This document shows, one piece after another, positions 1 to 64,000 of a DNA stretch of 64,000 nt. Every line of letters starts with the position of its first letter. Position 1 is the first letter of the stretch. This DNA is from a bacterium (Candidatus Blackallbacteria) CG13_big_fil_rev_8_21_14_2_50_49_14 (GTDB lineage Bacteria; Cyanobacteriota; Sericytochromatia; UBA7694). The notes beneath the pieces are model-generated. The model ran no database searches. It was not told where the DNA came from and saw only the letters and a program-made list of their open reading frames with translations. A program made the translations under genes and the position numbers. Location: NCBI GenBank assembly GCA_002783405.1, contig PFGG01000035.1, positions 1 through 64,000 on the forward strand. Reading direction: 5' to 3'.

Positions 1-83
1 TAACAGAAAGCTTTTGAACCACTGAAAATCTTTTTCTGGAAAACTCTAGTGGATTTGCTCTGTTTGAAGATGATGAAAAGCAA

Positions 84-374
84 ATGCGCATTCAATACAT
101 GAATGGGATTGCACAAGGTTCTCGCCACCATACTTTCAAAAATTCAGATTGGGTTTTGCATACGGCTACCAAAGAGAGCTCTTATTATCTGCTCGAAAAA
201 TCTGAAAAAATGGGATATATTCGTGCCGAGAAATACGAATTTGGCATCTTGCTCTATCGGTATCTCAAAGAAAATGGAGAATGGCTGGAAAATTATAAAA
301 TCACGCCAGAGTCTCCAGACTATAAAAGATTAGAACGCTATCAGATCTGGGAAAATGTGAAAATACTTTCTTAA
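84..374 (+). CDS. Hypothetical protein, possibly a gene remnant
   Basis: A 96-residue frame of unknown function, rich in aromatic and charged residues, with no signal peptide or membrane segment. The frame stays open upstream of the ATG back to a TGA at 15-17, and that stretch also reads like coding sequence (acidic and hydrophobic residues, no low complexity). The true start may therefore be a non-ATG codon upstream, or the gene may be the 3' part of a longer gene broken by a stop or frameshift near the window edge. No convincing ribosome binding site precedes the ATG at 84. Base composition is AT-richer than most of the window, like its downstream neighbour, which fits recent acquisition. 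I do not recognise the family. Confidence 0.4.
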   Translation: MRIQYMNGIAQGSRHHTFKNSDWVLHTATKESSYYLLEKSEKMGYIRAEKYEFGILLYRYLKENGEWLENYKITPESPDYKRLERYQIWENVKILS

Positions 375-432
375 AACCATTTTTTAAACCAGAAAATATA
401 AACAAAAATCAGCGATTTAGGATACAAAAAAA

Positions 433-1635
433 ATGAACATCAATAAACAAATTTCAGCTATCTTTGAAGATCAAGGACTCAATACACAGGAAAAATGTGG
501 ATGGGTTTTTATTGATTCTAAATTTCCTTGTCTTCGTGCGTGGATTGAAAACTTTCCCCAACAGTCTGAAAAAACGTTATTGCAATTGAATATAGAAATA
601 AGTTTTGGGCTCCAGGAACGTATCATTCAAAATTTTGTGGGATTGGGAACAGACAAAGAATCAGCAATAGACGATGCACTGAATTATTTCAAACGGGCCA
701 GTCTCCCTGTTTTAAACGCTGCATTTTGGCCTCATAGCGTTCATCAAGACACTATCAAACAGGAAACATGGCCATTGGCAGAAAAAAACTGGGAAGTTTG
801 TATTGGCGATCTATCCTGTCGCGTTTTCGGAGAAGAAGAAGATTTGCTCCCTGAAGGAATCCTTCCAGCTTTAAAAAAGGGAATTCAAAACCTATCTCTA
901 ACAGGCCAAAGACATTGGGTAAATCTGCTTTATACTCATAATCAAGACGAGAATATCCATTTTGAAGTGCATTTAGATAATCAATTCTCTCCAGAACTCA
1001 AAAATGATCTCGGCAATATTGAATGGAAAAAATCAGATCAATTCTATTCTTTAAAACTTTTTCTGATTTTGAAAAATAAAGGAGCCGAACCTGAAAGAGA
1101 GATTCCCAAACCATCAACGGATATTGAAACGGCATTGCTTTGGTTTTGCAAGTCCACTCTATTTGCCTATGATTGGCCCGACGCTGAGTATATTGAAGAA
1201 TTGGTGCTTATGGGGCTAGAACCAAATTTAGCCAGAGAAATTGTCTATTTCACGCCCAGTGCTTTGGCCCGAAAAATAATAGAAGCGAATAATACACAGG
1301 TTTCTCCCTATTATTTACGTCTCAATGCAGACGGAGAAGAGCTAGAAAGAGGCTTACTAAAAGAACATCCTGTATTTCAGGCTGCGCAAACCTCTTTCGA
1401 ATATCTTTCCGAAGATGTGATCAAACTATTGACGCTGAAATCATCAGAGATAGGCGCGTTGAGCCAAGCGGCCCTGGACGGACGCAATCCCAGGGAACTA
1501 GAATTGGGACCCTTTGTCTATTTCGAAGAAGATCCCCTTGAAGTCGGTTTTTTAAGAGCCAAAACTTTGCTACACACCCTAATGAATAGCACAGATCATA
1601 ACCGGGCCAAAAAAGCTTGGTGGAAATTTTGGTAA
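433..1635 (+). CDS. DUF6348-like protein
   Basis: A 400-residue cytoplasmic protein without signal peptide or membrane segments. Residues about 45-150 resemble the DUF6348 family as I remember it: an acidic beta segment (LQLNIEISFG), then a 'GLGTDKESAIDDALNYFKRASLPVLNAAFW' pattern (residues about 70-99) and a WEVCIGDL strand. The C-terminal half (about 240-400) is helical and unrecognised. DUF6348 proteins often occur near polymorphic-toxin or immunity genes; nothing here proves that role. AGGA at 419-422 is a plausible ribosome binding site. Base composition is visibly AT-richer than the rest of the window, as for the preceding frame, so 1-1635 may be a separate acquisition. The family call is from memory of the pattern only. 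Confidence 0.6.
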   Translation: MNINKQISAIFEDQGLNTQEKCGWVFIDSKFPCLRAWIENFPQQSEKTLLQLNIEISFGLQERIIQNFVGLGTDKESAIDDALNYFKRASLPVLNAAFWPHSVHQDTIKQETWPLAEKNWEVCIGDLSCRVFGEEEDLLPEGILPALKKGIQNLSLTGQRHWVNLLYTHNQDENIHFEVHLDNQFSPELKNDLGNIEWKKSDQFYSLKLFLILKNKGAEPEREIPKPSTDIETALLWFCKSTLFAYDWPDAEYIEELVLMGLEPNLAREIVYFTPSALARKIIEANNTQVSPYYLRLNADGEELERGLLKEHPVFQAAQTSFEYLSEDVIKLLTLKSSEIGALSQAALDGRNPRELELGPFVYFEEDPLEVGFLRAKTLLHTLMNSTDHNRAKKAWWKFW

Positions 1636-1662
1636 AACTTATCCACCCGAAGCCCAATCCGC

Positions 1663-1668
1663 TATACT
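1663..1668 (+). promoter_or_regulatory. -10 element TATACT, implies leaderless yigZ
   Basis: A TATACT hexamer ends 6 bases before the ATG at 1675, so initiation at the usual distance would fall on or next to the start codon. There is no Shine-Dalgarno sequence between 1640 and 1674. The -35 region is weak. Confidence 0.5.
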
Positions 1669-1674
1669 GCCCCC

Positions 1675-2268
1675 ATGCGCTATACCACCCTGGCCCGTGA
1701 GGCTGAAACCGAAATCATTATTCTCAAAAGCCGCTTCATTGCCAGTGGCTGCGAAGTGCAAACCGTTGAGGCTGCCGAGGCCTTTTTACACAAAACCCGC
1801 GAGCGCTGGCCCGACGCCACCCATCACTGCTATGCCTTTCGCGTAGGAGGTCCCCCACTGGTCGATCGCTATTCAGACGATGGCGAGCCTTCGGGCACCG
1901 CCGGAAAACCGATCATGACCGTGCTGGAACACAACCTCTACAATGCCATTCTTGTGGTTACTCGCTATTTCGGAGGCACCAAACTGGGCACAGGGGGCCT
2001 GGTCAAGGCCTATACCCAGGCTGCCCAAGCCCTGATTGAAACGGCAGGTCGCCTGGAAAAAGAACCCTGCCTCAGCCTGGAGTTGCATTACCCCTATGCC
2101 CTGAGTGGCACGATCGAATACCAATTGGCGCAAGCGGGCCTCAAAGCTGAATTTACCTATTCAGCCGACGTACAGGCCCAAGTCGAGGTTCCCCTCAGTC
2201 AAAAAGAGCAGCTGCTGGCCCAACTCAGCCACCCCCAACTGCTGATCCGAGAGGCCAACACTCCCTGA
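1675..2268 (+). CDS. yigZ: YigZ/IMPACT family protein
   Basis: A 197-residue cytoplasmic protein of the UPF0029/IMPACT family. Members have an N-terminal IMPACT fold and a C-terminal DUF1949-like ferredoxin domain, and are linked to translation or ribosome-associated stress in other organisms; no enzymatic reaction is firmly assigned. The signature is complete: the 'YSDDGEPSGTAGKP' block (residues about 64-77) followed by 'VVTRYFGGTKLGTGGLVKAY' (about 91-110). Residues about 135-197 match the C-terminal domain. Length is normal for the family (about 200). The ATG at 1675 is the natural start although no ribosome binding site is present; the -10 hexamer directly upstream suggests a leaderless transcript. 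It stands alone between unrelated neighbours. Confidence 0.9.
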   Translation: MRYTTLAREAETEIIILKSRFIASGCEVQTVEAAEAFLHKTRERWPDATHHCYAFRVGGPPLVDRYSDDGEPSGTAGKPIMTVLEHNLYNAILVVTRYFGGTKLGTGGLVKAYTQAAQALIETAGRLEKEPCLSLELHYPYALSGTIEYQLAQAGLKAEFTYSADVQAQVEVPLSQKEQLLAQLSHPQLLIREANTP

Positions 2269-2302
2269 ACAGGGGCTGCTACCTCCCATCCTGGGGCTGG
2301 GG

Positions 2303-2308
2303 TACAAT
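2303..2308 (+). promoter_or_regulatory. Possible -10 element TACAAT before kinase pair
   Basis: TACAAT lies 34 bases upstream of the first kinase ATG in the only gap between yigZ and the kinases. The matching -35 region is poor, so this is a modest call. Confidence 0.35.
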
Positions 2309-2341
2309 GATAAGCACGCAGCATTTTAGACGGGCAAACAG

Positions 2342-4387
2342 ATGCAACCAGAGGATTTCAATTTAACACCCGAGAATATGGACCCAACCGAGATTGGCAC
2401 CATGTTTTCTGTTTCTGCTGTTGTCAAAAGCGAACCCCAAGCAACACCTGAAGAAGCAGGGGCAGAACTTCCGCGCTATGAACCGATCCAGGAACTGGGC
2501 CGAGGCGCAATGGGCGAAGTCTGGTTGATGCGGGACATTTACCTGCGCCGCAAAGTAGCCAGCAAACAGCTTTTGCCGCAAATGACCACGCCCGAAGTCC
2601 AGGACCAATTCCTGAGTGAAGCACAGATTACCGCCCGTCTCGAACACCCTGGCGTGATTCCGGTCTACACACTCGAAATCGATGCCGAGCAGCGCATGTC
2701 CTATGCCATGAAGGTGGTACAGGGCAAAACCCTTAAGGAAGAGATTCTGGCCCTGAAACAAGCCCAGGAAAAGAATCCCAATCTTAAAGAATGGCGCAAT
2801 GAACTCTACCGCCTGCTTGAAATTTTTCTCAAGGTCTGCGATGCCATGGACTATGCCCACAGCAAGGGCATTATTCACCGCGATCTCAAACCCGCCAATA
2901 TTATGATAGGCCCTTTTCGTGAAGTCTATGTGCTCGATTGGGGCATTGCCAAGGTCTGGAATACGCCCGAAGAAGAAAGTGAAACCTCTCAGAACAAGGT
3001 TATTGCAGGCACCCCCCGTTATTTATCCCCTGAGCAGGCCCGTTGCCGCAAGCTCGACCCCAAAAGCGATCAATACACCCTGGGCCTGATTCTGCAAGAG
3101 ATTTTAACCCTCACACCTGCTTTTCAGGCCAAATCCATGCCCGAAATGCTGAAAAAAATCCTGACCGGAAACAGAGCCTCCTGCAGCCAGGCCTTGGGTC
3201 TGCATTCCATTCCAGCCGATCTTCAGGCCATTGTTGCCCGCTCCGTGGCCTTGAAAGCAGCAGATCGCTATGCCTCGGTGGCAGACATGGCAACGGATCT
3301 GCGCCAATATATGCAAGACAACGAAACCCAGGTTTTACCAGATAATCTGCCCCGCAGACTCTTGCGCTGGGTTCGGCACAATCCGCAACGGGCCATGCTT
3401 GGCAGTTTGCTGATGCTTTTCTGCTGCTCTCTGGCGGTGGCGGGCAGTTTATATATCTGGCAAAAAACCCTGATTCAAACCCAACGCCGCAAAGCAGTTC
3501 TTGAAGAACTTCAACTCCAGCTCACCATCGCAGGTCAAAACCTCGACAGCTATCTGGGAGGACTCGAAGCCCGTTTGGAATACCTGACCGGGGCCGCTGC
3601 TGAATCCTGGCTGCGCGGCAAAGATCTGGCCGGCCCAATGTACACCCCCTCACACTTACCCCAGCAGGCACTGCTCACACCAGAGCAAGAAGCGCCTGTT
3701 TTCTGGAGTTTTCCTGTTTGGCTGGACAACCCCTCAAGCAGTTTTGCCCGGTTGAACAGCCTCACCCCCATTTTTCAGCGTGTATTTGCTGTCGCTGCGA
3801 ACCCCCAAAACAAAGTGCCTGACTGGTTGCAGTCAAAAACACACAGCAGCCCTGTGGGTTGGGCTAGTGTACAGTTTGATCAAGGCCCCCATTTGATTTA
3901 TCCTGGTAGCCCCCAAGCCAGCGAAGTGCCTGAACTTTTAACCCAAGCAAAAACGCATGCCGGCTATCAAGCCCAAGGGCAAACCCGCCCCTTTTGGTTT
4001 GCCCAAGAATCCATGGGGACAGAAAGTTATTTCTCAGTTCTGGCCCCGATCAAAGGGGATCAGGGGCAAACCCTGGGAGAAGCGGCATTGCTCATTCACA
4101 GCCCCTATCTGTTGCAAGAGCTGAAAAAAATGCAGATTCAGGAAGGGCTGCTCTCCTTACAGGTTTTAAACGCCAAGGGAGAGATTCTGTTTGAAATCGT
4201 CAAGCAACCTGCCCAGTCTGATTTGCCAGCAGACATCCGGGCCGATCTCAAAGCCGGTCAAAGTGGCTTGAAAGAAACGGCTGATGGGCTTTATTTCTAT
4301 CAGGCCCTGGCCACTGCCGATTGGCGTCTTTTGGCACGCTTTGACTTTCAAAAACTGCTCACCCAGGAGCCCAGCCCCCATGTCTGA
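2342..4387 (+). CDS. Membrane Ser/Thr protein kinase, receptor type (first of tandem pair)
   Basis: A 681-residue Hanks-type kinase. The N-terminal cytoplasmic kinase domain (about 45-325) has the glycine loop GRGAMGEV (53-60), the ATP-binding Lys75, the catalytic loop HRDLKPAN (179-186), DWG in place of DFG (199-201) and the activation-segment end TPRYLSPEQ (224-232). These are the elements needed for activity. A single membrane helix (about 351-373) leads to an extracytoplasmic domain of about 300 residues that looks like a degenerate double-Cache sensor; it lacks the clear YDPRxRP signature of its neighbour. The layout implies signal sensing outside the membrane and phosphorylation inside. 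It overlaps the next kinase gene by 8 bases, so the two are probably made together and may form heteromers (inference). No strong ribosome binding site precedes the ATG at 2342. Confidence 0.88.
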   Translation: MQPEDFNLTPENMDPTEIGTMFSVSAVVKSEPQATPEEAGAELPRYEPIQELGRGAMGEVWLMRDIYLRRKVASKQLLPQMTTPEVQDQFLSEAQITARLEHPGVIPVYTLEIDAEQRMSYAMKVVQGKTLKEEILALKQAQEKNPNLKEWRNELYRLLEIFLKVCDAMDYAHSKGIIHRDLKPANIMIGPFREVYVLDWGIAKVWNTPEEESETSQNKVIAGTPRYLSPEQARCRKLDPKSDQYTLGLILQEILTLTPAFQAKSMPEMLKKILTGNRASCSQALGLHSIPADLQAIVARSVALKAADRYASVADMATDLRQYMQDNETQVLPDNLPRRLLRWVRHNPQRAMLGSLLMLFCCSLAVAGSLYIWQKTLIQTQRRKAVLEELQLQLTIAGQNLDSYLGGLEARLEYLTGAAAESWLRGKDLAGPMYTPSHLPQQALLTPEQEAPVFWSFPVWLDNPSSSFARLNSLTPIFQRVFAVAANPQNKVPDWLQSKTHSSPVGWASVQFDQGPHLIYPGSPQASEVPELLTQAKTHAGYQAQGQTRPFWFAQESMGTESYFSVLAPIKGDQGQTLGEAALLIHSPYLLQELKKMQIQEGLLSLQVLNAKGEILFEIVKQPAQSDLPADIRADLKAGQSGLKETADGLYFYQALATADWRLLARFDFQKLLTQEPSPHV

Positions 4388-6497
4388 GCTTTTACACGAA
4401 GAAGAAGATCCGCTTGAGCTGACCATGCACGAGTTTGGACATCTCAGCCCCACCGCTGAAATGCGTGAAACCCGTAAAAACACAGGCAATCTGGGGCGAC
4501 AGCATTACGAAATTCTGCAACTTTTGGGCGAAGGCGCCATGGGAACCGTCCACCTGGTACGCGATAACCGTCTGGATCGCACCGTGGCCTATAAACAGCT
4601 GCACAAACGCATTCAAAGCGATAATCCTGAGGTTCATCAGCGTTTTTTAGGGGAGGTACAAATCACAGCCCAACTTCCCCACCCCTATATCGTGCCCGTT
4701 TACAGCCTCGAAGTGACCGAAGCCGGTGTGGGCTATACCATGAAGTGTATTCAGGGCAAAACCTTCAAGGAACTGATCCAGGAAGCCCGACAAAACAACG
4801 CTGAACCCCAAAAAATCAGCCATTTAAAAACCCTGCCCAATCTGCTTGAACATTTTATCAAAGTCTGTGAAGCCCTGGCCTTTGCCCATTTTAAAGGTGT
4901 GATTCACCGCGATCTGAAGCCCGCCAACCTGATGCTCGGCCCCCACCATGAAATCTATGTCATGGATTGGGGCATTGCCCGCCCCTTTGGAGAAGCCGCC
5001 AAAGACTACCCCTTCGAAGCCGGTGAAAAAGGGCAAATGATTGGCACTCCCCGCTATATGTCACCCGAACAGGCCCGTGGCGTGAATGACCGCCTCGATG
5101 CCCGCAGCGATTTGTTTTCTCTCGGGCTGATTCTCTATGAACTGGTCTGCCTGCAACCGGCTTATCAGGCCAGCAATACCACTGAGCTGCTCGAAAAGGT
5201 GCGCAAAGCAACACTCAATCCTGTGCGTTTTTTCAGGCCCGAACTGAAAATACCGCGCGAACTGCAGGCCATCATTGGCAAAGCCACTGCTTGGAAGCGT
5301 GCCGAACGCTATGAAAAAGTCGAAGATCTGATTCAGGATCTGCGTCGCTATCTGCGTGGAGAAGCTGTCTTGGCCGCACCCGACACCTTCTCACAAGCCG
5401 CAGGCCGCTGGTTCAAACAAAACCGTACCACTTGTCTCGGCAGTCTCATGGCCCTGATGCTGGCCAGCAGCAGTTGGACGATCTGGAATCTGCTGCAACA
5501 GCAAAGCACCTTGCAATCCGCCCTGCAGCGCGAACAGGTCATTACCCGTTTTATGGGACAGGTTCTGCACCAGGCCCAAGAGGTGGATCGCTATATGCTA
5601 GCCATTCCACGGGCACTTGAAAATCTTGCCGGCACCGGGGTTCAAGCCTTTGAACAGGGCAAGCGTTTCCCCCAGGCCCCCTATTATCTCGACGATGCCC
5701 ACTGGAGCGAACGGGTCCCGAATCAAATCGACTCACCCCATTACGGTACCCGTATCAGCCCAGAATGGGCCACACTGACGATTGCCTGGGGCCTTCCCCA
5801 GGCCGAGGTTCAGGCCCTGATCGAAACCATCGCCCCCCTCAGCCTGTATTCGCGCAATCTGCTTTTGCGCAGTGGTCTGGAACAAGGCTTAAAACCCGGC
5901 AACCCTTCTAAGCAAATCGCCAAACAGGGCATGCCGCTGATGTTTATCAACCTCTCCAGCGAGCAGGGGCTGATCTCCTTTTTCCCTGGCGCCAGCTACA
6001 ATACCCCAGGTTATGATCCACGCAAACGGCCCTTTTACCTGCTGGTGAAAAACAAACGCGGCATCCACTGCGGCAACCCCTATATTGACCGTCTTTCAGG
6101 TTCGCTTTTGCCCTGCAGTCTGGCGATTTATAATCCACAGGAAAAATTTCTGGGGGTGGCCTCGATAGACATGCAATTCAACTATCTGGCCCGTGAGGTG
6201 CTGAGTATTGGCAATATTCAAGGTCTGCGCAACAGTTATCTGCTCGATGAAAAAGGGCAGATCATTGTCAAGGGCAGCGATCGCAATCAAAAAATTGAAC
6301 GCCGGGAAAAGATCAATACAGGTTTGAGCTTGCAAAAATTCAAAAACCCGGATTTGCTGCGGAAAATTGAATTGCAAAGTCAAAGCGGCTATCTGCGCGG
6401 AAGTGACACCACCTTGGGCTATCTGCGCTTGAATTTTCAAGGCTGGTATTTTGTAGTCGAAGCTGATACGCAAAAATTATTCGAAGAGCCAAAATAA
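4380..6497 (+). CDS. Membrane Ser/Thr protein kinase with dCache-like sensor (second of pair)
   Basis: A 705-residue receptor kinase, paralogous to the preceding gene. Kinase elements: GEGAMGTV glycine loop (about 50-57), Lys72, HRDLKPAN (176-183), DWG (196-198) and TPRYMSPEQ (223-231). A membrane helix at about 351-371 is followed by an extracytoplasmic dCache-like domain with the hallmark YDPRKRPFY (545-553) and a downstream NPYID, typical of small-ligand-binding Cache sensors. The start at 4380 was chosen because it has AGGAG at 4365-4369 and the kinase domain begins soon after; the longer frame reads back into the previous gene. The gene overlaps its partner's stop by 8 bases. It ends 12 bases from a convergent glycosidase gene, with no clear terminator between them. 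Confidence 0.88.
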   Translation: MSELLHEEEDPLELTMHEFGHLSPTAEMRETRKNTGNLGRQHYEILQLLGEGAMGTVHLVRDNRLDRTVAYKQLHKRIQSDNPEVHQRFLGEVQITAQLPHPYIVPVYSLEVTEAGVGYTMKCIQGKTFKELIQEARQNNAEPQKISHLKTLPNLLEHFIKVCEALAFAHFKGVIHRDLKPANLMLGPHHEIYVMDWGIARPFGEAAKDYPFEAGEKGQMIGTPRYMSPEQARGVNDRLDARSDLFSLGLILYELVCLQPAYQASNTTELLEKVRKATLNPVRFFRPELKIPRELQAIIGKATAWKRAERYEKVEDLIQDLRRYLRGEAVLAAPDTFSQAAGRWFKQNRTTCLGSLMALMLASSSWTIWNLLQQQSTLQSALQREQVITRFMGQVLHQAQEVDRYMLAIPRALENLAGTGVQAFEQGKRFPQAPYYLDDAHWSERVPNQIDSPHYGTRISPEWATLTIAWGLPQAEVQALIETIAPLSLYSRNLLLRSGLEQGLKPGNPSKQIAKQGMPLMFINLSSEQGLISFFPGASYNTPGYDPRKRPFYLLVKNKRGIHCGNPYIDRLSGSLLPCSLAIYNPQEKFLGVASIDMQFNYLAREVLSIGNIQGLRNSYLLDEKGQIIVKGSDRNQKIERREKINTGLSLQKFKNPDLLRKIELQSQSGYLRGSDTTLGYLRLNFQGWYFVVEADTQKLFEEPK

Positions 6498-6509
6498 CAC
6501 CCCGCGCCC

Positions 6510-7829
6510 TCAATCTCTTCTTAAAATCAAGGGAAACGTGTTTTGTTTCAAAACATTCCCCTTCAAATCCTGTACATCTTGCGCCTTTAATTGGTATTGG
6601 CTGCGCAGTTCCAGCAGGTTCCGCAGTTCGGAAGCGCTGACAGACCAGTGAAAGCTATTCACCCCCACCCGACCCGGCCAGACTTTGCGTTGGGTTATTT
6701 TTCCCGCAGCCTCAGACAGCAACTGAACAGGCCCAGCCTGTGCCAGCCGAAAGACAATCTCCAATTCCCGACTTGAAGAATCAACGCTTTTTCCTGAACG
6801 TGCGTCCAGAATAAAAACAGCCTGTTGCAGAGCTTTCAGACCGGGTTTGGCTTGTTTTGCCAGATCCAAAATCCCCATATGGTGTTGAAAAGATTCAGAA
6901 TCCAAGACCCAGGCCTCACGCAAAGCAGGAGGATAATCATAAAGACACCAGACCATACTGCCCATTAGGTCGAGTTTTAAGGCTCCGGCTTGCAAACTGT
7001 TGAAATAATTGAATTGGTGGGCCAGGGGGTGGGGGTCCTGAGCAGCTTTTTGCCAAGTATGAAAACCAAACTCCTGAAGCAGCAAGGGTTTCTGCGTTTT
7101 TTTACGCAAGGCCGACACTCTTTGCGCAAAACGCTGTTCGTAGTCAAAATAGTGAAAGGAGACCAAATCCTGTGCCTGTAAATCTAAGGCCCGCTCAGGG
7201 TTTGACCAGCCCACCGTCAACAAAGACCGGGGAGCCAAGCGATGAAAAGCCTGGGAAAGATGCTTCAGCCAAGCTTGAACCACAGGGCGGGAATAATGGG
7301 GATAATCCAAGTCGACTTCGTTTTTTAAATCCCAGGCCAAAATGGCAGGATGCCCGGCAAAATCAGAGAGCAGACGGCTAAGATGCGCCTGACTGCTTTC
7401 AAGATCCGCATACTCTGAAAACATATCAAAAAGGGTGACAATACAAACCAAACCTTGGGCTTGGGCCTGATTCAAAAGATCTTTTAAATGCGCCATCATT
7501 ACGGCTTCAGGTTTTCGCCCACCGAAAACCTGGTAAGGCACAAAAATCCGCACCGTATTAAACCCCAAACGCTTGAGGTTGCGAAAATCTTCACGCACCA
7601 AGACCGTGCTGTAACAATTCCAGAAAAGACTCCAGGGAATTTCCTGGGGATAATAGTTGACCCCATGCAGAAAAAAACGCTGATTCTGACGTAAAAGAAT
7701 CTGCTTCTGCACAGAGAAAAGAGACTTGTCTGGCTGAGCTGAACAGGCAAATCTGGCAGCAAAAAACCCAAAGCCTAGCATTAAACAGGCCAGAAAAAAA
7801 ATTTTAAAAAACCGATCAGACCTGTTCAT
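6510..7829 (-). CDS. GH5-like (cellulase/mannanase clan) glycoside hydrolase, exported
   Basis: A 439-residue protein with an N-terminal hydrophobic export segment (about 7-28) and a TIM-barrel glycosidase domain (about 50-345) of the GH5/clan A type. The two catalytic glutamates are visible: the acid/base in WDLKNE (Glu171) and the nucleophile in LLLQEFG (Glu253). Conserved HGVNYY near the N-terminus and WCLYDY near the barrel end also fit. Residues 350-439 form a small beta domain. The substrate cannot be read from the sequence; a beta-mannan or beta-glucan is typical. The start at 7829 was preferred over the in-frame ATG at 7910 because the signal segment starts there and a TTGACA/AATAAC promoter ends just 6 bases upstream. 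It diverges from a flippase-like gene beside a putative polysaccharide operon, which suggests polymer trimming. Confidence 0.78.
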   Translation of the reverse strand: MNRSDRFFKIFFLACLMLGFGFFAARFACSAQPDKSLFSVQKQILLRQNQRFFLHGVNYYPQEIPWSLFWNCYSTVLVREDFRNLKRLGFNTVRIFVPYQVFGGRKPEAVMMAHLKDLLNQAQAQGLVCIVTLFDMFSEYADLESSQAHLSRLLSDFAGHPAILAWDLKNEVDLDYPHYSRPVVQAWLKHLSQAFHRLAPRSLLTVGWSNPERALDLQAQDLVSFHYFDYEQRFAQRVSALRKKTQKPLLLQEFGFHTWQKAAQDPHPLAHQFNYFNSLQAGALKLDLMGSMVWCLYDYPPALREAWVLDSESFQHHMGILDLAKQAKPGLKALQQAVFILDARSGKSVDSSSRELEIVFRLAQAGPVQLLSEAAGKITQRKVWPGRVGVNSFHWSVSASELRNLLELRSQYQLKAQDVQDLKGNVLKQNTFPLILRRD

Positions 7830-7835
7830 GGCAGG

Positions 7836-7865
7836 GTTATTCCGCGTATAACACTCATATGTCAA
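7836..7865 (-). promoter_or_regulatory. Promoter TTGACA-18-AATAAC, leaderless glycosidase gene
   Basis: On the minus strand, TTGACA (7865-7860) is followed after 18 bases by AATAAC (7841-7836), then 6 bases and the ATG at 7829. The consensus -35 makes this one of the better promoters in the window and implies a leaderless mRNA. Confidence 0.5.
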
Positions 7866-7895
7866 ATTATCATAGCAGTTTTTAAGAGGTCTGTT

Positions 7896-8864
7896 TTGCT
7901 TAAAAAACACCCAGGGCTCAAACAGGGACTTCGTTGGGGGCTGGTACTTCTGGTTTTAACAGGTCTGGGGCTTCTGCTGAAACAGAGCTTTCAGGCCCAA
8001 AGCTTTCAGAACTTGCTGCTCCAAGCCCATTACCCCTGGCTGCTCGCAAGTGCGGGCCTGGTTTTGTCTGAGCTTTTGCTCAAAGCTTTGCGCCTGCGTT
8101 TATTGGCCCAGCCCTTCGCGATTCAGCACTCTTTTCGCAATTGGTTGCGGATTCAGGTGTTGGGTATTGCCCTGGCCACGGTTACTCCAGGGCGCTTGGG
8201 CGAAGTCGCCAAAGTTTTTTTAATGGCCGAAAAAGCTCCGGATAAATGGGGCTTGTCATTATTGCTGTGTATCTTTGAGCGTTTACTGGATTTTCTACTG
8301 CTCTGCCTGCTGGGACTCTTACTCAGCCTAAGCCTTTTACCTGCTGGCCCCCTGCCCCTTCTGATGGGGCTTTTACTGGGTTTTCTGCTACTTGGACTTT
8401 TCAGTTTTTTGCGTTTTCAACATCTCTGGCAAGAACTTTTACCGCTTTTACCACTCAAAATTCAGCAGGTTCTGCGGGAATATCTTCACCACCGGGAAAA
8501 ACTCTTGCCGCAACTGCTTCCGGTTTGGCTTCTGACCTGTCTGATCTGGTTGCTCAATGCCTGTTTTCAATGGTTTCTGCTTTTCAGCATTGGCAAAACC
8601 GTCTCGCTCTGGATCGTCACAGGCATCAATGCGATTTTGGCTTTGGCGGGCATTCTCGCCCTTTTGCCTTTGGGGCTTGGCACCACCGATCTGGGAGCCT
8701 TTTTTTTATACAAGCAATTACTTTCACTTTCCACAGAATCGATTCTCTTTCTAATGCTGGCCTCCAGAGCGATCGGTCTGAGTGTCCTGTTTGGGCTGGC
8801 CCTGCCCTTTGGACTAAGAGATTTACGCAAACAAGAATTCCCAGCTCCGCCTCACGAAATCTAA
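7896..8864 (+). CDS. Flippase-like membrane protein (LPG_synthase_TM/UPF0104 family)
   Basis: A 322-residue polytopic membrane protein, very Leu-rich, with about 7-8 predicted helices. The conserved TPGRLGEVAK motif (about 99-108) and the following 'ERLLDFLLL' helix identify the UPF0104/LPG_synthase_TM family, whose members include the transmembrane part of MprF and proteins annotated as lipid or glycolipid flippases. It lacks the soluble aminoacyl-transferase domain of MprF, so transport or an accessory membrane role is more likely than lysyl-lipid synthesis. It starts with TTG at 7896, supported by AAGAGG at 7884-7889; the first residues are basic, as expected for the cytoplasmic end. It diverges from the glycosidase gene and lies upstream of the TPR-barrel operon, separated by 146 bases. 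Confidence 0.8.
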   Translation: MLKKHPGLKQGLRWGLVLLVLTGLGLLLKQSFQAQSFQNLLLQAHYPWLLASAGLVLSELLLKALRLRLLAQPFAIQHSFRNWLRIQVLGIALATVTPGRLGEVAKVFLMAEKAPDKWGLSLLLCIFERLLDFLLLCLLGLLLSLSLLPAGPLPLLMGLLLGFLLLGLFSFLRFQHLWQELLPLLPLKIQQVLREYLHHREKLLPQLLPVWLLTCLIWLLNACFQWFLLFSIGKTVSLWIVTGINAILALAGILALLPLGLGTTDLGAFFLYKQLLSLSTESILFLMLASRAIGLSVLFGLALPFGLRDLRKQEFPAPPHEI

Positions 8865-8958
8865 TCGGCTGAACTTGAATTGTAAAAAAATCGTCATATT
8901 TCACCTCTATCCCGCCGAAGCGTGACAGGGATTCCCACTTTAAACACAAGTAGCAAGC

Positions 8959-8964
8959 TATGAT
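8959..8964 (+). promoter_or_regulatory. Possible -10 element TATGAT before TPR-barrel operon
   Basis: TATGAT at 8959-8964 would start transcription near 8971, downstream of the upstream in-frame ATG at 8960 but upstream of the ATG at 9011. This supports the shorter protein start. The -35 region is weak. Confidence 0.35.
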
Positions 8965-9010
8965 AGGGACAAGTCAACTTTATTGGGTGCCATTCTTAAA
9001 CTCTGAAACC

Positions 9011-12000
9011 ATGTTAATCTCAAAATATTGGGTTTTTCTCTTCTGCTACAGCCTGCTGATACACTCTTCCACATCTTCAGCCCAGGCGCTTGCTCAAGAT
9101 ACCCAACAGCATCTGAATATTCATCTGGATCTTGCTCGCCTCTATCACCAGGAAAAACAAAACCAACAGGCACTTTGGCACTTGCAGGAAGCCATTCGCC
9201 TAAACCCCCAGGCACCCTTGCCCTGGATCGAATTGGGACAATTTCAGTTTGAAATGGGGCAGCCCCAAGAGGCACGCAAAGCCTGGCAAAACGCAGAACG
9301 CTGCTTAAACCAAAAACCCGATCTTCATCTGCTGCTCAACCTGGCCTCTCAATACCGAAAGCTCAGAGATTGGCCCAAAGCCCAGGGCCTTTATCACAAG
9401 GCTCTGTCCTTAAATCCTCAGCAGCCTGAAACGCTTTTACAGGCAGGTCAAGTCGCCCTGGACGCAGGCCAGAAAAAACTGGCTGCGCGTTATTTTCTCA
9501 GACTGAGCCATTTGCCTCCAAGCACTTATTCATTCAAAGATCTGATTTGGGGACTCACCCAAAGTGGCGAAATAAAAACGGCAGAAACCCTGATCCAAAA
9601 AAGTCTGGCTCAGAATCCGAAACAAGGAAATCTCTGGCTTGAACTGGCCCAAGCACGTTATCAACAGGGGCAGCCAAGTGAGCAGATACTCCCGCTGCTC
9701 TACCAGGCGGGGCAAAATTCTTTGGCTTTTCAAGAGCGAAAAAGTTTGGCCTATCTCTACCGGCAAACAGGTCAAAACCCACAAGCCAAAAGAATTTATC
9801 TGGAGTTAATGCAAACAAGCCCTCAAGATTGTGAAATCCATCTGGAGCTTGCCATTTTAGAGAGCGAAGCCCAAGCCCTCAATCAGGAAAGTGATCATTA
9901 CCAAATGGCCTTTCAAGCCTGCGAACAGGCAGCCCCAGAACTGCGCCGCGCCCTGGCCGCAGAGCTGCGTTCTCACGGAGATCTGCTTAAAGCCCTGAAA
10001 CTGGCAGAAGACCCCAAGGTTGGCAATGCAGCCTTTTTATTTGAAACAGGCGAGCTTTTGCTGAACACACAAAGGCCAAGACTCGCACAAACAGCCTTTG
10101 AAAAAGCCTTGGAACGTTACCCTGGCGGACAACCCGAACTGCTCAAAGGTCTGATCTATCAAGGCCACAAATTAGACAATTTTCAAATGGTGCTTCAAGC
10201 CTTTCAAATCCTGAAGCAGGAGGGGGCCGAAGATCTGCTCGATACCGCCAACTGGATCGATCTTTCCTGGGCCTGGAACATGAGCGGAACCTCCCTCAAA
10301 GCACAGGAAGCCATGGCGCGGGCCGAAAGCACAGCCCAGGATCAAGCCGAGGTTTATCTGGCGCTGATTTACCAATTCCGTCAGCTCAAGCTCCCCCAAC
10401 GTGCCTTGCCCTATTTGCAGGCGCTGAGAAAACAGGCACCCGCAGATGCCGAGCTTGCTCTGTTGGAAGCCACGGTTTTAGATGAAGCAGGTTCAAAGAA
10501 TAAAGCCAGCGAGGCCTTCAAAAACAGCTTTGAAAAACGCCAAAAACTTACTGCCAGCCAGCTGCATGAGTTGCTGTTTGGATTGATAAAATACGAAAAC
10601 TGGTCTGAAGCGGCACAGCTCTTCGAGGATGCTCAGTTTAAACAAACCCAGGAACCCGCACTCATCCTCAAAAAAGCCTTTGTCTGGCGACAATTGCATG
10701 GCAGTGATCCAGAATGGCAAAAAAAGAGAGCGGAAAGCCTAGACCTGGCTGCAAATAAGCTGAAGAAAAACCAAGAAGCAACACTGTGGGCAGAGCTTGG
10801 CTATGAATACGCAATCCTTGAAAACTGGAAAAATGCCTGTCTGGCCTTGGAAACAGCCCTGGCACAAACCCCAGAAAATAACCATTTGAGACTGGATCTT
10901 GCTCATTTTTACCGGGCCGGTGGTCACCCCCTGCAGGCCCTGGAAAACTATCACAGGGTCTTGGCTGACAGCGCTCAGGCACCGGCAGAGGCCTGGCTGG
11001 GCCAAGCCTTGATCTATCGGGCCCAAGGCAAAAATCTCGCCGCCCGGCGCAGTCTCCAAGCAGCTCAAAACTTGACCCCAGAACAAGAAGCGACCCGCGA
11101 AAAACTCTCCCAAGCCCTTGACGATCAAGGCTGGATGGGCCCCGAGAACCAGCGCTGGCAGGTTCAAGCCAGAGGTTTGAATGACCAAATTTTTCTGCGT
11201 GGCAACTATGAGGCCTATTGGCAGGCGGGTCTCAGCCTGGTTCATGATTGGGAAGCCGATACGACTCCTGATCAGGAGGCCTGGCATTGGCAAAATGGCG
11301 CTCAATTTGATTACCGGCGCGGGCAGACACTCTTGGATCGTCAAGCCTTCCAGATTTTCAGCCGTCTGCGCAGAGATTGGTATCAAGACAAAGCCCACCA
11401 ATTTCTCGAACCCTCCTTGGATCTCAACCAAGTAGAGAACGCTGGCACAAGTGCACGCTACCTGGGTCTGGGCCTACAGGGAGGAAGCACCCTGGGAGAA
11501 GGCTTTCAACTCACAGCCCAAGGACGTGTCCAGTTGCCCGAAACACGGGATCTGTCACTCGGCAGTTTTTTAAACGGCGAAGGCAACCTCAAATTGGCAT
11601 GGCAAGCTTGGCCTGAATGGAATTTTTCGGCCCAGACCGGGGCTCAGAACTATGTCTTTTACGATCGTTTTTCGCGTCTGCAATCGGTCTGGAAATGGCA
11701 AAACAGCCTGCAAAATAATTTTGAAGCGGGCCCCTGGAGCTACCAAGGCCAATGGGAAATCAGCCCCATCAGAGGGGGAGAGCTCCAGGATCTCTTACTG
11801 GGCAGCCGACACCGGCTCAACTGGAAACAGAGTGAAAACCTATCTTTTCAAGCCAGTTTAGAGGGTTTCAAATACCTCTCCGATCTGCAAGCCCCGCAGT
11901 CCTATTTCTCACCCCACCTGGGGTTGAGCTGGCGTTTGCCATTGGCAGCCGAAAAACCCCTTTTTCTCAATTTTCAAGTGCGCTATCTTCAGTTTGAAGG

Positions 12001-12052
12001 ACAAGCAGCAGGCAGCTATCTATTTGAAGCAGGAGTCCAAAATTTCAGATGA
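9011..12052 (+). CDS. TPR protein with C-terminal outer-membrane beta-barrel (PgaA/BcsC/PelB-like layout)
   Basis: A 1013-residue exported protein. A signal peptide (about 1-27, ending SAQA) is followed by some 18-20 TPR-like helical repeats (about 35-720) and a C-terminal region of about 290 residues made of alternating polar/aromatic strands (WQVQARG, YWQAGLSLVHDW, GLGLQGGSTL, NFSAQTGAQNYVFY, LNFQVRYLQF) typical of an outer-membrane barrel. Periplasmic TPR plus barrel is the layout of polysaccharide export pores such as PgaA, BcsC and PelB. The sequence alone does not tell which polymer is handled. The start at 9011 was preferred over 8960 because the signal peptide begins there. The stop overlaps the next gene's ATG (ATGA at 12049-12052), so the three genes to 17321 form one operon. 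Confidence 0.72.
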   Translation: MLISKYWVFLFCYSLLIHSSTSSAQALAQDTQQHLNIHLDLARLYHQEKQNQQALWHLQEAIRLNPQAPLPWIELGQFQFEMGQPQEARKAWQNAERCLNQKPDLHLLLNLASQYRKLRDWPKAQGLYHKALSLNPQQPETLLQAGQVALDAGQKKLAARYFLRLSHLPPSTYSFKDLIWGLTQSGEIKTAETLIQKSLAQNPKQGNLWLELAQARYQQGQPSEQILPLLYQAGQNSLAFQERKSLAYLYRQTGQNPQAKRIYLELMQTSPQDCEIHLELAILESEAQALNQESDHYQMAFQACEQAAPELRRALAAELRSHGDLLKALKLAEDPKVGNAAFLFETGELLLNTQRPRLAQTAFEKALERYPGGQPELLKGLIYQGHKLDNFQMVLQAFQILKQEGAEDLLDTANWIDLSWAWNMSGTSLKAQEAMARAESTAQDQAEVYLALIYQFRQLKLPQRALPYLQALRKQAPADAELALLEATVLDEAGSKNKASEAFKNSFEKRQKLTASQLHELLFGLIKYENWSEAAQLFEDAQFKQTQEPALILKKAFVWRQLHGSDPEWQKKRAESLDLAANKLKKNQEATLWAELGYEYAILENWKNACLALETALAQTPENNHLRLDLAHFYRAGGHPLQALENYHRVLADSAQAPAEAWLGQALIYRAQGKNLAARRSLQAAQNLTPEQEATREKLSQALDDQGWMGPENQRWQVQARGLNDQIFLRGNYEAYWQAGLSLVHDWEADTTPDQEAWHWQNGAQFDYRRGQTLLDRQAFQIFSRLRRDWYQDKAHQFLEPSLDLNQVENAGTSARYLGLGLQGGSTLGEGFQLTAQGRVQLPETRDLSLGSFLNGEGNLKLAWQAWPEWNFSAQTGAQNYVFYDRFSRLQSVWKWQNSLQNNFEAGPWSYQGQWEISPIRGGELQDLLLGSRHRLNWKQSENLSFQASLEGFKYLSDLQAPQSYFSPHLGLSWRLPLAAEKPLFLNFQVRYLQFEGQAAGSYLFEAGVQNFR

Positions 12053-13761
12053 ACACAAAACTCTCTGCACTCAAACACAAATTTTTCAAGCTCTCACGGC
12101 AAACCCAATGGTTTATCCTGCTCAGCTTTGTTCTGCTCTTGCTGCACAGCGTGGTCCTGCTTCTGGGCAGCCCAGATCGCAGCTATGACGCCTGGATTCA
12201 CCTCTTTTTCGGCAGCCATTGGCAGCAAAGCTGGTGGAACGATTTGGAACTTCGTTGGTTTGAGGGTTTTTCGGTTTTCTCTTATCCCCCTTTTGCACAT
12301 CAGCTACTGGCCCTGACAGGGTTTCTGCTGCCCTGGAAATTGGCCTATAGTTTGGTGCAAACCCTGACCTTGGCAGGGCTCTGCACCGGAATTTACCGCT
12401 ATTCACGGATTTGGTTTAATCCAGAAGTTTCAGCCCTGGCCGCACTCTTGAGCCTGGCTTCAGGCTCAGTGGCCATGACCGTGCATCTCTTTGGGCAATA
12501 TCCCAATACCCTCAGCCTGGCCCTGCTTTTTCACCTTTTGCCCTGGGCCTGGGCTTGGGTCCAGCAGGGTCGAAAAGGAGCGTTGGGCCGGGCTTTTTTA
12601 TTGTTTATTCCCTTGGTCTGCACCAGTCTTTTTTCCAATCTTTTCGGGCTGGCTCTTTTCGCCTTGCCTGTTGTGCTCAAATCTTTTCAAAACAATGACT
12701 GGGCCACACACAAAACACACCTGCAACGCTGGGCTCTCATTATTCTCGGCCTGGCGCTGCTGGGTGGATTTTTTATGCTGCCCCTCTTTTGGTATCTTCA
12801 GCATTACCCCTTTCAACAGGTGCCGATTCCCCATGGCAGTCGCAACAACGTACTGCAATTCACAGAAACCAACTATTATTTGTTTTATGGGCTTTACGGG
12901 CCTTTTATTATCCTGATTCCAATTTTATTAGCTTCTATTGCACGCCAAAAGCAATATTTCGAATTTTTACCTACTTTTATGATCTTTTTTTTACTGGGTT
13001 TGGGCGGGGCCTTTCTCCCCAATCAATGGCTGCCTGGCCGTCTGTTTTATATTTTGACCTTTGATCGTTTCTGTTTCTGGAACAGTTTGCTGATGACGCC
13101 CCTTGCAGCCTGTTTACTGCTCAAACTCTGGGCCTGGCTTCCGCACGCAAAGCGTTTGGTGAGTGGGGTGCTGGTCGTAACGGGTGGGATTTATCTTCTC
13201 TGGTTCAGCATCAATCTGACTTCCCCTTTCTGGCGGCGTCAGGTGCCTCCTCAGGAGTTTCAGCAAACCCTGGCTTTTCTAGCACGTGAAGAAGTCAAAA
13301 CAACGCGTTTTGCCAGTCTGGGCCTGGGAGCCCATAATTTTGCACGTTTAAGCACCCTGAGCAAGGCCCAGACACTGGATGGAGCCTATTATTTTGGCCG
13401 CCGAGTCACAGAAATGAACCAAGTGGCCATGGGCATGCTCGACGAAGCCAAATACTATGGCCCGGTCGCCATGAACGTTCTCACCCAAATTTTGACCGAC
13501 CCCGAAAGACACCATCTGCGCTATCTCCTGGTTTTGGATCGCTACTATGATCTGGCTTTGGAAACCGCAGGCTGGATTCCCAAAGAAACCCTCGATGGGC
13601 GGATTCAGGTTTGGACACCTGCACACCCCATCTCCCCTCAGCCGACTTCAGAGCTCAAACCGGCCCCCCTGACCCTACGATTACTTTGGGGTTTAATGCC
13701 CATCAGCGCTTTCATTTTTTTGTTGGTTTTACACAAGCCCAAGGAAATGTTTGAAGGATGA
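12049..13761 (+). CDS. Polytopic membrane protein, GT-C-like / PTPS-related family
   Basis: A 570-residue integral membrane protein with about 10-12 helices and a short C-terminal soluble part (about 400-530). The first outside loop carries YDAWIH (about 44-49), the acidic-plus-His arrangement that in GT-C glycosyltransferases binds metal and lipid-linked sugar donor; the overall pattern resembles the '6-pyruvoyl-tetrahydropterin synthase-related' membrane proteins now viewed as GT-C-like. It may transfer a sugar or modification from a lipid carrier at the outer face of the membrane (inference). The ATG overlaps the upstream stop (ATGA), with AGGAG at 12031-12035, and its own stop overlaps the next gene in the same way, giving tight co-translation. 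Confidence 0.6.
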   Translation: MNTKLSALKHKFFKLSRQTQWFILLSFVLLLLHSVVLLLGSPDRSYDAWIHLFFGSHWQQSWWNDLELRWFEGFSVFSYPPFAHQLLALTGFLLPWKLAYSLVQTLTLAGLCTGIYRYSRIWFNPEVSALAALLSLASGSVAMTVHLFGQYPNTLSLALLFHLLPWAWAWVQQGRKGALGRAFLLFIPLVCTSLFSNLFGLALFALPVVLKSFQNNDWATHKTHLQRWALIILGLALLGGFFMLPLFWYLQHYPFQQVPIPHGSRNNVLQFTETNYYLFYGLYGPFIILIPILLASIARQKQYFEFLPTFMIFFLLGLGGAFLPNQWLPGRLFYILTFDRFCFWNSLLMTPLAACLLLKLWAWLPHAKRLVSGVLVVTGGIYLLWFSINLTSPFWRRQVPPQEFQQTLAFLAREEVKTTRFASLGLGAHNFARLSTLSKAQTLDGAYYFGRRVTEMNQVAMGMLDEAKYYGPVAMNVLTQILTDPERHHLRYLLVLDRYYDLALETAGWIPKETLDGRIQVWTPAHPISPQPTSELKPAPLTLRLLWGLMPISAFIFLLVLHKPKEMFEG

Positions 13762-16700
13762 ATATCTCCAAACGCCAGGGATTGATCGCAGGGGGTATCG
13801 TACTGATCGGCCTGCTGCTGATTTTTCTTTTGCATTTGGGCTCCCCCCTCCAAGTTGCTCCCCCCCCTGAAAACCCCGTCTTATTGGTTCAGGACCCTGG
13901 CGAAATAAAACAGGGGAACAGCTGGAAATACAATGGGCGACCCGTCATTTATCCGGCGGCAGATCGTTTCTTTGACTTTCAGCTTGCACCCCTTCAGAAT
14001 GATTTGCCGCGTTTGAAACACCTCTTGAAGGCCACCTCGCTGCGTCTGCAAATCTCAAGTTCAGAAACGCGCTGGCAGGCACTTCAAGCCACGCAAAAAC
14101 TTTGCCAAAGATTTGGTTTTCGACTTGAACTCACCCTGGTTCAAAGCCCCAAAGAAAAACCTGAACAGTTGAACCACTGGCTCAAAACGCTCAAAGGCTT
14201 GGGTTGGAATCGCGCTGAAATTCTGGCCTTGCACTTTAAACCCCTGGAAAAAAGCCCTGTGGCTCACGCTTGGCTCCACAACGCCTACCAAACCGTTAAA
14301 AAACTTTGGCCCGCCACACAACGCCCCTTCATTGGACAGGTGCTCGAAAAACCTGTAGAAGCCCCCCACCCCGATCTCAAACCCGATCTCTATCTGTTTA
14401 GAAGTGCTCTGGGCCCAAATCAACTGAGCGCCAGTTTAAAACGTCTCAAGGAACGCTTGAAGGATTCCAGCGTTCAACTAGAAATTCCAAGCATGCCCGT
14501 AAATTCAGTGGAGTACGATCAAGCCTGGCATTACCGCTACAGTTTTTACTTCAGCAAAACCTATGATTTGGTCTATCCAGCGGTACATGCCCATGACCAG
14601 CAAACGGAAACAGGACGGCTTTATCCTGGCATTTTACGTAAAGATCACAGCGAGCGCAGCAGCTTTCTGCTCAGTCAGATCTATTTTCAGGTACATACCC
14701 TGGATATTAACGAAAAAGTACTTGAAACTGTTTTAACAGATGCATCGGAAATCAAAACATCTTCAACAACGCCACAAAAACCCAAAGACTGGATTCACTA
14801 TTTCTTCGAAATTTATTATAACGATCGCACCCCCACAAAAATCATGGCGCTCTTTACAGAGCGATTGAAACGCTTTCCCGATGGCTATGCCCGCTATCGC
14901 ACAGAAGAAAGTATTCTCAACTCTCATTTTGCGCATTTAGAAAGACTCCAGATTTTAAGTTTGAACGCGCGCAATGCCCAAGAACAGACGGCTCAAGTCA
15001 AATTGGAATTTATGACCTCTTTGGGCCCTGCTGTTTTTCTACAGAGCATCGAATTTCAAACCGAACAGGGTGAATGGCGTTTAAAAAAACTGAACCCCGC
15101 GCAAGGTTTACCAGCAAACCAAACTGGATTCTTAAGGGCCGAAACGGGGCCCCCTTTACGTCAGAAAATAACGCCTGAACTCCAATTGAAAACACACTGG
15201 CTCCCCTCCCGTTCTGAGCCTGGTCAGGGCCTGCTGCATTATCAAATTCAGAATATCAGCAAGCAAAGAGTGGATATCCAAGCTCTGCGCCTGAATCAAA
15301 ACCCTCTCTTGGTCAAAACGCCCCCGCTCCCCCTCTTTCTTTCTTTGCGCTATCTTGCTCCTGGAGAAACAGCTGAGGGCTATATCCCAGAAGTGACACA
15401 ACCCAGCCCTGAAAGCTGGATTGAAGCACACGATTACCCTTCCAGCTTGCTCAAGGCCAATGAGCCCCCCCTGCATTTAAAGCTCCGTTATCGCCAACAA
15501 AATGCCGACAGTCTCCTGCTTGAGGTTTGGAATCCCCATGTCGAAAGAGCACTTTTTCCTGTGATTACCTATACGCTTCAAACCAGCCGAACACAGGAAA
15601 ACGGTTATTTTTTACTCGAACGTGCCCTCTTACCGCTTGAAAAAAGAAGTATTTCTCTGCCTTGGCCCTATGCAAAGCCCCCAGAACATTTTTTTCTAGA
15701 AGGCCATTTCCAAGCCATCACGGATCCGGTCTTAAATATGGATGAGGCCTTTCGTTATGCCAGCCTCGGCCAACCTGAGGCTGCCCGCGAGAAATACTTC
15801 AGACTCTGGGAACGCTTCAAGCAGACCCTGAATGCCAAACAACGCGAACAGGTTCTCTGGGCAAGGTTTGAACTGGAACTGCAAACCCAAACACCCCAGC
15901 AGGCAGAGCCTCTCGCTCGCTTGCTTTTGCTGGATACAGATTTAAAAAACAATCAAGCCGAACGGCTTTATAAAATTGCAGATGCTTTTTTAAATGCAGG
16001 CCAGGCAAAAAAATCACTTCAATTTATTTCAGAATTTGAAAATAATTTACCCTTTCATCTCAAACTCTCACTTTTAAAAGCCCACCTGCTCGAAATACAG
16101 GGAGCCTATCCAGAAGCACTGGTACTTTTAAAGAGTATTTGGAAAAAACAACCCAGTTTGGAAGTCAATCGTCAACTCTTCTATTTAGAGCGAGACCATG
16201 GCTCTGCAAATGAAGCCCTGAAATGGCTGAACAGCTTACTAAAACAAGAACCTCTGGCCTATCAGCTTTGGAAAGAAAAAGGCTTTTTACACAAACGTCT
16301 GCAGCAAACTGAAGCCGCTATCACGGCTTACCGCACCTACCTAAGCCATCTGAACAATCTTGAAGTTGAACGCGAATTGGGTTATCTGCTCTTGGAAAAA
16401 GCTCAACTCAGCGCTGCACTGCAGATATTTCAAAAAATTCTAAAAATTTGCCCCCAAACCTGTGTCAAGGAATGGGCCAGCAGCGCAGCGATCTTCAAAC
16501 AGCAGGGAAAAACCCAAGAGGCTCTGCAACACTATCTTCGCCATGCACGCCTAACCGGAAATTCCAATTCCTGGTATATCGCAGGAGAACTGGCTCTCAG
16601 TAGCCAGGCCTATGAACAGGCCTATCAAGCACTTTTGCAGGTCAGGCCAAGCCCAAGGAATGCTTTTAAACTCACACGCACCCTGGCCTATCTCGCGCGT

Positions 16701-17321
16701 CAGACAGGGCGTCTGAAAACCGCAGAAAAGTACTATACCGCCTATCTCAAGCAAGCACCACGGGACAAAAATGCCCGCAGAGAATTGGCCTTCCTCAGCC
16801 TGAACCTGGGAAATTTTCAACTGGCCAGCAGCCATTTTGCAAGCCTTTATCAGCATGGAGATCACAGCCCAAGTCTTCAGCAAGCCCTGGCTTATGCCTA
16901 TTTGAAATCGGGACAGACCATTCAAGCCCGCAAGCTGTATTCAGATTTACGCAAAAAATTCCCTCAAAACAAAGAACATCTGCGCAATTATCTCAATGCC
17001 CTTCAGCAGTTGAATCTGCTCCCAGTTGCCGAAAAAGCAGAGCTTGAAAAGCAATGCCTTCAAGACTCTCAGGCCCTGCAAAGCCTGATTGAGCTGGGCA
17101 TTCAAACCCAGGCTTACGAATGGAGTCTGAATCTGGCCTTGGCGGGGCTCAAAACAGGCAAGGGAAACGCTTTGTTTCTACACCGTGCCGCAGCCCGCTG
17201 CCTTGAAAAAACAGGAGATACTGCTGGCGCAATTCAAGAATTGGAAAAAGCCCGCCGCTTGATTGAGCCCGCCCAACATCCAACGCTGCAAAGAAACAGC
17301 CGAGCAAGAATTTCAAATTAA
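13758..17321 (+). CDS. Giant membrane-anchored TPR protein
   Basis: A 1187-residue protein with an N-terminal membrane anchor (about 11-27) and a long periplasmic part. Residues about 50-290 look like an alternating alpha/beta domain, possibly a TIM-barrel-like fold (RLQISSSETRWQALQ, RLELTLVQS, WNRAEILALHF), but I see no diagnostic catalytic motif. About 355-455 resembles an NTF2-like domain, about 460-640 is beta-rich, and about 645-1180 consists of 14 or more TPR-like repeats. It is third in an overlapping trio after the TPR-barrel and GT-C-like genes (ATGA at 13758-13761), so it probably scaffolds the same envelope machine, much as TPR proteins do in Pel or cellulose systems (inference). 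No terminator is evident after 17321. Confidence 0.6.
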   Translation: MNISKRQGLIAGGIVLIGLLLIFLLHLGSPLQVAPPPENPVLLVQDPGEIKQGNSWKYNGRPVIYPAADRFFDFQLAPLQNDLPRLKHLLKATSLRLQISSSETRWQALQATQKLCQRFGFRLELTLVQSPKEKPEQLNHWLKTLKGLGWNRAEILALHFKPLEKSPVAHAWLHNAYQTVKKLWPATQRPFIGQVLEKPVEAPHPDLKPDLYLFRSALGPNQLSASLKRLKERLKDSSVQLEIPSMPVNSVEYDQAWHYRYSFYFSKTYDLVYPAVHAHDQQTETGRLYPGILRKDHSERSSFLLSQIYFQVHTLDINEKVLETVLTDASEIKTSSTTPQKPKDWIHYFFEIYYNDRTPTKIMALFTERLKRFPDGYARYRTEESILNSHFAHLERLQILSLNARNAQEQTAQVKLEFMTSLGPAVFLQSIEFQTEQGEWRLKKLNPAQGLPANQTGFLRAETGPPLRQKITPELQLKTHWLPSRSEPGQGLLHYQIQNISKQRVDIQALRLNQNPLLVKTPPLPLFLSLRYLAPGETAEGYIPEVTQPSPESWIEAHDYPSSLLKANEPPLHLKLRYRQQNADSLLLEVWNPHVERALFPVITYTLQTSRTQENGYFLLERALLPLEKRSISLPWPYAKPPEHFFLEGHFQAITDPVLNMDEAFRYASLGQPEAAREKYFRLWERFKQTLNAKQREQVLWARFELELQTQTPQQAEPLARLLLLDTDLKNNQAERLYKIADAFLNAGQAKKSLQFISEFENNLPFHLKLSLLKAHLLEIQGAYPEALVLLKSIWKKQPSLEVNRQLFYLERDHGSANEALKWLNSLLKQEPLAYQLWKEKGFLHKRLQQTEAAITAYRTYLSHLNNLEVERELGYLLLEKAQLSAALQIFQKILKICPQTCVKEWASSAAIFKQQGKTQEALQHYLRHARLTGNSNSWYIAGELALSSQAYEQAYQALLQVRPSPRNAFKLTRTLAYLARQTGRLKTAEKYYTAYLKQAPRDKNARRELAFLSLNLGNFQLASSHFASLYQHGDHSPSLQQALAYAYLKSGQTIQARKLYSDLRKKFPQNKEHLRNYLNALQQLNLLPVAEKAELEKQCLQDSQALQSLIELGIQTQAYEWSLNLALAGLKTGKGNALFLHRAAARCLEKTGDTAGAIQELEKARRLIEPAQHPTLQRNSRARISN

Positions 17322-17580
17322 TTTTTTATAAGAATGTCAACAAAATGTCTTGCGAATATGACGTTTAGATAACATTTATTTAGACGCAAAGACTCAATTG
17401 TAAAAATGGTGTAAAACCTGATCAGATCTTGCTTTCAGACCATAGATCTCTCAGTTTTATAAATGTTAGGATTAAATTTAGAAGTAAATACCTCTATTGT
17501 GACAAAATAATTTCTTGATTGTTTTGTAAAAATAGAAACCCAGAACTGAATCCTTCTCGATTTGTTCTGAAGGAGAAAAA
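17322..17580. other. AT-rich intergenic region
   Basis: A 259-base gap, much AT-richer than the flanking genes. I see no hairpin terminator, no frame worth calling and no promoter better than several AT-rich -10-like words. It probably holds the promoter of the glycosyltransferase gene, whose AAGGAG is at 17570-17575. Confidence 0.4.
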
Positions 17581-18852
17581 ATGAAAGCGTCAGATGGACT
17601 TCACACGGTTTTAGTCAGCACTCTGCCTCCGGTCAATACCTCACTGAGTGAATATGGCCGCTTTCTTGTCGAAGGCTTATTAAGCTCCTCTGACGGTCTT
17701 CAATTGACTGTGCTGGCTGATTTGCAAGAGTCTGGTCCTGTACAGTCTGAAATGCACCACCCCCGTTTAAAAGTGGATCGTTGTTGGCGTTTTAACGATT
17801 GGAAAAACCCCTTGGTTGTTCTGCGCAAGCTTTGGGCCATCAAACCTGAAGTGGTTTTATTCAATCTCCAATTCGCTTCCTTCGGAGGAAAAAAAATCCC
17901 CGCCATGCTGGGCCTGATGATTCCCTTCCTGGCGCGTTTAATGGGCTTTAAGGTCGTAACCTTGTTGCACAATCTTCCCGATGCCATGGCCTTGGATCAG
18001 CCCTATTTTGCCCGCAACCCCCTGGATCGCTGGCTGATTCAGACAGGTGGTGCTGTGGCGACCCGTCTGCTCTTGCAATCTCATCGCCTGGTCGTGACCC
18101 TTGAACGCTATAAGGATATTCTTGAAACCCGCTATGGCGCTAAAAATGTCGAAATCATGCCCTTGGGCTCCTATGTCAAACCAGCACGCGTGCCCCTGGT
18201 ACAAAAACGCAACACCTTCTTGACCTTTGGCAAATTCGGAACTTACAAGCGCCTGGAGTTTTTACTCGATAGCTTTGAAAAACTCAGTCAAAAGCATCCC
18301 CAGATCGAACTTGTGATCGGGGGAACCGATCACCCCAATACCCCTGGCTATCTCGAAGCTGTTCAGGCCCGTTACAGCCATTTGAAAAACGTACGCTTTC
18401 TGGGCTGGATTGAAGATGAGGCCTTGCCTGGTCTGATTCGCAATACCAAAGCCTTGATTTTAAGTTATGAAGCAACAGCAGGTAGTTCAGGCCCCTTGCA
18501 TCTCGCTCTCTCTCAGGGGAAACCTGTGATTGCACCTGATTTTGGAGATTTTCGCCTGGTCGCAGAACATGAGGGCGCAGAACTGATCTTTTACCATCAC
18601 CAAGACATCGCAAATTTTGAAAAAGTCTTTGAAGCTGTTATTCTCAATAAACTTGACCTCGCGAAAATGGGACGCCATAACCTCAATATCGCCAAAGTCA
18701 ATTCGGCAGAAAATATTGCCCGTCGCTATCTGAATCTTTTGCTCTCGGTAAGCCATGCACCCCATGGTTTTGCCCCTGCTCTCATGCAGAAAGTATTACC
18801 TCACGCCAAAGCACAAGCAAAGGCATCGCCAGATTTTCCGCTGGCGGGTTAA
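17581..18852 (+). CDS. Glycosyltransferase family 4 (GT-B fold)
   Basis: A 423-residue cytoplasmic GT-B glycosyltransferase. The N-terminal Rossmann half (about 1-190) contains VVLFNLQFASFGGKK and a 'VVTLLHNLPD' segment; the C-terminal half (about 205-390) has FLTFGKFGTYKRLEFLLDSF, the KR nucleotide-sugar contact, VRFLGWI, and 'LSYEATAGSSGPLHLALSQGKPVIA', which carries the Glu/Gly donor-binding signature of GT4 enzymes. Donor and acceptor are unknown. AAGGAG at 17570-17575 sits five bases before the ATG. The gene is followed after 16 bases by a large lipoprotein gene in the same direction and follows the polysaccharide-like operon, so a role in surface glycan synthesis is reasonable but unproven. 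Confidence 0.85.
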   Translation: MKASDGLHTVLVSTLPPVNTSLSEYGRFLVEGLLSSSDGLQLTVLADLQESGPVQSEMHHPRLKVDRCWRFNDWKNPLVVLRKLWAIKPEVVLFNLQFASFGGKKIPAMLGLMIPFLARLMGFKVVTLLHNLPDAMALDQPYFARNPLDRWLIQTGGAVATRLLLQSHRLVVTLERYKDILETRYGAKNVEIMPLGSYVKPARVPLVQKRNTFLTFGKFGTYKRLEFLLDSFEKLSQKHPQIELVIGGTDHPNTPGYLEAVQARYSHLKNVRFLGWIEDEALPGLIRNTKALILSYEATAGSSGPLHLALSQGKPVIAPDFGDFRLVAEHEGAELIFYHHQDIANFEKVFEAVILNKLDLAKMGRHNLNIAKVNSAENIARRYLNLLLSVSHAPHGFAPALMQKVLPHAKAQAKASPDFPLAG

Positions 18853-18868
18853 TGAAAGGATTAAATTT

Positions 18869-21562
18869 ATGAAAAAGCTAGAAAAAAAGATGAGGCCCCA
18901 GGTTTGGACTCAAGGTTTCGCTGTTGCACTTATTCTTGCAATCTCTGCCTGTTCCAATCAGATCTCTTCAGGTATTTCCCCCCAGGCCCCGACACTCTCA
19001 CAACCCGCAGCCCTGAGCGTCCCCGTCTCTTCTGAGATCAACCGTTTTGGGCTCTCCCCCCGCAATCAGGACATGGTCAAACTGGCCCGCCAATATATGC
19101 AAACCCCGGCTTTTTTAGAGAGCTTGCGCTTGGGAGCAGGCAGCCAATTTTCAGTGCAGAATCTGAAACAAGACTTCAGTATTCAGGCCAAGCGCGACCT
19201 AACCCCCCGTATGTACGCTGCCCTGAGCAATAATCAGCTCTATGAAATCGACCCCAGCACCTATGCGATTACGGCACTCACCACAGGTCTGGTCAACAAT
19301 ATGTACGGTTTGGCCCGTGATCCGATCAGCAACGATGTCTTTTATATGAAGGATACTGCTCCCTATACCTTGTACAAATGGAATCGAACCACCAATACCC
19401 ATACCGCAGTCGGTGATTTGCCGGTTGCCAGTGGCAATACCCTCTATCGCCTGGGTTTTGCCCCCAGTGGAGAACTCTATCTGGCGAATAATCAAGGTCT
19501 GTTTGTGGTCGATACCAGCAACGCACAGATCATGTCAGTCATGACAGCCGCAGAAGGTGTACAGACCGGCACGGGTGGAGACTTGGCCGTCAATGCGGCC
19601 GGTAAGATTTATATGGCGATCAATAAAATCATTTATTTAATCGATCCGACGGCCAAAACCAGTACCCAAATTGGCAATTTTACGAATATGAGCGGCAATA
19701 TTTCAGGCATGGGTTTTACTGCCGATGACCGTTTGCTGGTGACCAGTCTGGATTCTAAAATCTATGAAATAACCAATTACACCACCAGCCCTGCCGCGGT
19801 AGAACGAACCGTATTGAGTGGCGTTACAAATGCTGTGGATTTAAGCTCTGCAGTGGTTAACGCTTGCCCCGTCATGACAGCAGGCCGACCTGACTACCCC
19901 ACCCTGCTTTTCAACGATGATTTTTCCACCATGCCCGCCAATTTTGCCAATCTGGCGGGAGAAACCAATCCCGATACCAGCAGTGGCTGGTTACAGTGGA
20001 ATACCGATTATTACCCCACGGGCAAAGGCGTTCTGCCCTGGAACCCAGGCCCAGGCCAGGCGACCAGTCTGAGAAATATTCCAGGTGAATATGCCAGCAC
20101 CCCTGGCGACCCCCGCCCCAATATGTTGGAAACCGCCATTTCGCGTAAGGTTCCGCTCAAATACAAAGCCGGTGATAAACTGATCGCCAAACTGAAAGTG
20201 GCCCCCACCTTTTCAGATCAGGCCAGTGATACCACCCTGATGATTACCTTCGACGACCCCTCTGAAACCGTGGCCGTAAGCAGTACCATTCGTGGCGATA
20301 AAGCCAGTGGTGGCGAATTGTATGTTGAAGCCGTCATCCCCTCCTGTGCAACCGAAGCCACCGTGATTGGCATGGCGTATCTGGGTGAAAATGAAACCTC
20401 ATCCGTCACCTTTGAAAAGGCCTCTCTGGAATTTATCCCCCAGAACTACTATACCCAAACCACGCTCTTAAACGAGCCCTTTGATACCAGCACCACCCAC
20501 GCCACCTATGGCACCAATTTCCCTGCCGGCATGGACGAGCAATTTGGCGCTTATGATCTGTATACAGTCGCCAATTGGCCGACCACACCCGGAGATTTGG
20601 CTGTTACAGCCGCAAACCCCAATGCGGCTTCGGGTTATGGAGGGCTGGTTAAACGGGTAAATTTACCCACGTATACCAGTACTGACAGCATCAGCGCCAA
20701 GCTTTTCACCGCCAGCACCTTTACTGACGCAGCCAGTGAAGCCTCCCTGCTGATCGATTTCTTCAATGCCGCAGACCAAAAGCTTGGCAGCCTCAATGCC
20801 ACCAAAGTCACCGCCAAGCAATGGCGCTGGCTGCAAATTGATCGGGGCAGCATTCCCAGTGGGGCCACCTATGCCAAGATCGTACCGATTCTCAGCCTGG
20901 GTGCCAGCGAAACCGGCTCTCTGCTCTGGGATCGTCTGGAAATGTCACTGACCAGTACCCAGCCCCCTGCTCCACCCACCTCCCTGGTGCTCAACAGCCC
21001 CAGTTCGGGCAGCTTCACAACCGGCGACAGTATCGCTTTGAAAGCCACCCCAGATAAAGTACTCAGCGGCATGAGCGTGCTCTTTGTCGATGGCAGTGGC
21101 AATACACTGGCTACCGGTACAAAGCAGATGGATGGCAGTTTTACCGCCTCTTGGACCGCTGCAACAGCCGGCAGTTATACTGTAATCGCCCAGGCCAAGG
21201 ATCTAAATGGCAATTTACTCCTGAGTTCCAGCCCAGCCAGTGTGACCGTGGTGGCCCCTTCAATCTCTATCACGGCCCCCAGCTCTGGCTGGAGTATTGT
21301 CCGCAACAGTAAAGGCGGCAGCCTGAGTCTCAGTGCTACTGCAACGGGGGTTCCCAGCGGTGGCTCGGTCAAGTTTGAAATCCAGGATTCTACAGGTACG
21401 GTGATTTCTACCCGCACCGCCACCAATACCAGTGGAAACATCTGGGATGCGACCTGGGGCAGCACCAATACCCGTGCCAATTATGATGTTTACGCTAAAA
21501 TCCTGAACGCCAGCGGCACAACACTCGCCACGGCAGGCCCGATCTCAGGCTCAGTCAATTAG
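18869..21562 (+). CDS. Large lipoprotein: beta-propeller, jelly-roll-like and Ig-like domains
   Basis: An 897-residue surface lipoprotein. The start at 18869 gives a lipoprotein signal with lipobox AISAC (Cys28) and has AAAGGA at 18855-18860; the frame upstream reads through the GT4 gene's end and is rejected. Residues about 125-330 form short repeated blades (LYEIDPSTYAITAL, LFVVDTSNAQI, IYLIDPTAKTSTQIG) typical of a propeller. Two beta-sandwich modules follow (about 350-530 and 540-705), each built around 'NDDFSTMPANF' or 'NEPFDTSTTHATYG'-type openings. Two Ig-like repeats (about 710-800 and 805-897) close the protein. No catalytic motif is visible. It probably binds or displays something at the cell surface. 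It is likely cotranscribed with the GT4 gene. Confidence 0.65.
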   Translation: MKKLEKKMRPQVWTQGFAVALILAISACSNQISSGISPQAPTLSQPAALSVPVSSEINRFGLSPRNQDMVKLARQYMQTPAFLESLRLGAGSQFSVQNLKQDFSIQAKRDLTPRMYAALSNNQLYEIDPSTYAITALTTGLVNNMYGLARDPISNDVFYMKDTAPYTLYKWNRTTNTHTAVGDLPVASGNTLYRLGFAPSGELYLANNQGLFVVDTSNAQIMSVMTAAEGVQTGTGGDLAVNAAGKIYMAINKIIYLIDPTAKTSTQIGNFTNMSGNISGMGFTADDRLLVTSLDSKIYEITNYTTSPAAVERTVLSGVTNAVDLSSAVVNACPVMTAGRPDYPTLLFNDDFSTMPANFANLAGETNPDTSSGWLQWNTDYYPTGKGVLPWNPGPGQATSLRNIPGEYASTPGDPRPNMLETAISRKVPLKYKAGDKLIAKLKVAPTFSDQASDTTLMITFDDPSETVAVSSTIRGDKASGGELYVEAVIPSCATEATVIGMAYLGENETSSVTFEKASLEFIPQNYYTQTTLLNEPFDTSTTHATYGTNFPAGMDEQFGAYDLYTVANWPTTPGDLAVTAANPNAASGYGGLVKRVNLPTYTSTDSISAKLFTASTFTDAASEASLLIDFFNAADQKLGSLNATKVTAKQWRWLQIDRGSIPSGATYAKIVPILSLGASETGSLLWDRLEMSLTSTQPPAPPTSLVLNSPSSGSFTTGDSIALKATPDKVLSGMSVLFVDGSGNTLATGTKQMDGSFTASWTAATAGSYTVIAQAKDLNGNLLLSSSPASVTVVAPSISITAPSSGWSIVRNSKGGSLSLSATATGVPSGGSVKFEIQDSTGTVISTRTATNTSGNIWDATWGSTNTRANYDVYAKILNASGTTLATAGPISGSVN

Positions 21563-21583
21563 CACCCAAAGCGCTTGTGTGCT

Positions 21584-21618
21584 AGCATACAGCCAGAAAT
21601 CATGTCTGGCTGTATGCT
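21584..21618. promoter_or_regulatory. Perfect 13-bp inverted repeat overlapping a -10 element
   Basis: AGCATACAGCCAG (21584-21596) and CTGGCTGTATGCT (21606-21618) are exact reverse complements around a 9-base loop. No T-run follows, so it is not a standard terminator. The right arm ends in TATGCT, a -10-like word 6 bases before the ATG at 21625. It may be an operator, a transcript-end hairpin, or both. Confidence 0.6.
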
Positions 21619-21624
21619 GAATTT

Positions 21625-22452
21625 ATGCAAGAATCCCATCTTCGCCAACTCTATCTTGAGCTGCTCAAGAAAGTGCTAGGTGATTTTATCTATGATCTCG
21701 ACGCAACAGGGTCTGAAAAGCCCCCCCCCTTGACCTGGGCCGACCCTCGCACAGGACGCAAATACACCTTGCAAACCATGGCCGAGTATAAATACAATGG
21801 GCTGATTTTTCCACGTCAGGCCCATACCATGATTGGTATGAAACGCCTAAATAATCTTCAATATTGCGTTGAAGAAGCACTGAAACAGAATATTCCGGGT
21901 GATCTGCTGGAAGCTGGCGTTTGGAAAGGCGGGGCCTGTATCCTGATGCGTGCCCTATTAAAAGCCTATGGCATCAACAACCGCAAGGTCTGGGTCGCCG
22001 ATTCCTTTGCCGGTTTTTTACCTGAGGATTTGAAAACTTCAGGGCTCGACCCCACCAGCACAAACCAAAACAGCATTTCCCAGGAAAAAGTTAAAGCCCA
22101 TTTCAAGGCCTATGATCTGCTCGATGATCAGGTCTGTTTTCTACCCGGCTATTTTCATGAGACCTTGCCAGAGGCGCCTGTCGAGAAATTGGCAGTCCTC
22201 CGGCTGGATGCTGATTTTTATAACCCCACCCAGGAAATACTGACCCACCTTTACCCACGCTTAAGTCCGGGGGGGTTTATTATTATTGATGATTACCATA
22301 TCTTTGAAGAGTGTCGGCAGGCTGTTTTGGACTATCGACAGACCCATCAGATCAAAGAACCCATCCACAGAATTGACCCGGCTGCTGTTTACTGGCAAAA
22401 AAAGAAAGAGAATCTTACGGAGCCCTTGCTCCTGGAAAAGGCTGATCTATAA
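21625..22452 (+). CDS. TylF/MycF-like SAM-dependent methyltransferase
   Basis: A 275-residue cytoplasmic class I methyltransferase of the TylF (macrocin O-methyltransferase) family. Features: 'GDLLEAGVWKGGACILM' for the SAM-binding first loop (about 92-108), 'VWVADSFAGF' (about 121-130) and 'LRLDADFYNPTQEIL' (about 192-206), then 'GGFIIIDDY' (about 214-222); the acidic residues in the last two blocks bind Mg2+ and the substrate hydroxyls in the family. Members methylate sugar hydroxyls on macrolides and on surface glycans; here, beside a GT4 gene, a cell-surface sugar is the likelier substrate (inference). There is no ribosome binding site; a hairpin with an embedded -10 word sits directly upstream. 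Its TAA overlaps the next ATG (TAATG). Confidence 0.85.
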   Translation: MQESHLRQLYLELLKKVLGDFIYDLDATGSEKPPPLTWADPRTGRKYTLQTMAEYKYNGLIFPRQAHTMIGMKRLNNLQYCVEEALKQNIPGDLLEAGVWKGGACILMRALLKAYGINNRKVWVADSFAGFLPEDLKTSGLDPTSTNQNSISQEKVKAHFKAYDLLDDQVCFLPGYFHETLPEAPVEKLAVLRLDADFYNPTQEILTHLYPRLSPGGFIIIDDYHIFEECRQAVLDYRQTHQIKEPIHRIDPAAVYWQKKKENLTEPLLLEKADL

Positions 22453-22453
22453 T
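22448..22453 (+). promoter_or_regulatory. Consensus -10 TATAAT, implies leaderless start at 22461
   Basis: TATAAT spans the stop codon of the methyltransferase gene, and the ATG at 22461 follows after 7 bases. An internal promoter here would give a leaderless mRNA for the TPR gene. A TAATG overlap at 22450-22454 offers translational coupling instead. Confidence 0.5.
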
Positions 22454-22460
22454 GAATACT

Positions 22461-23717
22461 ATGAAAAAAATGCAGATTTTATCACTCGGACTTCTTCTCA
22501 GTGGCCTCTGGCTCAACCCGCCAGCTCAGGCTGCGGATCGTGTGACTGAATTTACCGCCACACGTGAAAAACACCGCCCAGATGGCCGTCTTTATTCACA
22601 ATCCGCAAGGGCCTTTAAGTTTTATGAGCAGGGCCTGACTGCCTTGAAAGAAAAAAAAGCGGATCAAGCCATAGAGCTTTTTACCAAAGCTCTGCGCAGC
22701 TATCCCAGCTATGCAGAAGCCTTTTATGAGCGGGGCAATGCCTATCTGGTAAAAAAAGCCCCCGAACAGGCTTTGGCTGATTTTTCAAAAGTCATTGAAC
22801 TACAAGCCCGTCCTCTCATGGTAGACGCCTATAATAACCGTGGGTATATCTACAATGACCTGCTCAACCAATACGAAAAAGCAGTTGTCGATTTCAGTGA
22901 AGCGATTCGCTTGAACCCCCTCTATACCCGGGCCTGGTATAACCGGGGCTTGGCCTACGACCGGCTGGGGGAACATGAAAAAGCCGTTGCCGACTATAGC
23001 AAAACCCTACAATTTCAAGCAGACTATGTAGATGCCTATAACAACCGAGGCATCAGCTATCTCGACCTCAAACAATACGACAAAGCGCTGAACGATTTTG
23101 AAAAAGCTGTCAAACTGGCTCCTGACTATGCGCTTGCCTATTATAATCTGGGCTTGATCTATTCCACCCGTAAAAACTTTGAAAAAGCGCTGGGATATTA
23201 TACCCAGGCAATTGAGCGCAATCCCAATTATGTTGAGGCCTACCATAACCGGGGCTATATCTATAATGACGTGCGCAAAGACTATGACAAGGCTTTGGCT
23301 GATTTTAACAAAGCACTGCAAATCAACCCTGACTATATCAACGCCTACTATAACCGGGGCTTGACCTATTACAATAAAAAAGACTTCAGCAATGCCCTGC
23401 GTGATTTCAGCCGGGTGATTCAAGACAATCCCAAGGATGCAGACGCACTTTATTATCGCGGAGACTGCTATTATTGGCAAAATCAGCTGGACCCTGCCAT
23501 TGCTGATTTCAGTGAAGTCGTCAAACTGGCACCCGAAGACGCCTCAACGCACTATCTGCTGGCCAGTCTTTACGCCCAGAAAAAGGATGCAAAAGCCGCT
23601 TTAGCAGCTTTAGCTGAAGCCATTCGCTATAACCCAGACCTGAAAGTTGCCGCTCGAAATGAACCGGCCTTGATCTTCCTGCGCAAACTGCCAGAGTTCA
23701 AAAAACTGGTAAAATAG
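22461..23717 (+). CDS. Secreted TPR-repeat protein
   Basis: A 418-residue exported protein consisting of a signal peptide (about 1-25, cleaved near PAQAA) and about ten canonical TPR units from residue 50 to the end. The repeats are unusually regular (A-Y-N-R-G-x-x-Y and N-x-A-L-x-D-F blocks with an Asn-Arg-Gly core), which indicates recent internal expansion. Such proteins serve as periplasmic or outer-membrane protein scaffolds. Two starts are possible: ATG at 22452, coupled to the methyltransferase stop, or ATG at 22461, where the signal peptide begins with the typical MKK and a TATAAT lies just upstream. I prefer 22461. It is followed 45 bases later by the DUF2283-like gene. Confidence 0.8.
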   Translation: MKKMQILSLGLLLSGLWLNPPAQAADRVTEFTATREKHRPDGRLYSQSARAFKFYEQGLTALKEKKADQAIELFTKALRSYPSYAEAFYERGNAYLVKKAPEQALADFSKVIELQARPLMVDAYNNRGYIYNDLLNQYEKAVVDFSEAIRLNPLYTRAWYNRGLAYDRLGEHEKAVADYSKTLQFQADYVDAYNNRGISYLDLKQYDKALNDFEKAVKLAPDYALAYYNLGLIYSTRKNFEKALGYYTQAIERNPNYVEAYHNRGYIYNDVRKDYDKALADFNKALQINPDYINAYYNRGLTYYNKKDFSNALRDFSRVIQDNPKDADALYYRGDCYYWQNQLDPAIADFSEVVKLAPEDASTHYLLASLYAQKKDAKAALAALAEAIRYNPDLKVAARNEPALIFLRKLPEFKKLVK

Positions 23718-23762
23718 AGGAGCAATCCTGTTTCCCACCGCCAAGACAAAAGGACGTAGCGC

Positions 23763-24335
23763 ATGAAGTTTTTTTATGATTCCCGCACCGACTTGCTGGG
23801 TATCCAGTTCCAACCCCCACGGAACAAACCTGGCAAAGCTGGCAAAAGCACCAAAGAGGTCATGCCCGGTGTACGCATGGGGTGGGATGAACGTGGCAAT
23901 TTAGACAGGATTGAAATTCGCGATGCCTCACGTCACCAACCGGAACTGAAAAACTTTATCAGTGAACTGGTCAAGGAAGTTTTAAGCCATGCCAAGGATA
24001 TCCCCCAGGAAATCTTACTGGCGATCGAAGGCACGCTGCGACTCAGCCAGGAAGACACCCCCAGCTCCAAAGCCGAAGATTACAAACCCCGCCTCAGTTT
24101 TGATGCCATCAGCAATGTGCTGACGACCGAGTTTCGCCCTCCTTTTCCTGGCGAACCCATGATGACCAAACGCGAAGTCATTCCTGGGATTGTTGCCAGC
24201 TTTACGGAGCAGGGAGAACTGATCTCCATGGAGCTGCTGCAAGCGCTGCAACATTTTCCAGCCCTTCAGCAGTTTGTGCAGCAGGGCAATGAAATGCTCG
24301 CCATGCAGCACCTCTTTCGCAATATCGGCCGCTAA
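23763..24335 (+). CDS. Tandem DUF2283-like protein
   Basis: A 190-residue cytoplasmic protein containing two copies of a DUF2283-like unit: residues about 1-58 (FFYDSRTDLLGIQF ... VMPGVRMGWDERGNLDRIEI) and about 107-163 (LSFDAISNVLTTEF ... VIPGIVASFTEQGELISMEL), each followed by a helical stretch. DUF2283 proteins are usually single, about 60-70 residues, and of unknown function; the duplication with helical extensions is not common in my experience. AAGGA upstream, about 8 bases from the ATG, supports the start. The gene ends before a bidirectional terminator at 24400-24431 and faces the vWFA gene. The family call rests on the YDxxxDxLxIxF/GxxxxIEI pattern. Confidence 0.6.
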   Translation: MKFFYDSRTDLLGIQFQPPRNKPGKAGKSTKEVMPGVRMGWDERGNLDRIEIRDASRHQPELKNFISELVKEVLSHAKDIPQEILLAIEGTLRLSQEDTPSSKAEDYKPRLSFDAISNVLTTEFRPPFPGEPMMTKREVIPGIVASFTEQGELISMELLQALQHFPALQQFVQQGNEMLAMQHLFRNIGR

Positions 24336-24399
24336 GCTCTCAACCTGAAAAAACACGGGCTGATCCAAGCAGCGACAAGAGCAAGCTGGTTTACAAAGA

Positions 24400-24431
24400 A
24401 AATCCCCCAAGTTATAAACCTTGGGGGATTT
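24400..24431. terminator. Bidirectional rho-independent terminator
   Basis: A perfect 12-bp stem (AAATCCCCCAAG / CTTGGGGGATTT) with an 8-base loop lies between two convergent genes. On the minus strand it continues into TTTTCTTTG, a good U-tract; on the plus strand the stem itself ends in ATTT. Confidence 0.85.
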
Positions 24432-24447
24432 AAGCATTTCAAACCGT

Positions 24448-26211
24448 TTAAGGCGTATTCAACTTGAACCATGCCTCGATCAATTTGCGATATTCTGTAG
24501 CCAAAGCACTGGCATGATCTCCCAGTTCTCCTGCCAATTCCTGTTTGGCTTCATCTGCTTTGATCTCTTTTTTCATCAAAGAAGTCAAAAGCGTAATCAT
24601 ACGCGCATCCTTGATATTATTGAGATCCTTACCCAAAATCTCACGCAGGGTACGTGAATAGATTTCCTGCTTTTTCTCACCACTTTGGGGATCGGTATAG
24701 AGAATCGTGAGTTTCATCTTTTGATCGAGCAGGGTAGCCGCGTCTTCGGCACTGAAGCGTTCCCAGAAATACTGTGAGGTATTGTAAGAGAAATTGGTGG
24801 GCTGAACCTTGCTCTGATCCTGAGAAGACTCTTCAGCAGCAGACTGGGTATGTTTCAGCGCAGCAGGATAATCCAGACGGAACTGAACATCACGGGCGGC
24901 CACCGTCATCAGTGCCATAAAACGCTCCTGAAAGGCCCGCTCAGCATCTTTGCGGGTAATCACCGAGAAATAAGCACCCCGGCCAGCTTCGGTCAATTGG
25001 TTCATAAAGGCTTCATTGAAATCCTGCCCCAGGCCCAAACCCGAAAAATAAATCCCTTCAGAATTGTTGATCCGGGTCTGCTTTGAGAGCACACTGGGGT
25101 CTACTTCCCCGATATTGGCATAGGCATCCGTCAGCATCAGCACGCGGTTGAGTTTACCGGGCACAAAGGATTTCTGGGCCAATTGATAGGCCGTGGTAAT
25201 GCCTGCATTGAGGTTGGTTCCTCCCTGGGTCTGCAAACTGCGTACCACGCTCAGAAATTTAGAGGCATCGCCCTGATAGTCAAAATTCTCAAGAGCAACG
25301 ACCGCGCTGGTCGAAAAGGTGACAAGATTGATTGTATCGCCGGGCTTGAGACTTTGAACCAAAGCTTCAAGCCCCGCTTTGGCTACCTCCAAACGGCTGG
25401 GAGCAGCGCCGCCCTCTTCCACCACGGGTGTTTGCTCATTCATTGAGCCTGAAACATCTACCACCAACGTTAAGGCCAGGTTTTGACGCTCACTGGCTGA
25501 AAGGGTGGGAGCTGAAACATGCACGCCCAAATCATAGCGGTTGCCCATTTCCTGACCCGCCGTCGCCCCATGTTGCCAAAGCCCCATTGAAACCTGGAAA
25601 ACACCTGTCGATTCCTGCCCCTGGCGAGCAAAATGCTCGTAATTTAAAAACTCCCAGGGCCGGGCCCAGGAAGCATTGGGAGCAAAACCATGATTGAGCG
25701 CATATTTGGTCAATTCAACCCCTGCCGTACTGGCAGAATCATCGTAGGAAAAATAGAAATAATCCGTGGCCTCTGCCTGGGGAGAAGCCGAGGGCAGGAC
25801 AGAAGGATCTGCACTGGGTACGGCCGTGGGCACAGCACTGGGAGCCGAGGTCGGCTCCGCTGTGGGCTGGGGTTCAGGCATGACCATATTATTGGATTGA
25901 TCTGTAGCAGGCATGCCGGCCACAGGAGCTGCCGCAGGAGCCGTCAAAACAGGAGAGGCCGTCGATTTTTCAGCTGCTGCGCGATCCAGACTGGGCGTGC
26001 TGTAACTGGTCCCAGCGCCAAGATTCAAAGGCGCATTATCAATGGGAGACAAAGGATTTTTTTGCCCCTTGGGAGCCGGGGTAATCCCTGCAGACAATCC
26101 GCCCAGATTGGCAGTAGCAGATTGCGTGCCAGGAATCATGGACTGACAGCCGCTCACCCCCAAAGACAGGGCTATCAAAGCCAAGACCAAATAATTCTGC
26201 TTTTTCATCAT
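24448..26211 (-). CDS. vWFA-domain lipoprotein (YfbK-like)
   Basis: A 587-residue surface lipoprotein with lipobox VSGC (Cys22), a Pro/Ala/Ser linker (about 90-147), a degenerate VWA_N-like segment (FSYDDSAS ... EFLNYEHF, about 154-195) and a von Willebrand A domain (about 245-430). The metal site (MIDAS) is intact: DVSGS (252-256), the Thr in GGTN, and the Asp in MLTDAY. The C-terminal 130 residues are helical, as in E. coli YfbK-type proteins. Such proteins bind protein partners through a metal ion. The start is the ATG at 26211 or the one at 26208; AGGAG lies at 26220-26216 and the first ATG overlaps the upstream regulator's TGA (ATGA). It is last in a four-gene minus-strand unit and is closed by the 24400 terminator. 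Confidence 0.83.
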   Translation of the reverse strand: MMKKQNYLVLALIALSLGVSGCQSMIPGTQSATANLGGLSAGITPAPKGQKNPLSPIDNAPLNLGAGTSYSTPSLDRAAAEKSTASPVLTAPAAAPVAGMPATDQSNNMVMPEPQPTAEPTSAPSAVPTAVPSADPSVLPSASPQAEATDYFYFSYDDSASTAGVELTKYALNHGFAPNASWARPWEFLNYEHFARQGQESTGVFQVSMGLWQHGATAGQEMGNRYDLGVHVSAPTLSASERQNLALTLVVDVSGSMNEQTPVVEEGGAAPSRLEVAKAGLEALVQSLKPGDTINLVTFSTSAVVALENFDYQGDASKFLSVVRSLQTQGGTNLNAGITTAYQLAQKSFVPGKLNRVLMLTDAYANIGEVDPSVLSKQTRINNSEGIYFSGLGLGQDFNEAFMNQLTEAGRGAYFSVITRKDAERAFQERFMALMTVAARDVQFRLDYPAALKHTQSAAEESSQDQSKVQPTNFSYNTSQYFWERFSAEDAATLLDQKMKLTILYTDPQSGEKKQEIYSRTLREILGKDLNNIKDARMITLLTSLMKKEIKADEAKQELAGELGDHASALATEYRKLIEAWFKLNTP

Positions 26212-27419
26212 GCGTCTCCTTGATTGAGTATTCTGGCAAACTCGCGTGAACGGGCCGCGCGTAAAGGGTGAAGATCTGGGTCGTGAAGCGCTTCCTGCCG
26301 GGCCTGTGCACTTCCAGAATCGCAACTGAAGGCCTTTTTTAAAGCCTCCAAGCCACGATCCAGCAGGTTTTTATCTTTTTTAACGGCATAGTACAGACTG
26401 AAAAAACAGGCCTGAATATAATAAACAAGCCAATACCCCGGATTAAAACTGTCAAGCAGCCCCAGGGTCAGTTCAGCCTCTTCGAAACGCCCACTTTTGG
26501 TATAGGCATGGGCCAGAAAAGCCCCACTTTCCATCAGGGTCTGTTGCCCCAATTCCTGCTTATGGGGAGAGGTCAAAACCCGTTTAAAGTTCTGAATGGT
26601 CTGCTCCCAGTAAGGCTCAGCCTCAGCAGGCGGCATCAGAAAAGCCTGATTAAAACAGAGTCGGGCCTGTTCATCGCGCATAAACACGTCATCGGGTGCT
26701 AATTCAAGCCCCAGCTTGAATTTTTCTGCCGCACGGGCAAAATCGGCGAGGGCATCGCTACGTTCCTGTGCTTGACCGGCCTCCAGAAAACGCGCCAATG
26801 CCGCATATCCACGTAAAAAATACACAGCTCCCAAATTAAAATGCAAATCGGCGGGCTGAATATCGAGGGTTTCAGGGGCTGGGTGCATTTCATAACTGCG
26901 CAAGGCTGTTTCTTGATTGAGCAAAGCCCCTTGATAATTGCCCCGGCTGAGTTCCAAACTGGAAAGCAAAGCTTGTAACTGCACGCCTTCCTGAAAAAGC
27001 TGCAAGCCCTGCTGAATCCGCTCTTGGGCCTGCTGGGTCCGACCGGCTTTGATCAGGGCAATCACCAGGCGCAGATAGGTTTTGAAGTTCTGTGGCGCCT
27101 GGCTCAAGCTCTGCTCATAGGTCGAAATGGCATCGCGATACGCCGCGACAGCATCACTGTTCAAGGGCGCGAAACCCGCCAAAATCAAGAGTTCATCCCG
27201 GCCATTGTGATTGCCCTCAGGAAAGAGGATTTCCGCCAGTTTAAGCACCACCTCGCGTGAAGGTTGGCGCTCTCCAGCCTCCAGCAAAGAAATATAAGAC
27301 TTTGAAACGGCAATAGATTTCGCCAGATTCTCCATATTCAGACCTTTTTCTTTTCTCAGAGCAGACAGACGTCTGCTAAAAGGACTCTGAATGACATCCA
27401 TTTGTTTCCTTTTTGGCAC
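26208..27419 (-). CDS. XRE-family HTH regulator with TPR C-terminus
   Basis: A 403-residue cytoplasmic protein. The helix-turn-helix lies at about 14-70 (RLSALRKEKGLNMENLA ... SKSYISLLEAGERQPS), with a well-preserved recognition helix; the remaining 300 residues are TPR-like helices (about 85-400). The layout recalls peptide-responsive RRNPP regulators, though those usually come from Firmicutes and have five TPRs; a direct peptide signal is speculation. It starts at GTG 27419, fixed by a perfect AAGGAGGT (27434-27427) seven bases upstream. Its stop overlaps the vWFA gene and it lies 42 bases after the second paralogous lipoprotein gene, so it probably regulates or senses for this envelope operon. 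Confidence 0.82.
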   Translation of the reverse strand: MPKRKQMDVIQSPFSRRLSALRKEKGLNMENLAKSIAVSKSYISLLEAGERQPSREVVLKLAEILFPEGNHNGRDELLILAGFAPLNSDAVAAYRDAISTYEQSLSQAPQNFKTYLRLVIALIKAGRTQQAQERIQQGLQLFQEGVQLQALLSSLELSRGNYQGALLNQETALRSYEMHPAPETLDIQPADLHFNLGAVYFLRGYAALARFLEAGQAQERSDALADFARAAEKFKLGLELAPDDVFMRDEQARLCFNQAFLMPPAEAEPYWEQTIQNFKRVLTSPHKQELGQQTLMESGAFLAHAYTKSGRFEEAELTLGLLDSFNPGYWLVYYIQACFFSLYYAVKKDKNLLDRGLEALKKAFSCDSGSAQARQEALHDPDLHPLRAARSREFARILNQGDA

Positions 27420-27461
27420 CAGAAATACCTCCTTTTCTTAAAAATATGGCCAGCCCCCCCA

Positions 27462-28721
27462 TTATTGCGGCACAGCTGTTACGGCAGGAGCAGGTTGCGT
27501 TGTCACCTCTGAGCCACTGGGAGACGCTACAGGTTGGGGTTTCAGCTCTTCAGGAGGCACAGACGGGGCAACACAGCGAACGGCTGGCACATCGTACATG
27601 GGCAGATAGAGAACGGGACGGTTCAATTGTTTGATCGCTCCTGTCTGGGCATCGATTTCGGCAGAACCCCAAACCTGCATTTTTTCAGGATAGCGGGGCA
27701 TTTCTTCGGGATAGCAGCGCATATTGGCATCGGTTGTCGCTGGATCAAGCTGGGGTTTGGCACTGGCTTGCACCACAGGAGTCACCACATCAAAACCGAC
27801 ACTGACAAAATAACGGTTTTGGGATTGCCCCTGCTGATTCAATTGAATCTGCCACTGTGCAGTCGCAGGAATCTCGGCAATGACCTTTTGGTTCGGATCC
27901 CGTACAGTCTCGGGGTAAACCGGATAAGCGCCACTGCTATCAGGGTTGGAAAAAGCTTTGCTGGCAATTTCCTGGGCTTGGGAGCTGTCGATTTTCACCT
28001 GGCTGATATCGATCACAGGTTCTCCCCAGACCATGCGGTGTACACGCGTTTCTTGCTTCAAGAGATAGATATTCAGGGTTTCCTTGCGGGGAGTAGAGGC
28101 AAAACGGAAAAAATAAGCGGGCTGAATCTGCTCTACTTTGCCATCCTGCCCTGGCAAGCTCAGATACTCCACAAAATTGGAGTTTCCATCCACCCCAATA
28201 TTGGCTCGGCTTTCAATCAAGCGGGCGCTGGAATCCCATTGTGCGAGAATGGGCTTCACCGTCTCTTCATAGGCCTTCAACAAAGTCGCGGCCTGAGAAG
28301 CAGAGAAAACACTCTCTTCAGCAAATTGAATCACATATTGATTGAATTCTCCCCCCCCAAACCAGGGGGCGATCATGCGCGAAGAAGCACCTGTGGCAAT
28401 ATCTGGTGCCAATTTGGATTCGCCTGAAGCGGCCTGTCCCACCGTAGGTGCTGCGACAGGGGCTCCCGCCTGAGGAGCTGGATTGGCAGCGGGTGCAGTC
28501 GCAGCACTGTCATTCGTACCCGTACTCTGGTTGGTGGTATTCAAGGGCAAAAGTCTACGGGAAAGCGCATTGGCAAAAACACCCTGGCTTGGATTCGCCA
28601 CAGGTGAAGCCGTCGCAGAAGGTTGAGGCAGAAGCCCGTTAATTTGGCCTGCACTACAGGCGGAAAGGCCGAGCGAAGCACTCACAATCAAAGCCAGTGA
28701 AAAAGCTGAGGATTTAAACAT
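27462..28721 (-). CDS. Lipoprotein, paralogue of the 28739-29914 product
   Basis: A 419-residue lipoprotein with lipobox LSAC (Cys22), a Pro/Ala/Gln-rich linker (about 32-110) and a conserved globular domain (about 120-390). Its core blocks (FNQYVIQFAEE, SARLIESRA, RVHRMVWGEPVIDIS) recur in the upstream gene's product at the same order and spacing, so the two arose by tandem duplication. The C-terminus is again Pro-rich. I do not recognise the family, and no enzymatic motif is visible. AGGAGA at 28736-28731 precedes the ATG. The gene lies 17 bases after its paralogue and 42 bases before the XRE regulator. Confidence 0.7.
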   Translation of the reverse strand: MFKSSAFSLALIVSASLGLSACSAGQINGLLPQPSATASPVANPSQGVFANALSRRLLPLNTTNQSTGTNDSAATAPAANPAPQAGAPVAAPTVGQAASGESKLAPDIATGASSRMIAPWFGGGEFNQYVIQFAEESVFSASQAATLLKAYEETVKPILAQWDSSARLIESRANIGVDGNSNFVEYLSLPGQDGKVEQIQPAYFFRFASTPRKETLNIYLLKQETRVHRMVWGEPVIDISQVKIDSSQAQEIASKAFSNPDSSGAYPVYPETVRDPNQKVIAEIPATAQWQIQLNQQGQSQNRYFVSVGFDVVTPVVQASAKPQLDPATTDANMRCYPEEMPRYPEKMQVWGSAEIDAQTGAIKQLNRPVLYLPMYDVPAVRCVAPSVPPEELKPQPVASPSGSEVTTQPAPAVTAVPQ

Positions 28722-28738
28722 TTTTTGATTTCTCCTGT

Positions 28739-29914
28739 TTATTTTTGTGCGGGAGCCAAAGCAATCGCTGGCTCGGTATAAGCCACACCTGTGGAACCGG
28801 GAACGGCATAGCCTACACTACCACCGCCAGAACCCGAAGCAGCATACAAAACGGGGCGGTTCAAAGAAATAATTTTACCGCTGATTGCGTCTATCTCCAT
28901 AGAACCTGACCAAGACTGATTTTCAACAGGAACCGGCTGTGAAGGTGAGGGTTCACCGGGTGCAATCGTGGGCGTATTCGTTACCGTGCCATCACTGCTG
29001 ACCACAGAAGTATCTGCCGCCATCATCGGAACGGGCATGGGAACCGGCACGCCTATATTCACGCCTTCTTGGCCATGAAAGAAACTGATCTGATAGCGCA
29101 ATTGCTTGCTTTCCTGCTGATTGAGATGAATCTGCCAGGTCAATTTTTCAGGCAGATCATAAATCACCTGCATACCGGGCTGTCGAAGATCTTGGGCCAT
29201 GGGATATACAGGATAACCAGGGCTGCTTTCGCGGTTTGAAACCGCCTTGCGTGCTATCGCCATGGCCTGATCACTGTCAATTTGCACCCGACTGATGTCG
29301 ATCTGGGTTTCACCCCAGACCATGCGATGAACCCGCACTTCTTTTTCAAGCACATAGACATTTAAGGTTTGTTTCAGCGGCGAAGAAGCAAAACGATAAA
29401 CATACAGCGGCATGACTTTCAGCGCTTCGCCACTGCTCCCCGGCAATTGCAGATACTCGGGATTTGGATTATTGAGCATCGCCCGGCTTTCAATCAAACG
29501 GGCACTGGCATCCCACTCTTTTAAAAGAGGCTGAACGGTCTGTTGATAAACCGTCAAAAGTGAGGAGCCCTTGGCTGCAGGATAAATATTTTCTTCAGCA
29601 GCCTGAATGCTGTATTGATTGAAATCATTGCCCCCATAATAATAGGCGGGCGCAATGGCAGGCCGGGCAATAGCGACCTGTTTCAGCGAAAAACCTTCTA
29701 CACTTTCGGGCAAATAGGCAACTGGAACCCGCATGCCATCCACTTCAGCCAAATACAAAGGTCGCTTCAGCAGAGCTGACTGAAAAAAGACAGCCGGAGA
29801 GAGCTCAGAAGAAGGGGTCAAGACGGCATTCTGACCCGCATGAAAAGGAGCTGGCAAAACGGCTGAACAAGCGCTTAAGGACAAAATCAGAGGAAGAATC
29901 ATTGCGTGTTTCAT
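28739..29914 (-). CDS. Lipoprotein, paralogue of the 27462-28721 product; first in operon
   Basis: A 391-residue lipoprotein with lipobox LSAC (Cys16) and the same unknown domain as its downstream neighbour (FNQYSIQAAEE, SARLIESRA, RVHRMVWGETQIDIS). Identity between the two is clear in the core and lost in the linkers. Where the neighbour has a long linker after the lipobox, this protein has a more structured N-terminal part (about 20-90), so the copies have diverged in reach or partner. GGAG lies 10 bases before the ATG. A TTGACA promoter and an inverted repeat lie upstream (29950-30001), making this the first gene of the lipoprotein/lipoprotein/XRE/vWFA unit. Confidence 0.7.
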   Translation of the reverse strand: MKHAMILPLILSLSACSAVLPAPFHAGQNAVLTPSSELSPAVFFQSALLKRPLYLAEVDGMRVPVAYLPESVEGFSLKQVAIARPAIAPAYYYGGNDFNQYSIQAAEENIYPAAKGSSLLTVYQQTVQPLLKEWDASARLIESRAMLNNPNPEYLQLPGSSGEALKVMPLYVYRFASSPLKQTLNVYVLEKEVRVHRMVWGETQIDISRVQIDSDQAMAIARKAVSNRESSPGYPVYPMAQDLRQPGMQVIYDLPEKLTWQIHLNQQESKQLRYQISFFHGQEGVNIGVPVPMPVPMMAADTSVVSSDGTVTNTPTIAPGEPSPSQPVPVENQSWSGSMEIDAISGKIISLNRPVLYAASGSGGGSVGYAVPGSTGVAYTEPAIALAPAQK

Positions 29915-29949
29915 AACTAAAATACTCCAAACTGGTTCAGAATAATTTT

Positions 29950-29979
29950 ACTTTAGCAAACTTGTTTACATATTGTCAA
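29950..29979 (-). promoter_or_regulatory. Promoter TTGACA-18-TAAAGT of lipoprotein/XRE/vWFA operon
   Basis: On the minus strand TTGACA (29979-29974) and TAAAGT (29955-29950) are 18 bases apart, about 36 bases upstream of the ATG at 29914. Confidence 0.5.
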
Positions 29980-30001
29980 CAACAAAACTGAAAGTAAACA
30001 A
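29962..30001. promoter_or_regulatory. 8-bp inverted repeat flanking the -35, candidate operator
   Basis: TTGTTTAC (29962-29969) and GTAAACAA (29994-30001) are exact reverse complements, 24 bases apart, bracketing the -35 element. The operon encodes its own XRE regulator, so autoregulation is a reasonable guess; AT-richness makes chance similarity possible. Confidence 0.35.
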
Positions 30002-30016
30002 ATTTCAGACAAAACA

Positions 30017-30046
30017 AAACCGGGACCCCATTCGAAGCCCCGGTTT
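30017..30046 (-). terminator. Rho-independent terminator of the 30058-30510 gene
   Basis: An 8-bp perfect stem (AAACCGGG / CCCGGTTT) around a 14-base loop lies just past the stop codon. Read on the minus strand it runs into TTGTTTTGT. Confidence 0.75.
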
Positions 30047-30057
30047 GGAAAACAAAT

Positions 30058-30510
30058 TTACTCAATTCGAGCAGAAGTCTTATCCGTATCCTTATTGTAA
30101 AGCAGAGTTACACGATTGATCTCGTCAAGATTGAGCCCGATCCAATAGACATATTCCTGACTGCCTTCTCCCTCTTCCATTTGCCAATCAGCACGCATAT
30201 CCCATTTTGTGGCGGTAGCATCGGGAGAAAATTGAATTTGCACAGAATCACCATCTCCCAAAGCTTCATTCAAGATATTTTCTTCCCAGGACTCTTCACC
30301 TGTCGGACTGAGATAGAGCCCCTTAATGATATAGCCTGTATTATTGACCAATTCAAAATCCAGGGTTTTATTCTGAACGGGACGGATCTGCAAACCATTG
30401 GGAAGTGTGATGGTTGTCTGACGGGGAGCGCTGAAAGCAGAGCTGGAACCCATCAAAATAACGCACGTGGCTAAAAGCACGGTTTTCAAAAACTTGGTAC
30501 GCGTAATCAT
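30058..30510 (-). CDS. Small secreted protein of unknown function
   Basis: A 150-residue protein with a clear signal peptide (about 1-28, cleaved near AFSA). The mature part is a compact beta-rich domain with 'FELVNNTGYIIKGLYLSPTGEESWEENIL' (about 52-80) followed by 'LGDGDSVQIQF' (about 84-94). I have seen this NNTGYxIxxLYxSP pattern in small exported proteins of many bacteria that carry no useful functional name. AAGGAG lies about 11 bases before the ATG. The gene has its own terminator and an AT-rich upstream region, so it is probably a single-gene unit. Confidence 0.7.
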   Translation of the reverse strand: MITRTKFLKTVLLATCVILMGSSSAFSAPRQTTITLPNGLQIRPVQNKTLDFELVNNTGYIIKGLYLSPTGEESWEENILNEALGDGDSVQIQFSPDATATKWDMRADWQMEEGEGSQEYVYWIGLNLDEINRVTLLYNKDTDKTSARIE

Positions 30511-30825
30511 AAGAATTAAAACTCCTTAAATTTAAAATGCAATTTGTTTGATTTCGCAACCTAAAAATAACACGACTTAATTTACAATGAGAATCGTCTT
30601 ATTATCAAAAAATCAAAAAATAGACCACAAACAATTGATTATTACTATAATATAAGTGAATACAGCACAATATTTTACTCATATAAATTAGGAACTCAGC
30701 TTTCTTGTCGGCTGGGCAGGCGTTTGTTCAGACCTCTGTTCACTCTGCTATTTTTAAGAACGCTTAACGGCTGGGAAGCGGGAATGCTAGAATTAACTTA
30801 AAAAGAAAAGACTGGTTGACTCACT
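30511..30825. other. AT-rich divergent intergenic region
   Basis: A 315-base gap between the small secreted protein gene and hflX, very AT-rich from about 30530 to 30700. It must hold both divergent promoters. TAGAAT at 30788-30793 is the best -10-like word for hflX. I see no hairpin, small frame or RNA gene that I would call. Confidence 0.4.
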
Positions 30826-32130
30826 TTGTTCGATACTCAATTGCCTGTTGAAAAAGCCATCCTGGTGGGCGTTCAGCTCCCAGACACCCCTGATTGGGAA
30901 GTCAATTACTCTCTCGATGAGCTGGCTTCTTTGGCGGATACCGCAGGGATTCGCAGCTTGGGGCGCTGCAGCCAGAACCGCCACCACCCCGATCCTGCCA
31001 CCTATATTGGTCGCGGAAAAGTCGAAGAAGTGCAGGCCCTGGTTGAAGCCCACCAAGCCGATGTTGTCATCTTTGATCCAGAACTCTCCCCGGCACAAAT
31101 CAGCAACCTTGAAAAACGCTTGAATGTCAGGGTCATGGATCGCGGAGACGTCATTCTGATGATCTTCGCGGAACGGGCCCAAACCCGTGAAGCCAAGCTG
31201 CAGGTAGATCTGGCCCGCATGAAATATTTTCTGCCCCGTCTGAAACGCCAATGGACCCACCTGGAAAGACAGGTCGGGGGGGTCGGGGTACGTGCTGGGA
31301 TGGGCGAAAAGCAGATTGAGGTCGACCGCCGCCTGATCCGGAAAAAAATTGAACGCTACGAAGCCGATCTGAAAGAAATTGAAAAACAGCGCAAACTGCG
31401 TAAAAACAAACGCAGAGAAACCTTCAGTCTGGCCCTGATTGGCTATACCAATGTGGGCAAATCCACATTGTTTAACCGCTTAACCCAAGCCGATGTACTG
31501 GTCGAAAACCGTCTTTTTGCCACACTTGATTCAACGGTGCGCAAAATAGAAATTGGCGCCCACGAATTCGTACTGACCGACACGGTTGGCTTTATTCGCA
31601 AATTGCCTCACCATCTGGTCGCCTCTTTCCGCAGCACCCTGGAAGAAGCTTGTGATGCAGATGTACTTCTGCATGTCGTGGATGTCACCTCACCTGTACT
31701 GGGCGAACAGATGGCAGCCGTGAATGAAGTACTGAAACAGCTTGAAATTGAAGACAAGCCCATTGTCTATGTGCTGAACAAAGCAGATCTGTTGCCACAA
31801 AATGAAGAACTGCATGTCTGGAAACATATTCCCCCGGAAGCGCCCTGTGTCTCTGTTTCCGCACATACGGGTGAAAATATGGACCTGCTCAAGGAACTGA
31901 TCCTTGAGACCTTCTCTGAACAATTCCGGGAAGCGATCTTCGTGCTCCCGCTCAGCCAATCGGGTTTTGTTGCACAGCTCTATACGATTGCAACGATTCT
32001 CGAAGAAGAATATTTAGAGGGCAACCGGGTCAAACTGCGCTGCCGCGCACCGGCCAAAGATCTGGAGCGTTTCCGTAAAAGCTGGAAAGCCGTCGCGGAT
32101 GCCGGCGAGGAGCAACTTTTATCGAGCTGA
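30826..32130 (+). CDS. hflX: HflX ribosome-associated GTPase
   Basis: A 434-residue GTPase of the HflX family, which binds the 50S subunit and splits stalled or heat-damaged ribosomes. The N-terminal HflX domain (about 20-195) includes 'GRGKVEEV' and 'FDPELSPAQISNLEKRL', and ends in the coiled region before the GTPase domain (about 200-370). G motifs: GYTNVGKS (206-213), DTVGF (252-256) and NKAD (about 326-329). A short C-terminal domain follows. Length matches the family (about 420-440). The start is TTG at 30826; no ATG gives a full N-terminal domain. There is no strong ribosome binding site. A GT2-like gene follows after 28 bases in the same direction. Confidence 0.95.
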   Translation: MFDTQLPVEKAILVGVQLPDTPDWEVNYSLDELASLADTAGIRSLGRCSQNRHHPDPATYIGRGKVEEVQALVEAHQADVVIFDPELSPAQISNLEKRLNVRVMDRGDVILMIFAERAQTREAKLQVDLARMKYFLPRLKRQWTHLERQVGGVGVRAGMGEKQIEVDRRLIRKKIERYEADLKEIEKQRKLRKNKRRETFSLALIGYTNVGKSTLFNRLTQADVLVENRLFATLDSTVRKIEIGAHEFVLTDTVGFIRKLPHHLVASFRSTLEEACDADVLLHVVDVTSPVLGEQMAAVNEVLKQLEIEDKPIVYVLNKADLLPQNEELHVWKHIPPEAPCVSVSAHTGENMDLLKELILETFSEQFREAIFVLPLSQSGFVAQLYTIATILEEEYLEGNRVKLRCRAPAKDLERFRKSWKAVADAGEEQLLSS

Positions 32131-32158
32131 TCAACAGAACGCCAGGAAACTATAGACA

Positions 32159-33559
32159 ATGACCTCACTGTCTTTTAGCTGGGGAATTCAAGCTGTGGTT
32201 TGGGGCATCATGCTCTATCTTTTGGCTGGGCATACTCTGGCCTTAGGCGCTTGCCTGATTTCATTCCGCGCTCTGCGCCATTATGCCCGCCGCTTAAAAT
32301 CTATCAATATTGAATCCTTGCTGCAGGCCGCAGGAGCCCCCCCGATCAGTATTTTGGTGCCCGTACACAATGCCCCGGAAGAAAGCCTGAAATGCATTGA
32401 GCAATTGCTCAAACTTCGCTATCCTGAACTGGATATCATGATTATCAATGATGGCTCCAATGATCATACCCTCGAAACCCTGCAAAAACAGCTCCAATTA
32501 CAGCCCACACCACGCTTTCCTGTTTCAGAACTGCCTTCTCAGCCCGTTAAAACCGTATACCAAAGCCAAAAACATGCCCGACTCTGGGTCATCGACAAAG
32601 AACGGGGCGGCATGGCCGACGCCTTGAATGCCGGTTTGAATTTTTGCCAGACGCCCCTTTTCTGCAGTACCTATGTCACGATGTTATTGGAACGGAATGC
32701 CCTGCTCAGGGCGGTTCGCCCCTTTCTTGAAAATGCAGCTACAGCCGCAGTCAGTGGGATTGTAAGGGTACGCAATGGCTGTCTGATGGATCAAGGCGAT
32801 GTCAAAGAAGTCCTGCTCCCCCCTCAGCACTTGGTCAGAATGCAAATTTTAGAACATCTTCGCTTTTTTTTAGTCAGTTATACCGCAGGCAGCAGTATTC
32901 GCAGTCTATTGCTGGTCTCAGGTGCTTTCGCTGTCTTCAGGCGTGCATTGGTGGTTGAGGCCGGAGGGTACGATGCCCGTTTTCAGGGAGAAACACCTGA
33001 ATTGCTTTTGCGCCTTCACCGCTTCTGTCGGGAAAGCGGCAAAGCCTACCATGTCGATTTTATTCCCGACCCCATGGCCTGGCATGAATGCCCCAATGAT
33101 TTGGCAGAAGTACGTGAAAACCGCATGAGATGGCAACAGGCTGTCAGCAAAGCCCTGCTCCATCACCGGGCCTTGCTCTGGAGCAAGGGCAGTGGTCGAA
33201 TAGGCTGGCTGATTTACCCCATGCTCCTGTTTACAGAGTTTTGGGAACCCTTTCTCGAATTGGGTGGCTATTTTTTAGTTCTTCTGGGAACTTTGCTGGG
33301 GTGGGTGCCCCCTCTGCTGGCCCTGGCTTTTTTCCTGGTGGCATTGCTGATGGGAAGTGCTCCTTCCGCTTTGGCTGTTGCCCTGGGTGAACTGACCCCC
33401 CGCCGCTACCAGGACGAAGATTTACGCCAATTGCTGCGCACGGCCTGGCTTGAATATCTGGGCTACCACCAATTGCGTACCCTGTGGAGAATACAAGCTA
33501 TTTGGGGCGTTTTCTCAAAAAACAAACAGGAAAACCGGCATCAATCGCTTGAGTTTTAA
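32159..33559 (+). CDS. Membrane GT2-like glycosyltransferase without DxD motif
   Basis: A 466-residue membrane protein with the layout of processive GT2 enzymes (PgaC, hyaluronan synthase): one N-terminal helix (about 12-36), a GT-A domain (about 62-340) and 2-3 C-terminal helices (about 355-425). The nucleotide-binding start is present (ISILVPVHN, INDGSND at 96-102) and so is GGMADALNAGLN (150-161). The metal-binding DAD that should follow is replaced by Tyr-Val-Thr (172-174), the GED motif reads GETPE, and QRxRW reads ENRMRW. The catalytic site therefore looks altered; it may be an inactive partner or use a different mechanism. AGGA about 12 bases before the ATG is a modest ribosome binding site. 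It converges on a HEAT-repeat gene with a 4-base gap. Confidence 0.75.
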   Translation: MTSLSFSWGIQAVVWGIMLYLLAGHTLALGACLISFRALRHYARRLKSINIESLLQAAGAPPISILVPVHNAPEESLKCIEQLLKLRYPELDIMIINDGSNDHTLETLQKQLQLQPTPRFPVSELPSQPVKTVYQSQKHARLWVIDKERGGMADALNAGLNFCQTPLFCSTYVTMLLERNALLRAVRPFLENAATAAVSGIVRVRNGCLMDQGDVKEVLLPPQHLVRMQILEHLRFFLVSYTAGSSIRSLLLVSGAFAVFRRALVVEAGGYDARFQGETPELLLRLHRFCRESGKAYHVDFIPDPMAWHECPNDLAEVRENRMRWQQAVSKALLHHRALLWSKGSGRIGWLIYPMLLFTEFWEPFLELGGYFLVLLGTLLGWVPPLLALAFFLVALLMGSAPSALAVALGELTPRRYQDEDLRQLLRTAWLEYLGYHQLRTLWRIQAIWGVFSKNKQENRHQSLEF

Positions 33560-33563
33560 AGTC

Positions 33564-35111
33564 TCAAACCATCATGCGCCGGGCCAAGGCCAAAGCCAGC
33601 TTGTCTTGCAATTCACGGGTCTGGCTTCCAGCACTGGGTTCTTCCTGCAATTGATTGTAGATACGACTTAAAAATTCAAAACTCTCAATACTGTCGAGCG
33701 CACCCAAGGTATCAATAATTTCAAGGCGTTCAGCCCAGCCCAATTTCGCATAAAGCTGCATCAGGGTAGGTACGGCCTCGGCATTGCCAAAACTTCTCAA
33801 AGCCCGAATCAAAGAACGGCCATCCGGAAAACTTCCCATCAGCAAACAACTGAGGGTTTGATAAAAAAATTGATAATCTTTAAATTTTTCAAGCTCCGTA
33901 GCCATTTCATAGCGCACCTCAGGGGAGGTATTCGGATCAAAAAAGAGACGGGTCACCAAAGCGCGCACCTGCTGGGAATCATTTTTTTTCAATTGCTGAA
34001 AAAGTCGGCCAATATGCGGTGCAAAGCCAGGATCCTTGATCGATTTCTCAACAAATTCCAGTGAATTGAATTCCCCTAAAATCTGGCTGGCCAGTTCTGA
34101 ACGCGGATGTGCGGTTAAATCCATTTCTTGAAGCACCTGATGATGCCCCGTCATTTTTAAGGACTGTGCGGCCTCCATGGCCACCCAGGGAGAGGGGTCA
34201 TCCAGGGCCTGACGAAAAGTGGTAGGGTCTTTTTCACTGCCCAAAAGTGCCAAGGCTCGAATGGCATGCAAACGCACGGGAAAAGAATTGGAATTGTAAC
34301 GCTGACGAATCAAGGGAATATGTTCACTGCCCCCCATCAGTGCAAGCAATTGAATCGCCGCGATTTGTAAATTAATATCTTTTTCCTGGCGTAAAATATC
34401 AACGGCCAGCGGAGTAGCCAAGGGATCTCGCAGCTCGGTCAAGGCTTTCAAGGCAATGGTACGAATCCAGGGGGAATGTTTGGGTTCACGCAGACTGCCA
34501 CGCAGAGCTGGGGCCACACTTTTTCCCAAAGAAGAAAGCAGAGAGGCCAAAACATTGGGATTCCAAGCCTCAAAGCGTGACAGCGCCGGTAAAAGATGCT
34601 CTGCCACGACGGGCTCTCCCCAATTGGCAAGGGCACGGGCCGCCAAAAGCGCAACCAGGGGTGATTTATCCTCAAGCGCTTTGACATAAACAGGCAAGAA
34701 TTGACGCTCTCCCAAAACAGAAAGCGTCAAAACCGCGCGGGCGCGCTGTTCCTGATCTCCGGTTTCTATTCTGACAGCAAGCGCCCCCAAATAGGGGGCG
34801 GCCAAGTCACGGTAATGGCTATTCTGCTCAGCAGGCGCTTTCATATTGCGACGCATCAAAAGATCCACAAAATACAGCTCTTCTTCAGGTTTGACCATGG
34901 AGCGCATCACATCAGCCACACGCCGACCACTGACAACCTCATCCAGAACGGGTTCCCAGCGAGCTTCCAACTCATCCCAAAAACTGGCTTTGCGTAAATT
35001 GCGCTGCCGCATTGTAAAGGTCAGACGAGAAGCCCAAAGCGTAACCAACACAAATAATCCGGCATAGCCACAAACGCCCAGTAAAAGCAGCGTGTATTCT
35101 GAATGGGTCAT
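33564..35111 (-). CDS. Membrane-anchored HEAT-repeat protein
   Basis: A 515-residue protein with one N-terminal membrane helix (about 6-28) and a long helical solenoid of HEAT/PBS-lyase-type repeats (about 105-500). Typical units read 'ALADKSPLVALLAARALANWG' and 'LDDPSPWVAMEAAQSLKMTG' in pattern, with the conserved Ala/Leu spacing and Asp/Pro turns. HEAT solenoids bind proteins; no catalytic site is present. The helix and following basic residues suggest a cytoplasmic solenoid tethered to the inner membrane. It is convergent with the GT2-like gene and follows a small membrane protein gene (35164-35490) in the same direction, so the latter pair may be one transcript. Function unknown. Confidence 0.75.
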   Translation of the reverse strand: MTHSEYTLLLLGVCGYAGLFVLVTLWASRLTFTMRQRNLRKASFWDELEARWEPVLDEVVSGRRVADVMRSMVKPEEELYFVDLLMRRNMKAPAEQNSHYRDLAAPYLGALAVRIETGDQEQRARAVLTLSVLGERQFLPVYVKALEDKSPLVALLAARALANWGEPVVAEHLLPALSRFEAWNPNVLASLLSSLGKSVAPALRGSLREPKHSPWIRTIALKALTELRDPLATPLAVDILRQEKDINLQIAAIQLLALMGGSEHIPLIRQRYNSNSFPVRLHAIRALALLGSEKDPTTFRQALDDPSPWVAMEAAQSLKMTGHHQVLQEMDLTAHPRSELASQILGEFNSLEFVEKSIKDPGFAPHIGRLFQQLKKNDSQQVRALVTRLFFDPNTSPEVRYEMATELEKFKDYQFFYQTLSCLLMGSFPDGRSLIRALRSFGNAEAVPTLMQLYAKLGWAERLEIIDTLGALDSIESFEFLSRIYNQLQEEPSAGSQTRELQDKLALALARRMMV

Positions 35112-35163
35112 GGATATCGTTTTTCTCTCATGTTGGTTAGATCATAGCCAAAGATCCGAGTTT

Positions 35164-35490
35164 TCACAAGCCTGCCTCTGCATGATCGTGCTCGGGCAAG
35201 GGATTTGATTCTGAGGGGGGATCTCCCCACATCACTGCGCCTAAGACCAGGGCATTGATCAGTAAAAGCCAGATCCAGGCGCGGTTCAAGCGTCTGGAAA
35301 AACGCAAGCTCACACCCCCCACAACAAAGGCTCCACCCAGCGCGAGTATCGCTGCTGTCACAAAAAAAGCGTTGCGACTGCCAAACAGCATCAAACTGTC
35401 TGGCCAGGCTGTCACCGTACTGCTCAGGCCCAAATAGACATAAAGAGCCGTTCCCAAAGCCCCGAGCACAGGTGTAAATTTATCAGACAT
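35164..35490 (-). CDS. Small membrane protein, three helices
   Basis: A 108-residue protein with three predicted membrane helices (about 7-27, 36-60 and 70-89) and a short acidic, His-containing tail (PEHDHAEAG). AAGGGG precedes the ATG by about 6 bases. I do not recognise the family. It lies 52 bases upstream of the HEAT-repeat gene and may be cotranscribed with it. Confidence 0.6.
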   Translation of the reverse strand: MSDKFTPVLGALGTALYVYLGLSSTVTAWPDSLMLFGSRNAFFVTAAILALGGAFVVGGVSLRFSRRLNRAWIWLLLINALVLGAVMWGDPPSESNPLPEHDHAEAGL

Positions 35491-35595
35491 GCCAGCCCCT
35501 TGTCTCCATCGGATTCACAACTCAAGTTTAGCTGAATTTAAGGCCCTCCCCGCAATGCACATGCAAGTTTCTGATCAGAAAAGACAAAAAAGGGC

Positions 35596-35601
35596 TATAA
35601 T
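35596..35601 (+). promoter_or_regulatory. -10 element TATAAT before barrel-fusion gene
   Basis: A consensus TATAAT lies 48 bases upstream of the GTG at 35650, in the gap between divergent genes. The -35 region is weak. Confidence 0.5.
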
Positions 35602-35649
35602 TCATGACGAAACCCCGGCTCAAAGCATGATCATTACAGCGTAAATGAA

Positions 35650-38604
35650 GTGAAGAATTATCTAAAAAAGCGTTTATCAACCTCTATTTTTACCTACCTA
35701 TGTATTCTGGGGCTTGTTTTTACTGGTTTAAGCGCCGAAGCCCGGGGTCAAACCTTCAGTCTTTTACATACCGCAGGAGTACGTGGTTTGGCCTCTAATT
35801 ATCACTATGGCATCAATACTCCCTATTTGCTGATTCATGATTATGCCCGAGAACCACTCAACGCCGTACGTGAACTGCGCACCGCAGGCGCATCGATTTA
35901 CTTTTACCATCAAGGGCTGTATATCTGGGGCGAAAAGATGGGGGTTCAAGATTTTCATCTGTTTCTGAAGCAACTCCAGCAGATGAAACCCTTGCAGAAA
36001 AAGCCCATTCAAGTCTTGGATACCCCTGACAGTATTGTTTTAGAAGCCGCAGACCAGCATGCTCTGGTGAAAAGCTTGGCCCTGCTTGCTCAAAGCCGTA
36101 AATACGACCAAACGGGTATTGAACGCAAAGAAGCAATCCTGGAAACTTACCCCGGCCCTTTTTACCTCTTGCGCTTACCAGAAGCCCCACTCCAGGCCAG
36201 TTCCTTGCCAGAAGAATGGGAAATGCTGCTCGGACTGCAGATGGATCTCAAAAAAACACCCCCCCTGCCAGCGCATCAACTGCTGCTGATTGGCAAGCCA
36301 GAAGGCGAAGGGGCCAGACGCAGCGCCCTCTTAAAAGAACTCAAAGGGGAGCATCAATTGCTAGTAGACAGCGGCAATCTGTTGGAAGGATTGAGTTCCA
36401 TCCATACTGCCAGCCTTTCGCTGCAACGCAGCAACAGCCTTCATGTTATTTTACAAACGGGTTATTTTGCCTTGAATATCGGCGCTGAAGAGTTGCAGGG
36501 CGGGCTCGACAATCTCTTAAGAGAAAGCGATCAATTTCACCTGCCCTGGATCTCATCAAGCATCAGACAGGCCGGTAAAGCTGTTTTTCCAGCCTACCGT
36601 CTGGCCCGATCTGGGCAAAAAGTGTTGGCCTTGATCGGGATTGGCAATCCCGATGAACTGAGCCCCCTGCAAGAAGCAGGCTTACTCGGCAAGGGCCTTG
36701 AAATTCTCCAGCCTCAGGAAGCACTGAAAACAGCCCTTGAAGAAATCAAACTATCGCTTGGGCGTGAAGCCGATGCCGTGATTTTGCTGACCACCCTGGA
36801 AGGACGGGCACTTGAGGATCTGGTAGAAACAAGCCAAGGCATTGACGTGGTCTTGGGCGATACCGGGGCGCCTTTGCAAGCCAGCAGGGAAAGTATAGAA
36901 GCCCCACGGGATCGTGAAAGACTGCCGTTTAAAGCACGCAACAACCCCCATGCTTTAGGGCTTTTACAACTCGATCTCTTGCCCCAACGCGTCAAAATTG
37001 AAAATGAGGTTTTGCCGATCTCTTTTGATGCCGCGCCCGATCCTCAGGTTCTGGCAGAAATTATGCGGATTCGTCAAAAAGCCTATCTCAATGCTCTGGA
37101 TATCCTGCTTCCTGACCTGGGACCTACCCTCTTGGAAACCCCCGCCCTGCGCCAGATTTTTTTACAAAGCACGAAAACACGCAATGCCCGCAAACGTTTG
37201 GAAGGACTCACGTCACTTTCTGATCAGGATTTTTTACGTCTTTACCCCCCCCGCATGACCGCCGAAATCTGGTCGATCCTGACCAGCAATCTCCTTTTGG
37301 AGAATTTCAACTGCGAAGTTGTTCTGCTGAAAAGCCCTGAAGATGCCGTTTATATGCCCGGAGCCTGGCCACGTCTCTTGGCCTATGAGCTGCTCAAACA
37401 AGACGATACGGTTGCGCTCTATGACCTCAGTGGCACCCAATTAGCTGCCCTGCTGAAATTGGCTGACGCATCCTGGATTAAGGGGGGGCTCAGCCATGAC
37501 AACAGCAAAGTCTGGAACCGTCCCCTTCAGAAAAACGCCTATTATCGCACCCTGATCTCAAGCAGCTTGTCCAACCGCTCTGATTTCAGCCCCATTTTAA
37601 AGGGAAGCAAAAAGCGTGAGGAGCTTAAAAACCCTTTTTCAGAGACACCCAACAAACGCGAAATTTTGTATTTACGCAATATTCTCCTGGGTTTCCTTGA
37701 GAAAAAGCAAAGCAAAGGCAAGCTCTCGAAAGAAATTGAAGAACGACTCTTACCCCATTGGGAAAAAAAACAATCTCTGCTCAGTCTGAAAATCAGCGAT
37801 CTGCAACTGACTTTCAGTGGCTACAATGCCTTAAACAACCAAACCTATAGCGCCGTACGTGAAACCCGTGTCACCTCCCCCAACAATCTGACCTATGGTG
37901 GACGCACCAAGCTTTCCCTGATATTTGACAATGAGCCACTTACCTTTACAAACTCAGTACAAGCCAAATTTGAAGGGCTCTCACTGCTCGATGAAAGCAG
38001 CAAACAGACCAAATTTACAGAGAGTCAGGATGATCTGGTTTTCTCAAGTGAAATGCAATTGCATCTGTTTGAATTCCCTATGTTTGGAAAAGAGATTCAA
38101 TTGATTCCCTATCTTGAAGGAATATACGATACTGAATTTACGCCCACCGTCAAACCCGATACCCAAACCACCAACCCACGCCAGGCTGAACTCAGTGGCG
38201 TCGCGGGCCTGACGATTCCTGCAGGCCCTGTTTTAAAGGCCTTTAAAACAGGGCTTGCTTTACGCAGGGATTTCAATGTCCCCAACAATATTGAACTGGG
38301 CCTGAATTTCAAGTTGGATCATGATTATCCCTTGACCTCAGCCCTGCGTTGGAACAATACCCTGGATTTTAAATACTATTTACCGTCACCCAACGACAAC
38401 AGTTCAAGCCTGGGTCTGATTACCCAATGGGTTTCAGCCATGAAAGTCTCCCTGACAGACAACCTCTCCCTGCGAATTTTTGCGGATGCTTATCTCTTTC
38501 AGGGCAAGCTTCCCAGCACGTCTCAATTGGGTGCAAGCGTAATCCTGGGCGTGGGACTGGCCTATGACAGGCTTTGGAAACCTGGTTATGAAAGCATTTT
38601 CTGA
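35650..38604 (+). CDS. Pseudo-5'-nucleotidase fused to a C-terminal outer-membrane barrel
   Basis: A 984-residue exported protein. The signal peptide spans about 1-32. Residues about 215-450 follow the order of a 5'-nucleotidase/UshA metallophosphoesterase (LLVDSGNLL, the GYFALNIGAEEL segment, VLALIGIG, AVILLTTLEG, GIDVVLGDTG), but the metal ligands are gone: NHEFD reads NIGAEEL and GHTH reads GDTG. Residues about 465-640 resemble the 5'-nucleotidase C-terminal domain. From about 705 to the end the sequence alternates as beta strands and finishes in ...YESIF, a C-terminal Phe as in outer-membrane barrels. The start is GTG 35650; the nearby ATG at 35645 meets a stop after two codons. A dead periplasmic enzyme domain carried by a barrel is unusual; a binding role is inferred. 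Confidence 0.6.
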   Translation: MKNYLKKRLSTSIFTYLCILGLVFTGLSAEARGQTFSLLHTAGVRGLASNYHYGINTPYLLIHDYAREPLNAVRELRTAGASIYFYHQGLYIWGEKMGVQDFHLFLKQLQQMKPLQKKPIQVLDTPDSIVLEAADQHALVKSLALLAQSRKYDQTGIERKEAILETYPGPFYLLRLPEAPLQASSLPEEWEMLLGLQMDLKKTPPLPAHQLLLIGKPEGEGARRSALLKELKGEHQLLVDSGNLLEGLSSIHTASLSLQRSNSLHVILQTGYFALNIGAEELQGGLDNLLRESDQFHLPWISSSIRQAGKAVFPAYRLARSGQKVLALIGIGNPDELSPLQEAGLLGKGLEILQPQEALKTALEEIKLSLGREADAVILLTTLEGRALEDLVETSQGIDVVLGDTGAPLQASRESIEAPRDRERLPFKARNNPHALGLLQLDLLPQRVKIENEVLPISFDAAPDPQVLAEIMRIRQKAYLNALDILLPDLGPTLLETPALRQIFLQSTKTRNARKRLEGLTSLSDQDFLRLYPPRMTAEIWSILTSNLLLENFNCEVVLLKSPEDAVYMPGAWPRLLAYELLKQDDTVALYDLSGTQLAALLKLADASWIKGGLSHDNSKVWNRPLQKNAYYRTLISSSLSNRSDFSPILKGSKKREELKNPFSETPNKREILYLRNILLGFLEKKQSKGKLSKEIEERLLPHWEKKQSLLSLKISDLQLTFSGYNALNNQTYSAVRETRVTSPNNLTYGGRTKLSLIFDNEPLTFTNSVQAKFEGLSLLDESSKQTKFTESQDDLVFSSEMQLHLFEFPMFGKEIQLIPYLEGIYDTEFTPTVKPDTQTTNPRQAELSGVAGLTIPAGPVLKAFKTGLALRRDFNVPNNIELGLNFKLDHDYPLTSALRWNNTLDFKYYLPSPNDNSSSLGLITQWVSAMKVSLTDNLSLRIFADAYLFQGKLPSTSQLGASVILGVGLAYDRLWKPGYESIF

Positions 38605-39619
38605 TTCTCACACATCTGCTTCAGAAGCCGGGCTGGCCACCCTGCTAAAGGCGGAGAAGATCAAAGAAATCCTCGCTTGGACAGGGTTTTCGGATTTTAT
38701 TACCTTTGAGCAAACTTTGCTGACACTTTTAAACAGCCACGGGCCCAGTGAGGTCAAAGCATTTCAGGCTGTGCATGGTCAGCGACAAAATGCATGGGTA
38801 ATTGAATTTAAGTGTGGAGCTTTGGAAATGCTGCATCTTTATCCCCCTGAGATGAACCAAGCTCAGTTGATGGCCATTCTGCAAATTCAAAAAATAGTCC
38901 ATGCCCAAAAATACCCCTGCCCCTTGCCGCTTTCTCCGCCCTTACAGCTCGGAAAAACCCTGATCAGCCTGGAGCAATTTCTGCATGGAGAGCGCTCTCT
39001 TTCCGCCCATCACGAACAGGATATTCGAATGATGGCTTTCAGTTTGGCACAATTGCATCAAGCGACTTGCAGCTTTCGCTTTTTACCCCACTTACCCGCA
39101 AATCAGCTCAGCTTTAATTCAAAAGAATTTTCAAAAAGCACGCTCAAGCCCTTTCCTCCTGATTGCGAATGGCTGCTCAGTCTGACCCACCCTTTACGCC
39201 GACGTCTGAAGCAAAAAGTTGGCAGAGAAGTTCTCAGTCCCAGTGAATGGTATCCAGAAGATTTCTGCTTTCAGCATGCAAAAATTTGTGGTGTTTTTGG
39301 TTGGAAAACACTTTCACGGGAATCGGAACTTTGGGTGGTTTCACAGAGCGTGACCCATTTCACACATGCAAAATACGCATCGCATAAAGCTCCCCCCAAC
39401 CCTGTCGAGATCAAACGTTTTGTCGCAGCCTTTGAAGAAGCCCGTGGCGTTCCCTTTGACACAAAAGAACGACGTTACCTCGAAGCCTCTATCACCTGGT
39501 GCATGGCACGTACAGCCTTAAAAGAACAATTGGAAGATCCCAAGGCTCTGAACTGGAAAGGCAGCTACCGCGAAGCTTTAACCCAACAGAAAAGCCCCTA
39601 TTTCCTCTCTCTGCTTTGA
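38588..39619 (+). CDS. Degenerate aminoglycoside-phosphotransferase-like protein
   Basis: A 343-residue cytoplasmic protein. The pattern recalls the APH/choline-kinase fold: a beta N-lobe, a 'FLHGERSLSAHHEQDIRMMAFSLAQLHQ' helix (about 129-156) typical of the C-lobe, and later a WYPEDFCFQ...GWKTL segment where APH enzymes have HGDxxxxN and the metal-binding Asp. Here His-Gly-Asp is Tyr-Pro-Glu-Asp and the later Asp is Gly, so activity is doubtful. The fold assignment itself is tentative. Starts at 38564 or 38588 both overlap the previous gene's 3' end; I chose 38588, which begins just before that gene's stop. Its stop is 4 bases from the convergent histidine kinase gene. Confidence 0.5.
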   Translation: MKAFSDSHTSASEAGLATLLKAEKIKEILAWTGFSDFITFEQTLLTLLNSHGPSEVKAFQAVHGQRQNAWVIEFKCGALEMLHLYPPEMNQAQLMAILQIQKIVHAQKYPCPLPLSPPLQLGKTLISLEQFLHGERSLSAHHEQDIRMMAFSLAQLHQATCSFRFLPHLPANQLSFNSKEFSKSTLKPFPPDCEWLLSLTHPLRRRLKQKVGREVLSPSEWYPEDFCFQHAKICGVFGWKTLSRESELWVVSQSVTHFTHAKYASHKAPPNPVEIKRFVAAFEEARGVPFDTKERRYLEASITWCMARTALKEQLEDPKALNWKGSYREALTQQKSPYFLSLL

Positions 39620-39622
39620 GAC

Positions 39623-41872
39623 TCAGTCTGAATTTGCCTCAGCTTTCAACCAAAGCTGAGGCAAAGCTTCAAACAATTCATTGATGCACAAAATATCAAA
39701 CTGAAGCAGGGCTGACTCAAGCGCTTTTCCTTTGCCTGTTAATTCTTCGCAGCCAAAACGTTCACCCAATTCCAGACAGGCCTGAGCCAAACCCTTCATG
39801 CGGTTGAGATTGCGATTTTTCTTGAGGTCTTGATACAAAGGCTCAAGCCTCCCCTGCACATACAAGCGCTGTTCTTCAGAAAAACGCTGCCCCGCAACCT
39901 TAAGCCGTGGCAGAGCTTCCTCTACAGCCAAAATCTCCTGTTCAGCGGCAGATTGTTCCTCAGTCACTGGAAAACACAGCGAAAAGGTACTTCCTTTCCC
40001 CAACTGGCTGCTCAGTTCTATGCGCCCCCCCATTAAACCAGCCAAACGCCTGCATATCGCCAGCCCCAACCCCGTACCCCCATATTTTCGCGTACTTTGA
40101 CCATCCTGTTGGCGAAAGGGTTCAAAAATCAAGGATTGAGCATCAGGCCCGATCCCAATTCCAGTATCGGAGACAGAGATGCAAATTTCACGCGATTCTC
40201 CCTTCATTCTTGCCACAGATAATATGATACATCCTGATTCTGTAAATTTAATTGCATTTCCTATCAAATTAAGCAAAATTTGTCGCATTCTCAATTCATC
40301 TATTTTGATCAATGCCGGGACTTCAGGACTGAATTCCATGCGCCATTCCAATCCTTTTTTTTGTAAAGGCAAAGAAAACATGCGCCCCATTTCATAACAA
40401 AGTCCCTGAAGATCCGTCCACTGTAATTCCAATTGCATTTGACCGGATTCAATTTTGGAAAGATCCAGGAGATCATTTAAAAGGCCAAGAAGCGATTTTC
40501 CACCTGAACGAATGGCTTCCAGATAATGCCGGTGCTGTGGGTCCGTCAAATCCTCTTCGAGCAATTCAGCAAATCCCAAAACCGCATTGAGAGGGGTGCG
40601 AATCTCATGGGAAAGATTGGCTAAAAATTGGGTTTTCAATTGATTGGCGGCCTCTGCCGCTTCTTTCGCCAAACGCAGCTCTTTTTGCGCAGCAAGCGAA
40701 AGCTGAAGTTCTGCAGCCACCCACAGTTGATGGTGATAAATTTTCCAAAAACGCCCAAGCAGCACCAAAAACAAAGAAAAAACGAACATAAAACTGCCCC
40801 AGGGATACAGTTGAATTCCCCAAGGCAAAACCCGAATGGCGACCAACATATCATACAAAGCAGCCCCAATAAATACCAACATGCCCATGGCCACCAAATG
40901 CGCAGAAGTCTGTAAATGTTTCCAGGCATTCAAAACCAAAAATCCCAAAAACAGCAAAGAAATCAAACTCAGAATTTGAAAAGGAAAAACGGTCTGCATC
41001 AGGGGAAGCCCCAAGAGAACACTTCCTCCACTCAGCCCGACAAAGACCAGATGGACAATCGCCAAAAATTGCAGAGGACGGTTCAGGCTCTCAATCGCTG
41101 AAAGTCTTTGCAGAAAAAGATAGATCCAGATCGGCATCAGGTAAAGACTGAAAAGACTGAAAGTGGTAAGCAGCAGGGGCTGGTAAAACCACAACCCCGT
41201 CAGGTCAGACTCGCACAGAATATAGCAGCCCTGAAAGAGGCAAAACAATCCCAAACTGAGAGAGAGAGGGCGTTCCGGCAAAAACAAAGCCAGGCACAAG
41301 GCAACGGCAGCAGCCAAAAGATAAAAACCGCCCAGCATAAAAGTTCCCAGGTTTTCAAAAATCAAACGCCTGATCAACTGGCCTCGAGAACCAAATTGAA
41401 CATCACCAATCATCCCGATAAAACGATGTTCAGAATGTATACGAATAAACAGGGTCTTGACCACATTGTCTGTGGGCAGGGAAATCATATGCCAGAGATA
41501 GCCATTAAAACGCGCAGGAGCATGTGCCAAATCTCCAAAATGGTAAATTTGCTGAGGCCCCAATTTCACTTCAAAATTTTGGTTGATACGTCGGACAAAC
41601 AGGGTGGGATCTCGCAATTCATGCGCTGGCAAGGTGGTTCTTAACCACAAATCCTTGCCCACAAGTGCCGTTGAAAACTGCAGTTTCTTGGCAGGTTTCC
41701 AATCAGAAGCAGCTGGCACCGTCGCTGTCGTTGCATACTCCCATTGATGCGCGGGCAAAACAAAGAACTGACGTTCTTCAAAACGTTGAAAAAGAAACGT
41801 CAGGAGGCCCAAAAGAGTCACCGAAACCAACAGAACCAACAAATATATCCGAGGCAATGAAAAGCGCGGCAT
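39623..41872 (-). CDS. Membrane sensor histidine kinase, 7TMR-DISM type
   Basis: A 749-residue kinase. A first helix (about 9-27) and an extracytoplasmic domain (about 28-170) precede seven membrane helices (about 178-370), the 7TMR-DISM layout. A short coiled coil leads to HisKA with SHEIRTPLNAVLGF (phospho-acceptor His at about 424) and an ATPase domain with the N box (NLIGNAIKF), DTGIGI and YGGTGLGLAI, all intact. After the catalytic domain (ending at about 638) a helical region of about 110 residues remains, which might be an HPt-like or dimerisation domain; I see no conserved phospho-His there. No response regulator gene lies nearby, so the partner is elsewhere. GAGAGGA sits 4 bases before the ATG; an extended -10 lies at 41901-41906. 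Confidence 0.9.
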   Translation of the reverse strand: MPRFSLPRIYLLVLLVSVTLLGLLTFLFQRFEERQFFVLPAHQWEYATTATVPAASDWKPAKKLQFSTALVGKDLWLRTTLPAHELRDPTLFVRRINQNFEVKLGPQQIYHFGDLAHAPARFNGYLWHMISLPTDNVVKTLFIRIHSEHRFIGMIGDVQFGSRGQLIRRLIFENLGTFMLGGFYLLAAAVALCLALFLPERPLSLSLGLFCLFQGCYILCESDLTGLWFYQPLLLTTFSLFSLYLMPIWIYLFLQRLSAIESLNRPLQFLAIVHLVFVGLSGGSVLLGLPLMQTVFPFQILSLISLLFLGFLVLNAWKHLQTSAHLVAMGMLVFIGAALYDMLVAIRVLPWGIQLYPWGSFMFVFSLFLVLLGRFWKIYHHQLWVAAELQLSLAAQKELRLAKEAAEAANQLKTQFLANLSHEIRTPLNAVLGFAELLEEDLTDPQHRHYLEAIRSGGKSLLGLLNDLLDLSKIESGQMQLELQWTDLQGLCYEMGRMFSLPLQKKGLEWRMEFSPEVPALIKIDELRMRQILLNLIGNAIKFTESGCIILSVARMKGESREICISVSDTGIGIGPDAQSLIFEPFRQQDGQSTRKYGGTGLGLAICRRLAGLMGGRIELSSQLGKGSTFSLCFPVTEEQSAAEQEILAVEEALPRLKVAGQRFSEEQRLYVQGRLEPLYQDLKKNRNLNRMKGLAQACLELGERFGCEELTGKGKALESALLQFDILCINELFEALPQLWLKAEANSD
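39633..39665. other. Perfect 14-bp hairpin at convergent gene ends
   Basis: TTTGCCTCAGCTTT (39633-39646) and AAAGCTGAGGCAAA (39652-39665) pair exactly around a 5-base loop. It lies inside the last codons of the histidine kinase gene and just past the stop of the convergent gene ending at 39619. There is no long T-run, but it probably acts as a transcript end for the plus-strand gene. Confidence 0.7.
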
Positions 41873-41900
41873 CGTTCCTCTCTTTAAGCCCTATTTTGAA

Positions 41901-41906
41901 AGTATA
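41901..41906 (-). promoter_or_regulatory. Extended -10 TGGTATACT of the histidine kinase gene
   Basis: On the minus strand TATACT (41906-41901) is preceded by TGG, the extended -10 form that can act with a weak -35, 28 bases from the ATG at 41872. Confidence 0.55.
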
Positions 41907-42020
41907 CCAGTATCGTTCGTGATTCCATCCTGTCAGAATCCAATCCCCATAAAAGCAAGCCAAACGATGTTCTGCTGATGAATCCTTGCTCTAAAACACA
42001 AAACTATGTTCTATTGAAAT

Positions 42021-42026
42021 TATAAT
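42021..42026 (+). promoter_or_regulatory. -10 TATAAT of cysteine synthase gene
   Basis: A consensus TATAAT would start transcription near 42033, leaving a short leader with AAGGAG at 42050-42055 before the ATG at 42061. Confidence 0.55.
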
Positions 42027-42060
42027 TTACCTGCCCATGAAACCTGATCAAGGAGAAACT

Positions 42061-42975
42061 ATGAAATACAATAATGTGCTTGAAACGATTGGAAAAACAC
42101 CCGTGGTACGTTTAAACCGCCTGTTTGCTGAAAGTCAGGCCGAAGTCTGGCTCAAGCTTGAGCGCGCCAATCCCGGTGGAAGTATCAAAGACCGCATTGC
42201 CCTTGCCATGATTGAAGATGCCGAACGCCAGGGGCTTTTGGGGCCCGACGCCCTGATTATCGAGCCCACCTCAGGCAATACAGGCATTGGACTGGCCATG
42301 GTTGCCGCCGTCAAAGGCTATCGCCTATTGCTGGTCATGCCAGAATCCATGTCATTGGAGCGCCGACGGCTGATGGCAGCCTACGGCGCAAAACTGGAGC
42401 TGACCCCACGTGAAAAAGGAATGAAAGGCGCGATTGAGCGGGCCCGTGAAATTGCAGCCGATCATCCCAAAGCCTGGATTCCTTCACAATTTGAAAACCC
42501 TGCCAATGTCGAGATTCATCGTCAGACCACAGCCCAGGAAATTCTTGCCGATTTTCCTGAGGGCCTCGATATTCTGATTACAGGCGTTGGCACAGGGGGT
42601 CATCTCAGCGGAGTGGGCCAAATTCTCAAACAAACCTGGCCTGAACTCCAGGTTTATGCTGTAGAACCGGCTGCCTCTCCCGTGATCAGTGGCGGTTCTC
42701 CGGGCCCCCACCCCTTGCAGGGCATTGGCGCAGGCTTTATCCCTGCCAATCTGGATCGCTCGGTTTTAAATGGCGTCATTCAGGTTGAAAAAGAGGAAGC
42801 CTATGCTGCCGCCCGCAGAGCAGTGCGCGAAGAAGGGATTTTTCTGGGGGTCTCCTCTGGGGCTTCGCTTGCAGCCGTCGCCAAAAAGCTGCCAGAATTA
42901 AAGACAGACGCGCGTATTCTGACTTTCTGCTACGATACCGGCGAACGCTATCTTTCTGTCGAAGATCTGTTCTAG
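42061..42975 (+). CDS. cysK: Cysteine synthase (O-acetylserine sulfhydrylase)
   Basis: A 304-residue PLP enzyme that makes L-cysteine from O-acetylserine and sulfide in the cytoplasm. The PLP lysine is in GGSIKDR (Lys43), the substrate loop is [10 protein letters not shown] (about 66-75), and the cofactor phosphate loop is [13 protein letters not shown] (about 175-187). The length matches CysK (about 305-320). ATG 42061 was preferred over ATG 42037 because AAGGAG precedes it at the right distance and the protein then begins with the family's typical N-terminus. The stop codon shares the palindrome CTAG with the stop of the convergent FliI-type gene. CysK and CysM cannot be firmly separated by eye. 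Confidence 0.9.
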
Positions 42976-44300
42976 GCCCTTTTCGGCTTGGGGGTGAATT
43001 CCTTTACCAAGGTATTCAGCGTTTCGGTATAGGAATACCCCTGGTCAATCGGCTGTTTGAGGAAATCAAGGATATCCTCATAACGTGCAATCGCCGCGTC
43101 AATTCGGGGACTGCTGCCCTGACTGTAGGCCCCAATGCTGATCAGATCCTCTGCCTCCCGCCAGGTAGACAATAATTCACGCAAATAGGCTGCCGCTTGT
43201 TTCTGTTCGGGGGTCGCCAATTCCAAAGCCAGGCGGCTGATACTCTGTAAAACATCAATCGCTGGGTATTGATTGCGGCTGGCAATCTCACGCGAAAGCA
43301 CCACATGGCCATCCAAAATCCCGCGAACGGTATCGGCAATGGGCTCGTTGGGGTCATCCCCTTCTACCAGAACAGAATAAAGCGCCGTAATCGTACCCCG
43401 GTCAGAAGTGCCTGAACGCTCCAGTAGACGGGGTAAAAGACCATAAACAGAAGGCGGATAGCCTCGGGTGGCTGGGGGTTCCCCAATCGCCAGCCCAATC
43501 TCACGACGGGCCATGGCAAAGCGGGTAATCGAGTCCATCATCAAGACCACATCCTGGCCCTGATCGCGAAAATATTCAGCAATTGCAGTCGCGGCAAAGG
43601 CCCCTTTGATACGCAAAAGGGCGGGTTGATCAGAAGTCACAACCACCACCACAGAGCGCTTGAGACCCGCTTCCCCCAAATCGTTTTCGATAAAATCACG
43701 TACCTCACGGCCTCTTTCGCCAATCAGACCGATCACATTTACATCAGCTGTGGTATAGCGGGCGACCATGCCCAAAAGCGTACTTTTGCCCACCCCAGAC
43801 CCCGAAAAAATCCCCAGACGTTGGCCTTTACCACAGGTCAAGAGGCCATCAATCGCTTTGATTCCCAAAGACAAGGGTTCAGTAATCCGCTGACGGGTCA
43901 TGGGATTGGGGGGATTGGCATCCAAAAGATAGCGGTGATGGGTCATGGGAGGGGGCCCTCCATCGAGCGGATTTCCCAAAGGGTCAATCACCCGCCCCAA
44001 CAGTTCAGGCCCCACAGGAACCATCTGGGGAATGCCTGTGGCAATCACTTCACTGCCCGCACGTATGCCCTGCACCTCATCCAAGGGCATCAGCAAAACC
44101 GTATTGCCCCGAAAACCCACCACTTCCGCCCGAATCTGCTGATCTCCAGACTGAACCCGACACAATTCGCCCAAATGCACGGCGGGCCCTTCGGCCTCCA
44201 TGACCGGCCCAATCACCTGTGAAACCCATCCCTTGTGCAAGATCGGTTCTACCTGTTCCAGCAGGTGACGATAGGGTTCAAGATTCAGCTTTTGCGTCAT
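42972..44300 (-). CDS. fliI: FliI/SctN-type export ATPase
   Basis: A 442-residue ATPase of the flagellar/type III secretion family, which unfolds and feeds substrates to the export gate at the inner membrane. Evidence: the beta-barrel N-terminal domain (about 20-95), GSGVGKST Walker A (167-174), '[14 protein letters not shown]' Walker B region, and the family blocks [12 protein letters not shown] and [23 protein letters not shown]. Length is normal (about 440). The start at 44300 overlaps the upstream TPR gene's stop (TGATG); the longer frame to 44423 runs inside that gene. No other flagellar or secretion gene is in the window, so the ATPase is detached from its usual operon; flagellar FliI is more likely than SctN but not certain. 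Confidence 0.9.
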
Positions 44301-45802
44301 CAGGGAGATTTCAGACTGGACACAAGCACCTCCAGAGCTGAAGCGTCTGCAGCATGGGGAGAAGCTTTTAAATAGCGCTGCAAAGCCAAACGGGCAAAAT
44401 CCAGCTTGCGTTGCTGTAACCATGCCAAACCAAAATACTTATCCAGTTCTGGTAAATTGGGCTTGAGTTTACGCGCCTGATCAAGCCAAAGCAGAGCCTG
44501 AGCAGGCTGATGCTCCTGTAAGGCCAACTGAGCACCCAAAACCAGCGCGGACAGATCTTTGCCAGTGTGTTGAAGATAAGCTTTCAGACCTGTTAAAGCC
44601 TGAGCAGCATGCCCTGTCTGACTTTGCCATTCAGCGACTTCAGGTTGCGCCAGAAGCGGCACCTTCGGACTCTGGTTAAAAGCCTGAGAAAATCTCTCTT
44701 GGGCAAGGTCTTTCTGCCCTTCCTGCCACTCCAATTTGCCAACAAGATACAAATCCTGAGCAGAAGCAGAATGGGTCTCGATCAGCGGCAATAAAAAAGC
44801 TTTGACAGCTGAACGGTTCCCTGCCTTGATCTGCCATTCTACCCATTGCAAGCGGCTTTCCTGATCCTCAGGGTGTAGGCGCAACCAGTCATCCAAAAAT
44901 TGCAGGGCCTCGCTTTTCGCACCTCGGGCAATCAAAAGCTGAAGCAATAAAGCGCGGGCCGGTGCATAGTCAGGTTGGAGATAAAGGACCTGGCCCAAAT
45001 CGGTTTCAGCTTCGCTCAATCGTTTTGCACTGATGCGCAGACGGGCCCGTTCAAACAGAGCAGCCGGATATTCGGGTTCTTGGTTCAAAACAGCGTCAAA
45101 AGCCATTTGCGCAGCAGGGTATTCTTTCTCTGCCAACAAGAGACGGGCCAGACGAAAACGGGCAGGCACACAGTCAGGCCAGGTCTTGAGCAAGGCCTGA
45201 AATGCCTTGAGTGCAGCCTGATTTTTTCCCCGTTCTTCAAGGCTGACCGCTTGACGATAGGCGGCAAGGGCAGCCGCAGGTGCAAAGGGTGATGCAGAAG
45301 CCTGCGGCAATTGTTCAAAGCGGGCTTTCAAAGTGGAATCGTCTTTTAAGAGCAAAGCCTTTTTCCAAGCCTCCCGAGCGGCATCCAAGTGGGCACTTTG
45401 CAATTCAAGCTCCCCCAGATTGCGCCAAAGCACGCGCGCCAGCGGACGCCGTCTGAGGGTTTCCAGATAGAGTTGCCGGGCAGCTTCAGGTTCCTGCAGA
45501 GCCTGATAAGCCAAACCAAGATGGTTGACCGCCTCCACCCAATCCGGTTGAAGCTCAAGTGCTTTTTGAAGATGGCTGCGCGCCAGCAAAGGCTCGGCAT
45601 TGAGCAGCGCCAGTGTACCCACCCGGTAATGCAGGTCGGAACTATCAGGTTGTGCATTCAAAAGCTCAAGGTGCAAGGTCAAGGCACGGGCATAGTCCTG
45701 ATGCTGATAAGCCTCACTGGCGGCTTCTTCCAGGGTCAGGGAGAAAACAGGCTGAGACAGGCTCAGACTCAGACAGAAAAGGGCTAAGATAGTTTTTCGC
45801 AT
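44300..45802 (-). CDS. Secreted TPR-repeat protein coupled to fliI
   Basis: A 500-residue exported protein: signal peptide (about 1-21, cleaved near PVFS) followed by about 12 TPR-like repeats to the C-terminus (for example DLHYRVGTLALLNAEP and PDWVEAVNHLGLAYQAL). No other domain is visible. The stop and the FliI-type gene's ATG overlap (TGATG, 44302-44298), so the two are translated together despite acting on opposite sides of the inner membrane. AAGGAAAA lies upstream of the ATG at 45802. It follows the clostripain-like gene by 132 bases in the same direction. Its specific partner is unknown; the link with an export ATPase is suggestive only. Confidence 0.75.
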   Translation of the reverse strand: MRKTILALFCLSLSLSQPVFSLTLEEAASEAYQHQDYARALTLHLELLNAQPDSSDLHYRVGTLALLNAEPLLARSHLQKALELQPDWVEAVNHLGLAYQALQEPEAARQLYLETLRRRPLARVLWRNLGELELQSAHLDAAREAWKKALLLKDDSTLKARFEQLPQASASPFAPAAALAAYRQAVSLEERGKNQAALKAFQALLKTWPDCVPARFRLARLLLAEKEYPAAQMAFDAVLNQEPEYPAALFERARLRISAKRLSEAETDLGQVLYLQPDYAPARALLLQLLIARGAKSEALQFLDDWLRLHPEDQESRLQWVEWQIKAGNRSAVKAFLLPLIETHSASAQDLYLVGKLEWQEGQKDLAQERFSQAFNQSPKVPLLAQPEVAEWQSQTGHAAQALTGLKAYLQHTGKDLSALVLGAQLALQEHQPAQALLWLDQARKLKPNLPELDKYFGLAWLQQRKLDFARLALQRYLKASPHAADASALEVLVSSLKSP

Positions 45803-45934
45803 AGGGTATTTTCCTTGCTCCTATCTTACCATGCACACCCAAAATTCCTGAGTATTCTGAAACGCAAGAATACCGTCAAAGCAATCTTCTCGCTCATGGT
45901 GGGCCACCTTAGACAAAGCGCTGCAGCAACGGCC

Positions 45935-47914
45935 TCAGTTTGTCTGCACTTCATAGAGTGGGCTGAGGCTGGTATTGCCCTGATAATCCTGGGCCTGAAA
46001 GAAATAGGCTTTGCTGGCGTTGATTTGAGCAAAATCCCAAACCGGCGTCTGGCCAAAGCGGAGCTGGCTGCCCTTTTTCCAGACCAACACCTGGGCCTGG
46101 GTATCATAGACCTGATAAAAAAACTGCAGGCTGTCACCCGCCGCGATATTGAGCTGAGTCCGAGACAAAATAACACGGCCGTCCTGACTGACGGAATAGG
46201 GAATGGCCCATTGACTCACCACCCGGTTATTCGCATCCATCTCCAAATAAAACACGACTTTTTCATCGTTCAGCAAAGCCTCTGAAGAATAAATGCGGTG
46301 ACCCTGAGTGGTCAAAGCTTCAAAATAAGCTGGCGGAAAAAGACTTAAACCTGTCTGACAATTGCCATCGCAGAGCAACAACCATTCGCCATTCCAAACA
46401 GGTGCAAAATACTGACTGTTCTGCTCAAGCGGATGCAAAACCTCACTGCCAATCAGAAAGAGATAACGGCTGTCCGCTTTGAGGGCAAAGACCTGTTCCG
46501 CTTCACGAATGCCCAGATTGTCCTGAATTTTAAGACAATGCCCCTGACGCCCCTGATACGAACAGAGTTTTGCTGCGTTTTGCTGCAGGCTGAAATTTTC
46601 AGTTGAAATCACGGGTTTTTCCTGATCATGGCTGCCTGTGCTGACAAAGGTTCCGGCAAAATTCAGCCAGGGCTCAGAGACGGCCTGCTCCAGACCATAC
46701 TGGGGTTTCATATTTTTGTTCAGCGAATAAATCGAAACGCCATTGGCATTGGGTTTGGAATCATCGTGGCGGGCATAGACCACCAGAGACTGAAGCCGGC
46801 TCAGGGCCTGTTCTGCAGCAACAGAAGCCTCAGGCTGCTTCTGTTTCAGGTTTTGCAACCAGTCTTTGAGATCAATCGAATAGGAGATATCGCTTTGAGG
46901 TTCTTTGCCAAAATGCTGGCTGTTTTCAACCGCCTGTAAAAGCGGTTCGAACTTCTGAAAGTTGATCTGAGCCGTTAAACCCGTCAAGGCAGCAATCAGG
47001 GGGCTGACCTGTTCTAAATCCAAAAGGGAAAGCGTTTTGTATTTGTTTTTAGAGCGGTTATGCTGGGGAGTATCCAGATAGGAGTCCACCAGTTTTTTAC
47101 CCAAGGCAGCCATATCCAGATGCGCGTTTTGAGCAAATAGAGTGAGCACATCGGTATAGTACCAGCCATGCCCAGGCTCCAATTCTTCAGAAGCCAGCAT
47201 ATAACGGGCATAGGGATAAATAACACGGGCCACTTCAAGACTGGCCATCAGACAGGCATCAAAAGCCATCAGGTCAAAATGCACCCCAGAAGCAGAGAAA
47301 GCCGATTTCATCTCGGTCAGGGTAATGAAATCATCGCTGCTGGGCGCTGTACTGTCTTGGCCCACGCCCAGATAAGAGAGCCCGTGATCCCAAAAAATCA
47401 GGGCTTTGCGTTCAGCCTGGCTGAGCGAAGGTTTGAGAAATTTCAGAAAGGCAGCCAGGCTCTCGCTGCTGGACATATTGTTATTCTCAATCTGCTGCTG
47501 GTAACAGTGATCATTGCCAAAATACTGATCCTGGCTGTCTTGCACCAAGCAGGCCATATCGGCGTATTTGGTGCCTTTCCAACCCGCTTTGCGCGCTCCC
47601 CCAAAAGCAACATGAATATCCAGCGCCTCTTTTTGAACCGAAGAAAGGGTCTGGTAAGCAGCAACCATCTCCTTGAGATCGTCCGTACCTGCGCCCTTCA
47701 GGCTGGGGCCCTCCATTTCCTGTTCATCGGGAATACCATTGCGCGGTTTGGCGTCATCTTCCAGATTGCCGCCCACCATATAAACCGCGATCAATGTCTT
47801 GGGCAAAGGAGCAGAAACAGACTCCGAAAGCGCGTTGACAGACTCCGCCGCATGGCAGGAAGTCAGAAACAGCACCCCAATTAAAAACCTAAAAATGACT
47901 GGACAATACTTCAT
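45935..47914 (-). CDS. Clostripain-like (C11) peptidase, lipoprotein
   Basis: A 659-residue lipoprotein with lipobox LTSC (Cys20) and a C11 caspase-like peptidase domain (about 38-420). The catalytic dyad is visible: His177 in FWDHGLS and Cys221 in FDACLMA, both in the family context. Family members cleave after basic residues and are often self-activated. The C-terminal 230 residues are beta-rich with no recognised domain. The start at 47914 was chosen over 47998 because it begins the lipoprotein signal and because a TGTTATAAT extended -10 sits seven bases upstream, implying a leaderless mRNA. It diverges from a Pro-rich lipoprotein gene with which it shares a promoter region. Confidence 0.85.
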   Translation of the reverse strand: MKYCPVIFRFLIGVLFLTSCHAAESVNALSESVSAPLPKTLIAVYMVGGNLEDDAKPRNGIPDEQEMEGPSLKGAGTDDLKEMVAAYQTLSSVQKEALDIHVAFGGARKAGWKGTKYADMACLVQDSQDQYFGNDHCYQQQIENNNMSSSESLAAFLKFLKPSLSQAERKALIFWDHGLSYLGVGQDSTAPSSDDFITLTEMKSAFSASGVHFDLMAFDACLMASLEVARVIYPYARYMLASEELEPGHGWYYTDVLTLFAQNAHLDMAALGKKLVDSYLDTPQHNRSKNKYKTLSLLDLEQVSPLIAALTGLTAQINFQKFEPLLQAVENSQHFGKEPQSDISYSIDLKDWLQNLKQKQPEASVAAEQALSRLQSLVVYARHDDSKPNANGVSIYSLNKNMKPQYGLEQAVSEPWLNFAGTFVSTGSHDQEKPVISTENFSLQQNAAKLCSYQGRQGHCLKIQDNLGIREAEQVFALKADSRYLFLIGSEVLHPLEQNSQYFAPVWNGEWLLLCDGNCQTGLSLFPPAYFEALTTQGHRIYSSEALLNDEKVVFYLEMDANNRVVSQWAIPYSVSQDGRVILSRTQLNIAAGDSLQFFYQVYDTQAQVLVWKKGSQLRFGQTPVWDFAQINASKAYFFQAQDYQGNTSLSPLYEVQTN

Positions 47915-47921
47915 TCTTTGT

Positions 47922-47927
47922 ATTATA
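47922..47927 (-). promoter_or_regulatory. Extended -10 TGTTATAAT, leaderless clostripain gene
   Basis: TATAAT on the minus strand (47927-47922) is preceded by TGT and followed after 7 bases by the ATG at 47914. The plus-strand TATTAT at 47921-47926 overlaps it and may serve the divergent gene at 47962. Confidence 0.55.
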
Positions 47928-47961
47928 ACAAGGGTTAATCTTGGGATCAGGAATAATTTGA

Positions 47962-49455
47962 ATGAAGCTGAATCAATTGCGAAGTCTCTCACTGACATGC
48001 TCGCTTACCTTGAGCATGATCGGTTGTTCACCCGGTACGCCCCCCTCAGCCAGCAGTCAAAGCCCAGCCCCCACAGCTTCAAGTCAGGCCAGCCAAGCAG
48101 AAGAAAACAACTTCAAACGAACAGCCGTCGCCATTACTGCCACCCATCAGGCCAGCGCGAACGGCGTGGACAGCCTCTCAGAATACCGTTTGCCCAAAGG
48201 GGTCAACCTGGATCAGGTCAAAATCGTCAAAGCCAATCTCGATGGCCGGGAGATCGACGCCTCAGAAATAACGCTGGGGAGCGACGCAGATAAAAACCTC
48301 AATTTCTTTATCAGCCAAACTGTTTTTGATCAAACATTTACAGGCAGCAGTGTCACAGAATCCCCCAGTATTCACAGCTCAGAAACCTTTAAGCAAAAGA
48401 AACAGGAATTGCGCACAGAATTACTTGAAAAATACCAAGATCAAGTCAAAGAAAATATTGAAGAACAAATTCCCACCCCTGAATTTTTGGCGGTACAGGT
48501 AAGGGGCGAAAGCCTCAGCCGCCAAAAGGTCGCAGAATTGAAAAAAGACAGCGCCAAACTGACCAAAGAAGGGGTTTTTCTCGATCGCAGTTTTTATGTG
48601 ATTCTCGAGGTTGAGAATCAGCAGTTTAAGGTCGCTCAAACCACCAGCCAACAATGGGTCACCAAACTGGGCATTTCGGGAGAACAGGTCAAAAAACTGG
48701 CTACCGCCATCCGTGAAAAAAGCAGTGCCGATGAAGTGTTGCGCCTGCCCGCCATTGCCGAAAAAGTGGCAGCTCAGGACAAGCAGTTTTTCAGTACCGT
48801 TGCCAATCTGGATGAAGCCAATCAGGTGATTGAAATCGAAGAAATCGAAGAGGATCTCGAAACCGAACTGGGAGCTGAACTGGCTCCCAAAGGCGTGCCT
48901 TTTTACGAGTTCGAATTGCCCCTGGATTTACGCGATCTGCACCGGCTGGAGCAAGCCAAACCAGCTTTGGCCAAACCGGCCCTGGCAGATGCCCAAGACG
49001 ACAGCCAAGAAGATTTACAGACCCGTTTAAAACGTGCAGCTCAACAAGCCCAACTGCTTGAGCAGGATTTTCAACGCATTGGCCGCAAACCGATTCCCGA
49101 TCAGCGCCTGTTTGACCCCCGACGCCGTCCCCCGGATCGCTTTGCGCAACAGCCTCTGGGCCTGCCGCCGGATCACTTCCAGATTCTGCCCCAGCATCTG
49201 CCCCCACCCCGACCGGGAGAAGGCCCCCCAGCAGGAGCCCTCACCAGCAGCAGTTCTCCGCCGCCTGGCGCACCCCTGCCAGGAAATAGCTCCATGCCCC
49301 CCCCTGAAGGAACTGTGCTCCCCCGCCCTGACAGTACACCACCGCCCACCCCGGGTTCAAGTTTACCTCCGCCACCGGATAGCTCCCTACCGCCGCCGGG
49401 AAGCGGCCCCCTGCCTCCACCTCCAGGGAATAGCCCGCTGCCTCCACCTCCCTGA
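47962..49455 (+). CDS. Lipoprotein with Pro-rich C-terminal tail
   Basis: A 497-residue lipoprotein (lipobox MIGC, Cys22) with an Ala/Ser/Gln linker, a charged helical middle (about 130-290) that includes a Glu-rich stretch, and a C-terminal 100 residues dominated by repeats of the type SSLPPPP and GPLPPPP. The tail ends directly in prolines. I do not recognise a family. Pro-rich tails of this kind cross or bind peptidoglycan in other envelope proteins; that is an inference here. AGGA at 47949-47952 precedes the ATG. It diverges from the clostripain-like gene and is followed by cmoB, which has its own promoter. Confidence 0.65.
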   Translation: MKLNQLRSLSLTCSLTLSMIGCSPGTPPSASSQSPAPTASSQASQAEENNFKRTAVAITATHQASANGVDSLSEYRLPKGVNLDQVKIVKANLDGREIDASEITLGSDADKNLNFFISQTVFDQTFTGSSVTESPSIHSSETFKQKKQELRTELLEKYQDQVKENIEEQIPTPEFLAVQVRGESLSRQKVAELKKDSAKLTKEGVFLDRSFYVILEVENQQFKVAQTTSQQWVTKLGISGEQVKKLATAIREKSSADEVLRLPAIAEKVAAQDKQFFSTVANLDEANQVIEIEEIEEDLETELGAELAPKGVPFYEFELPLDLRDLHRLEQAKPALAKPALADAQDDSQEDLQTRLKRAAQQAQLLEQDFQRIGRKPIPDQRLFDPRRRPPDRFAQQPLGLPPDHFQILPQHLPPPRPGEGPPAGALTSSSSPPPGAPLPGNSSMPPPEGTVLPRPDSTPPPTPGSSLPPPPDSSLPPPGSGPLPPPPGNSPLPPPP

Positions 49456-49495
49456 GGCTGCCTCAAAAACGCTGTAGCAGACAAGATCGCCATGC

Positions 49496-49501
49496 TATAC
49501 T
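49496..49501 (+). promoter_or_regulatory. Extended -10 TGCTATACT of cmoB
   Basis: TATACT preceded by TGC lies 27 bases upstream of the cmoB ATG; GGAG at 49517-49520 is the ribosome binding site. Confidence 0.6.
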
Positions 49502-49528
49502 GGGGCAAATTTTTCTGAGGAGTCACGC

Positions 49529-50488
49529 ATGTTTCGCCCCTTTTACAGCACCCTGAGCCAGGGCTCCCTGGCCCCCTGGCTGGAAAGCCTGCCGGCCCGT
49601 CTGGCACGCTGGGAACGCGAAGAGGTGAGCCAACGCGATCGCAACTGGCTGCAACTGATTCCCTCTCTGCCGCATATTCAACCCTCCGAGATTGATCTGC
49701 AAAATACCGTGCGCATTGGGCAGGCCAGCGATCTGGCCCCCGGCCAGGAGCAACAGCTCTATCAACTCTTGCAAAGACTCAAACCCTGGCGCAAAGGCCC
49801 GTTTGAACTCTTTGACCTGAAAATTGAAACCGAATGGCGCTCCGATTGGAAATGGGAGCGCCTGCTGCCCCATATTGCTCCCCTGAAGGGCAAAAATGTA
49901 CTGGATATTGGCTGTGGCAATGGCTACCATCTCTGGCGTATACGGGGAGCAGGCGCAGAAACCGTGATCGGGATAGACCCGTCTCCTCTTTTTCTGGCCC
50001 AATTCCAGGTTTTTCAACATTTTCACCCCGATCCTCAGGTTCATCTGCTGCCCCTCGGTGTGGATGATTTGCCCGCAAAGCCCCTCTTTGACACGGTTTT
50101 TTCGATGGGGGTGCTCTACCATCGCCGTTCCCCGATTGATTTTCTCAATCAGCTCAAGGCCCAATTGCGCCCCGGCGGGCAACTGGTACTTGAAACCCTG
50201 GTGATTGAGGGCGATGCTCAAACCGTGCTCGTGCCTGAGGAACGCTATGCAAAAATGCGCAATGTCTGGTTTATTCCCTCAACCGAAATGCTCTTGCTCT
50301 GGCTGCGCCGGACAGGCTTCAAAAATCCCCGCCTGGTCAATCTCAACCGCACAAGCCTGCAAGAGCAGCAGCGCACAGACTGGATGGATTGGGAGTCTCT
50401 TGAGGATTTTCTCAACCCCACAGATTCCAACCGAACTGTCGAAGGCTATCCTGCTCCTTTACGCGCCACCCTTGTGGCAGAAGTCTGA
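49529..50488 (+). CDS. cmoB: tRNA U34 carboxymethyltransferase
   Basis: A 319-residue enzyme that uses carboxy-SAM to turn 5-hydroxyuridine at tRNA position 34 into cmo5U, widening wobble reading. The match to E. coli CmoB is close across the length: the RKGPFELF and TEWRSDWKW blocks (about 91-112), NVLDIGCGNGYH SAM loop (about 127-138), FDTVFSMGVLYHRR (about 188-201), VLETLVI, RYAKMRNVWFIPS and TVEGYPAP near the end. Length equals the family's (about 320). CmoA, which makes carboxy-SAM and usually lies next door, is not in the window. The gene has its own extended -10 and a ribosome binding site. Confidence 0.95.
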   Translation: MFRPFYSTLSQGSLAPWLESLPARLARWEREEVSQRDRNWLQLIPSLPHIQPSEIDLQNTVRIGQASDLAPGQEQQLYQLLQRLKPWRKGPFELFDLKIETEWRSDWKWERLLPHIAPLKGKNVLDIGCGNGYHLWRIRGAGAETVIGIDPSPLFLAQFQVFQHFHPDPQVHLLPLGVDDLPAKPLFDTVFSMGVLYHRRSPIDFLNQLKAQLRPGGQLVLETLVIEGDAQTVLVPEERYAKMRNVWFIPSTEMLLLWLRRTGFKNPRLVNLNRTSLQEQQRTDWMDWESLEDFLNPTDSNRTVEGYPAPLRATLVAEV

Positions 50489-50503
50489 AGCTTGGAATTC
50501 ATC

Positions 50504-50528
50504 TGCTAAAAAGTGTAAGATTTTAGCA
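50504..50528. promoter_or_regulatory. 8-bp inverted repeat upstream of Cys-rich peptide gene
   Basis: TGCTAAAA (50504-50511) and TTTTAGCA (50521-50528) are exact reverse complements with a 9-base spacer, between cmoB and the Cys-rich gene. A direct repeat ATCTGCT overlaps both ends, and CGTC at 50536-50539 is a word often found in ECF -10 elements. It may be a cmoB transcript end or an operator. Confidence 0.4.
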
Positions 50529-50592
50529 TCTGCTGCGTCTTAAGAATACACAGAACAAGTTTCTGAAATTCTAAACCCAAGGAGATTGACCC

Positions 50593-50724
50593 ATGTCAGA
50601 GGATTGCTGTAAGGATTGCCAATGTGGAGCCCCTGCTCTTGATGGCGGGTGCTGCTGTGGCAGCGAATGCAAATGTGGATCCACTTGCACCTGCCCACCG
50701 GAATGCAATTGCCCAGGTGCTTAG
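50593..50724 (+). CDS. Cys-rich metallothionein-like peptide
   Basis: A 43-residue peptide with 13 cysteines (positions 5, 6, 9, 11, 20, 21, 22, 26, 28, 32, 34, 38, 40), arranged as CxC and CCC clusters with almost no hydrophobic residues: the composition of a metallothionein. It would bind several soft metal ions such as Cu(I), Zn or Cd in the cytoplasm. It has a textbook AAGGAG at 50579-50584, eight bases before the ATG, so translation is well supported despite its size. Its stop is three bases before the ATG of an ECF sigma factor that itself carries metal-type cysteine motifs, which makes a shared metal-response role likely. I cannot assign it to a named metallothionein family. Confidence 0.8.
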   Translation: MSEDCCKDCQCGAPALDGGCCCGSECKCGSTCTCPPECNCPGA

Positions 50725-50727
50725 ACC

Positions 50728-51258
50728 ATGAAAACGGGAGAGTCTGAACTGAAAGAGGCTTTGGTAGCCCTCAGCCCGGAGATGTTGAGCTGGGTACTTC
50801 AGCGCACAGGCTCTCCCGATTTGGCTGAAGAAGTCGTTCAGGAAGCCCTGATCAAAGGCCTTGAGAAATTATCCCGACTTGAAAATCCCCGGCATTTAAA
50901 AGCTTGGTTTCGCACCATTGTACGCAATACCCTGATCGATGAACTGCGCTACCAACAACGCCAAGAGCCGCTGGAAAACCTGGCAGCTCCCGAAACACCT
51001 GAATTACCTGATGAGGAAGAAGGCTGCGCCTGTATCCTGGAGATCATGAAACAGGTGCGCCCAGGTTATGCCCAGTTGCTTCAGGCCGTAGATATTGACG
51101 AAAAACCGGTTCAGACCGTCGCTCGCGAACAGGGGTTGAGCCCCAACAATGCATCGGTACGTTTACACCGGGCCCGCCAGGCCTTGCGCCGTCAATTGGC
51201 CCAAACCTGTGGAACCGATTCCCTGCAAGCCTGCCTCAATTGCAGTTGCCCGGCCTAA
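50728..51258 (+). CDS. ECF sigma factor with Cys-rich metal-sensing motifs (CorE-like)
   Basis: A 176-residue ECF sigma factor. Sigma region 2 lies at about 12-80 (DLAEEVVQEALIKGLEKL) and region 4 at about 102-158 (SPNNASVRLHRARQALR). All six cysteines are in two places: CxC (100, 102) in the linker between the regions and C-x7-C-x2-C-x-C (161, 169, 172, 174) at the C-terminus. This is the arrangement of CorE-type (ECF44) sigma factors, which sense copper or cadmium directly and need no anti-sigma factor; none is present here. Compared with the usual CGTC...CLDCTC tail, the second cysteine is Asp164. It follows the metallothionein-like gene by 3 bases and ends at a terminator. Confidence 0.88.
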   Translation: MKTGESELKEALVALSPEMLSWVLQRTGSPDLAEEVVQEALIKGLEKLSRLENPRHLKAWFRTIVRNTLIDELRYQQRQEPLENLAAPETPELPDEEEGCACILEIMKQVRPGYAQLLQAVDIDEKPVQTVAREQGLSPNNASVRLHRARQALRRQLAQTCGTDSLQACLNCSCPA

Positions 51259-51301
51259 AATTCTGGCCCCCCACAGTCTAGCGGAAGACTTTCTCTAAGC
51301 A

Positions 51302-51328
51302 AAAAGCCCTGCTTCTGGCAGGGCTTTT
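51302..51328. terminator. Bidirectional rho-independent terminator
   Basis: An 11-bp perfect stem (AAAAGCCCTGC / GCAGGGCTTTT) with a 5-base loop lies between the sigma factor gene and the convergent EF-hand gene, with A and T runs serving both directions. Confidence 0.9.
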
Positions 51329-51344
51329 GAATAGAAACAAATGT

Positions 51345-51941
51345 TTAGAACTGGGGCAAGGTCTGCTGTTTTTCAGAGGTTTGCTGGAAAAAAGGCAAAA
51401 TTTCCATATAGGCATCTTCAAATTCACTGAAGGTGATCACGCCATCACTGTTCAGATCGCCGCCTTTGAGTTTGGGCCAGGGGCTGAAAAAGAGCTTGAG
51501 TTTGGCATTTTCATTCTGGGTAATCAGGCGGTTGCCATCCAGATCATGCTTGCTGAAGAGTTCATCCAGTTTGGGACGAATCACACCCATCCAGAACTGA
51601 ATCGTGTCTTCGCGCAGAAACTCTTCGAGGTAGATCTTGCCATCTCCATTGCTATCGTAATCTTTGAAACCCGTGATCACACCGGGCAAAGCCATCTGTT
51701 CATCACTGACTTCGTCGGGCGTTAAAAACCCGCTTATATTCGTATCCCATTTCTGAAAACGCACTTTGCGCAGCTCAACCACTCCCTTGCGCAGGCCCTC
51801 ATCGGAGCGAACCGTGGATTGACGGCTGAGTTGGCTGACAGGAGCAGTCATTCGGGGCTGAGTAACCAGGGGCAGGGTCTGGGAAGCGCAGCTTGTAAAG
51901 AGGGCTGAAGTGGCGACAGCTGCCAGAAGGAAACGTTTCAT
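51345..51941 (-). CDS. EF-hand calcium-binding lipoprotein
   Basis: A 198-residue exported protein with lipobox FTSC (Cys18) and four EF-hand-like loops. Two are canonical (DYDSNGDGKIYLEEF at about 94-108 and DLNSDGVITFSEF at about 162-174), one is near-canonical (HDLDGNRLITQNE, about 132-144), and the first (WDTNISGFLTPDE, about 65-77) has lost ligands. The pairing suggests a calmodulin-like periplasmic or surface Ca2+ binder. AGGAG lies 8 bases before the ATG, and a TTGATC-17-TAAAAT promoter lies at 51978-52006. It is a single-gene unit that shares a terminator with the sigma factor gene. Confidence 0.85.
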   Translation of the reverse strand: MKRFLLAAVATSALFTSCASQTLPLVTQPRMTAPVSQLSRQSTVRSDEGLRKGVVELRKVRFQKWDTNISGFLTPDEVSDEQMALPGVITGFKDYDSNGDGKIYLEEFLREDTIQFWMGVIRPKLDELFSKHDLDGNRLITQNENAKLKLFFSPWPKLKGGDLNSDGVITFSEFEDAYMEILPFFQQTSEKQQTLPQF

Positions 51942-51977
51942 GGGGGTAGCTCCTAAACTTAATCTGATGTTAATATA

Positions 51978-52006
51978 ATTTTAACTTTTACAAGCCAAAA
52001 GATCAA
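51978..52006 (-). promoter_or_regulatory. Promoter TTGATC-17-TAAAAT of EF-hand gene
   Basis: On the minus strand TTGATC (52006-52001) and TAAAAT (51983-51978) are 17 bases apart, 36 bases upstream of the ATG at 51941. Confidence 0.5.
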
Positions 52007-52162
52007 GCCTCAGACTTAAAATAGGGCACAAAGAATTATATCCTCTGTATTTCAACCCCAATCAACCTATTCCCTGCTCTGGTACGAAATCAAGCGGTAG
52101 AGCACTGGCCGATCTTTAACAGGGCTGGACTTTTCCGGTGCCTGTCTCCCCTAGGATTCCGC

Positions 52163-52399
52163 TTAATTAGAAAAATAGGCGAGACAGCCTTCCAGACTTG
52201 CCAGTTTGGGGGTGTCACGGGGAGGCACTTCACGCCCCAAAGCCTTGCCCAGGGCCGTGACAAAATTGAGAAAATCCATCGAGTCGAAATCAAACTGATC
52301 GCGAAAATTCTCATCGGCCTCGATTTCATCCAGGTCCACATTGGGAGCCACGCTCACCAGGGTTTTCAAAATAAGCTCTTTCAATTCTGCTTGCGTCAT
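52163..52399 (-). CDS. Acyl carrier protein linked to 2-oxoacid dehydrogenase operon
   Basis: A 78-residue acidic acyl carrier protein. The phosphopantetheine attachment Ser40 lies in FDFDSMDFLNF, the standard DSM/DSL helix start, and the flanking helices and length (about 75-80) match stand-alone carrier proteins. It is not next to fatty-acid synthesis genes but is last in the acetyl-CoA synthetase/E1/E2 operon, its ATG overlapping the E2 stop (ATGA at 52399-52396). That suggests acyl groups made by E2 are passed to this carrier, or that the carrier serves the synthetase (inference). The 220 bases downstream hold no other gene. Confidence 0.9.
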   Translation of the reverse strand: MTQAELKELILKTLVSVAPNVDLDEIEADENFRDQFDFDSMDFLNFVTALGKALGREVPPRDTPKLASLEGCLAYFSN

Positions 52400-53751
52400 A
52401 AGAGTTTCTCCGGTTTATGCAATAGTTTTTCGATCCGCGCCAAAAACATCGCCCCCCGGTGGCCATCGCTGACACGGTGATCACCCGCCAGACTGACCTG
52501 AATCACCCTTCGCGGCAGAATCTGCCCCTCGATGACCCAAGGGCGCTCCAAAACAGTTCCAAAGCCCACCATTGCCACCTGGGGTGGGTAAATCACAGGG
52601 AAAACGCTCTCCACTCCCTGCTCTCCCAGATTGGTCACGGTAATTGTCCCGCCGCGCATTTCAGAAGCCCGCAATTGCCCCCCACGGGAGCGATTGACCA
52701 AATCACGGAATTCAGCCATCAGGGTTTTGAGGTTTTTTTGATCGGTTTGCTTGAGTGCGGGGGCCACCAGGCCTCCGGTGCGCAATGAAATCGCCAGACC
52801 GATATCGATCTGCTCAAGAGGCACAAACGCCCCCTCCTGCCAAAACCCATTCATTTCTGGGAATTTTTTCAGGGCCAAAGCAACGGCTTTGACCAAAAGC
52901 ACGGCATAGACCAGGCGTTCTTCCATCGGCAGGGTCTCGTTCAGCGCTTCCAGCCAGCTCAGAGCAGGTTCAAAATCAAAGCTGTGCGCCAAATAATAAT
53001 GCGGAATTTCACGTTTGGAGCGACTCATGGCCGCCGCAATCGCGGCCCGCATGGGGTTCTGAACAGGTTTTTCAAGCGCATGTTGAGAAACCACTCGCTC
53101 AACATCTTCTGCCGTAGTCAAGCCATGGGGGCCCGACCCTTGTACCTTTTGCAAATCAACGCCCAACTCCAGGGCCTTTTGCCGGGCCGAAGGGCTGGCA
53201 TGGGGAGCAAGCGGCGAGACCCCAGGCGGAGTTTGCGCGGCTTTTTCAATATCCCGCAGACAGAGTGCCCCTTGTGGGCCCGTGCCTGTGAGCTGGGCCA
53301 GAACAGCCTCACTCAAGCCCAATTCGCGTGCCCGTTGCCGGGCCAGGGGGCTGATCCGCAGCCGCTCAGCACTTGCTGAATGCTGGGCCAAAGCAGCGGC
53401 AGGAACTTCCAGTTCAGCAGCTCGGATTGAGACTGTGTCAGACACAGCAGAAGCAGGCGCTTCAGGGAGTGTCGGAGCAGACTCTGCTACCGCTTCAGAG
53501 CGCAGAACAGGTGCATCAGAGGCACTCAAGCGAGCCAGTACGGTTCCGACAGGTACTTCGGTCCCCGGCACAATCTCCAAGCTCTGAATCTGCCCGTCTT
53601 CAAAAATTTCAATCTCAATTGCTCCCTTCTGGGTTTCGACCACAGCCACAATTTGACCGCGTTCCACCCGATCTCCGGGCTTGACCAGCCATTCCATCAA
53701 GACCCCGGCCTCCATATCGGCGCCCAAAGAGGGCATCAAAAAATCAGACAT
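52396..53751 (-). CDS. 2-oxoacid dehydrogenase E2 with two E1/E3-binding domains
   Basis: A 451-residue dihydrolipoamide acyltransferase. Domains in order: one lipoyl domain (about 1-77; lipoyl Lys42 in ETQKGA), a linker, two peripheral subunit-binding domains (about 131-170 and 184-221, both with the SPLAR/SPSAR...GxGPxG pattern), and the catalytic domain (about 230-451) with DHRVSDG carrying His425 and Asp429. It moves acyl groups from lipoyl to CoA in a pyruvate- or acetoin-type complex. Two binding domains are unusual for one E2 chain. It overlaps the E1beta stop by 8 bases and the ACP start by 4. Whether the substrate is pyruvate, acetoin or a branched-chain 2-oxoacid cannot be told by eye. 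Confidence 0.9.
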
Positions 53752-54736
53752 TTTGGCCCAAGACCTCCCGGGCGGCGGTCAAAATCCGCCCAACCTGCGG
53801 CAAGGCAGCATCTTCAAGATGCTTGGGATAGGGGATGGGAACCTCAACCGAGCAGACCCGAGCAGGGGGAGCATCCAAATCATAAAAGGCCTTTTCACTG
53901 ATGCGGGCGATCACTTCAGCGGCAATCCCGACACTGTACCAGCCCTCATCGACCACCAGCGCACGGTGGGTTTTGCGCACAGAGGCCAGAATCGTAGTTT
54001 GATCCAAAGGGCGCAGACTGCGCAGATCCACCACCTCCGCAGAGATGCCCTCCTGGGCCAGTTGTTCGGCAGCTTCGAGACACTTAAACAGACTGCCTCC
54101 GTAAGTAAAAATCGAGAGGTCATGACCTTCACGCCGCACCTTGGCACGGTCAATATCCACAGGCCCAGCGTCTTCAGCAATTTCACCTGTATTGTTATAA
54201 AAGCCGGCATATTCAAAAATAATCACAGGGTCAGGGTCTTGCAGGGCTGTCCAAAGCATGCCGCGCGCATCTTCCAGCGTGGCTGGAAAAATCGCCTTTA
54301 AACCGGGGATATGGGCGTAGAGATTTTCAAGGCTGTGCGAATGTTGGGCCGCCAATTGTCGGCCCGCCCCTGTGGCCATGCGAATCACAATTGGCACCGA
54401 AAACTGCCCCCCCGACATATGTCGGATCGTGGCCGCATTGTTGAGGATCTGATCGAGGGCCAGCAAACTGAAATTAACCGTCATGACCTCGACAATCGGG
54501 CGCATGCCGCCCAGGGCAGCGCCAATTCCGGCCCCCACAAAGCCCGATTCACTCAAAGGGGTATCGCGGATCCGTTCCGGGCCAAACTCCTCTAAAAGCC
54601 CTTTGCTGACAGCATAACAACCGCCATAATGGGCCACATCTTCCCCCATCAGAAAGACACGGGAATCTTGTTGAAGCGCTTCACGAATTGCGGTTTTGAT
54701 CGCTTCACGGTAGGTGGTTTGAATCATCGCACTCAT
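53744..54736 (-). CDS. pdhB: 2-oxoacid dehydrogenase E1 beta subunit
   Basis: A 330-residue transketolase-like subunit that pairs with E1alpha to decarboxylate a 2-oxoacid with thiamine diphosphate. Family blocks are clear: '[22 protein letters not shown]' at the N-terminus, '[26 protein letters not shown]' (about 58-83) with the cofactor-activating Glu, '[18 protein letters not shown]' (about 129-146) and '[11 protein letters not shown]' near the C-terminal domain. Length is typical (325-340). It overlaps E1alpha upstream (ATGA) and E2 downstream. The acetoin-dehydrogenase AcoB and pyruvate-dehydrogenase PdhB look alike at this level, so the symbol is provisional. Confidence 0.9.
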
Positions 54737-55713
54737 AGGGGGCCTCCGACTGGGGTATAAACATCACGGGCCAGGTCTTCGAGGGGTTCCCAAGACCCTG
54801 CTTCAGCAAAATCAACGGCGGCCTGAAGCTCGGTTTCTATCTGCTGCTCAATGGCTGCCAAAGTCTCATCACTGAGCCAGCCCTGCTCACGCAGCCACTG
54901 GCTGAAGCTTTCAATTGGGTCCTGTTTTTTCCAATTTTCAACCTCTGCCTTCTCACGGTAAAGCCCGGCATCAAACATCGAATGGGGGCGAAAACGGTAG
55001 GTACGCAACTCCAGAAAATAGGGGGCCCCCGTTTCACGAATCGCCGCCACGGCACGGTGTGCCGCTTCTGACACGGCTTTGACATCCATGCCATCAACCA
55101 CTTCAGCGGGAATCCGGTAACTTTCGGCCTTGCGGTGAATATCTGTTTCAGATTCGGTATATTTCAGGGCCGTGCCCATGGCATAGAGATTGTTTTCACA
55201 GCAGAAGAGCACAGGCAGCTTCCAAAGGGCTGCCAGATTCAGGGATTCATGAAACTCCCCTTCAGCGACCGCCCCTTCACCAAAGAAACAGGCTGTTACA
55301 TTTTTCCGCCCTTGCATCTGATCAGCCAGACCCAGGCCCACGGCCAGCGGCAAGCCCCCACCAACAATCGCGTTGCCGCCATAAAAACGGGTCGCAGCAT
55401 CGTAAACATGCATCGAACCTCCCCGCCCCCGACTGCAGCCTTCTTGTTTGCCATACATTTCGGCCATCAATGGTGGCATCTCAATGCCCCTTGCCAGAGC
55501 CTGCCCGTGTTCACGGTAGGTAGCAACCACAGCATCTTCAGCGGCCAAAGCGCTCATCACACCCACAGCCACAGCTTCTTCCCCAATATAGAGGTGCAGA
55601 AAACCGCGAATTTTCGTGGCACTGTAGAGTTCCGCACATTTTTCTTCAAAACGGCGGATTCGTTTCATCTGGCGCAGAAATTCAAGCGCCTGTGTGCGTT
55701 CAGGATGTGTCAT
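54733..55713 (-). CDS. pdhA: 2-oxoacid dehydrogenase E1 alpha subunit
   Basis: A 326-residue thiamine-diphosphate-binding subunit. The cofactor motif runs from [12 protein letters not shown] (145-156) to CCENN (171-175), where most members begin GDG; the Glu is a conservative change. Other family blocks: [15 protein letters not shown] (about 37-51), [11 protein letters not shown] (about 66-76), [10 protein letters not shown] (about 96-105) and the regulatory-loop-like '[11 protein letters not shown]'. Length is typical for bacterial alpha/beta-type E1. The start overlaps the acetyl-CoA synthetase stop (ATGA at 55713-55710). PdhA and AcoA cannot be separated by eye; the symbol is provisional. 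Confidence 0.9.
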
Positions 55714-57464
55714 TTTTCATCACTCTCCAGGGTTGAGATATCGCCCTCAGGCAAGCCCAATTCACGGGCCTTGAGCAACCGTCGCATGATCTTGCCACTG
55801 CGGGTTTTGGGCAGATTGAGACGGAATTCGATTTCGCGGGGGGCCACAGCTGCCCCCAGGCGTTTGCGGGCAAAGCCCATCAATTCCATTTGCAGCGCTT
55901 CAGAAGCTTCAAAACCAGGTTTGAGTGCGACAAAGGCTTTGACAATCTCCATCGCGACAGGATCGGGTTTGCCAATCACACCCACTTCGGCCACCGCTGG
56001 GTGCTCCATCAAAGCAGATTCCACCTCAAAAGGCCCGATTAAATGCCCTGCCGATTTGATCACATCGTCGGCCCGGCCCACAAACCAGAAATAGCCATCG
56101 GCGTCGCGCTTGGCCAAATCTCCACTGAGATACCAGCCATCGCTGAAACACTTCTGGTATCGGGCTTCTTCGTTCAGATAGCCCCGAAACATCGAGGGCC
56201 AACCGGGACGCAGTGCCAATTCCCCTTCGGTATCAGGGGTTTGAATTTCTTCAACCTGCCCATTTTCGAGATGGCGCACAATGCCAGCCTCAATGCCTGG
56301 TAAAGGACGCCCCATAGAGCCGGGCTTGACATCAGCGCTGACATAATTGGCAACCATGATCGCACCGGTTTCAGTCTGCCACCAATTGTCATGAAACGGC
56401 ATGCCAAAAGCCTCTTGCCCCCAAACCACACCTTCGGGATTGAGCGGCTCACCGACACTGCCCATAAAACGCAGCGCCGGGAACTGGTATTGGCGGGTCA
56501 GCTCTGCCCCCAGCTTCATCAACATACGCACAGCGGTAGGTGCGGTATACCAGACACTGACTTTTTGTTCCTGCAGAATAGAATACCAGCGCTCCGCATT
56601 GAATTCGGCTTCATCGACAATCAAGGTCACACCATTGCTGAGCGGTGAAAGCATGCCATAGGAAATACCCGTCACCCAGCCTGGATCTGCCGTACACCAG
56701 AAAATATCCTCAGGGTGCAAATCAAGGGCCAGTTTGCCAGTCGCATAATGGGCAAGAATGGCCTCATGCACATGAATCGCCCCCTTGGGTTTGCCCGTGG
56801 TGCCGCTGGTAAAATGCAGCAGCGCCATATCTTCGGGCTCGGTGGGACACAGTGTAAATTCAGGGCTGGCTTCAGCCATCAGTTCAGTAAAATTCAGCGT
56901 ACCTTCAGGGGTTTTATCTCCCACCACAATCACGTGTTCAAGGGTGGTCAGTTCCGCCCGGATCGGAGCCACTTTGCGTTTATAGAGCATCGGGGTGGTC
57001 ACCAAAACCTTGGCACTGCCAATCTGCATACGGGCTTTAATTGGCTCAGGGCCAAAGGCTGAAAAAAGCGGGCAAAAAACACTGCCATTTTTGAGAGTAC
57101 CCAGAACAGCCTGATAGAGTTCAGGAATTCGGCCGGTCAGCCCAAAAACCCGTTCTCCTTTGCTGACCCCCAGTTTTTCTAAAACATGGGCAAAGCGGTT
57201 GCTCAGTGCTTTGAGATCCGCATAGCTGAAGTCCTGAATAGGCCCGGCCTCTGAAAGCCAACGCAGCGCTGTTTTATTGGCATGCGGGCCCTTGGCATGG
57301 CGATCGACCGCATTGTGGGCAATATTCCAACCCCCACTGGGAGTGGCTTCAAGTTCGGCACGCAGGGCCTCCCAAGAAAACTGTGAACGCAGCGCTTGAT
57401 AGTCTTCAAGATTCGGTTTACAAGGTAAGCTTTCTGAGTTTTTATGAATCATTTGCCAAGACAT
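55710..57464 (-). CDS. acsA: Acetyl-CoA synthetase (AMP-forming, AcsA type)
   Basis: A 584-residue adenylate-forming ligase making acetyl-CoA (or a short acyl-CoA) from the acid, ATP and CoA. Motifs: the P-loop-like [11 protein letters not shown] (about 223-233), WQTETG (about 355-360), [21 protein letters not shown] hinge region (about 458-478) and the catalytic Lys558 in TRSGK. The length is near B. subtilis AcsA (572) rather than the longer enteric Acs (about 650). It is the first gene of the E1/E2/ACP operon, so both acetate and a 2-oxoacid would feed the same acyl pool. GGGAG lies 7 bases before the ATG. A perfect FNR-type box lies 86 bases upstream. Confidence 0.88.
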
Positions 57465-57549
57465 AGTCAGACTCCCTTAGACAGAGCTTTACGTCTATAG
57501 TTTATATTTCAACGCGCTAAACCCAAAATTATCTGAAATAAGGAATTAA

Positions 57550-57563
57550 TTGATATAAATCAA
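57550..57563. promoter_or_regulatory. Perfect FNR-type box TTGAT-N4-ATCAA
   Basis: TTGATATAAATCAA matches the FNR/ANR consensus at all ten specified bases. It lies upstream of acsA. With TATAAA (57506-57501, minus strand) as the -10, its centre would be near -61, a class I activator position. The gap to 57616 holds no other gene. Confidence 0.6.
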
Positions 57564-57615
57564 TGACAGACAATCCCCTCGCCATATTCGCAGGGAGGAA
57601 CTCCGCCAAAATCCG

Positions 57616-58410
57616 CTAAGAGACAGGCAAAACCACAAGAGCATCTAAAACAGCGCCCCAAGATCCGCCACTGCTGTTGCGGCTTTGAATCCTCAGCGGG
57701 GTAACCTCAGCAGTGGTCCAATCTGCCGGGATCTTGACACTGCGCGTAACCCAACCCATTTTGACCCGATCTTTGCCCGTGCTGTCGACACTCAATTTGC
57801 CCAAGGAGCGATTATTCCAATAAATCTCAAGCAGCTTCAACTTGGGCAGTCCATCAGGATTGGCACTCAAACAAAAGCTCAGCTGATAGGCCTGCCCTGC
57901 TTGAGTCGCCAGGGATTGCGAGAGACTGCCATAGGACTTCCCATCCAAATCAAGCGATTGCGCACCGGAGCCTGCACTCCAGAGCGTCCCCACCAGTTCG
58001 ACCGTTCCAGAATCTACCTTCCAACTGTCAAAATTATCCACCACAATCTGATACCCCACCTTGGTGACGACAGGGGTTTCAAAATCTCCATTGCGCACTT
58101 TGTTGCCACTGGCGGGAGGCGTCAAACAACCGGGTGTTTCACTGAAAACAATCGGCTCAGCGCTGGGTGAGGGTGTTGGCTGCGGGGTTGCCTGGGGCGT
58201 CGCCTGGGGCATTGCTGTTAGCACCGGGCTGGCAGAGGGAGAAGCCGAGGAGCCGGCACTTGCAGAAACCAGCGGCGAGGAGCTGACCGGCAGCGCAGAG
58301 GGCGCCAGCGAGGTCTGAGCGGGTGTCGGAGAAGTCTGGGGGGGGGACAGAGAGGGGCTGCTCTGGCAAGCAGCCAAGAGCATCAAGGCGAAAACAGGGC
58401 TCTGGCGCAT
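57616..58410 (-). CDS. Choice-of-anchor C / DUF642-like lipoprotein
   Basis: A 264-residue lipoprotein (lipobox LAAC, Cys15) with a low-complexity Ser/Pro/Ala/Thr linker (about 17-95) and one C-terminal beta-sandwich domain (about 105-264). The domain has the order of the choice-of-anchor C/DUF642 family: 'VRNGDFETP', 'FDSWKVDSGTVELVG', 'WSAGSGAQSLDLDGKSYGSLSQSL', then 'YQLSFCLSANPDG'. Such domains bind carbohydrate or occur on surface proteins. AGGAG (58423-58419) precedes the ATG and an extended -10 lies at 58443-58448. It is divergent from the desaturase gene. Confidence 0.8.
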   Translation of the reverse strand: MRQSPVFALMLLAACQSSPSLSPPQTSPTPAQTSLAPSALPVSSSPLVSASAGSSASPSASPVLTAMPQATPQATPQPTPSPSAEPIVFSETPGCLTPPASGNKVRNGDFETPVVTKVGYQIVVDNFDSWKVDSGTVELVGTLWSAGSGAQSLDLDGKSYGSLSQSLATQAGQAYQLSFCLSANPDGLPKLKLLEIYWNNRSLGKLSVDSTGKDRVKMGWVTRSVKIPADWTTAEVTPLRIQSRNSSGGSWGAVLDALVVLPVS

Positions 58411-58442
58411 GGCATCTTCTCCTGAGAACAGATCTTGAAAGC

Positions 58443-58448
58443 ATTATA
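58443..58448 (-). promoter_or_regulatory. Extended -10 TGCTATAAT of the anchor lipoprotein gene
   Basis: TATAAT on the minus strand (58448-58443) is preceded by TGC, 32 bases upstream of the ATG at 58410. Confidence 0.6.
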
Positions 58449-58509
58449 GCAATCCTGCCCCTGAATCCTGTATCATGAAGTATCTCACACAATATTTCGG
58501 TAATTCTGC

Positions 58510-59652
58510 ATGACAGTTCAAACCCCCTCCTTCGAACCCCTTCAAAGCACCCTGCGCGATATTCACAACACCCCCCCTGATCAAGCCCGTATTCAAGCTT
58601 TTGCCCGCGAATTGGATCAGCTCAAGGCTGAAATCAGCGCCCAAATCGGAGAGGACGATCTGCGCTATGTCGAGGGGGTGCATCTGGTTTCACGCTATTG
58701 CGAAATTGCCGGCCGCCTGCTGATCCATTTCAGCCGGGATCCTGTCAGTTGGAGTTTGGGTGTGCTGTCGCTCTGGGTACATTTGCAGCTCGACAATCTC
58801 GAAATTCACCATCCTGCTCAGCATGGCGCCTGGGATCGCCTACCCGAAGCCAGCGATTTTCACTCTGACAACTATGTTCACAATTCGCCTGTTGATGAAG
58901 AATCCTGGCGTTATCGCCACAATATTCTTCACCATTCCTATACCGGCCAGGTCGATCGTGATCCTGACGTCACCTTTGGCTTTTTCAGATTGGGTGAAGA
59001 AATCGACAAGCGCTGGTACCACACGGTTCAACCCGCCATGCTGGTGCTCAACAGCCTGGTGACCGATCAGAGCATCGCGATCCTGAGCACAGGCCTTGGC
59101 GATTTTATCGCACCTTTCGCGATTCCGGGCTACCATGCCGAAGACAATGCCCGCATGTACAAACAGATGGATTTTAAACAATTCCAGGATTCGCTCTTCC
59201 GCTATCTGCGCAAAGCCATTCCCCATACCGCTTATAATTACGGACTTTTTGGCCTGTTGGCTGGCCCCCAGGGTTTTGCCAAGGTCACGCTGGGCACGCT
59301 AACCGCCATGCTGCTACGCAATTTGTTTACCGGCCTGAGCTTTTATACCGGCCACATGGTAGAAGGGGTCAAACACTACCAGACCCCCCCTCACAACAAG
59401 GCGGAATGGTATGTGCAACAGATCGAAGGTTCTGGCAATGTACGGGCTTCTGAGCCCATTTCGATGCTGATGGGGCACCTCAATTACCAAATTGAGCATC
59501 ATCTCTTTCCCAAACTGCCCCCCAACCGTCTGGCACAAATTGCGCCCAAGGTCGAGGCCCTGTGTGAAAAATACGGAATCAACTATGTCTCAGGCAGCTT
59601 CCCGGAACAGGTTTTCAGCGTCTTTCGGCGTTTGGCAAAGTTCTCCCGCTAA
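58510..59652 (+). CDS. Membrane fatty-acid desaturase
   Basis: A 380-residue di-iron membrane desaturase. The three histidine boxes are present: HHPAQH (100-105), HNILHH (137-142) and QIEHH near residue 332, with 'SFYTGHMVEG' between the later helices. Membrane helices lie around the boxes (about 78-95, 190-210 and 245-290). It inserts a double bond in an acyl chain using O2 and an electron donor; the regiochemistry cannot be read. It is less hydrophobic than the common acyl-lipid desaturases, and the first box is preceded by an 'NLEIHH' element as in actinobacterial and sphingolipid-type enzymes. No clear ribosome binding site is seen. It has no desaturation partner nearby. Confidence 0.88.
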   Translation: MTVQTPSFEPLQSTLRDIHNTPPDQARIQAFARELDQLKAEISAQIGEDDLRYVEGVHLVSRYCEIAGRLLIHFSRDPVSWSLGVLSLWVHLQLDNLEIHHPAQHGAWDRLPEASDFHSDNYVHNSPVDEESWRYRHNILHHSYTGQVDRDPDVTFGFFRLGEEIDKRWYHTVQPAMLVLNSLVTDQSIAILSTGLGDFIAPFAIPGYHAEDNARMYKQMDFKQFQDSLFRYLRKAIPHTAYNYGLFGLLAGPQGFAKVTLGTLTAMLLRNLFTGLSFYTGHMVEGVKHYQTPPHNKAEWYVQQIEGSGNVRASEPISMLMGHLNYQIEHHLFPKLPPNRLAQIAPKVEALCEKYGINYVSGSFPEQVFSVFRRLAKFSR

Positions 59653-59666
59653 GTTCAGTCAGGCGC

Positions 59667-59672
59667 TATACT
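59667..59672 (+). promoter_or_regulatory. -10 TATACT of nitroreductase gene
   Basis: TATACT lies 28 bases upstream of the ATG at 59701, with GAGGAAA between them as the ribosome binding site. Confidence 0.5.
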
Positions 59673-59700
59673 GAGCGCAAAACCTGACGAGGAAAATACC

Positions 59701-60303
59701 ATGCACAAACCTGCCGCCACAGAAGCCGAACTGATTGATCCGATTCGTGAGCGCTGGAGCCCACGCGCCTTTGATCCCAGCCAGGAAATACCTGCCCCCT
59801 TGCTGGCAGAAGTGTTTGAAGCCGCCCGCTGGGCCCCCTCCTGCTTCAATGAACAGCCCTGGCGCTATCTGATTTTTGGCAAAAACGACGCCCTGCGCGC
59901 CGAGGTCGAAGCCTGCCTGAATCCCACCAATGGTTGGGCTGCTCAAGCCAGCCATCTGATCGTCATTTGTGCCCTGAAAACCTTCAGCCACAACCAAAAA
60001 CCCAATCGCCACGCAGCCTATGACAGTGGAGCAGCCAGCATGGCCTTGATTCTGCAGGCCCAAAGCCGTGGCTTGGCCAGCCACCAAATGGCCGGTTTCA
60101 AACGCGAAGAACTGGAAAAAGCCCTGCAAATTCCAGCTGAAAGTGTGGAGTGTCTGGCAATCATGGCCCTGGGCTATGCCTGTGAGGCAGAAGAGAAATC
60201 AGGTTTAAGCCCCGAACAGCTTGAAAAAGAAAAGGCCCCCCGCCAACGTAAAGCACTTGAGCAAATTGCCTTACAGGGCAAGACTTGGGCGTTTGGATCG
60301 TAA
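59701..60303 (+). CDS. Nitroreductase-family FMN oxidoreductase
   Basis: A 200-residue flavoprotein of the nitroreductase superfamily. The N-terminal 'RERWSPRAFDPS' and 'FEAARWAPSCFNEQPWRY' blocks (about 14-56) bind FMN phosphate and form the dimer, and 'AAYDSGAASMALILQAQSRGLASHQMAGF' (about 105-133) is the second FMN-contacting helix. The C-terminal part 'LAIMALGYA' is also typical. The physiological substrate is not predictable. Length is normal (190-220). GAGGAAA lies about 6 bases before the ATG. It is followed by an unrelated gene with its own promoter. Confidence 0.9.
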   Translation: MHKPAATEAELIDPIRERWSPRAFDPSQEIPAPLLAEVFEAARWAPSCFNEQPWRYLIFGKNDALRAEVEACLNPTNGWAAQASHLIVICALKTFSHNQKPNRHAAYDSGAASMALILQAQSRGLASHQMAGFKREELEKALQIPAESVECLAIMALGYACEAEEKSGLSPEQLEKEKAPRQRKALEQIALQGKTWAFGS

Positions 60304-60358
60304 ACGGAAGCCAAGCCGTCTCAATAGCAATGCGTCCCCCTTTCTCTTCGCTGAATCG

Positions 60359-60388
60359 TTGACGCTCTCACTTGATTGCGCTTATGCT
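60359..60388 (+). promoter_or_regulatory. Promoter TTGACG-18-TATGCT of OGT-like gene
   Basis: TTGACG (60359-60364) and TATGCT (60383-60388) are 18 bases apart, with an expected start near 60395, 50 bases before the ATG. Confidence 0.5.
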
Positions 60389-60444
60389 GATAGCCAACAC
60401 TTTTTTAGGTGTTCGGGACTTGCACCCAAGCAAAGGTCATGCAC

Positions 60445-62337
60445 ATGAGTACAAACCACAACGAAGTCTTCCATCTCGCCATTAACGCACATCGCCAGGG
60501 TGCTCTCAATAGGGCTTACCAGCTTTATCACATGCTGCTTGAGCAAAATATTCAAAATGCAGATCTTTTTCATTTGTTTGGCTCCCTGCTCTTGCAACTC
60601 AATCAACTCCCCCAGGCCATTGCCCGGATTGAGCAGGCCATTGTTCTGAATCCGGGCAGGCCTGATTTTTTCAACAGTTTGGGCCTGGCCTACCAAACCC
60701 ATGGCGATTTAGAGCCTGCCCAAAAAGCTTTTGAGCAAGCCATTCGGCTTGAACCCGATTATTTTGCAGGACTGGTCAATCTGGGGAATTTTTATTTTTT
60801 GACCAAACAAAACGAAAAGGCCCTGAGCATTTACCAACAAGCGCTCAGTCTTTCGCCCGATCATGTCCAGTTAAACTATCAGATCGCCTTGCTCTTACGC
60901 CAGATGGAGCATTACCATGCAGCCGATCAGGTTCTAAGAAAATTGGTACTTTTAGCCCCTGGGTTTACAGAGGCCTGGTTTAAACTGGCCCTGAATACCC
61001 TGGCCCGTGCAAAACCCGAAGAAGCGCTTGCATTTTTTGAAAAAACACTGGCTCAAAATGCCGACTCGCCTGAATATATCCGAGAATACATGATCTGTTT
61101 ACAGGCCATCGCAGATTTAGACGTCCAGGAAAAAACCAAAGCCATGGCCTATTGGCAGACCTTGGTTGAAAAAAGAGCCAAAGGTTCCCCTCCCGATTTC
61201 AGCACCCATGATCGTCAGGCAAAACGAAAATTAAAGATTGGCTATATTTCTTCGAATTTTTGTGCGCATTCCTCCTCAAGCATGATGAAACCGCTTTTTC
61301 AGCACTTTTCAGCCGATCAATTTGAGATTACCGCCTATTCCTCTGTGAAAACCCCCGATGAGCTGACCCGCTTTTATCAAGGCCGTGCAGATCACTGGCG
61401 TGAGATTCAGGGGCTGAGCGACTCAGCCATTGCCCATCTGATTCAAGCCGACACCCTCGATATTCTCGTGGACCTGAACGGCCCCACCGCCAATAACCAT
61501 TTCATGAGTTTTATTGACAAACCCGCACCCATTCAGGTCACCGGGCTGGCGTTTGGAAGCACTTCGGGCATTCCAGCCATGGATTATTGCTTTACGGATC
61601 AGTATCTGGCCCCACAAGACAGCCAAAAAATATACACCGAAAAAATTCATTACCTGCCGATCGCCTTTAATTGGAGCCCCCCTGACTTTGAAGCGGAACC
61701 AGCCCCAGCGCCCTTTGAAAAAAACCACTGGCTCACCTTTGGCAGCGGCAATAAACTCTTTAAACACAATCAAAAGGTCATTCAGGTCTGGGCTGAAATC
61801 CTCAAACAGGTTCCCCACAGCCGTTTAGCGCTCAAAACAGGGGGTCTGGACGAAATTGCCACACAGCAAGAAATACGGGCACAATTCCAGGCTTTGGGGA
61901 TTGAAACAGAGCGTATTCAGCTCCAGGGCAATACCGATCACGATCAACATCTCGCCTTCTATAAAAGCCTGGATATTGCCCTCGACCCTTTCCCCTATGA
62001 CGGAGGTGTCACCACCTGTGAAACGCTTTGGATGGGCGTACCCGTGATTGTTTTTGCTGCCCCCAATGGACAAAGAGGTGGTGTCACCATTCTCAGGCAA
62101 ATGGGCTTATCACAATGTCTTGCCCATTCTTATGCCGAATACATTGATTTGGCAGTGCACTATGCCAGCCACCCTCAGGAATTGCTTACGCTGAGAAAAG
62201 GCCTCAGAACACAGTTGCTCAATTCACCCGTCTGCGATCAGAAAAAATTTCTCGCTTCGATTGAAACAGCCTACCAGAGCTTCTGGAAAACCTGGCTCGA
62301 AACCAAGCATCAAAATTCTGCTTCAGCTTTTCACTAA
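60445..62337 (+). CDS. TPR protein with O-GlcNAc-transferase-like (GT41) domain
   Basis: A 630-residue cytoplasmic protein with N-terminal TPRs (about 1-215) and a GT41/SPINDLY C-terminal domain (about 245-610). Conserved elements: 'LKIGYISSNFCAHSS' with the His of the active-site strand, 'LTFGSGNKLFKHNQKVIQVWAEILKQVP' containing the UDP-contacting Lys, and 'PYDGGVTTCETLWMGVPVI', the nucleotide-sugar loop. In the usual ILVDLxGHT motif the His is Pro here (DLNGPT), and the following Arg is missing too. Start at 60445 was chosen for AAAGGT at 60432-60437; the longer frames at 60409 and 60439 lack support. It would glycosylate protein Ser/Thr if active. Confidence 0.85.
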   Translation: MSTNHNEVFHLAINAHRQGALNRAYQLYHMLLEQNIQNADLFHLFGSLLLQLNQLPQAIARIEQAIVLNPGRPDFFNSLGLAYQTHGDLEPAQKAFEQAIRLEPDYFAGLVNLGNFYFLTKQNEKALSIYQQALSLSPDHVQLNYQIALLLRQMEHYHAADQVLRKLVLLAPGFTEAWFKLALNTLARAKPEEALAFFEKTLAQNADSPEYIREYMICLQAIADLDVQEKTKAMAYWQTLVEKRAKGSPPDFSTHDRQAKRKLKIGYISSNFCAHSSSSMMKPLFQHFSADQFEITAYSSVKTPDELTRFYQGRADHWREIQGLSDSAIAHLIQADTLDILVDLNGPTANNHFMSFIDKPAPIQVTGLAFGSTSGIPAMDYCFTDQYLAPQDSQKIYTEKIHYLPIAFNWSPPDFEAEPAPAPFEKNHWLTFGSGNKLFKHNQKVIQVWAEILKQVPHSRLALKTGGLDEIATQQEIRAQFQALGIETERIQLQGNTDHDQHLAFYKSLDIALDPFPYDGGVTTCETLWMGVPVIVFAAPNGQRGGVTILRQMGLSQCLAHSYAEYIDLAVHYASHPQELLTLRKGLRTQLLNSPVCDQKKFLASIETAYQSFWKTWLETKHQNSASAFH

Positions 62338-62376
62338 AACCTGTGCTGAGCGATATCCTCTTGCGCTCAGTCCTGG

Positions 62377-62382
62377 TATCAT
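62377..62382 (+). promoter_or_regulatory. Extended -10 TGGTATCAT of glycogen phosphorylase gene
   Basis: TATCAT preceded by TGG lies 32 bases upstream of the ATG at 62415. Confidence 0.5.
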
Positions 62383-62414
62383 TCACATAGACTCAACCCG
62401 AGGGGGAAAAACCC

Positions 62415-64000
62415 ATGCCCACCACTCAATTCAATCCAGCCCATCCCAACAGTCAAGACCTGGCTAACGAACTGCGCGAATCCTTTGTCCGCAATATTCA
62501 CCACACCCTGGCAAAAGACGCTTACTCCGCTGTGCGCTGGGATCTCTTTCACGCTACAGCTCTCAGCGCGCGCGAACGCATGGTCGATCAATGGCTGCAA
62601 ACCTTGCAAAGTTATTACCACCAGGATGTCAAACGCGTCTATTATCTCTCGCTCGAATTCCTGATCGGGCGCTCACTCAGCAATACCCTGCTCAATCTGG
62701 GCCTGCAGACCCAAATGGGCCAAGCCCTTCAGGAAATCCAGTTGAATCTCAGTGAAGTTGAGGAATCAGAATGGGACGCTGGCCTGGGAAATGGCGGCTT
62801 GGGGCGTCTGGCAGCCTGTTACCTTGATTCAATGGCCAATACCGGCATTCCCGGCTATGGCTACGGCATTCGCTATGAATACGGCATTTTCTTTCAACAT
62901 ATTCGCAATGGCTATCAGGTCGAAACCCCTGACAACTGGCTGCGCTATGGCAATCCCTGGGAGTTTCCCCGCCCGGAATTTCTCTACCCCGTGCATTTTT
63001 ACGGCCGGGTACGTGAATACCACGATGACTCTGGTCGTCTGCGCCATGAATGGGTCGATACAGAATCCGTCATGGCCATGGCCTATGACACGCCCGTTCC
63101 TGGCTTTGAAAATGGTGTTGTCAACACCATGCGCCTATGGTCTGCCAAGTCAACGCGTGAATTTGATCTTGAGTATTTCAACAGTGGCGATTATATCAAC
63201 GCCGTGGCCCATAAAAACGAAAGTGAAAACATTTCCAAAGTTCTCTACCCCAACGACAATACCCTGCATGGCCGTGAATTGCGTCTGAAGCAAGAGTATT
63301 TCTTTGTTTGCGCTACTCTGCAAGATATTTTCCGGCGCTATCTCAAAGCCCATGAAGGTTTTGAGGCCTTTCCCGACAAAGTTGCCATTCAAATGAATGA
63401 TACCCATCCCGCCCTCACCGTCGCTGAACTGATGCGTCTGTTCGTAGATAAATACCACCTGCCCTGGGAAAAAGCCTGGGATCTTACCACCCGCACCCTG
63501 GCCTATACCAACCACACAGTCATGCCTGAAGCCCTTGAAAAATGGTCTGTTCCCATGCTCGAACGCCTCTTGCCCCGCCATTTGGAAATCATTTACGAAA
63601 TCAACCGGCGCTTTTTAGAAACGGTTTATCTCAAAGCCCCTGACGAACCCGCGCTGCTGAACCAGGTTTCAATTATTGAAGAAGGATTGGAAAAAAAGGT
63701 ACGCATGGCCCATTTGGCCTTTGTGGGAAGCCACCGTGTCAATGGCGTTTCAGCCCTGCATTCCGAAATTCTGAAAAACCAAATTTTCAAAGATTTTCAC
63801 AGCCTGGATCGCAAAAAACTGACCAATGTCACCAATGGCATCACCCAACGCCGCTGGCTGCTGCAATGCAATCCAGAATTGGCAAATCTGATCAATCGCA
63901 AACAGGGCAAGGGCTGGCTGCGCGATCTCAGCCAGCTCAAGCGACTCTTGAAATACGAAACCGATCAGGATTTTCTGCAGGAATTGCGTGAAATCAAGCT
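62415..64000 (+). CDS. glgP: Glycogen/alpha-glucan phosphorylase, truncated by window end
   Basis: The first 528 residues of a GT35 phosphorylase, which releases glucose-1-phosphate from alpha-1,4-glucans in the cytoplasm. Family blocks: 'VYYLSLEFLIGRSLSNTLLNL' (about 76-96), 'WDAGLGNGGLGRLAACYLDSMA' (about 119-140), 'YGYGIRYEYGIF', 'IQMNDTHPALTVAELMR' (about 327-343), 'TNHTVMPEALEKW' and 'NVTNGITQRRW' (about 472-482). All are intact. The PLP-binding lysine and C-terminal half lie beyond 64000. AGGGGGAA precedes the ATG by about 6 bases, and an extended -10 lies upstream. Full-length enzymes are about 800-850 residues. Confidence 0.93.
   Translation, partial: MPTTQFNPAHPNSQDLANELRESFVRNIHHTLAKDAYSAVRWDLFHATALSARERMVDQWLQTLQSYYHQDVKRVYYLSLEFLIGRSLSNTLLNLGLQTQMGQALQEIQLNLSEVEESEWDAGLGNGGLGRLAACYLDSMANTGIPGYGYGIRYEYGIFFQHIRNGYQVETPDNWLRYGNPWEFPRPEFLYPVHFYGRVREYHDDSGRLRHEWVDTESVMAMAYDTPVPGFENGVVNTMRLWSAKSTREFDLEYFNSGDYINAVAHKNESENISKVLYPNDNTLHGRELRLKQEYFFVCATLQDIFRRYLKAHEGFEAFPDKVAIQMNDTHPALTVAELMRLFVDKYHLPWEKAWDLTTRTLAYTNHTVMPEALEKWSVPMLERLLPRHLEIIYEINRRFLETVYLKAPDEPALLNQVSIIEEGLEKKVRMAHLAFVGSHRVNGVSALHSEILKNQIFKDFHSLDRKKLTNVTNGITQRRWLLQCNPELANLINRKQGKGWLRDLSQLKRLLKYETDQDFLQELREIK

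Follow-up and report, generated by a model that had tools for sequence, protein, structure and literature searches.

The window, that is, the whole stretch of 64,000 nucleotides that was analysed, belongs to a 5.65 Mb assembly of a member of the Sericytochromatia, which are non-photosynthetic relatives of the cyanobacteria. On its forward strand, a small gene at 50593-50724 encodes a metallothionein-like peptide of 43 amino acids, MSEDCCKDCQCGAPALDGGCCCGSECKCGSTCTCPPECNCPGA, with 13 Cys (30% of the residues) found in several CxC motifs plus CC and CCC, and without any His or aromatic residue. Metallothioneins are, as a class, small, with about 20-30% Cys, CxC motifs and no aromatic residues, and the 43-aa product fits these criteria in size, Cys share, motifs and lack of aromatics. 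The gene has a ribosome binding site, AAGGAG, at 50579-50584 (forward strand), 8 nt upstream of the ATG, and its stop codon TAG is separated only by ACC, a 3-nt gap, from the ATG at 50728 of an ECF sigma factor gene. A previous sequence-only reading of this DNA had described exactly this, a gene of 43 residues and 13 Cys (30%) with a ribosome binding site and ending 3 nt before the sigma gene, and each point was found to hold. The window has 1189 frames of 30 aa or more, and the runner-up Cys-rich stretch of 40 aa among them contains 8 Cys. When the peptide was compared with Pfam and NCBIfam no family exceeded its cut-off, as was also the case for the peptides of six relatives; the top metallothionein model was PF02067 (Metallothio_5), at 10.4 bits against a cut-off of 25 (E 0.75).

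The sigma factor (50728-51258, forward strand, 176 aa) matched Sigma70_r2 (48.6 bits) and Sigma70_r4_2 (30.4 bits) of Pfam, both above cut-off, and its structure model is of ECF type, with SigL as the best PDB match; the local confidence of the model was good (pLDDT 87), the global one low (pTM 0.49). It contains exactly six Cys: C100 and C102 in the linker, which reads C100-A-C102, and C161, C169, C172 and C174 in a C-terminal tail with the pattern C-x7-C-x2-C-x-C. Residue 164 is Asp, at the position of Cys184 of CorE. Both the six Cys in CorE-type positions and the tail short of one usual Cys had been proposed from the sequence alone, and are borne out. The assignment to the CorE type (ECF44) stands only in part. 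The original ECF44 definition comprises an architecture of sigma2 and sigma4 only, which the window sigma has, a CxC in the linker, which it also has (among 18 aligned sigmas C100 is invariant and C102 is found in at least 90%, the relative L014 being without the second linker Cys), and equivalents of Cys181, Cys184, Cys192 and Cys194, which none of the 21 founding CRD sigmas lacks (PMC3107203). This last requirement is not met: C161, C172 and C174 are there, and Asp164 replaces C184. The linker, the tail and the lack of a linked anti-sigma gene are thus of the CorE kind, while the formal definition does not apply. An identity with SigZ was considered and rejected, the score against NCBIfam TIGR02959 being 71.7 bits for a cut-off of 168.65.

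No anti-sigma gene is linked to the module, the flanking genes encoding CmoB and an EF-hand protein. The EF-hand gene is convergent with the sigma gene, and the interval that separates them contains a hairpin, AAAAGCCCTG...CAGGGCTTTT, at 51302-51328 (fold z -1.9), which was not detected by a strict terminator scan and is likely a two-way terminator ending the two-gene operon. Further upstream, and unlinked to the module, the window encodes a long protein ending in Pro-rich repeats (47962-49455) and a 687-aa protein (45935-47998), which, judged by eye only, may be a clostripain-like peptidase.

Conservation of the peptide-sigma pair

A protein search of 59 relatives showed that each of the other four family members has the sigma factor, with an identity of 43-51% across the aligned part, and the peptide lies directly upstream of it in 5/5 family genomes searched, which represent four genera. 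Absence of the small frame from relatives had been named beforehand as a result that would refute the proposed sensor and sink; the frame passed this test. In the alignment of the five peptides 21 columns are invariant, including all 13 Cys, while the Cys codons (TGT/TGC) vary in the third base, which indicates that selection acts on the protein; together with the 8 Cys of the next-best stretch in the window, this argues that the Cys richness did not arise by chance. At position 164 the five sigmas carry D, H, E, T and H, and never Cys. The remaining sigma matches in the phylum were ordinary ECF factors without a Cys tail, and a search of 292 genomes from the phylum yielded only one more true peptide, a second copy in G004 (L183/L267, G004:C224), which has 14 Cys, no sigma gene and no promoter motif.

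On a broader scale, 84,980 species genomes were scanned with the Cys framework and two Gly codons, the latter added after the framework alone had been overwhelmed by simple repeats. Besides such repeats, the scan returned at least about 25 true peptides with the core CCCGxxCxCGxxCxC-x3-CxC, which in the window peptide forms part of the conserved framework C-x-C...CCCGxxCxCGxxCxC-x3-CxC. Among the matches listed, the hosts were Myxococcota, one gammaproteobacterium, Acidimicrobiia, Candidatus Binatia and Sericytochromatia, and most peptides were immediately followed by a sigma whose linker has the CxC and which carries a Cys tail, the exceptions to this layout being L226, L244, L259, L300 and L183/L267; at L308, at a contig end, peptide and sigma are head-to-head. 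The length and Cys number of the peptide differ between loci, and several sigma-linked peptides have no common motif beyond their Cys richness. An independent peptide-profile search of 379 Myxococcota genomes gave 17 carriers; in those that were not seeds, a sigma gene was downstream in 10/11, once at a distance of about 650 nt. A tblastn search of plasmids with a Myxococcota peptide gave no match. On the sequence evidence, a minimum of four further bacterial phyla have the peptide-sigma unit with the type of promoter described below.

Several loci deserve separate mention. One gammaproteobacterial MAG (G293:C207 and G293:C165) holds three separate copies of the module. A gene for a MerC-domain protein at L260:24-545 (minus strand) and a peptide-sigma operon are transcribed divergently, and similar-looking upstream DNA is present at L370. 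The contig L218 is assigned to a Euryarchaeota MAG but hardly differs from the Acidimicrobiaceae loci L263, L296 and L301; misbinning is the probable cause. Metallothionein-like stretches also occur in other contexts: in Christensenella MAGs (L265:5756-6403; L314:988-1656) an apparent GrpE carries one of the form CCCGxxCxCGxxCxC... as an N-terminal fusion, and the frame that follows directly is DnaK-like, and in a Methanomethylophilaceae archaeon MAG (L225:3463-5055) a long frame with hydrophobic stretches ends in the C-terminal tail CCCGDECQCGDGCDCEGECQCG.

The distance of 3 nt between the two genes of the window makes coupled translation plausible, and the small frame could merely be translated as a leader, or serve to couple translation to that of the sigma gene, or be a functionless hitch-hiker. 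We give this almost no credence: the 13 Cys do not vary where their codons do, the framework is kept across phyla, and stand-alone copies of the peptide exist, so that conservation has already largely refuted it.

The putative promoter

A proposed autoregulatory ECF promoter was recognised from a motif common to the regions upstream of the peptide genes. In the window, it consists of a -35 element TGTAAG at 50514-50519 and a -10 element CGTC at 50536-50539, both on the forward strand, with a 16-nt spacer, the -10 element being 53 nt upstream of the start codon of the peptide. The pattern TGTAA[G/T/A]-N15..17-CGTC was found upstream of the peptide gene in 23/32 non-redundant loci (0.02 in shuffles), and the looser GTAA[GTA]-N-[CT]GTC in 27/32 (0.2 in shuffles); the motif was absent or degenerate at the other 5. 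In short, the shared motif reads TGTAA[G/T]-N16/17-CGTC. By contrast, no promoter of the TGTAA type was found in 52 upstream regions of control ECF genes, and CorE-type sigmas without the peptide had the motif in 1/16. In CRD loci on alphaproteobacterial plasmids the motif reads TGTAAC-N16-CGTC, compared with TGTAA[G/T] in the peptide-linked group. A search between 50400 and 51450 found no sigma70-type promoter.

The sequence-only reading had suggested that an inverted repeat and the CGTC word at 50536 could belong to an autoregulatory promoter. As judged by comparison of the loci, the CGTC is the -10 element of an ECF-type promoter conserved across them, its use by the window sigma being inferred. 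The repeat, TGCTAAAA...TTTTAGCA at 50504-50528, fared differently: it extends over the -35 element, and the four family relatives have not preserved it, and therefore it is probably incidental; as an operator it was rejected.

The motif is not confined to complete modules. Three peptide copies without a sigma gene (L300, L226 and L244) carry a promoter of the TGTAA type, and in the genome of L300 a separate sigma gene without peptide, L356, is preceded by it too, so that the two genes are connected although they are not neighbours. In the genome of the window, a search with a stricter pattern gave 3 sites, one being that of the module itself and another falling inside a long frame on the opposite strand. 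In G001, a genome of the same genus, a further site is located 44 nt upstream of a CDF-like cation transporter gene (TIGR01297, E 6e-7, below the cut-off of the model), which adjoins a ZitB-like CDF gene and a MerR regulator; that transporter is missing from the window's own genome.

These neighbours bear on the stimulus. Modules in which all ligands are Cys could respond to oxidants, and a possible thiol modification was raised by the authors of the CorE study (PMC3107203); hence the sigma could sense thiol or oxidative stress, with its tail as a redox switch and the peptide as a sacrificial thiol or a zinc-release buffer. Such a role appears unlikely to us, since the spacing of the tail equals that of the metal-responsive CorE, the spacing of the peptide, with CxC and CCC, is metallothionein-like, the additional site stands before a CDF-like cation transporter gene with metal genes next to it, and at one module the divergent neighbour encodes a MerC domain. 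For a response to metals, ions of the Cd/Zn type are somewhat more likely than Cu because the CDF-like transporter carries the promoter site; against this preference, an all-Cys, His-free peptide would suit Cu(I) too, and the identity of the metal is undetermined.

Sigma factors lacking the inactivation cysteine

In CorE, Cys189, Cys192 and Cys194 are needed for activation and Cys184 for inactivation, and the C184A mutant is constitutive without copper and still rises with copper (PMC3107203). The window sigma retains all three equivalents of the activation Cys (C169, C172 and C174). In order to avoid the selection bias of the framework scan, in which genomes are picked by their peptide, a sample based on the sigma was assembled from 189 Myxococcota genomes, 399 from the phylum of the gammaproteobacterial locus, 148 from the class of the Acidimicrobiales locus and 148 from the phylum of the Binatia locus, with the addition of a plasmid-borne CorE-type sigma (L321) and the exclusion of genomes first found via the peptide. 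A search for a Cys-rich frame upstream of CorE-like sigmas had been proposed along with the original reading; it found one at 8/9 sigmas without C184 and at 2/18 with a CorE-type tail (Fisher p 1.7e-4; 3e-3 after collapsing close relatives). Both CorE-type exceptions read CxxCHC and not CxxCTC. A 7-Cys frame upstream of L347, which looked like a shadow frame, was left uncounted. Three genomes (G326, G336 and G346) have one sigma of each type, and the peptide is found only at the one without C184. The lack of C184 is the rule among metallothionein-linked sigmas and no quirk of the window sigma.

The counts are not independent. In a tree of the sigma domains, built without the tail, the CorE-type and the C184-less tails form separate lineages, so tail type and peptide were inherited together; as a test by independent contrasts, of C184 absence versus peptide presence, rested on a single independent pair, the association is a lineage pattern and not independent evidence. 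Among about 53 other ECF loci, a Cys-rich upstream ORF was present only at L397 (G335:C15), where the sigma is SigZ-like, its Cys tail is of another kind and the Cys-rich ORF is unrelated to the peptide, possibly a convergent pair of sensor and sink.

This association, strong but not total, together with the 3-nt gap and the co-inheritance, would also be expected if the peptide were not a bulk sink and had the sigma as its target, either bringing metal to it as a chaperone or serving as a small anti-sigma partner. We regard this as very unlikely. The promoter-bearing copies without a sigma gene are what would be expected of a regulon product, and the variable length and Cys number of the peptides, several of which are alike only in their Cys richness, favour a sink over a docking partner.

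A proposed metal-response operon and its relation to known systems

Taken together, we consider it probable that the two genes are a self-regulated metal-response operon, in which a metal-activated sigma, its own promoter and a metallothionein sink that ends the response are combined. Gene order, conservation, Cys frameworks, the common promoter and the absence of a linked anti-sigma gene are evident in the DNA; metal activation via the Cys tail is inferred by analogy with CorE, and the promoter as target of its own sigma, metal binding by the peptide and its action as an off-switch are also inferences. Excess of a thiol-seeking metal would bind the linker CxC and the C-terminal Cys of the sigma, which would then direct RNA polymerase to TGTAA[G/T]-N16/17-CGTC. 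Of the two products, the metallothionein, as sink, would come first and be the main one, and further sigma would come second, as positive feedback, until the accumulating metallothionein withdraws the metal from the sigma and the response ends. A two-gene sensor and sink with an autoregulatory promoter, as first read from the sequence, thus gains support from conservation, pairing across phyla and a common ECF-type promoter, while there is no experimental evidence for metal binding by the peptide, for induction or for use of the promoter by the window sigma. More tentatively, and with doubts that for us outweigh the arguments in favour, a class of CorE-like sigmas without C184 may have handed its off-switch to a co-transcribed metallothionein of a new family, giving a self-limiting metal pulse in at least five phyla.

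The module looks like a widespread, previously undescribed metal-response device, in which metal binding is inferred. Few sequence families of bacterial metallothioneins are known, and the cases that we met in the literature are controlled by repressors; the present one would add a family that neither Pfam nor NCBIfam contains, which most annotation would miss on account of its small size and Cys richness, and which is tied to an activating sigma through a recognisable promoter. Moreover, the switch-off of CorE-type sigmas becomes testable, since natural sigmas without the inactivation Cys are mostly accompanied by a metal sink, and a two-gene module with a single promoter is simple to study in a laboratory strain. 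We found no report of an operon of an ECF sigma and a metallothionein in the open literature, subscription papers not being covered. What is new is the joining of CorE-like signalling to a metallothionein family without a model in Pfam or NCBIfam, the metal binding of the peptide remaining an inference.

SigZ is among the nearest named sigma models of NCBIfam, and some SigZ-like sigmas also end in Cys, but the window sigma is far below the family cut-off and its tail is different. In the cyanobacterial smtA/smtB system a metallothionein gene stands beside that of an ArsR-type metal repressor, with the same logic of sink plus sensor. The likeness lies in a metallothionein gene adjoining a metal sensor; in the window module, however, the sensor is an activating sigma in one operon with the peptide, and the peptide is below all Pfam metallothionein cut-offs. 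Control of a cyanobacterial metallothionein by SmtB/ArsR is also described elsewhere (PMC8790569). MymT of Mycobacterium tuberculosis is likewise a small Cys-rich metallothionein under a metal sensor, RicR, but the latter is a CsoR-type repressor (PMC10141476), and both sensor class and gene layout are unlike those of the window module. The closest systems are CorE and CorE2 of Myxococcus xanthus (formerly ECF44, now in part ECF238), of which the first responds to Cu and the second to Cd and Zn, as decided by the tail (PMC8999054). The window sigma shares with them the linker CxC, the Cys-rich tail and the absence of a linked anti-sigma, and matches CorE at the equivalents of C181, C189, C192 and C194, but not of C184; it differs in being preceded by a metallothionein-like gene and a promoter of its own, whereas most of the CorE-type tails sampled have neither.
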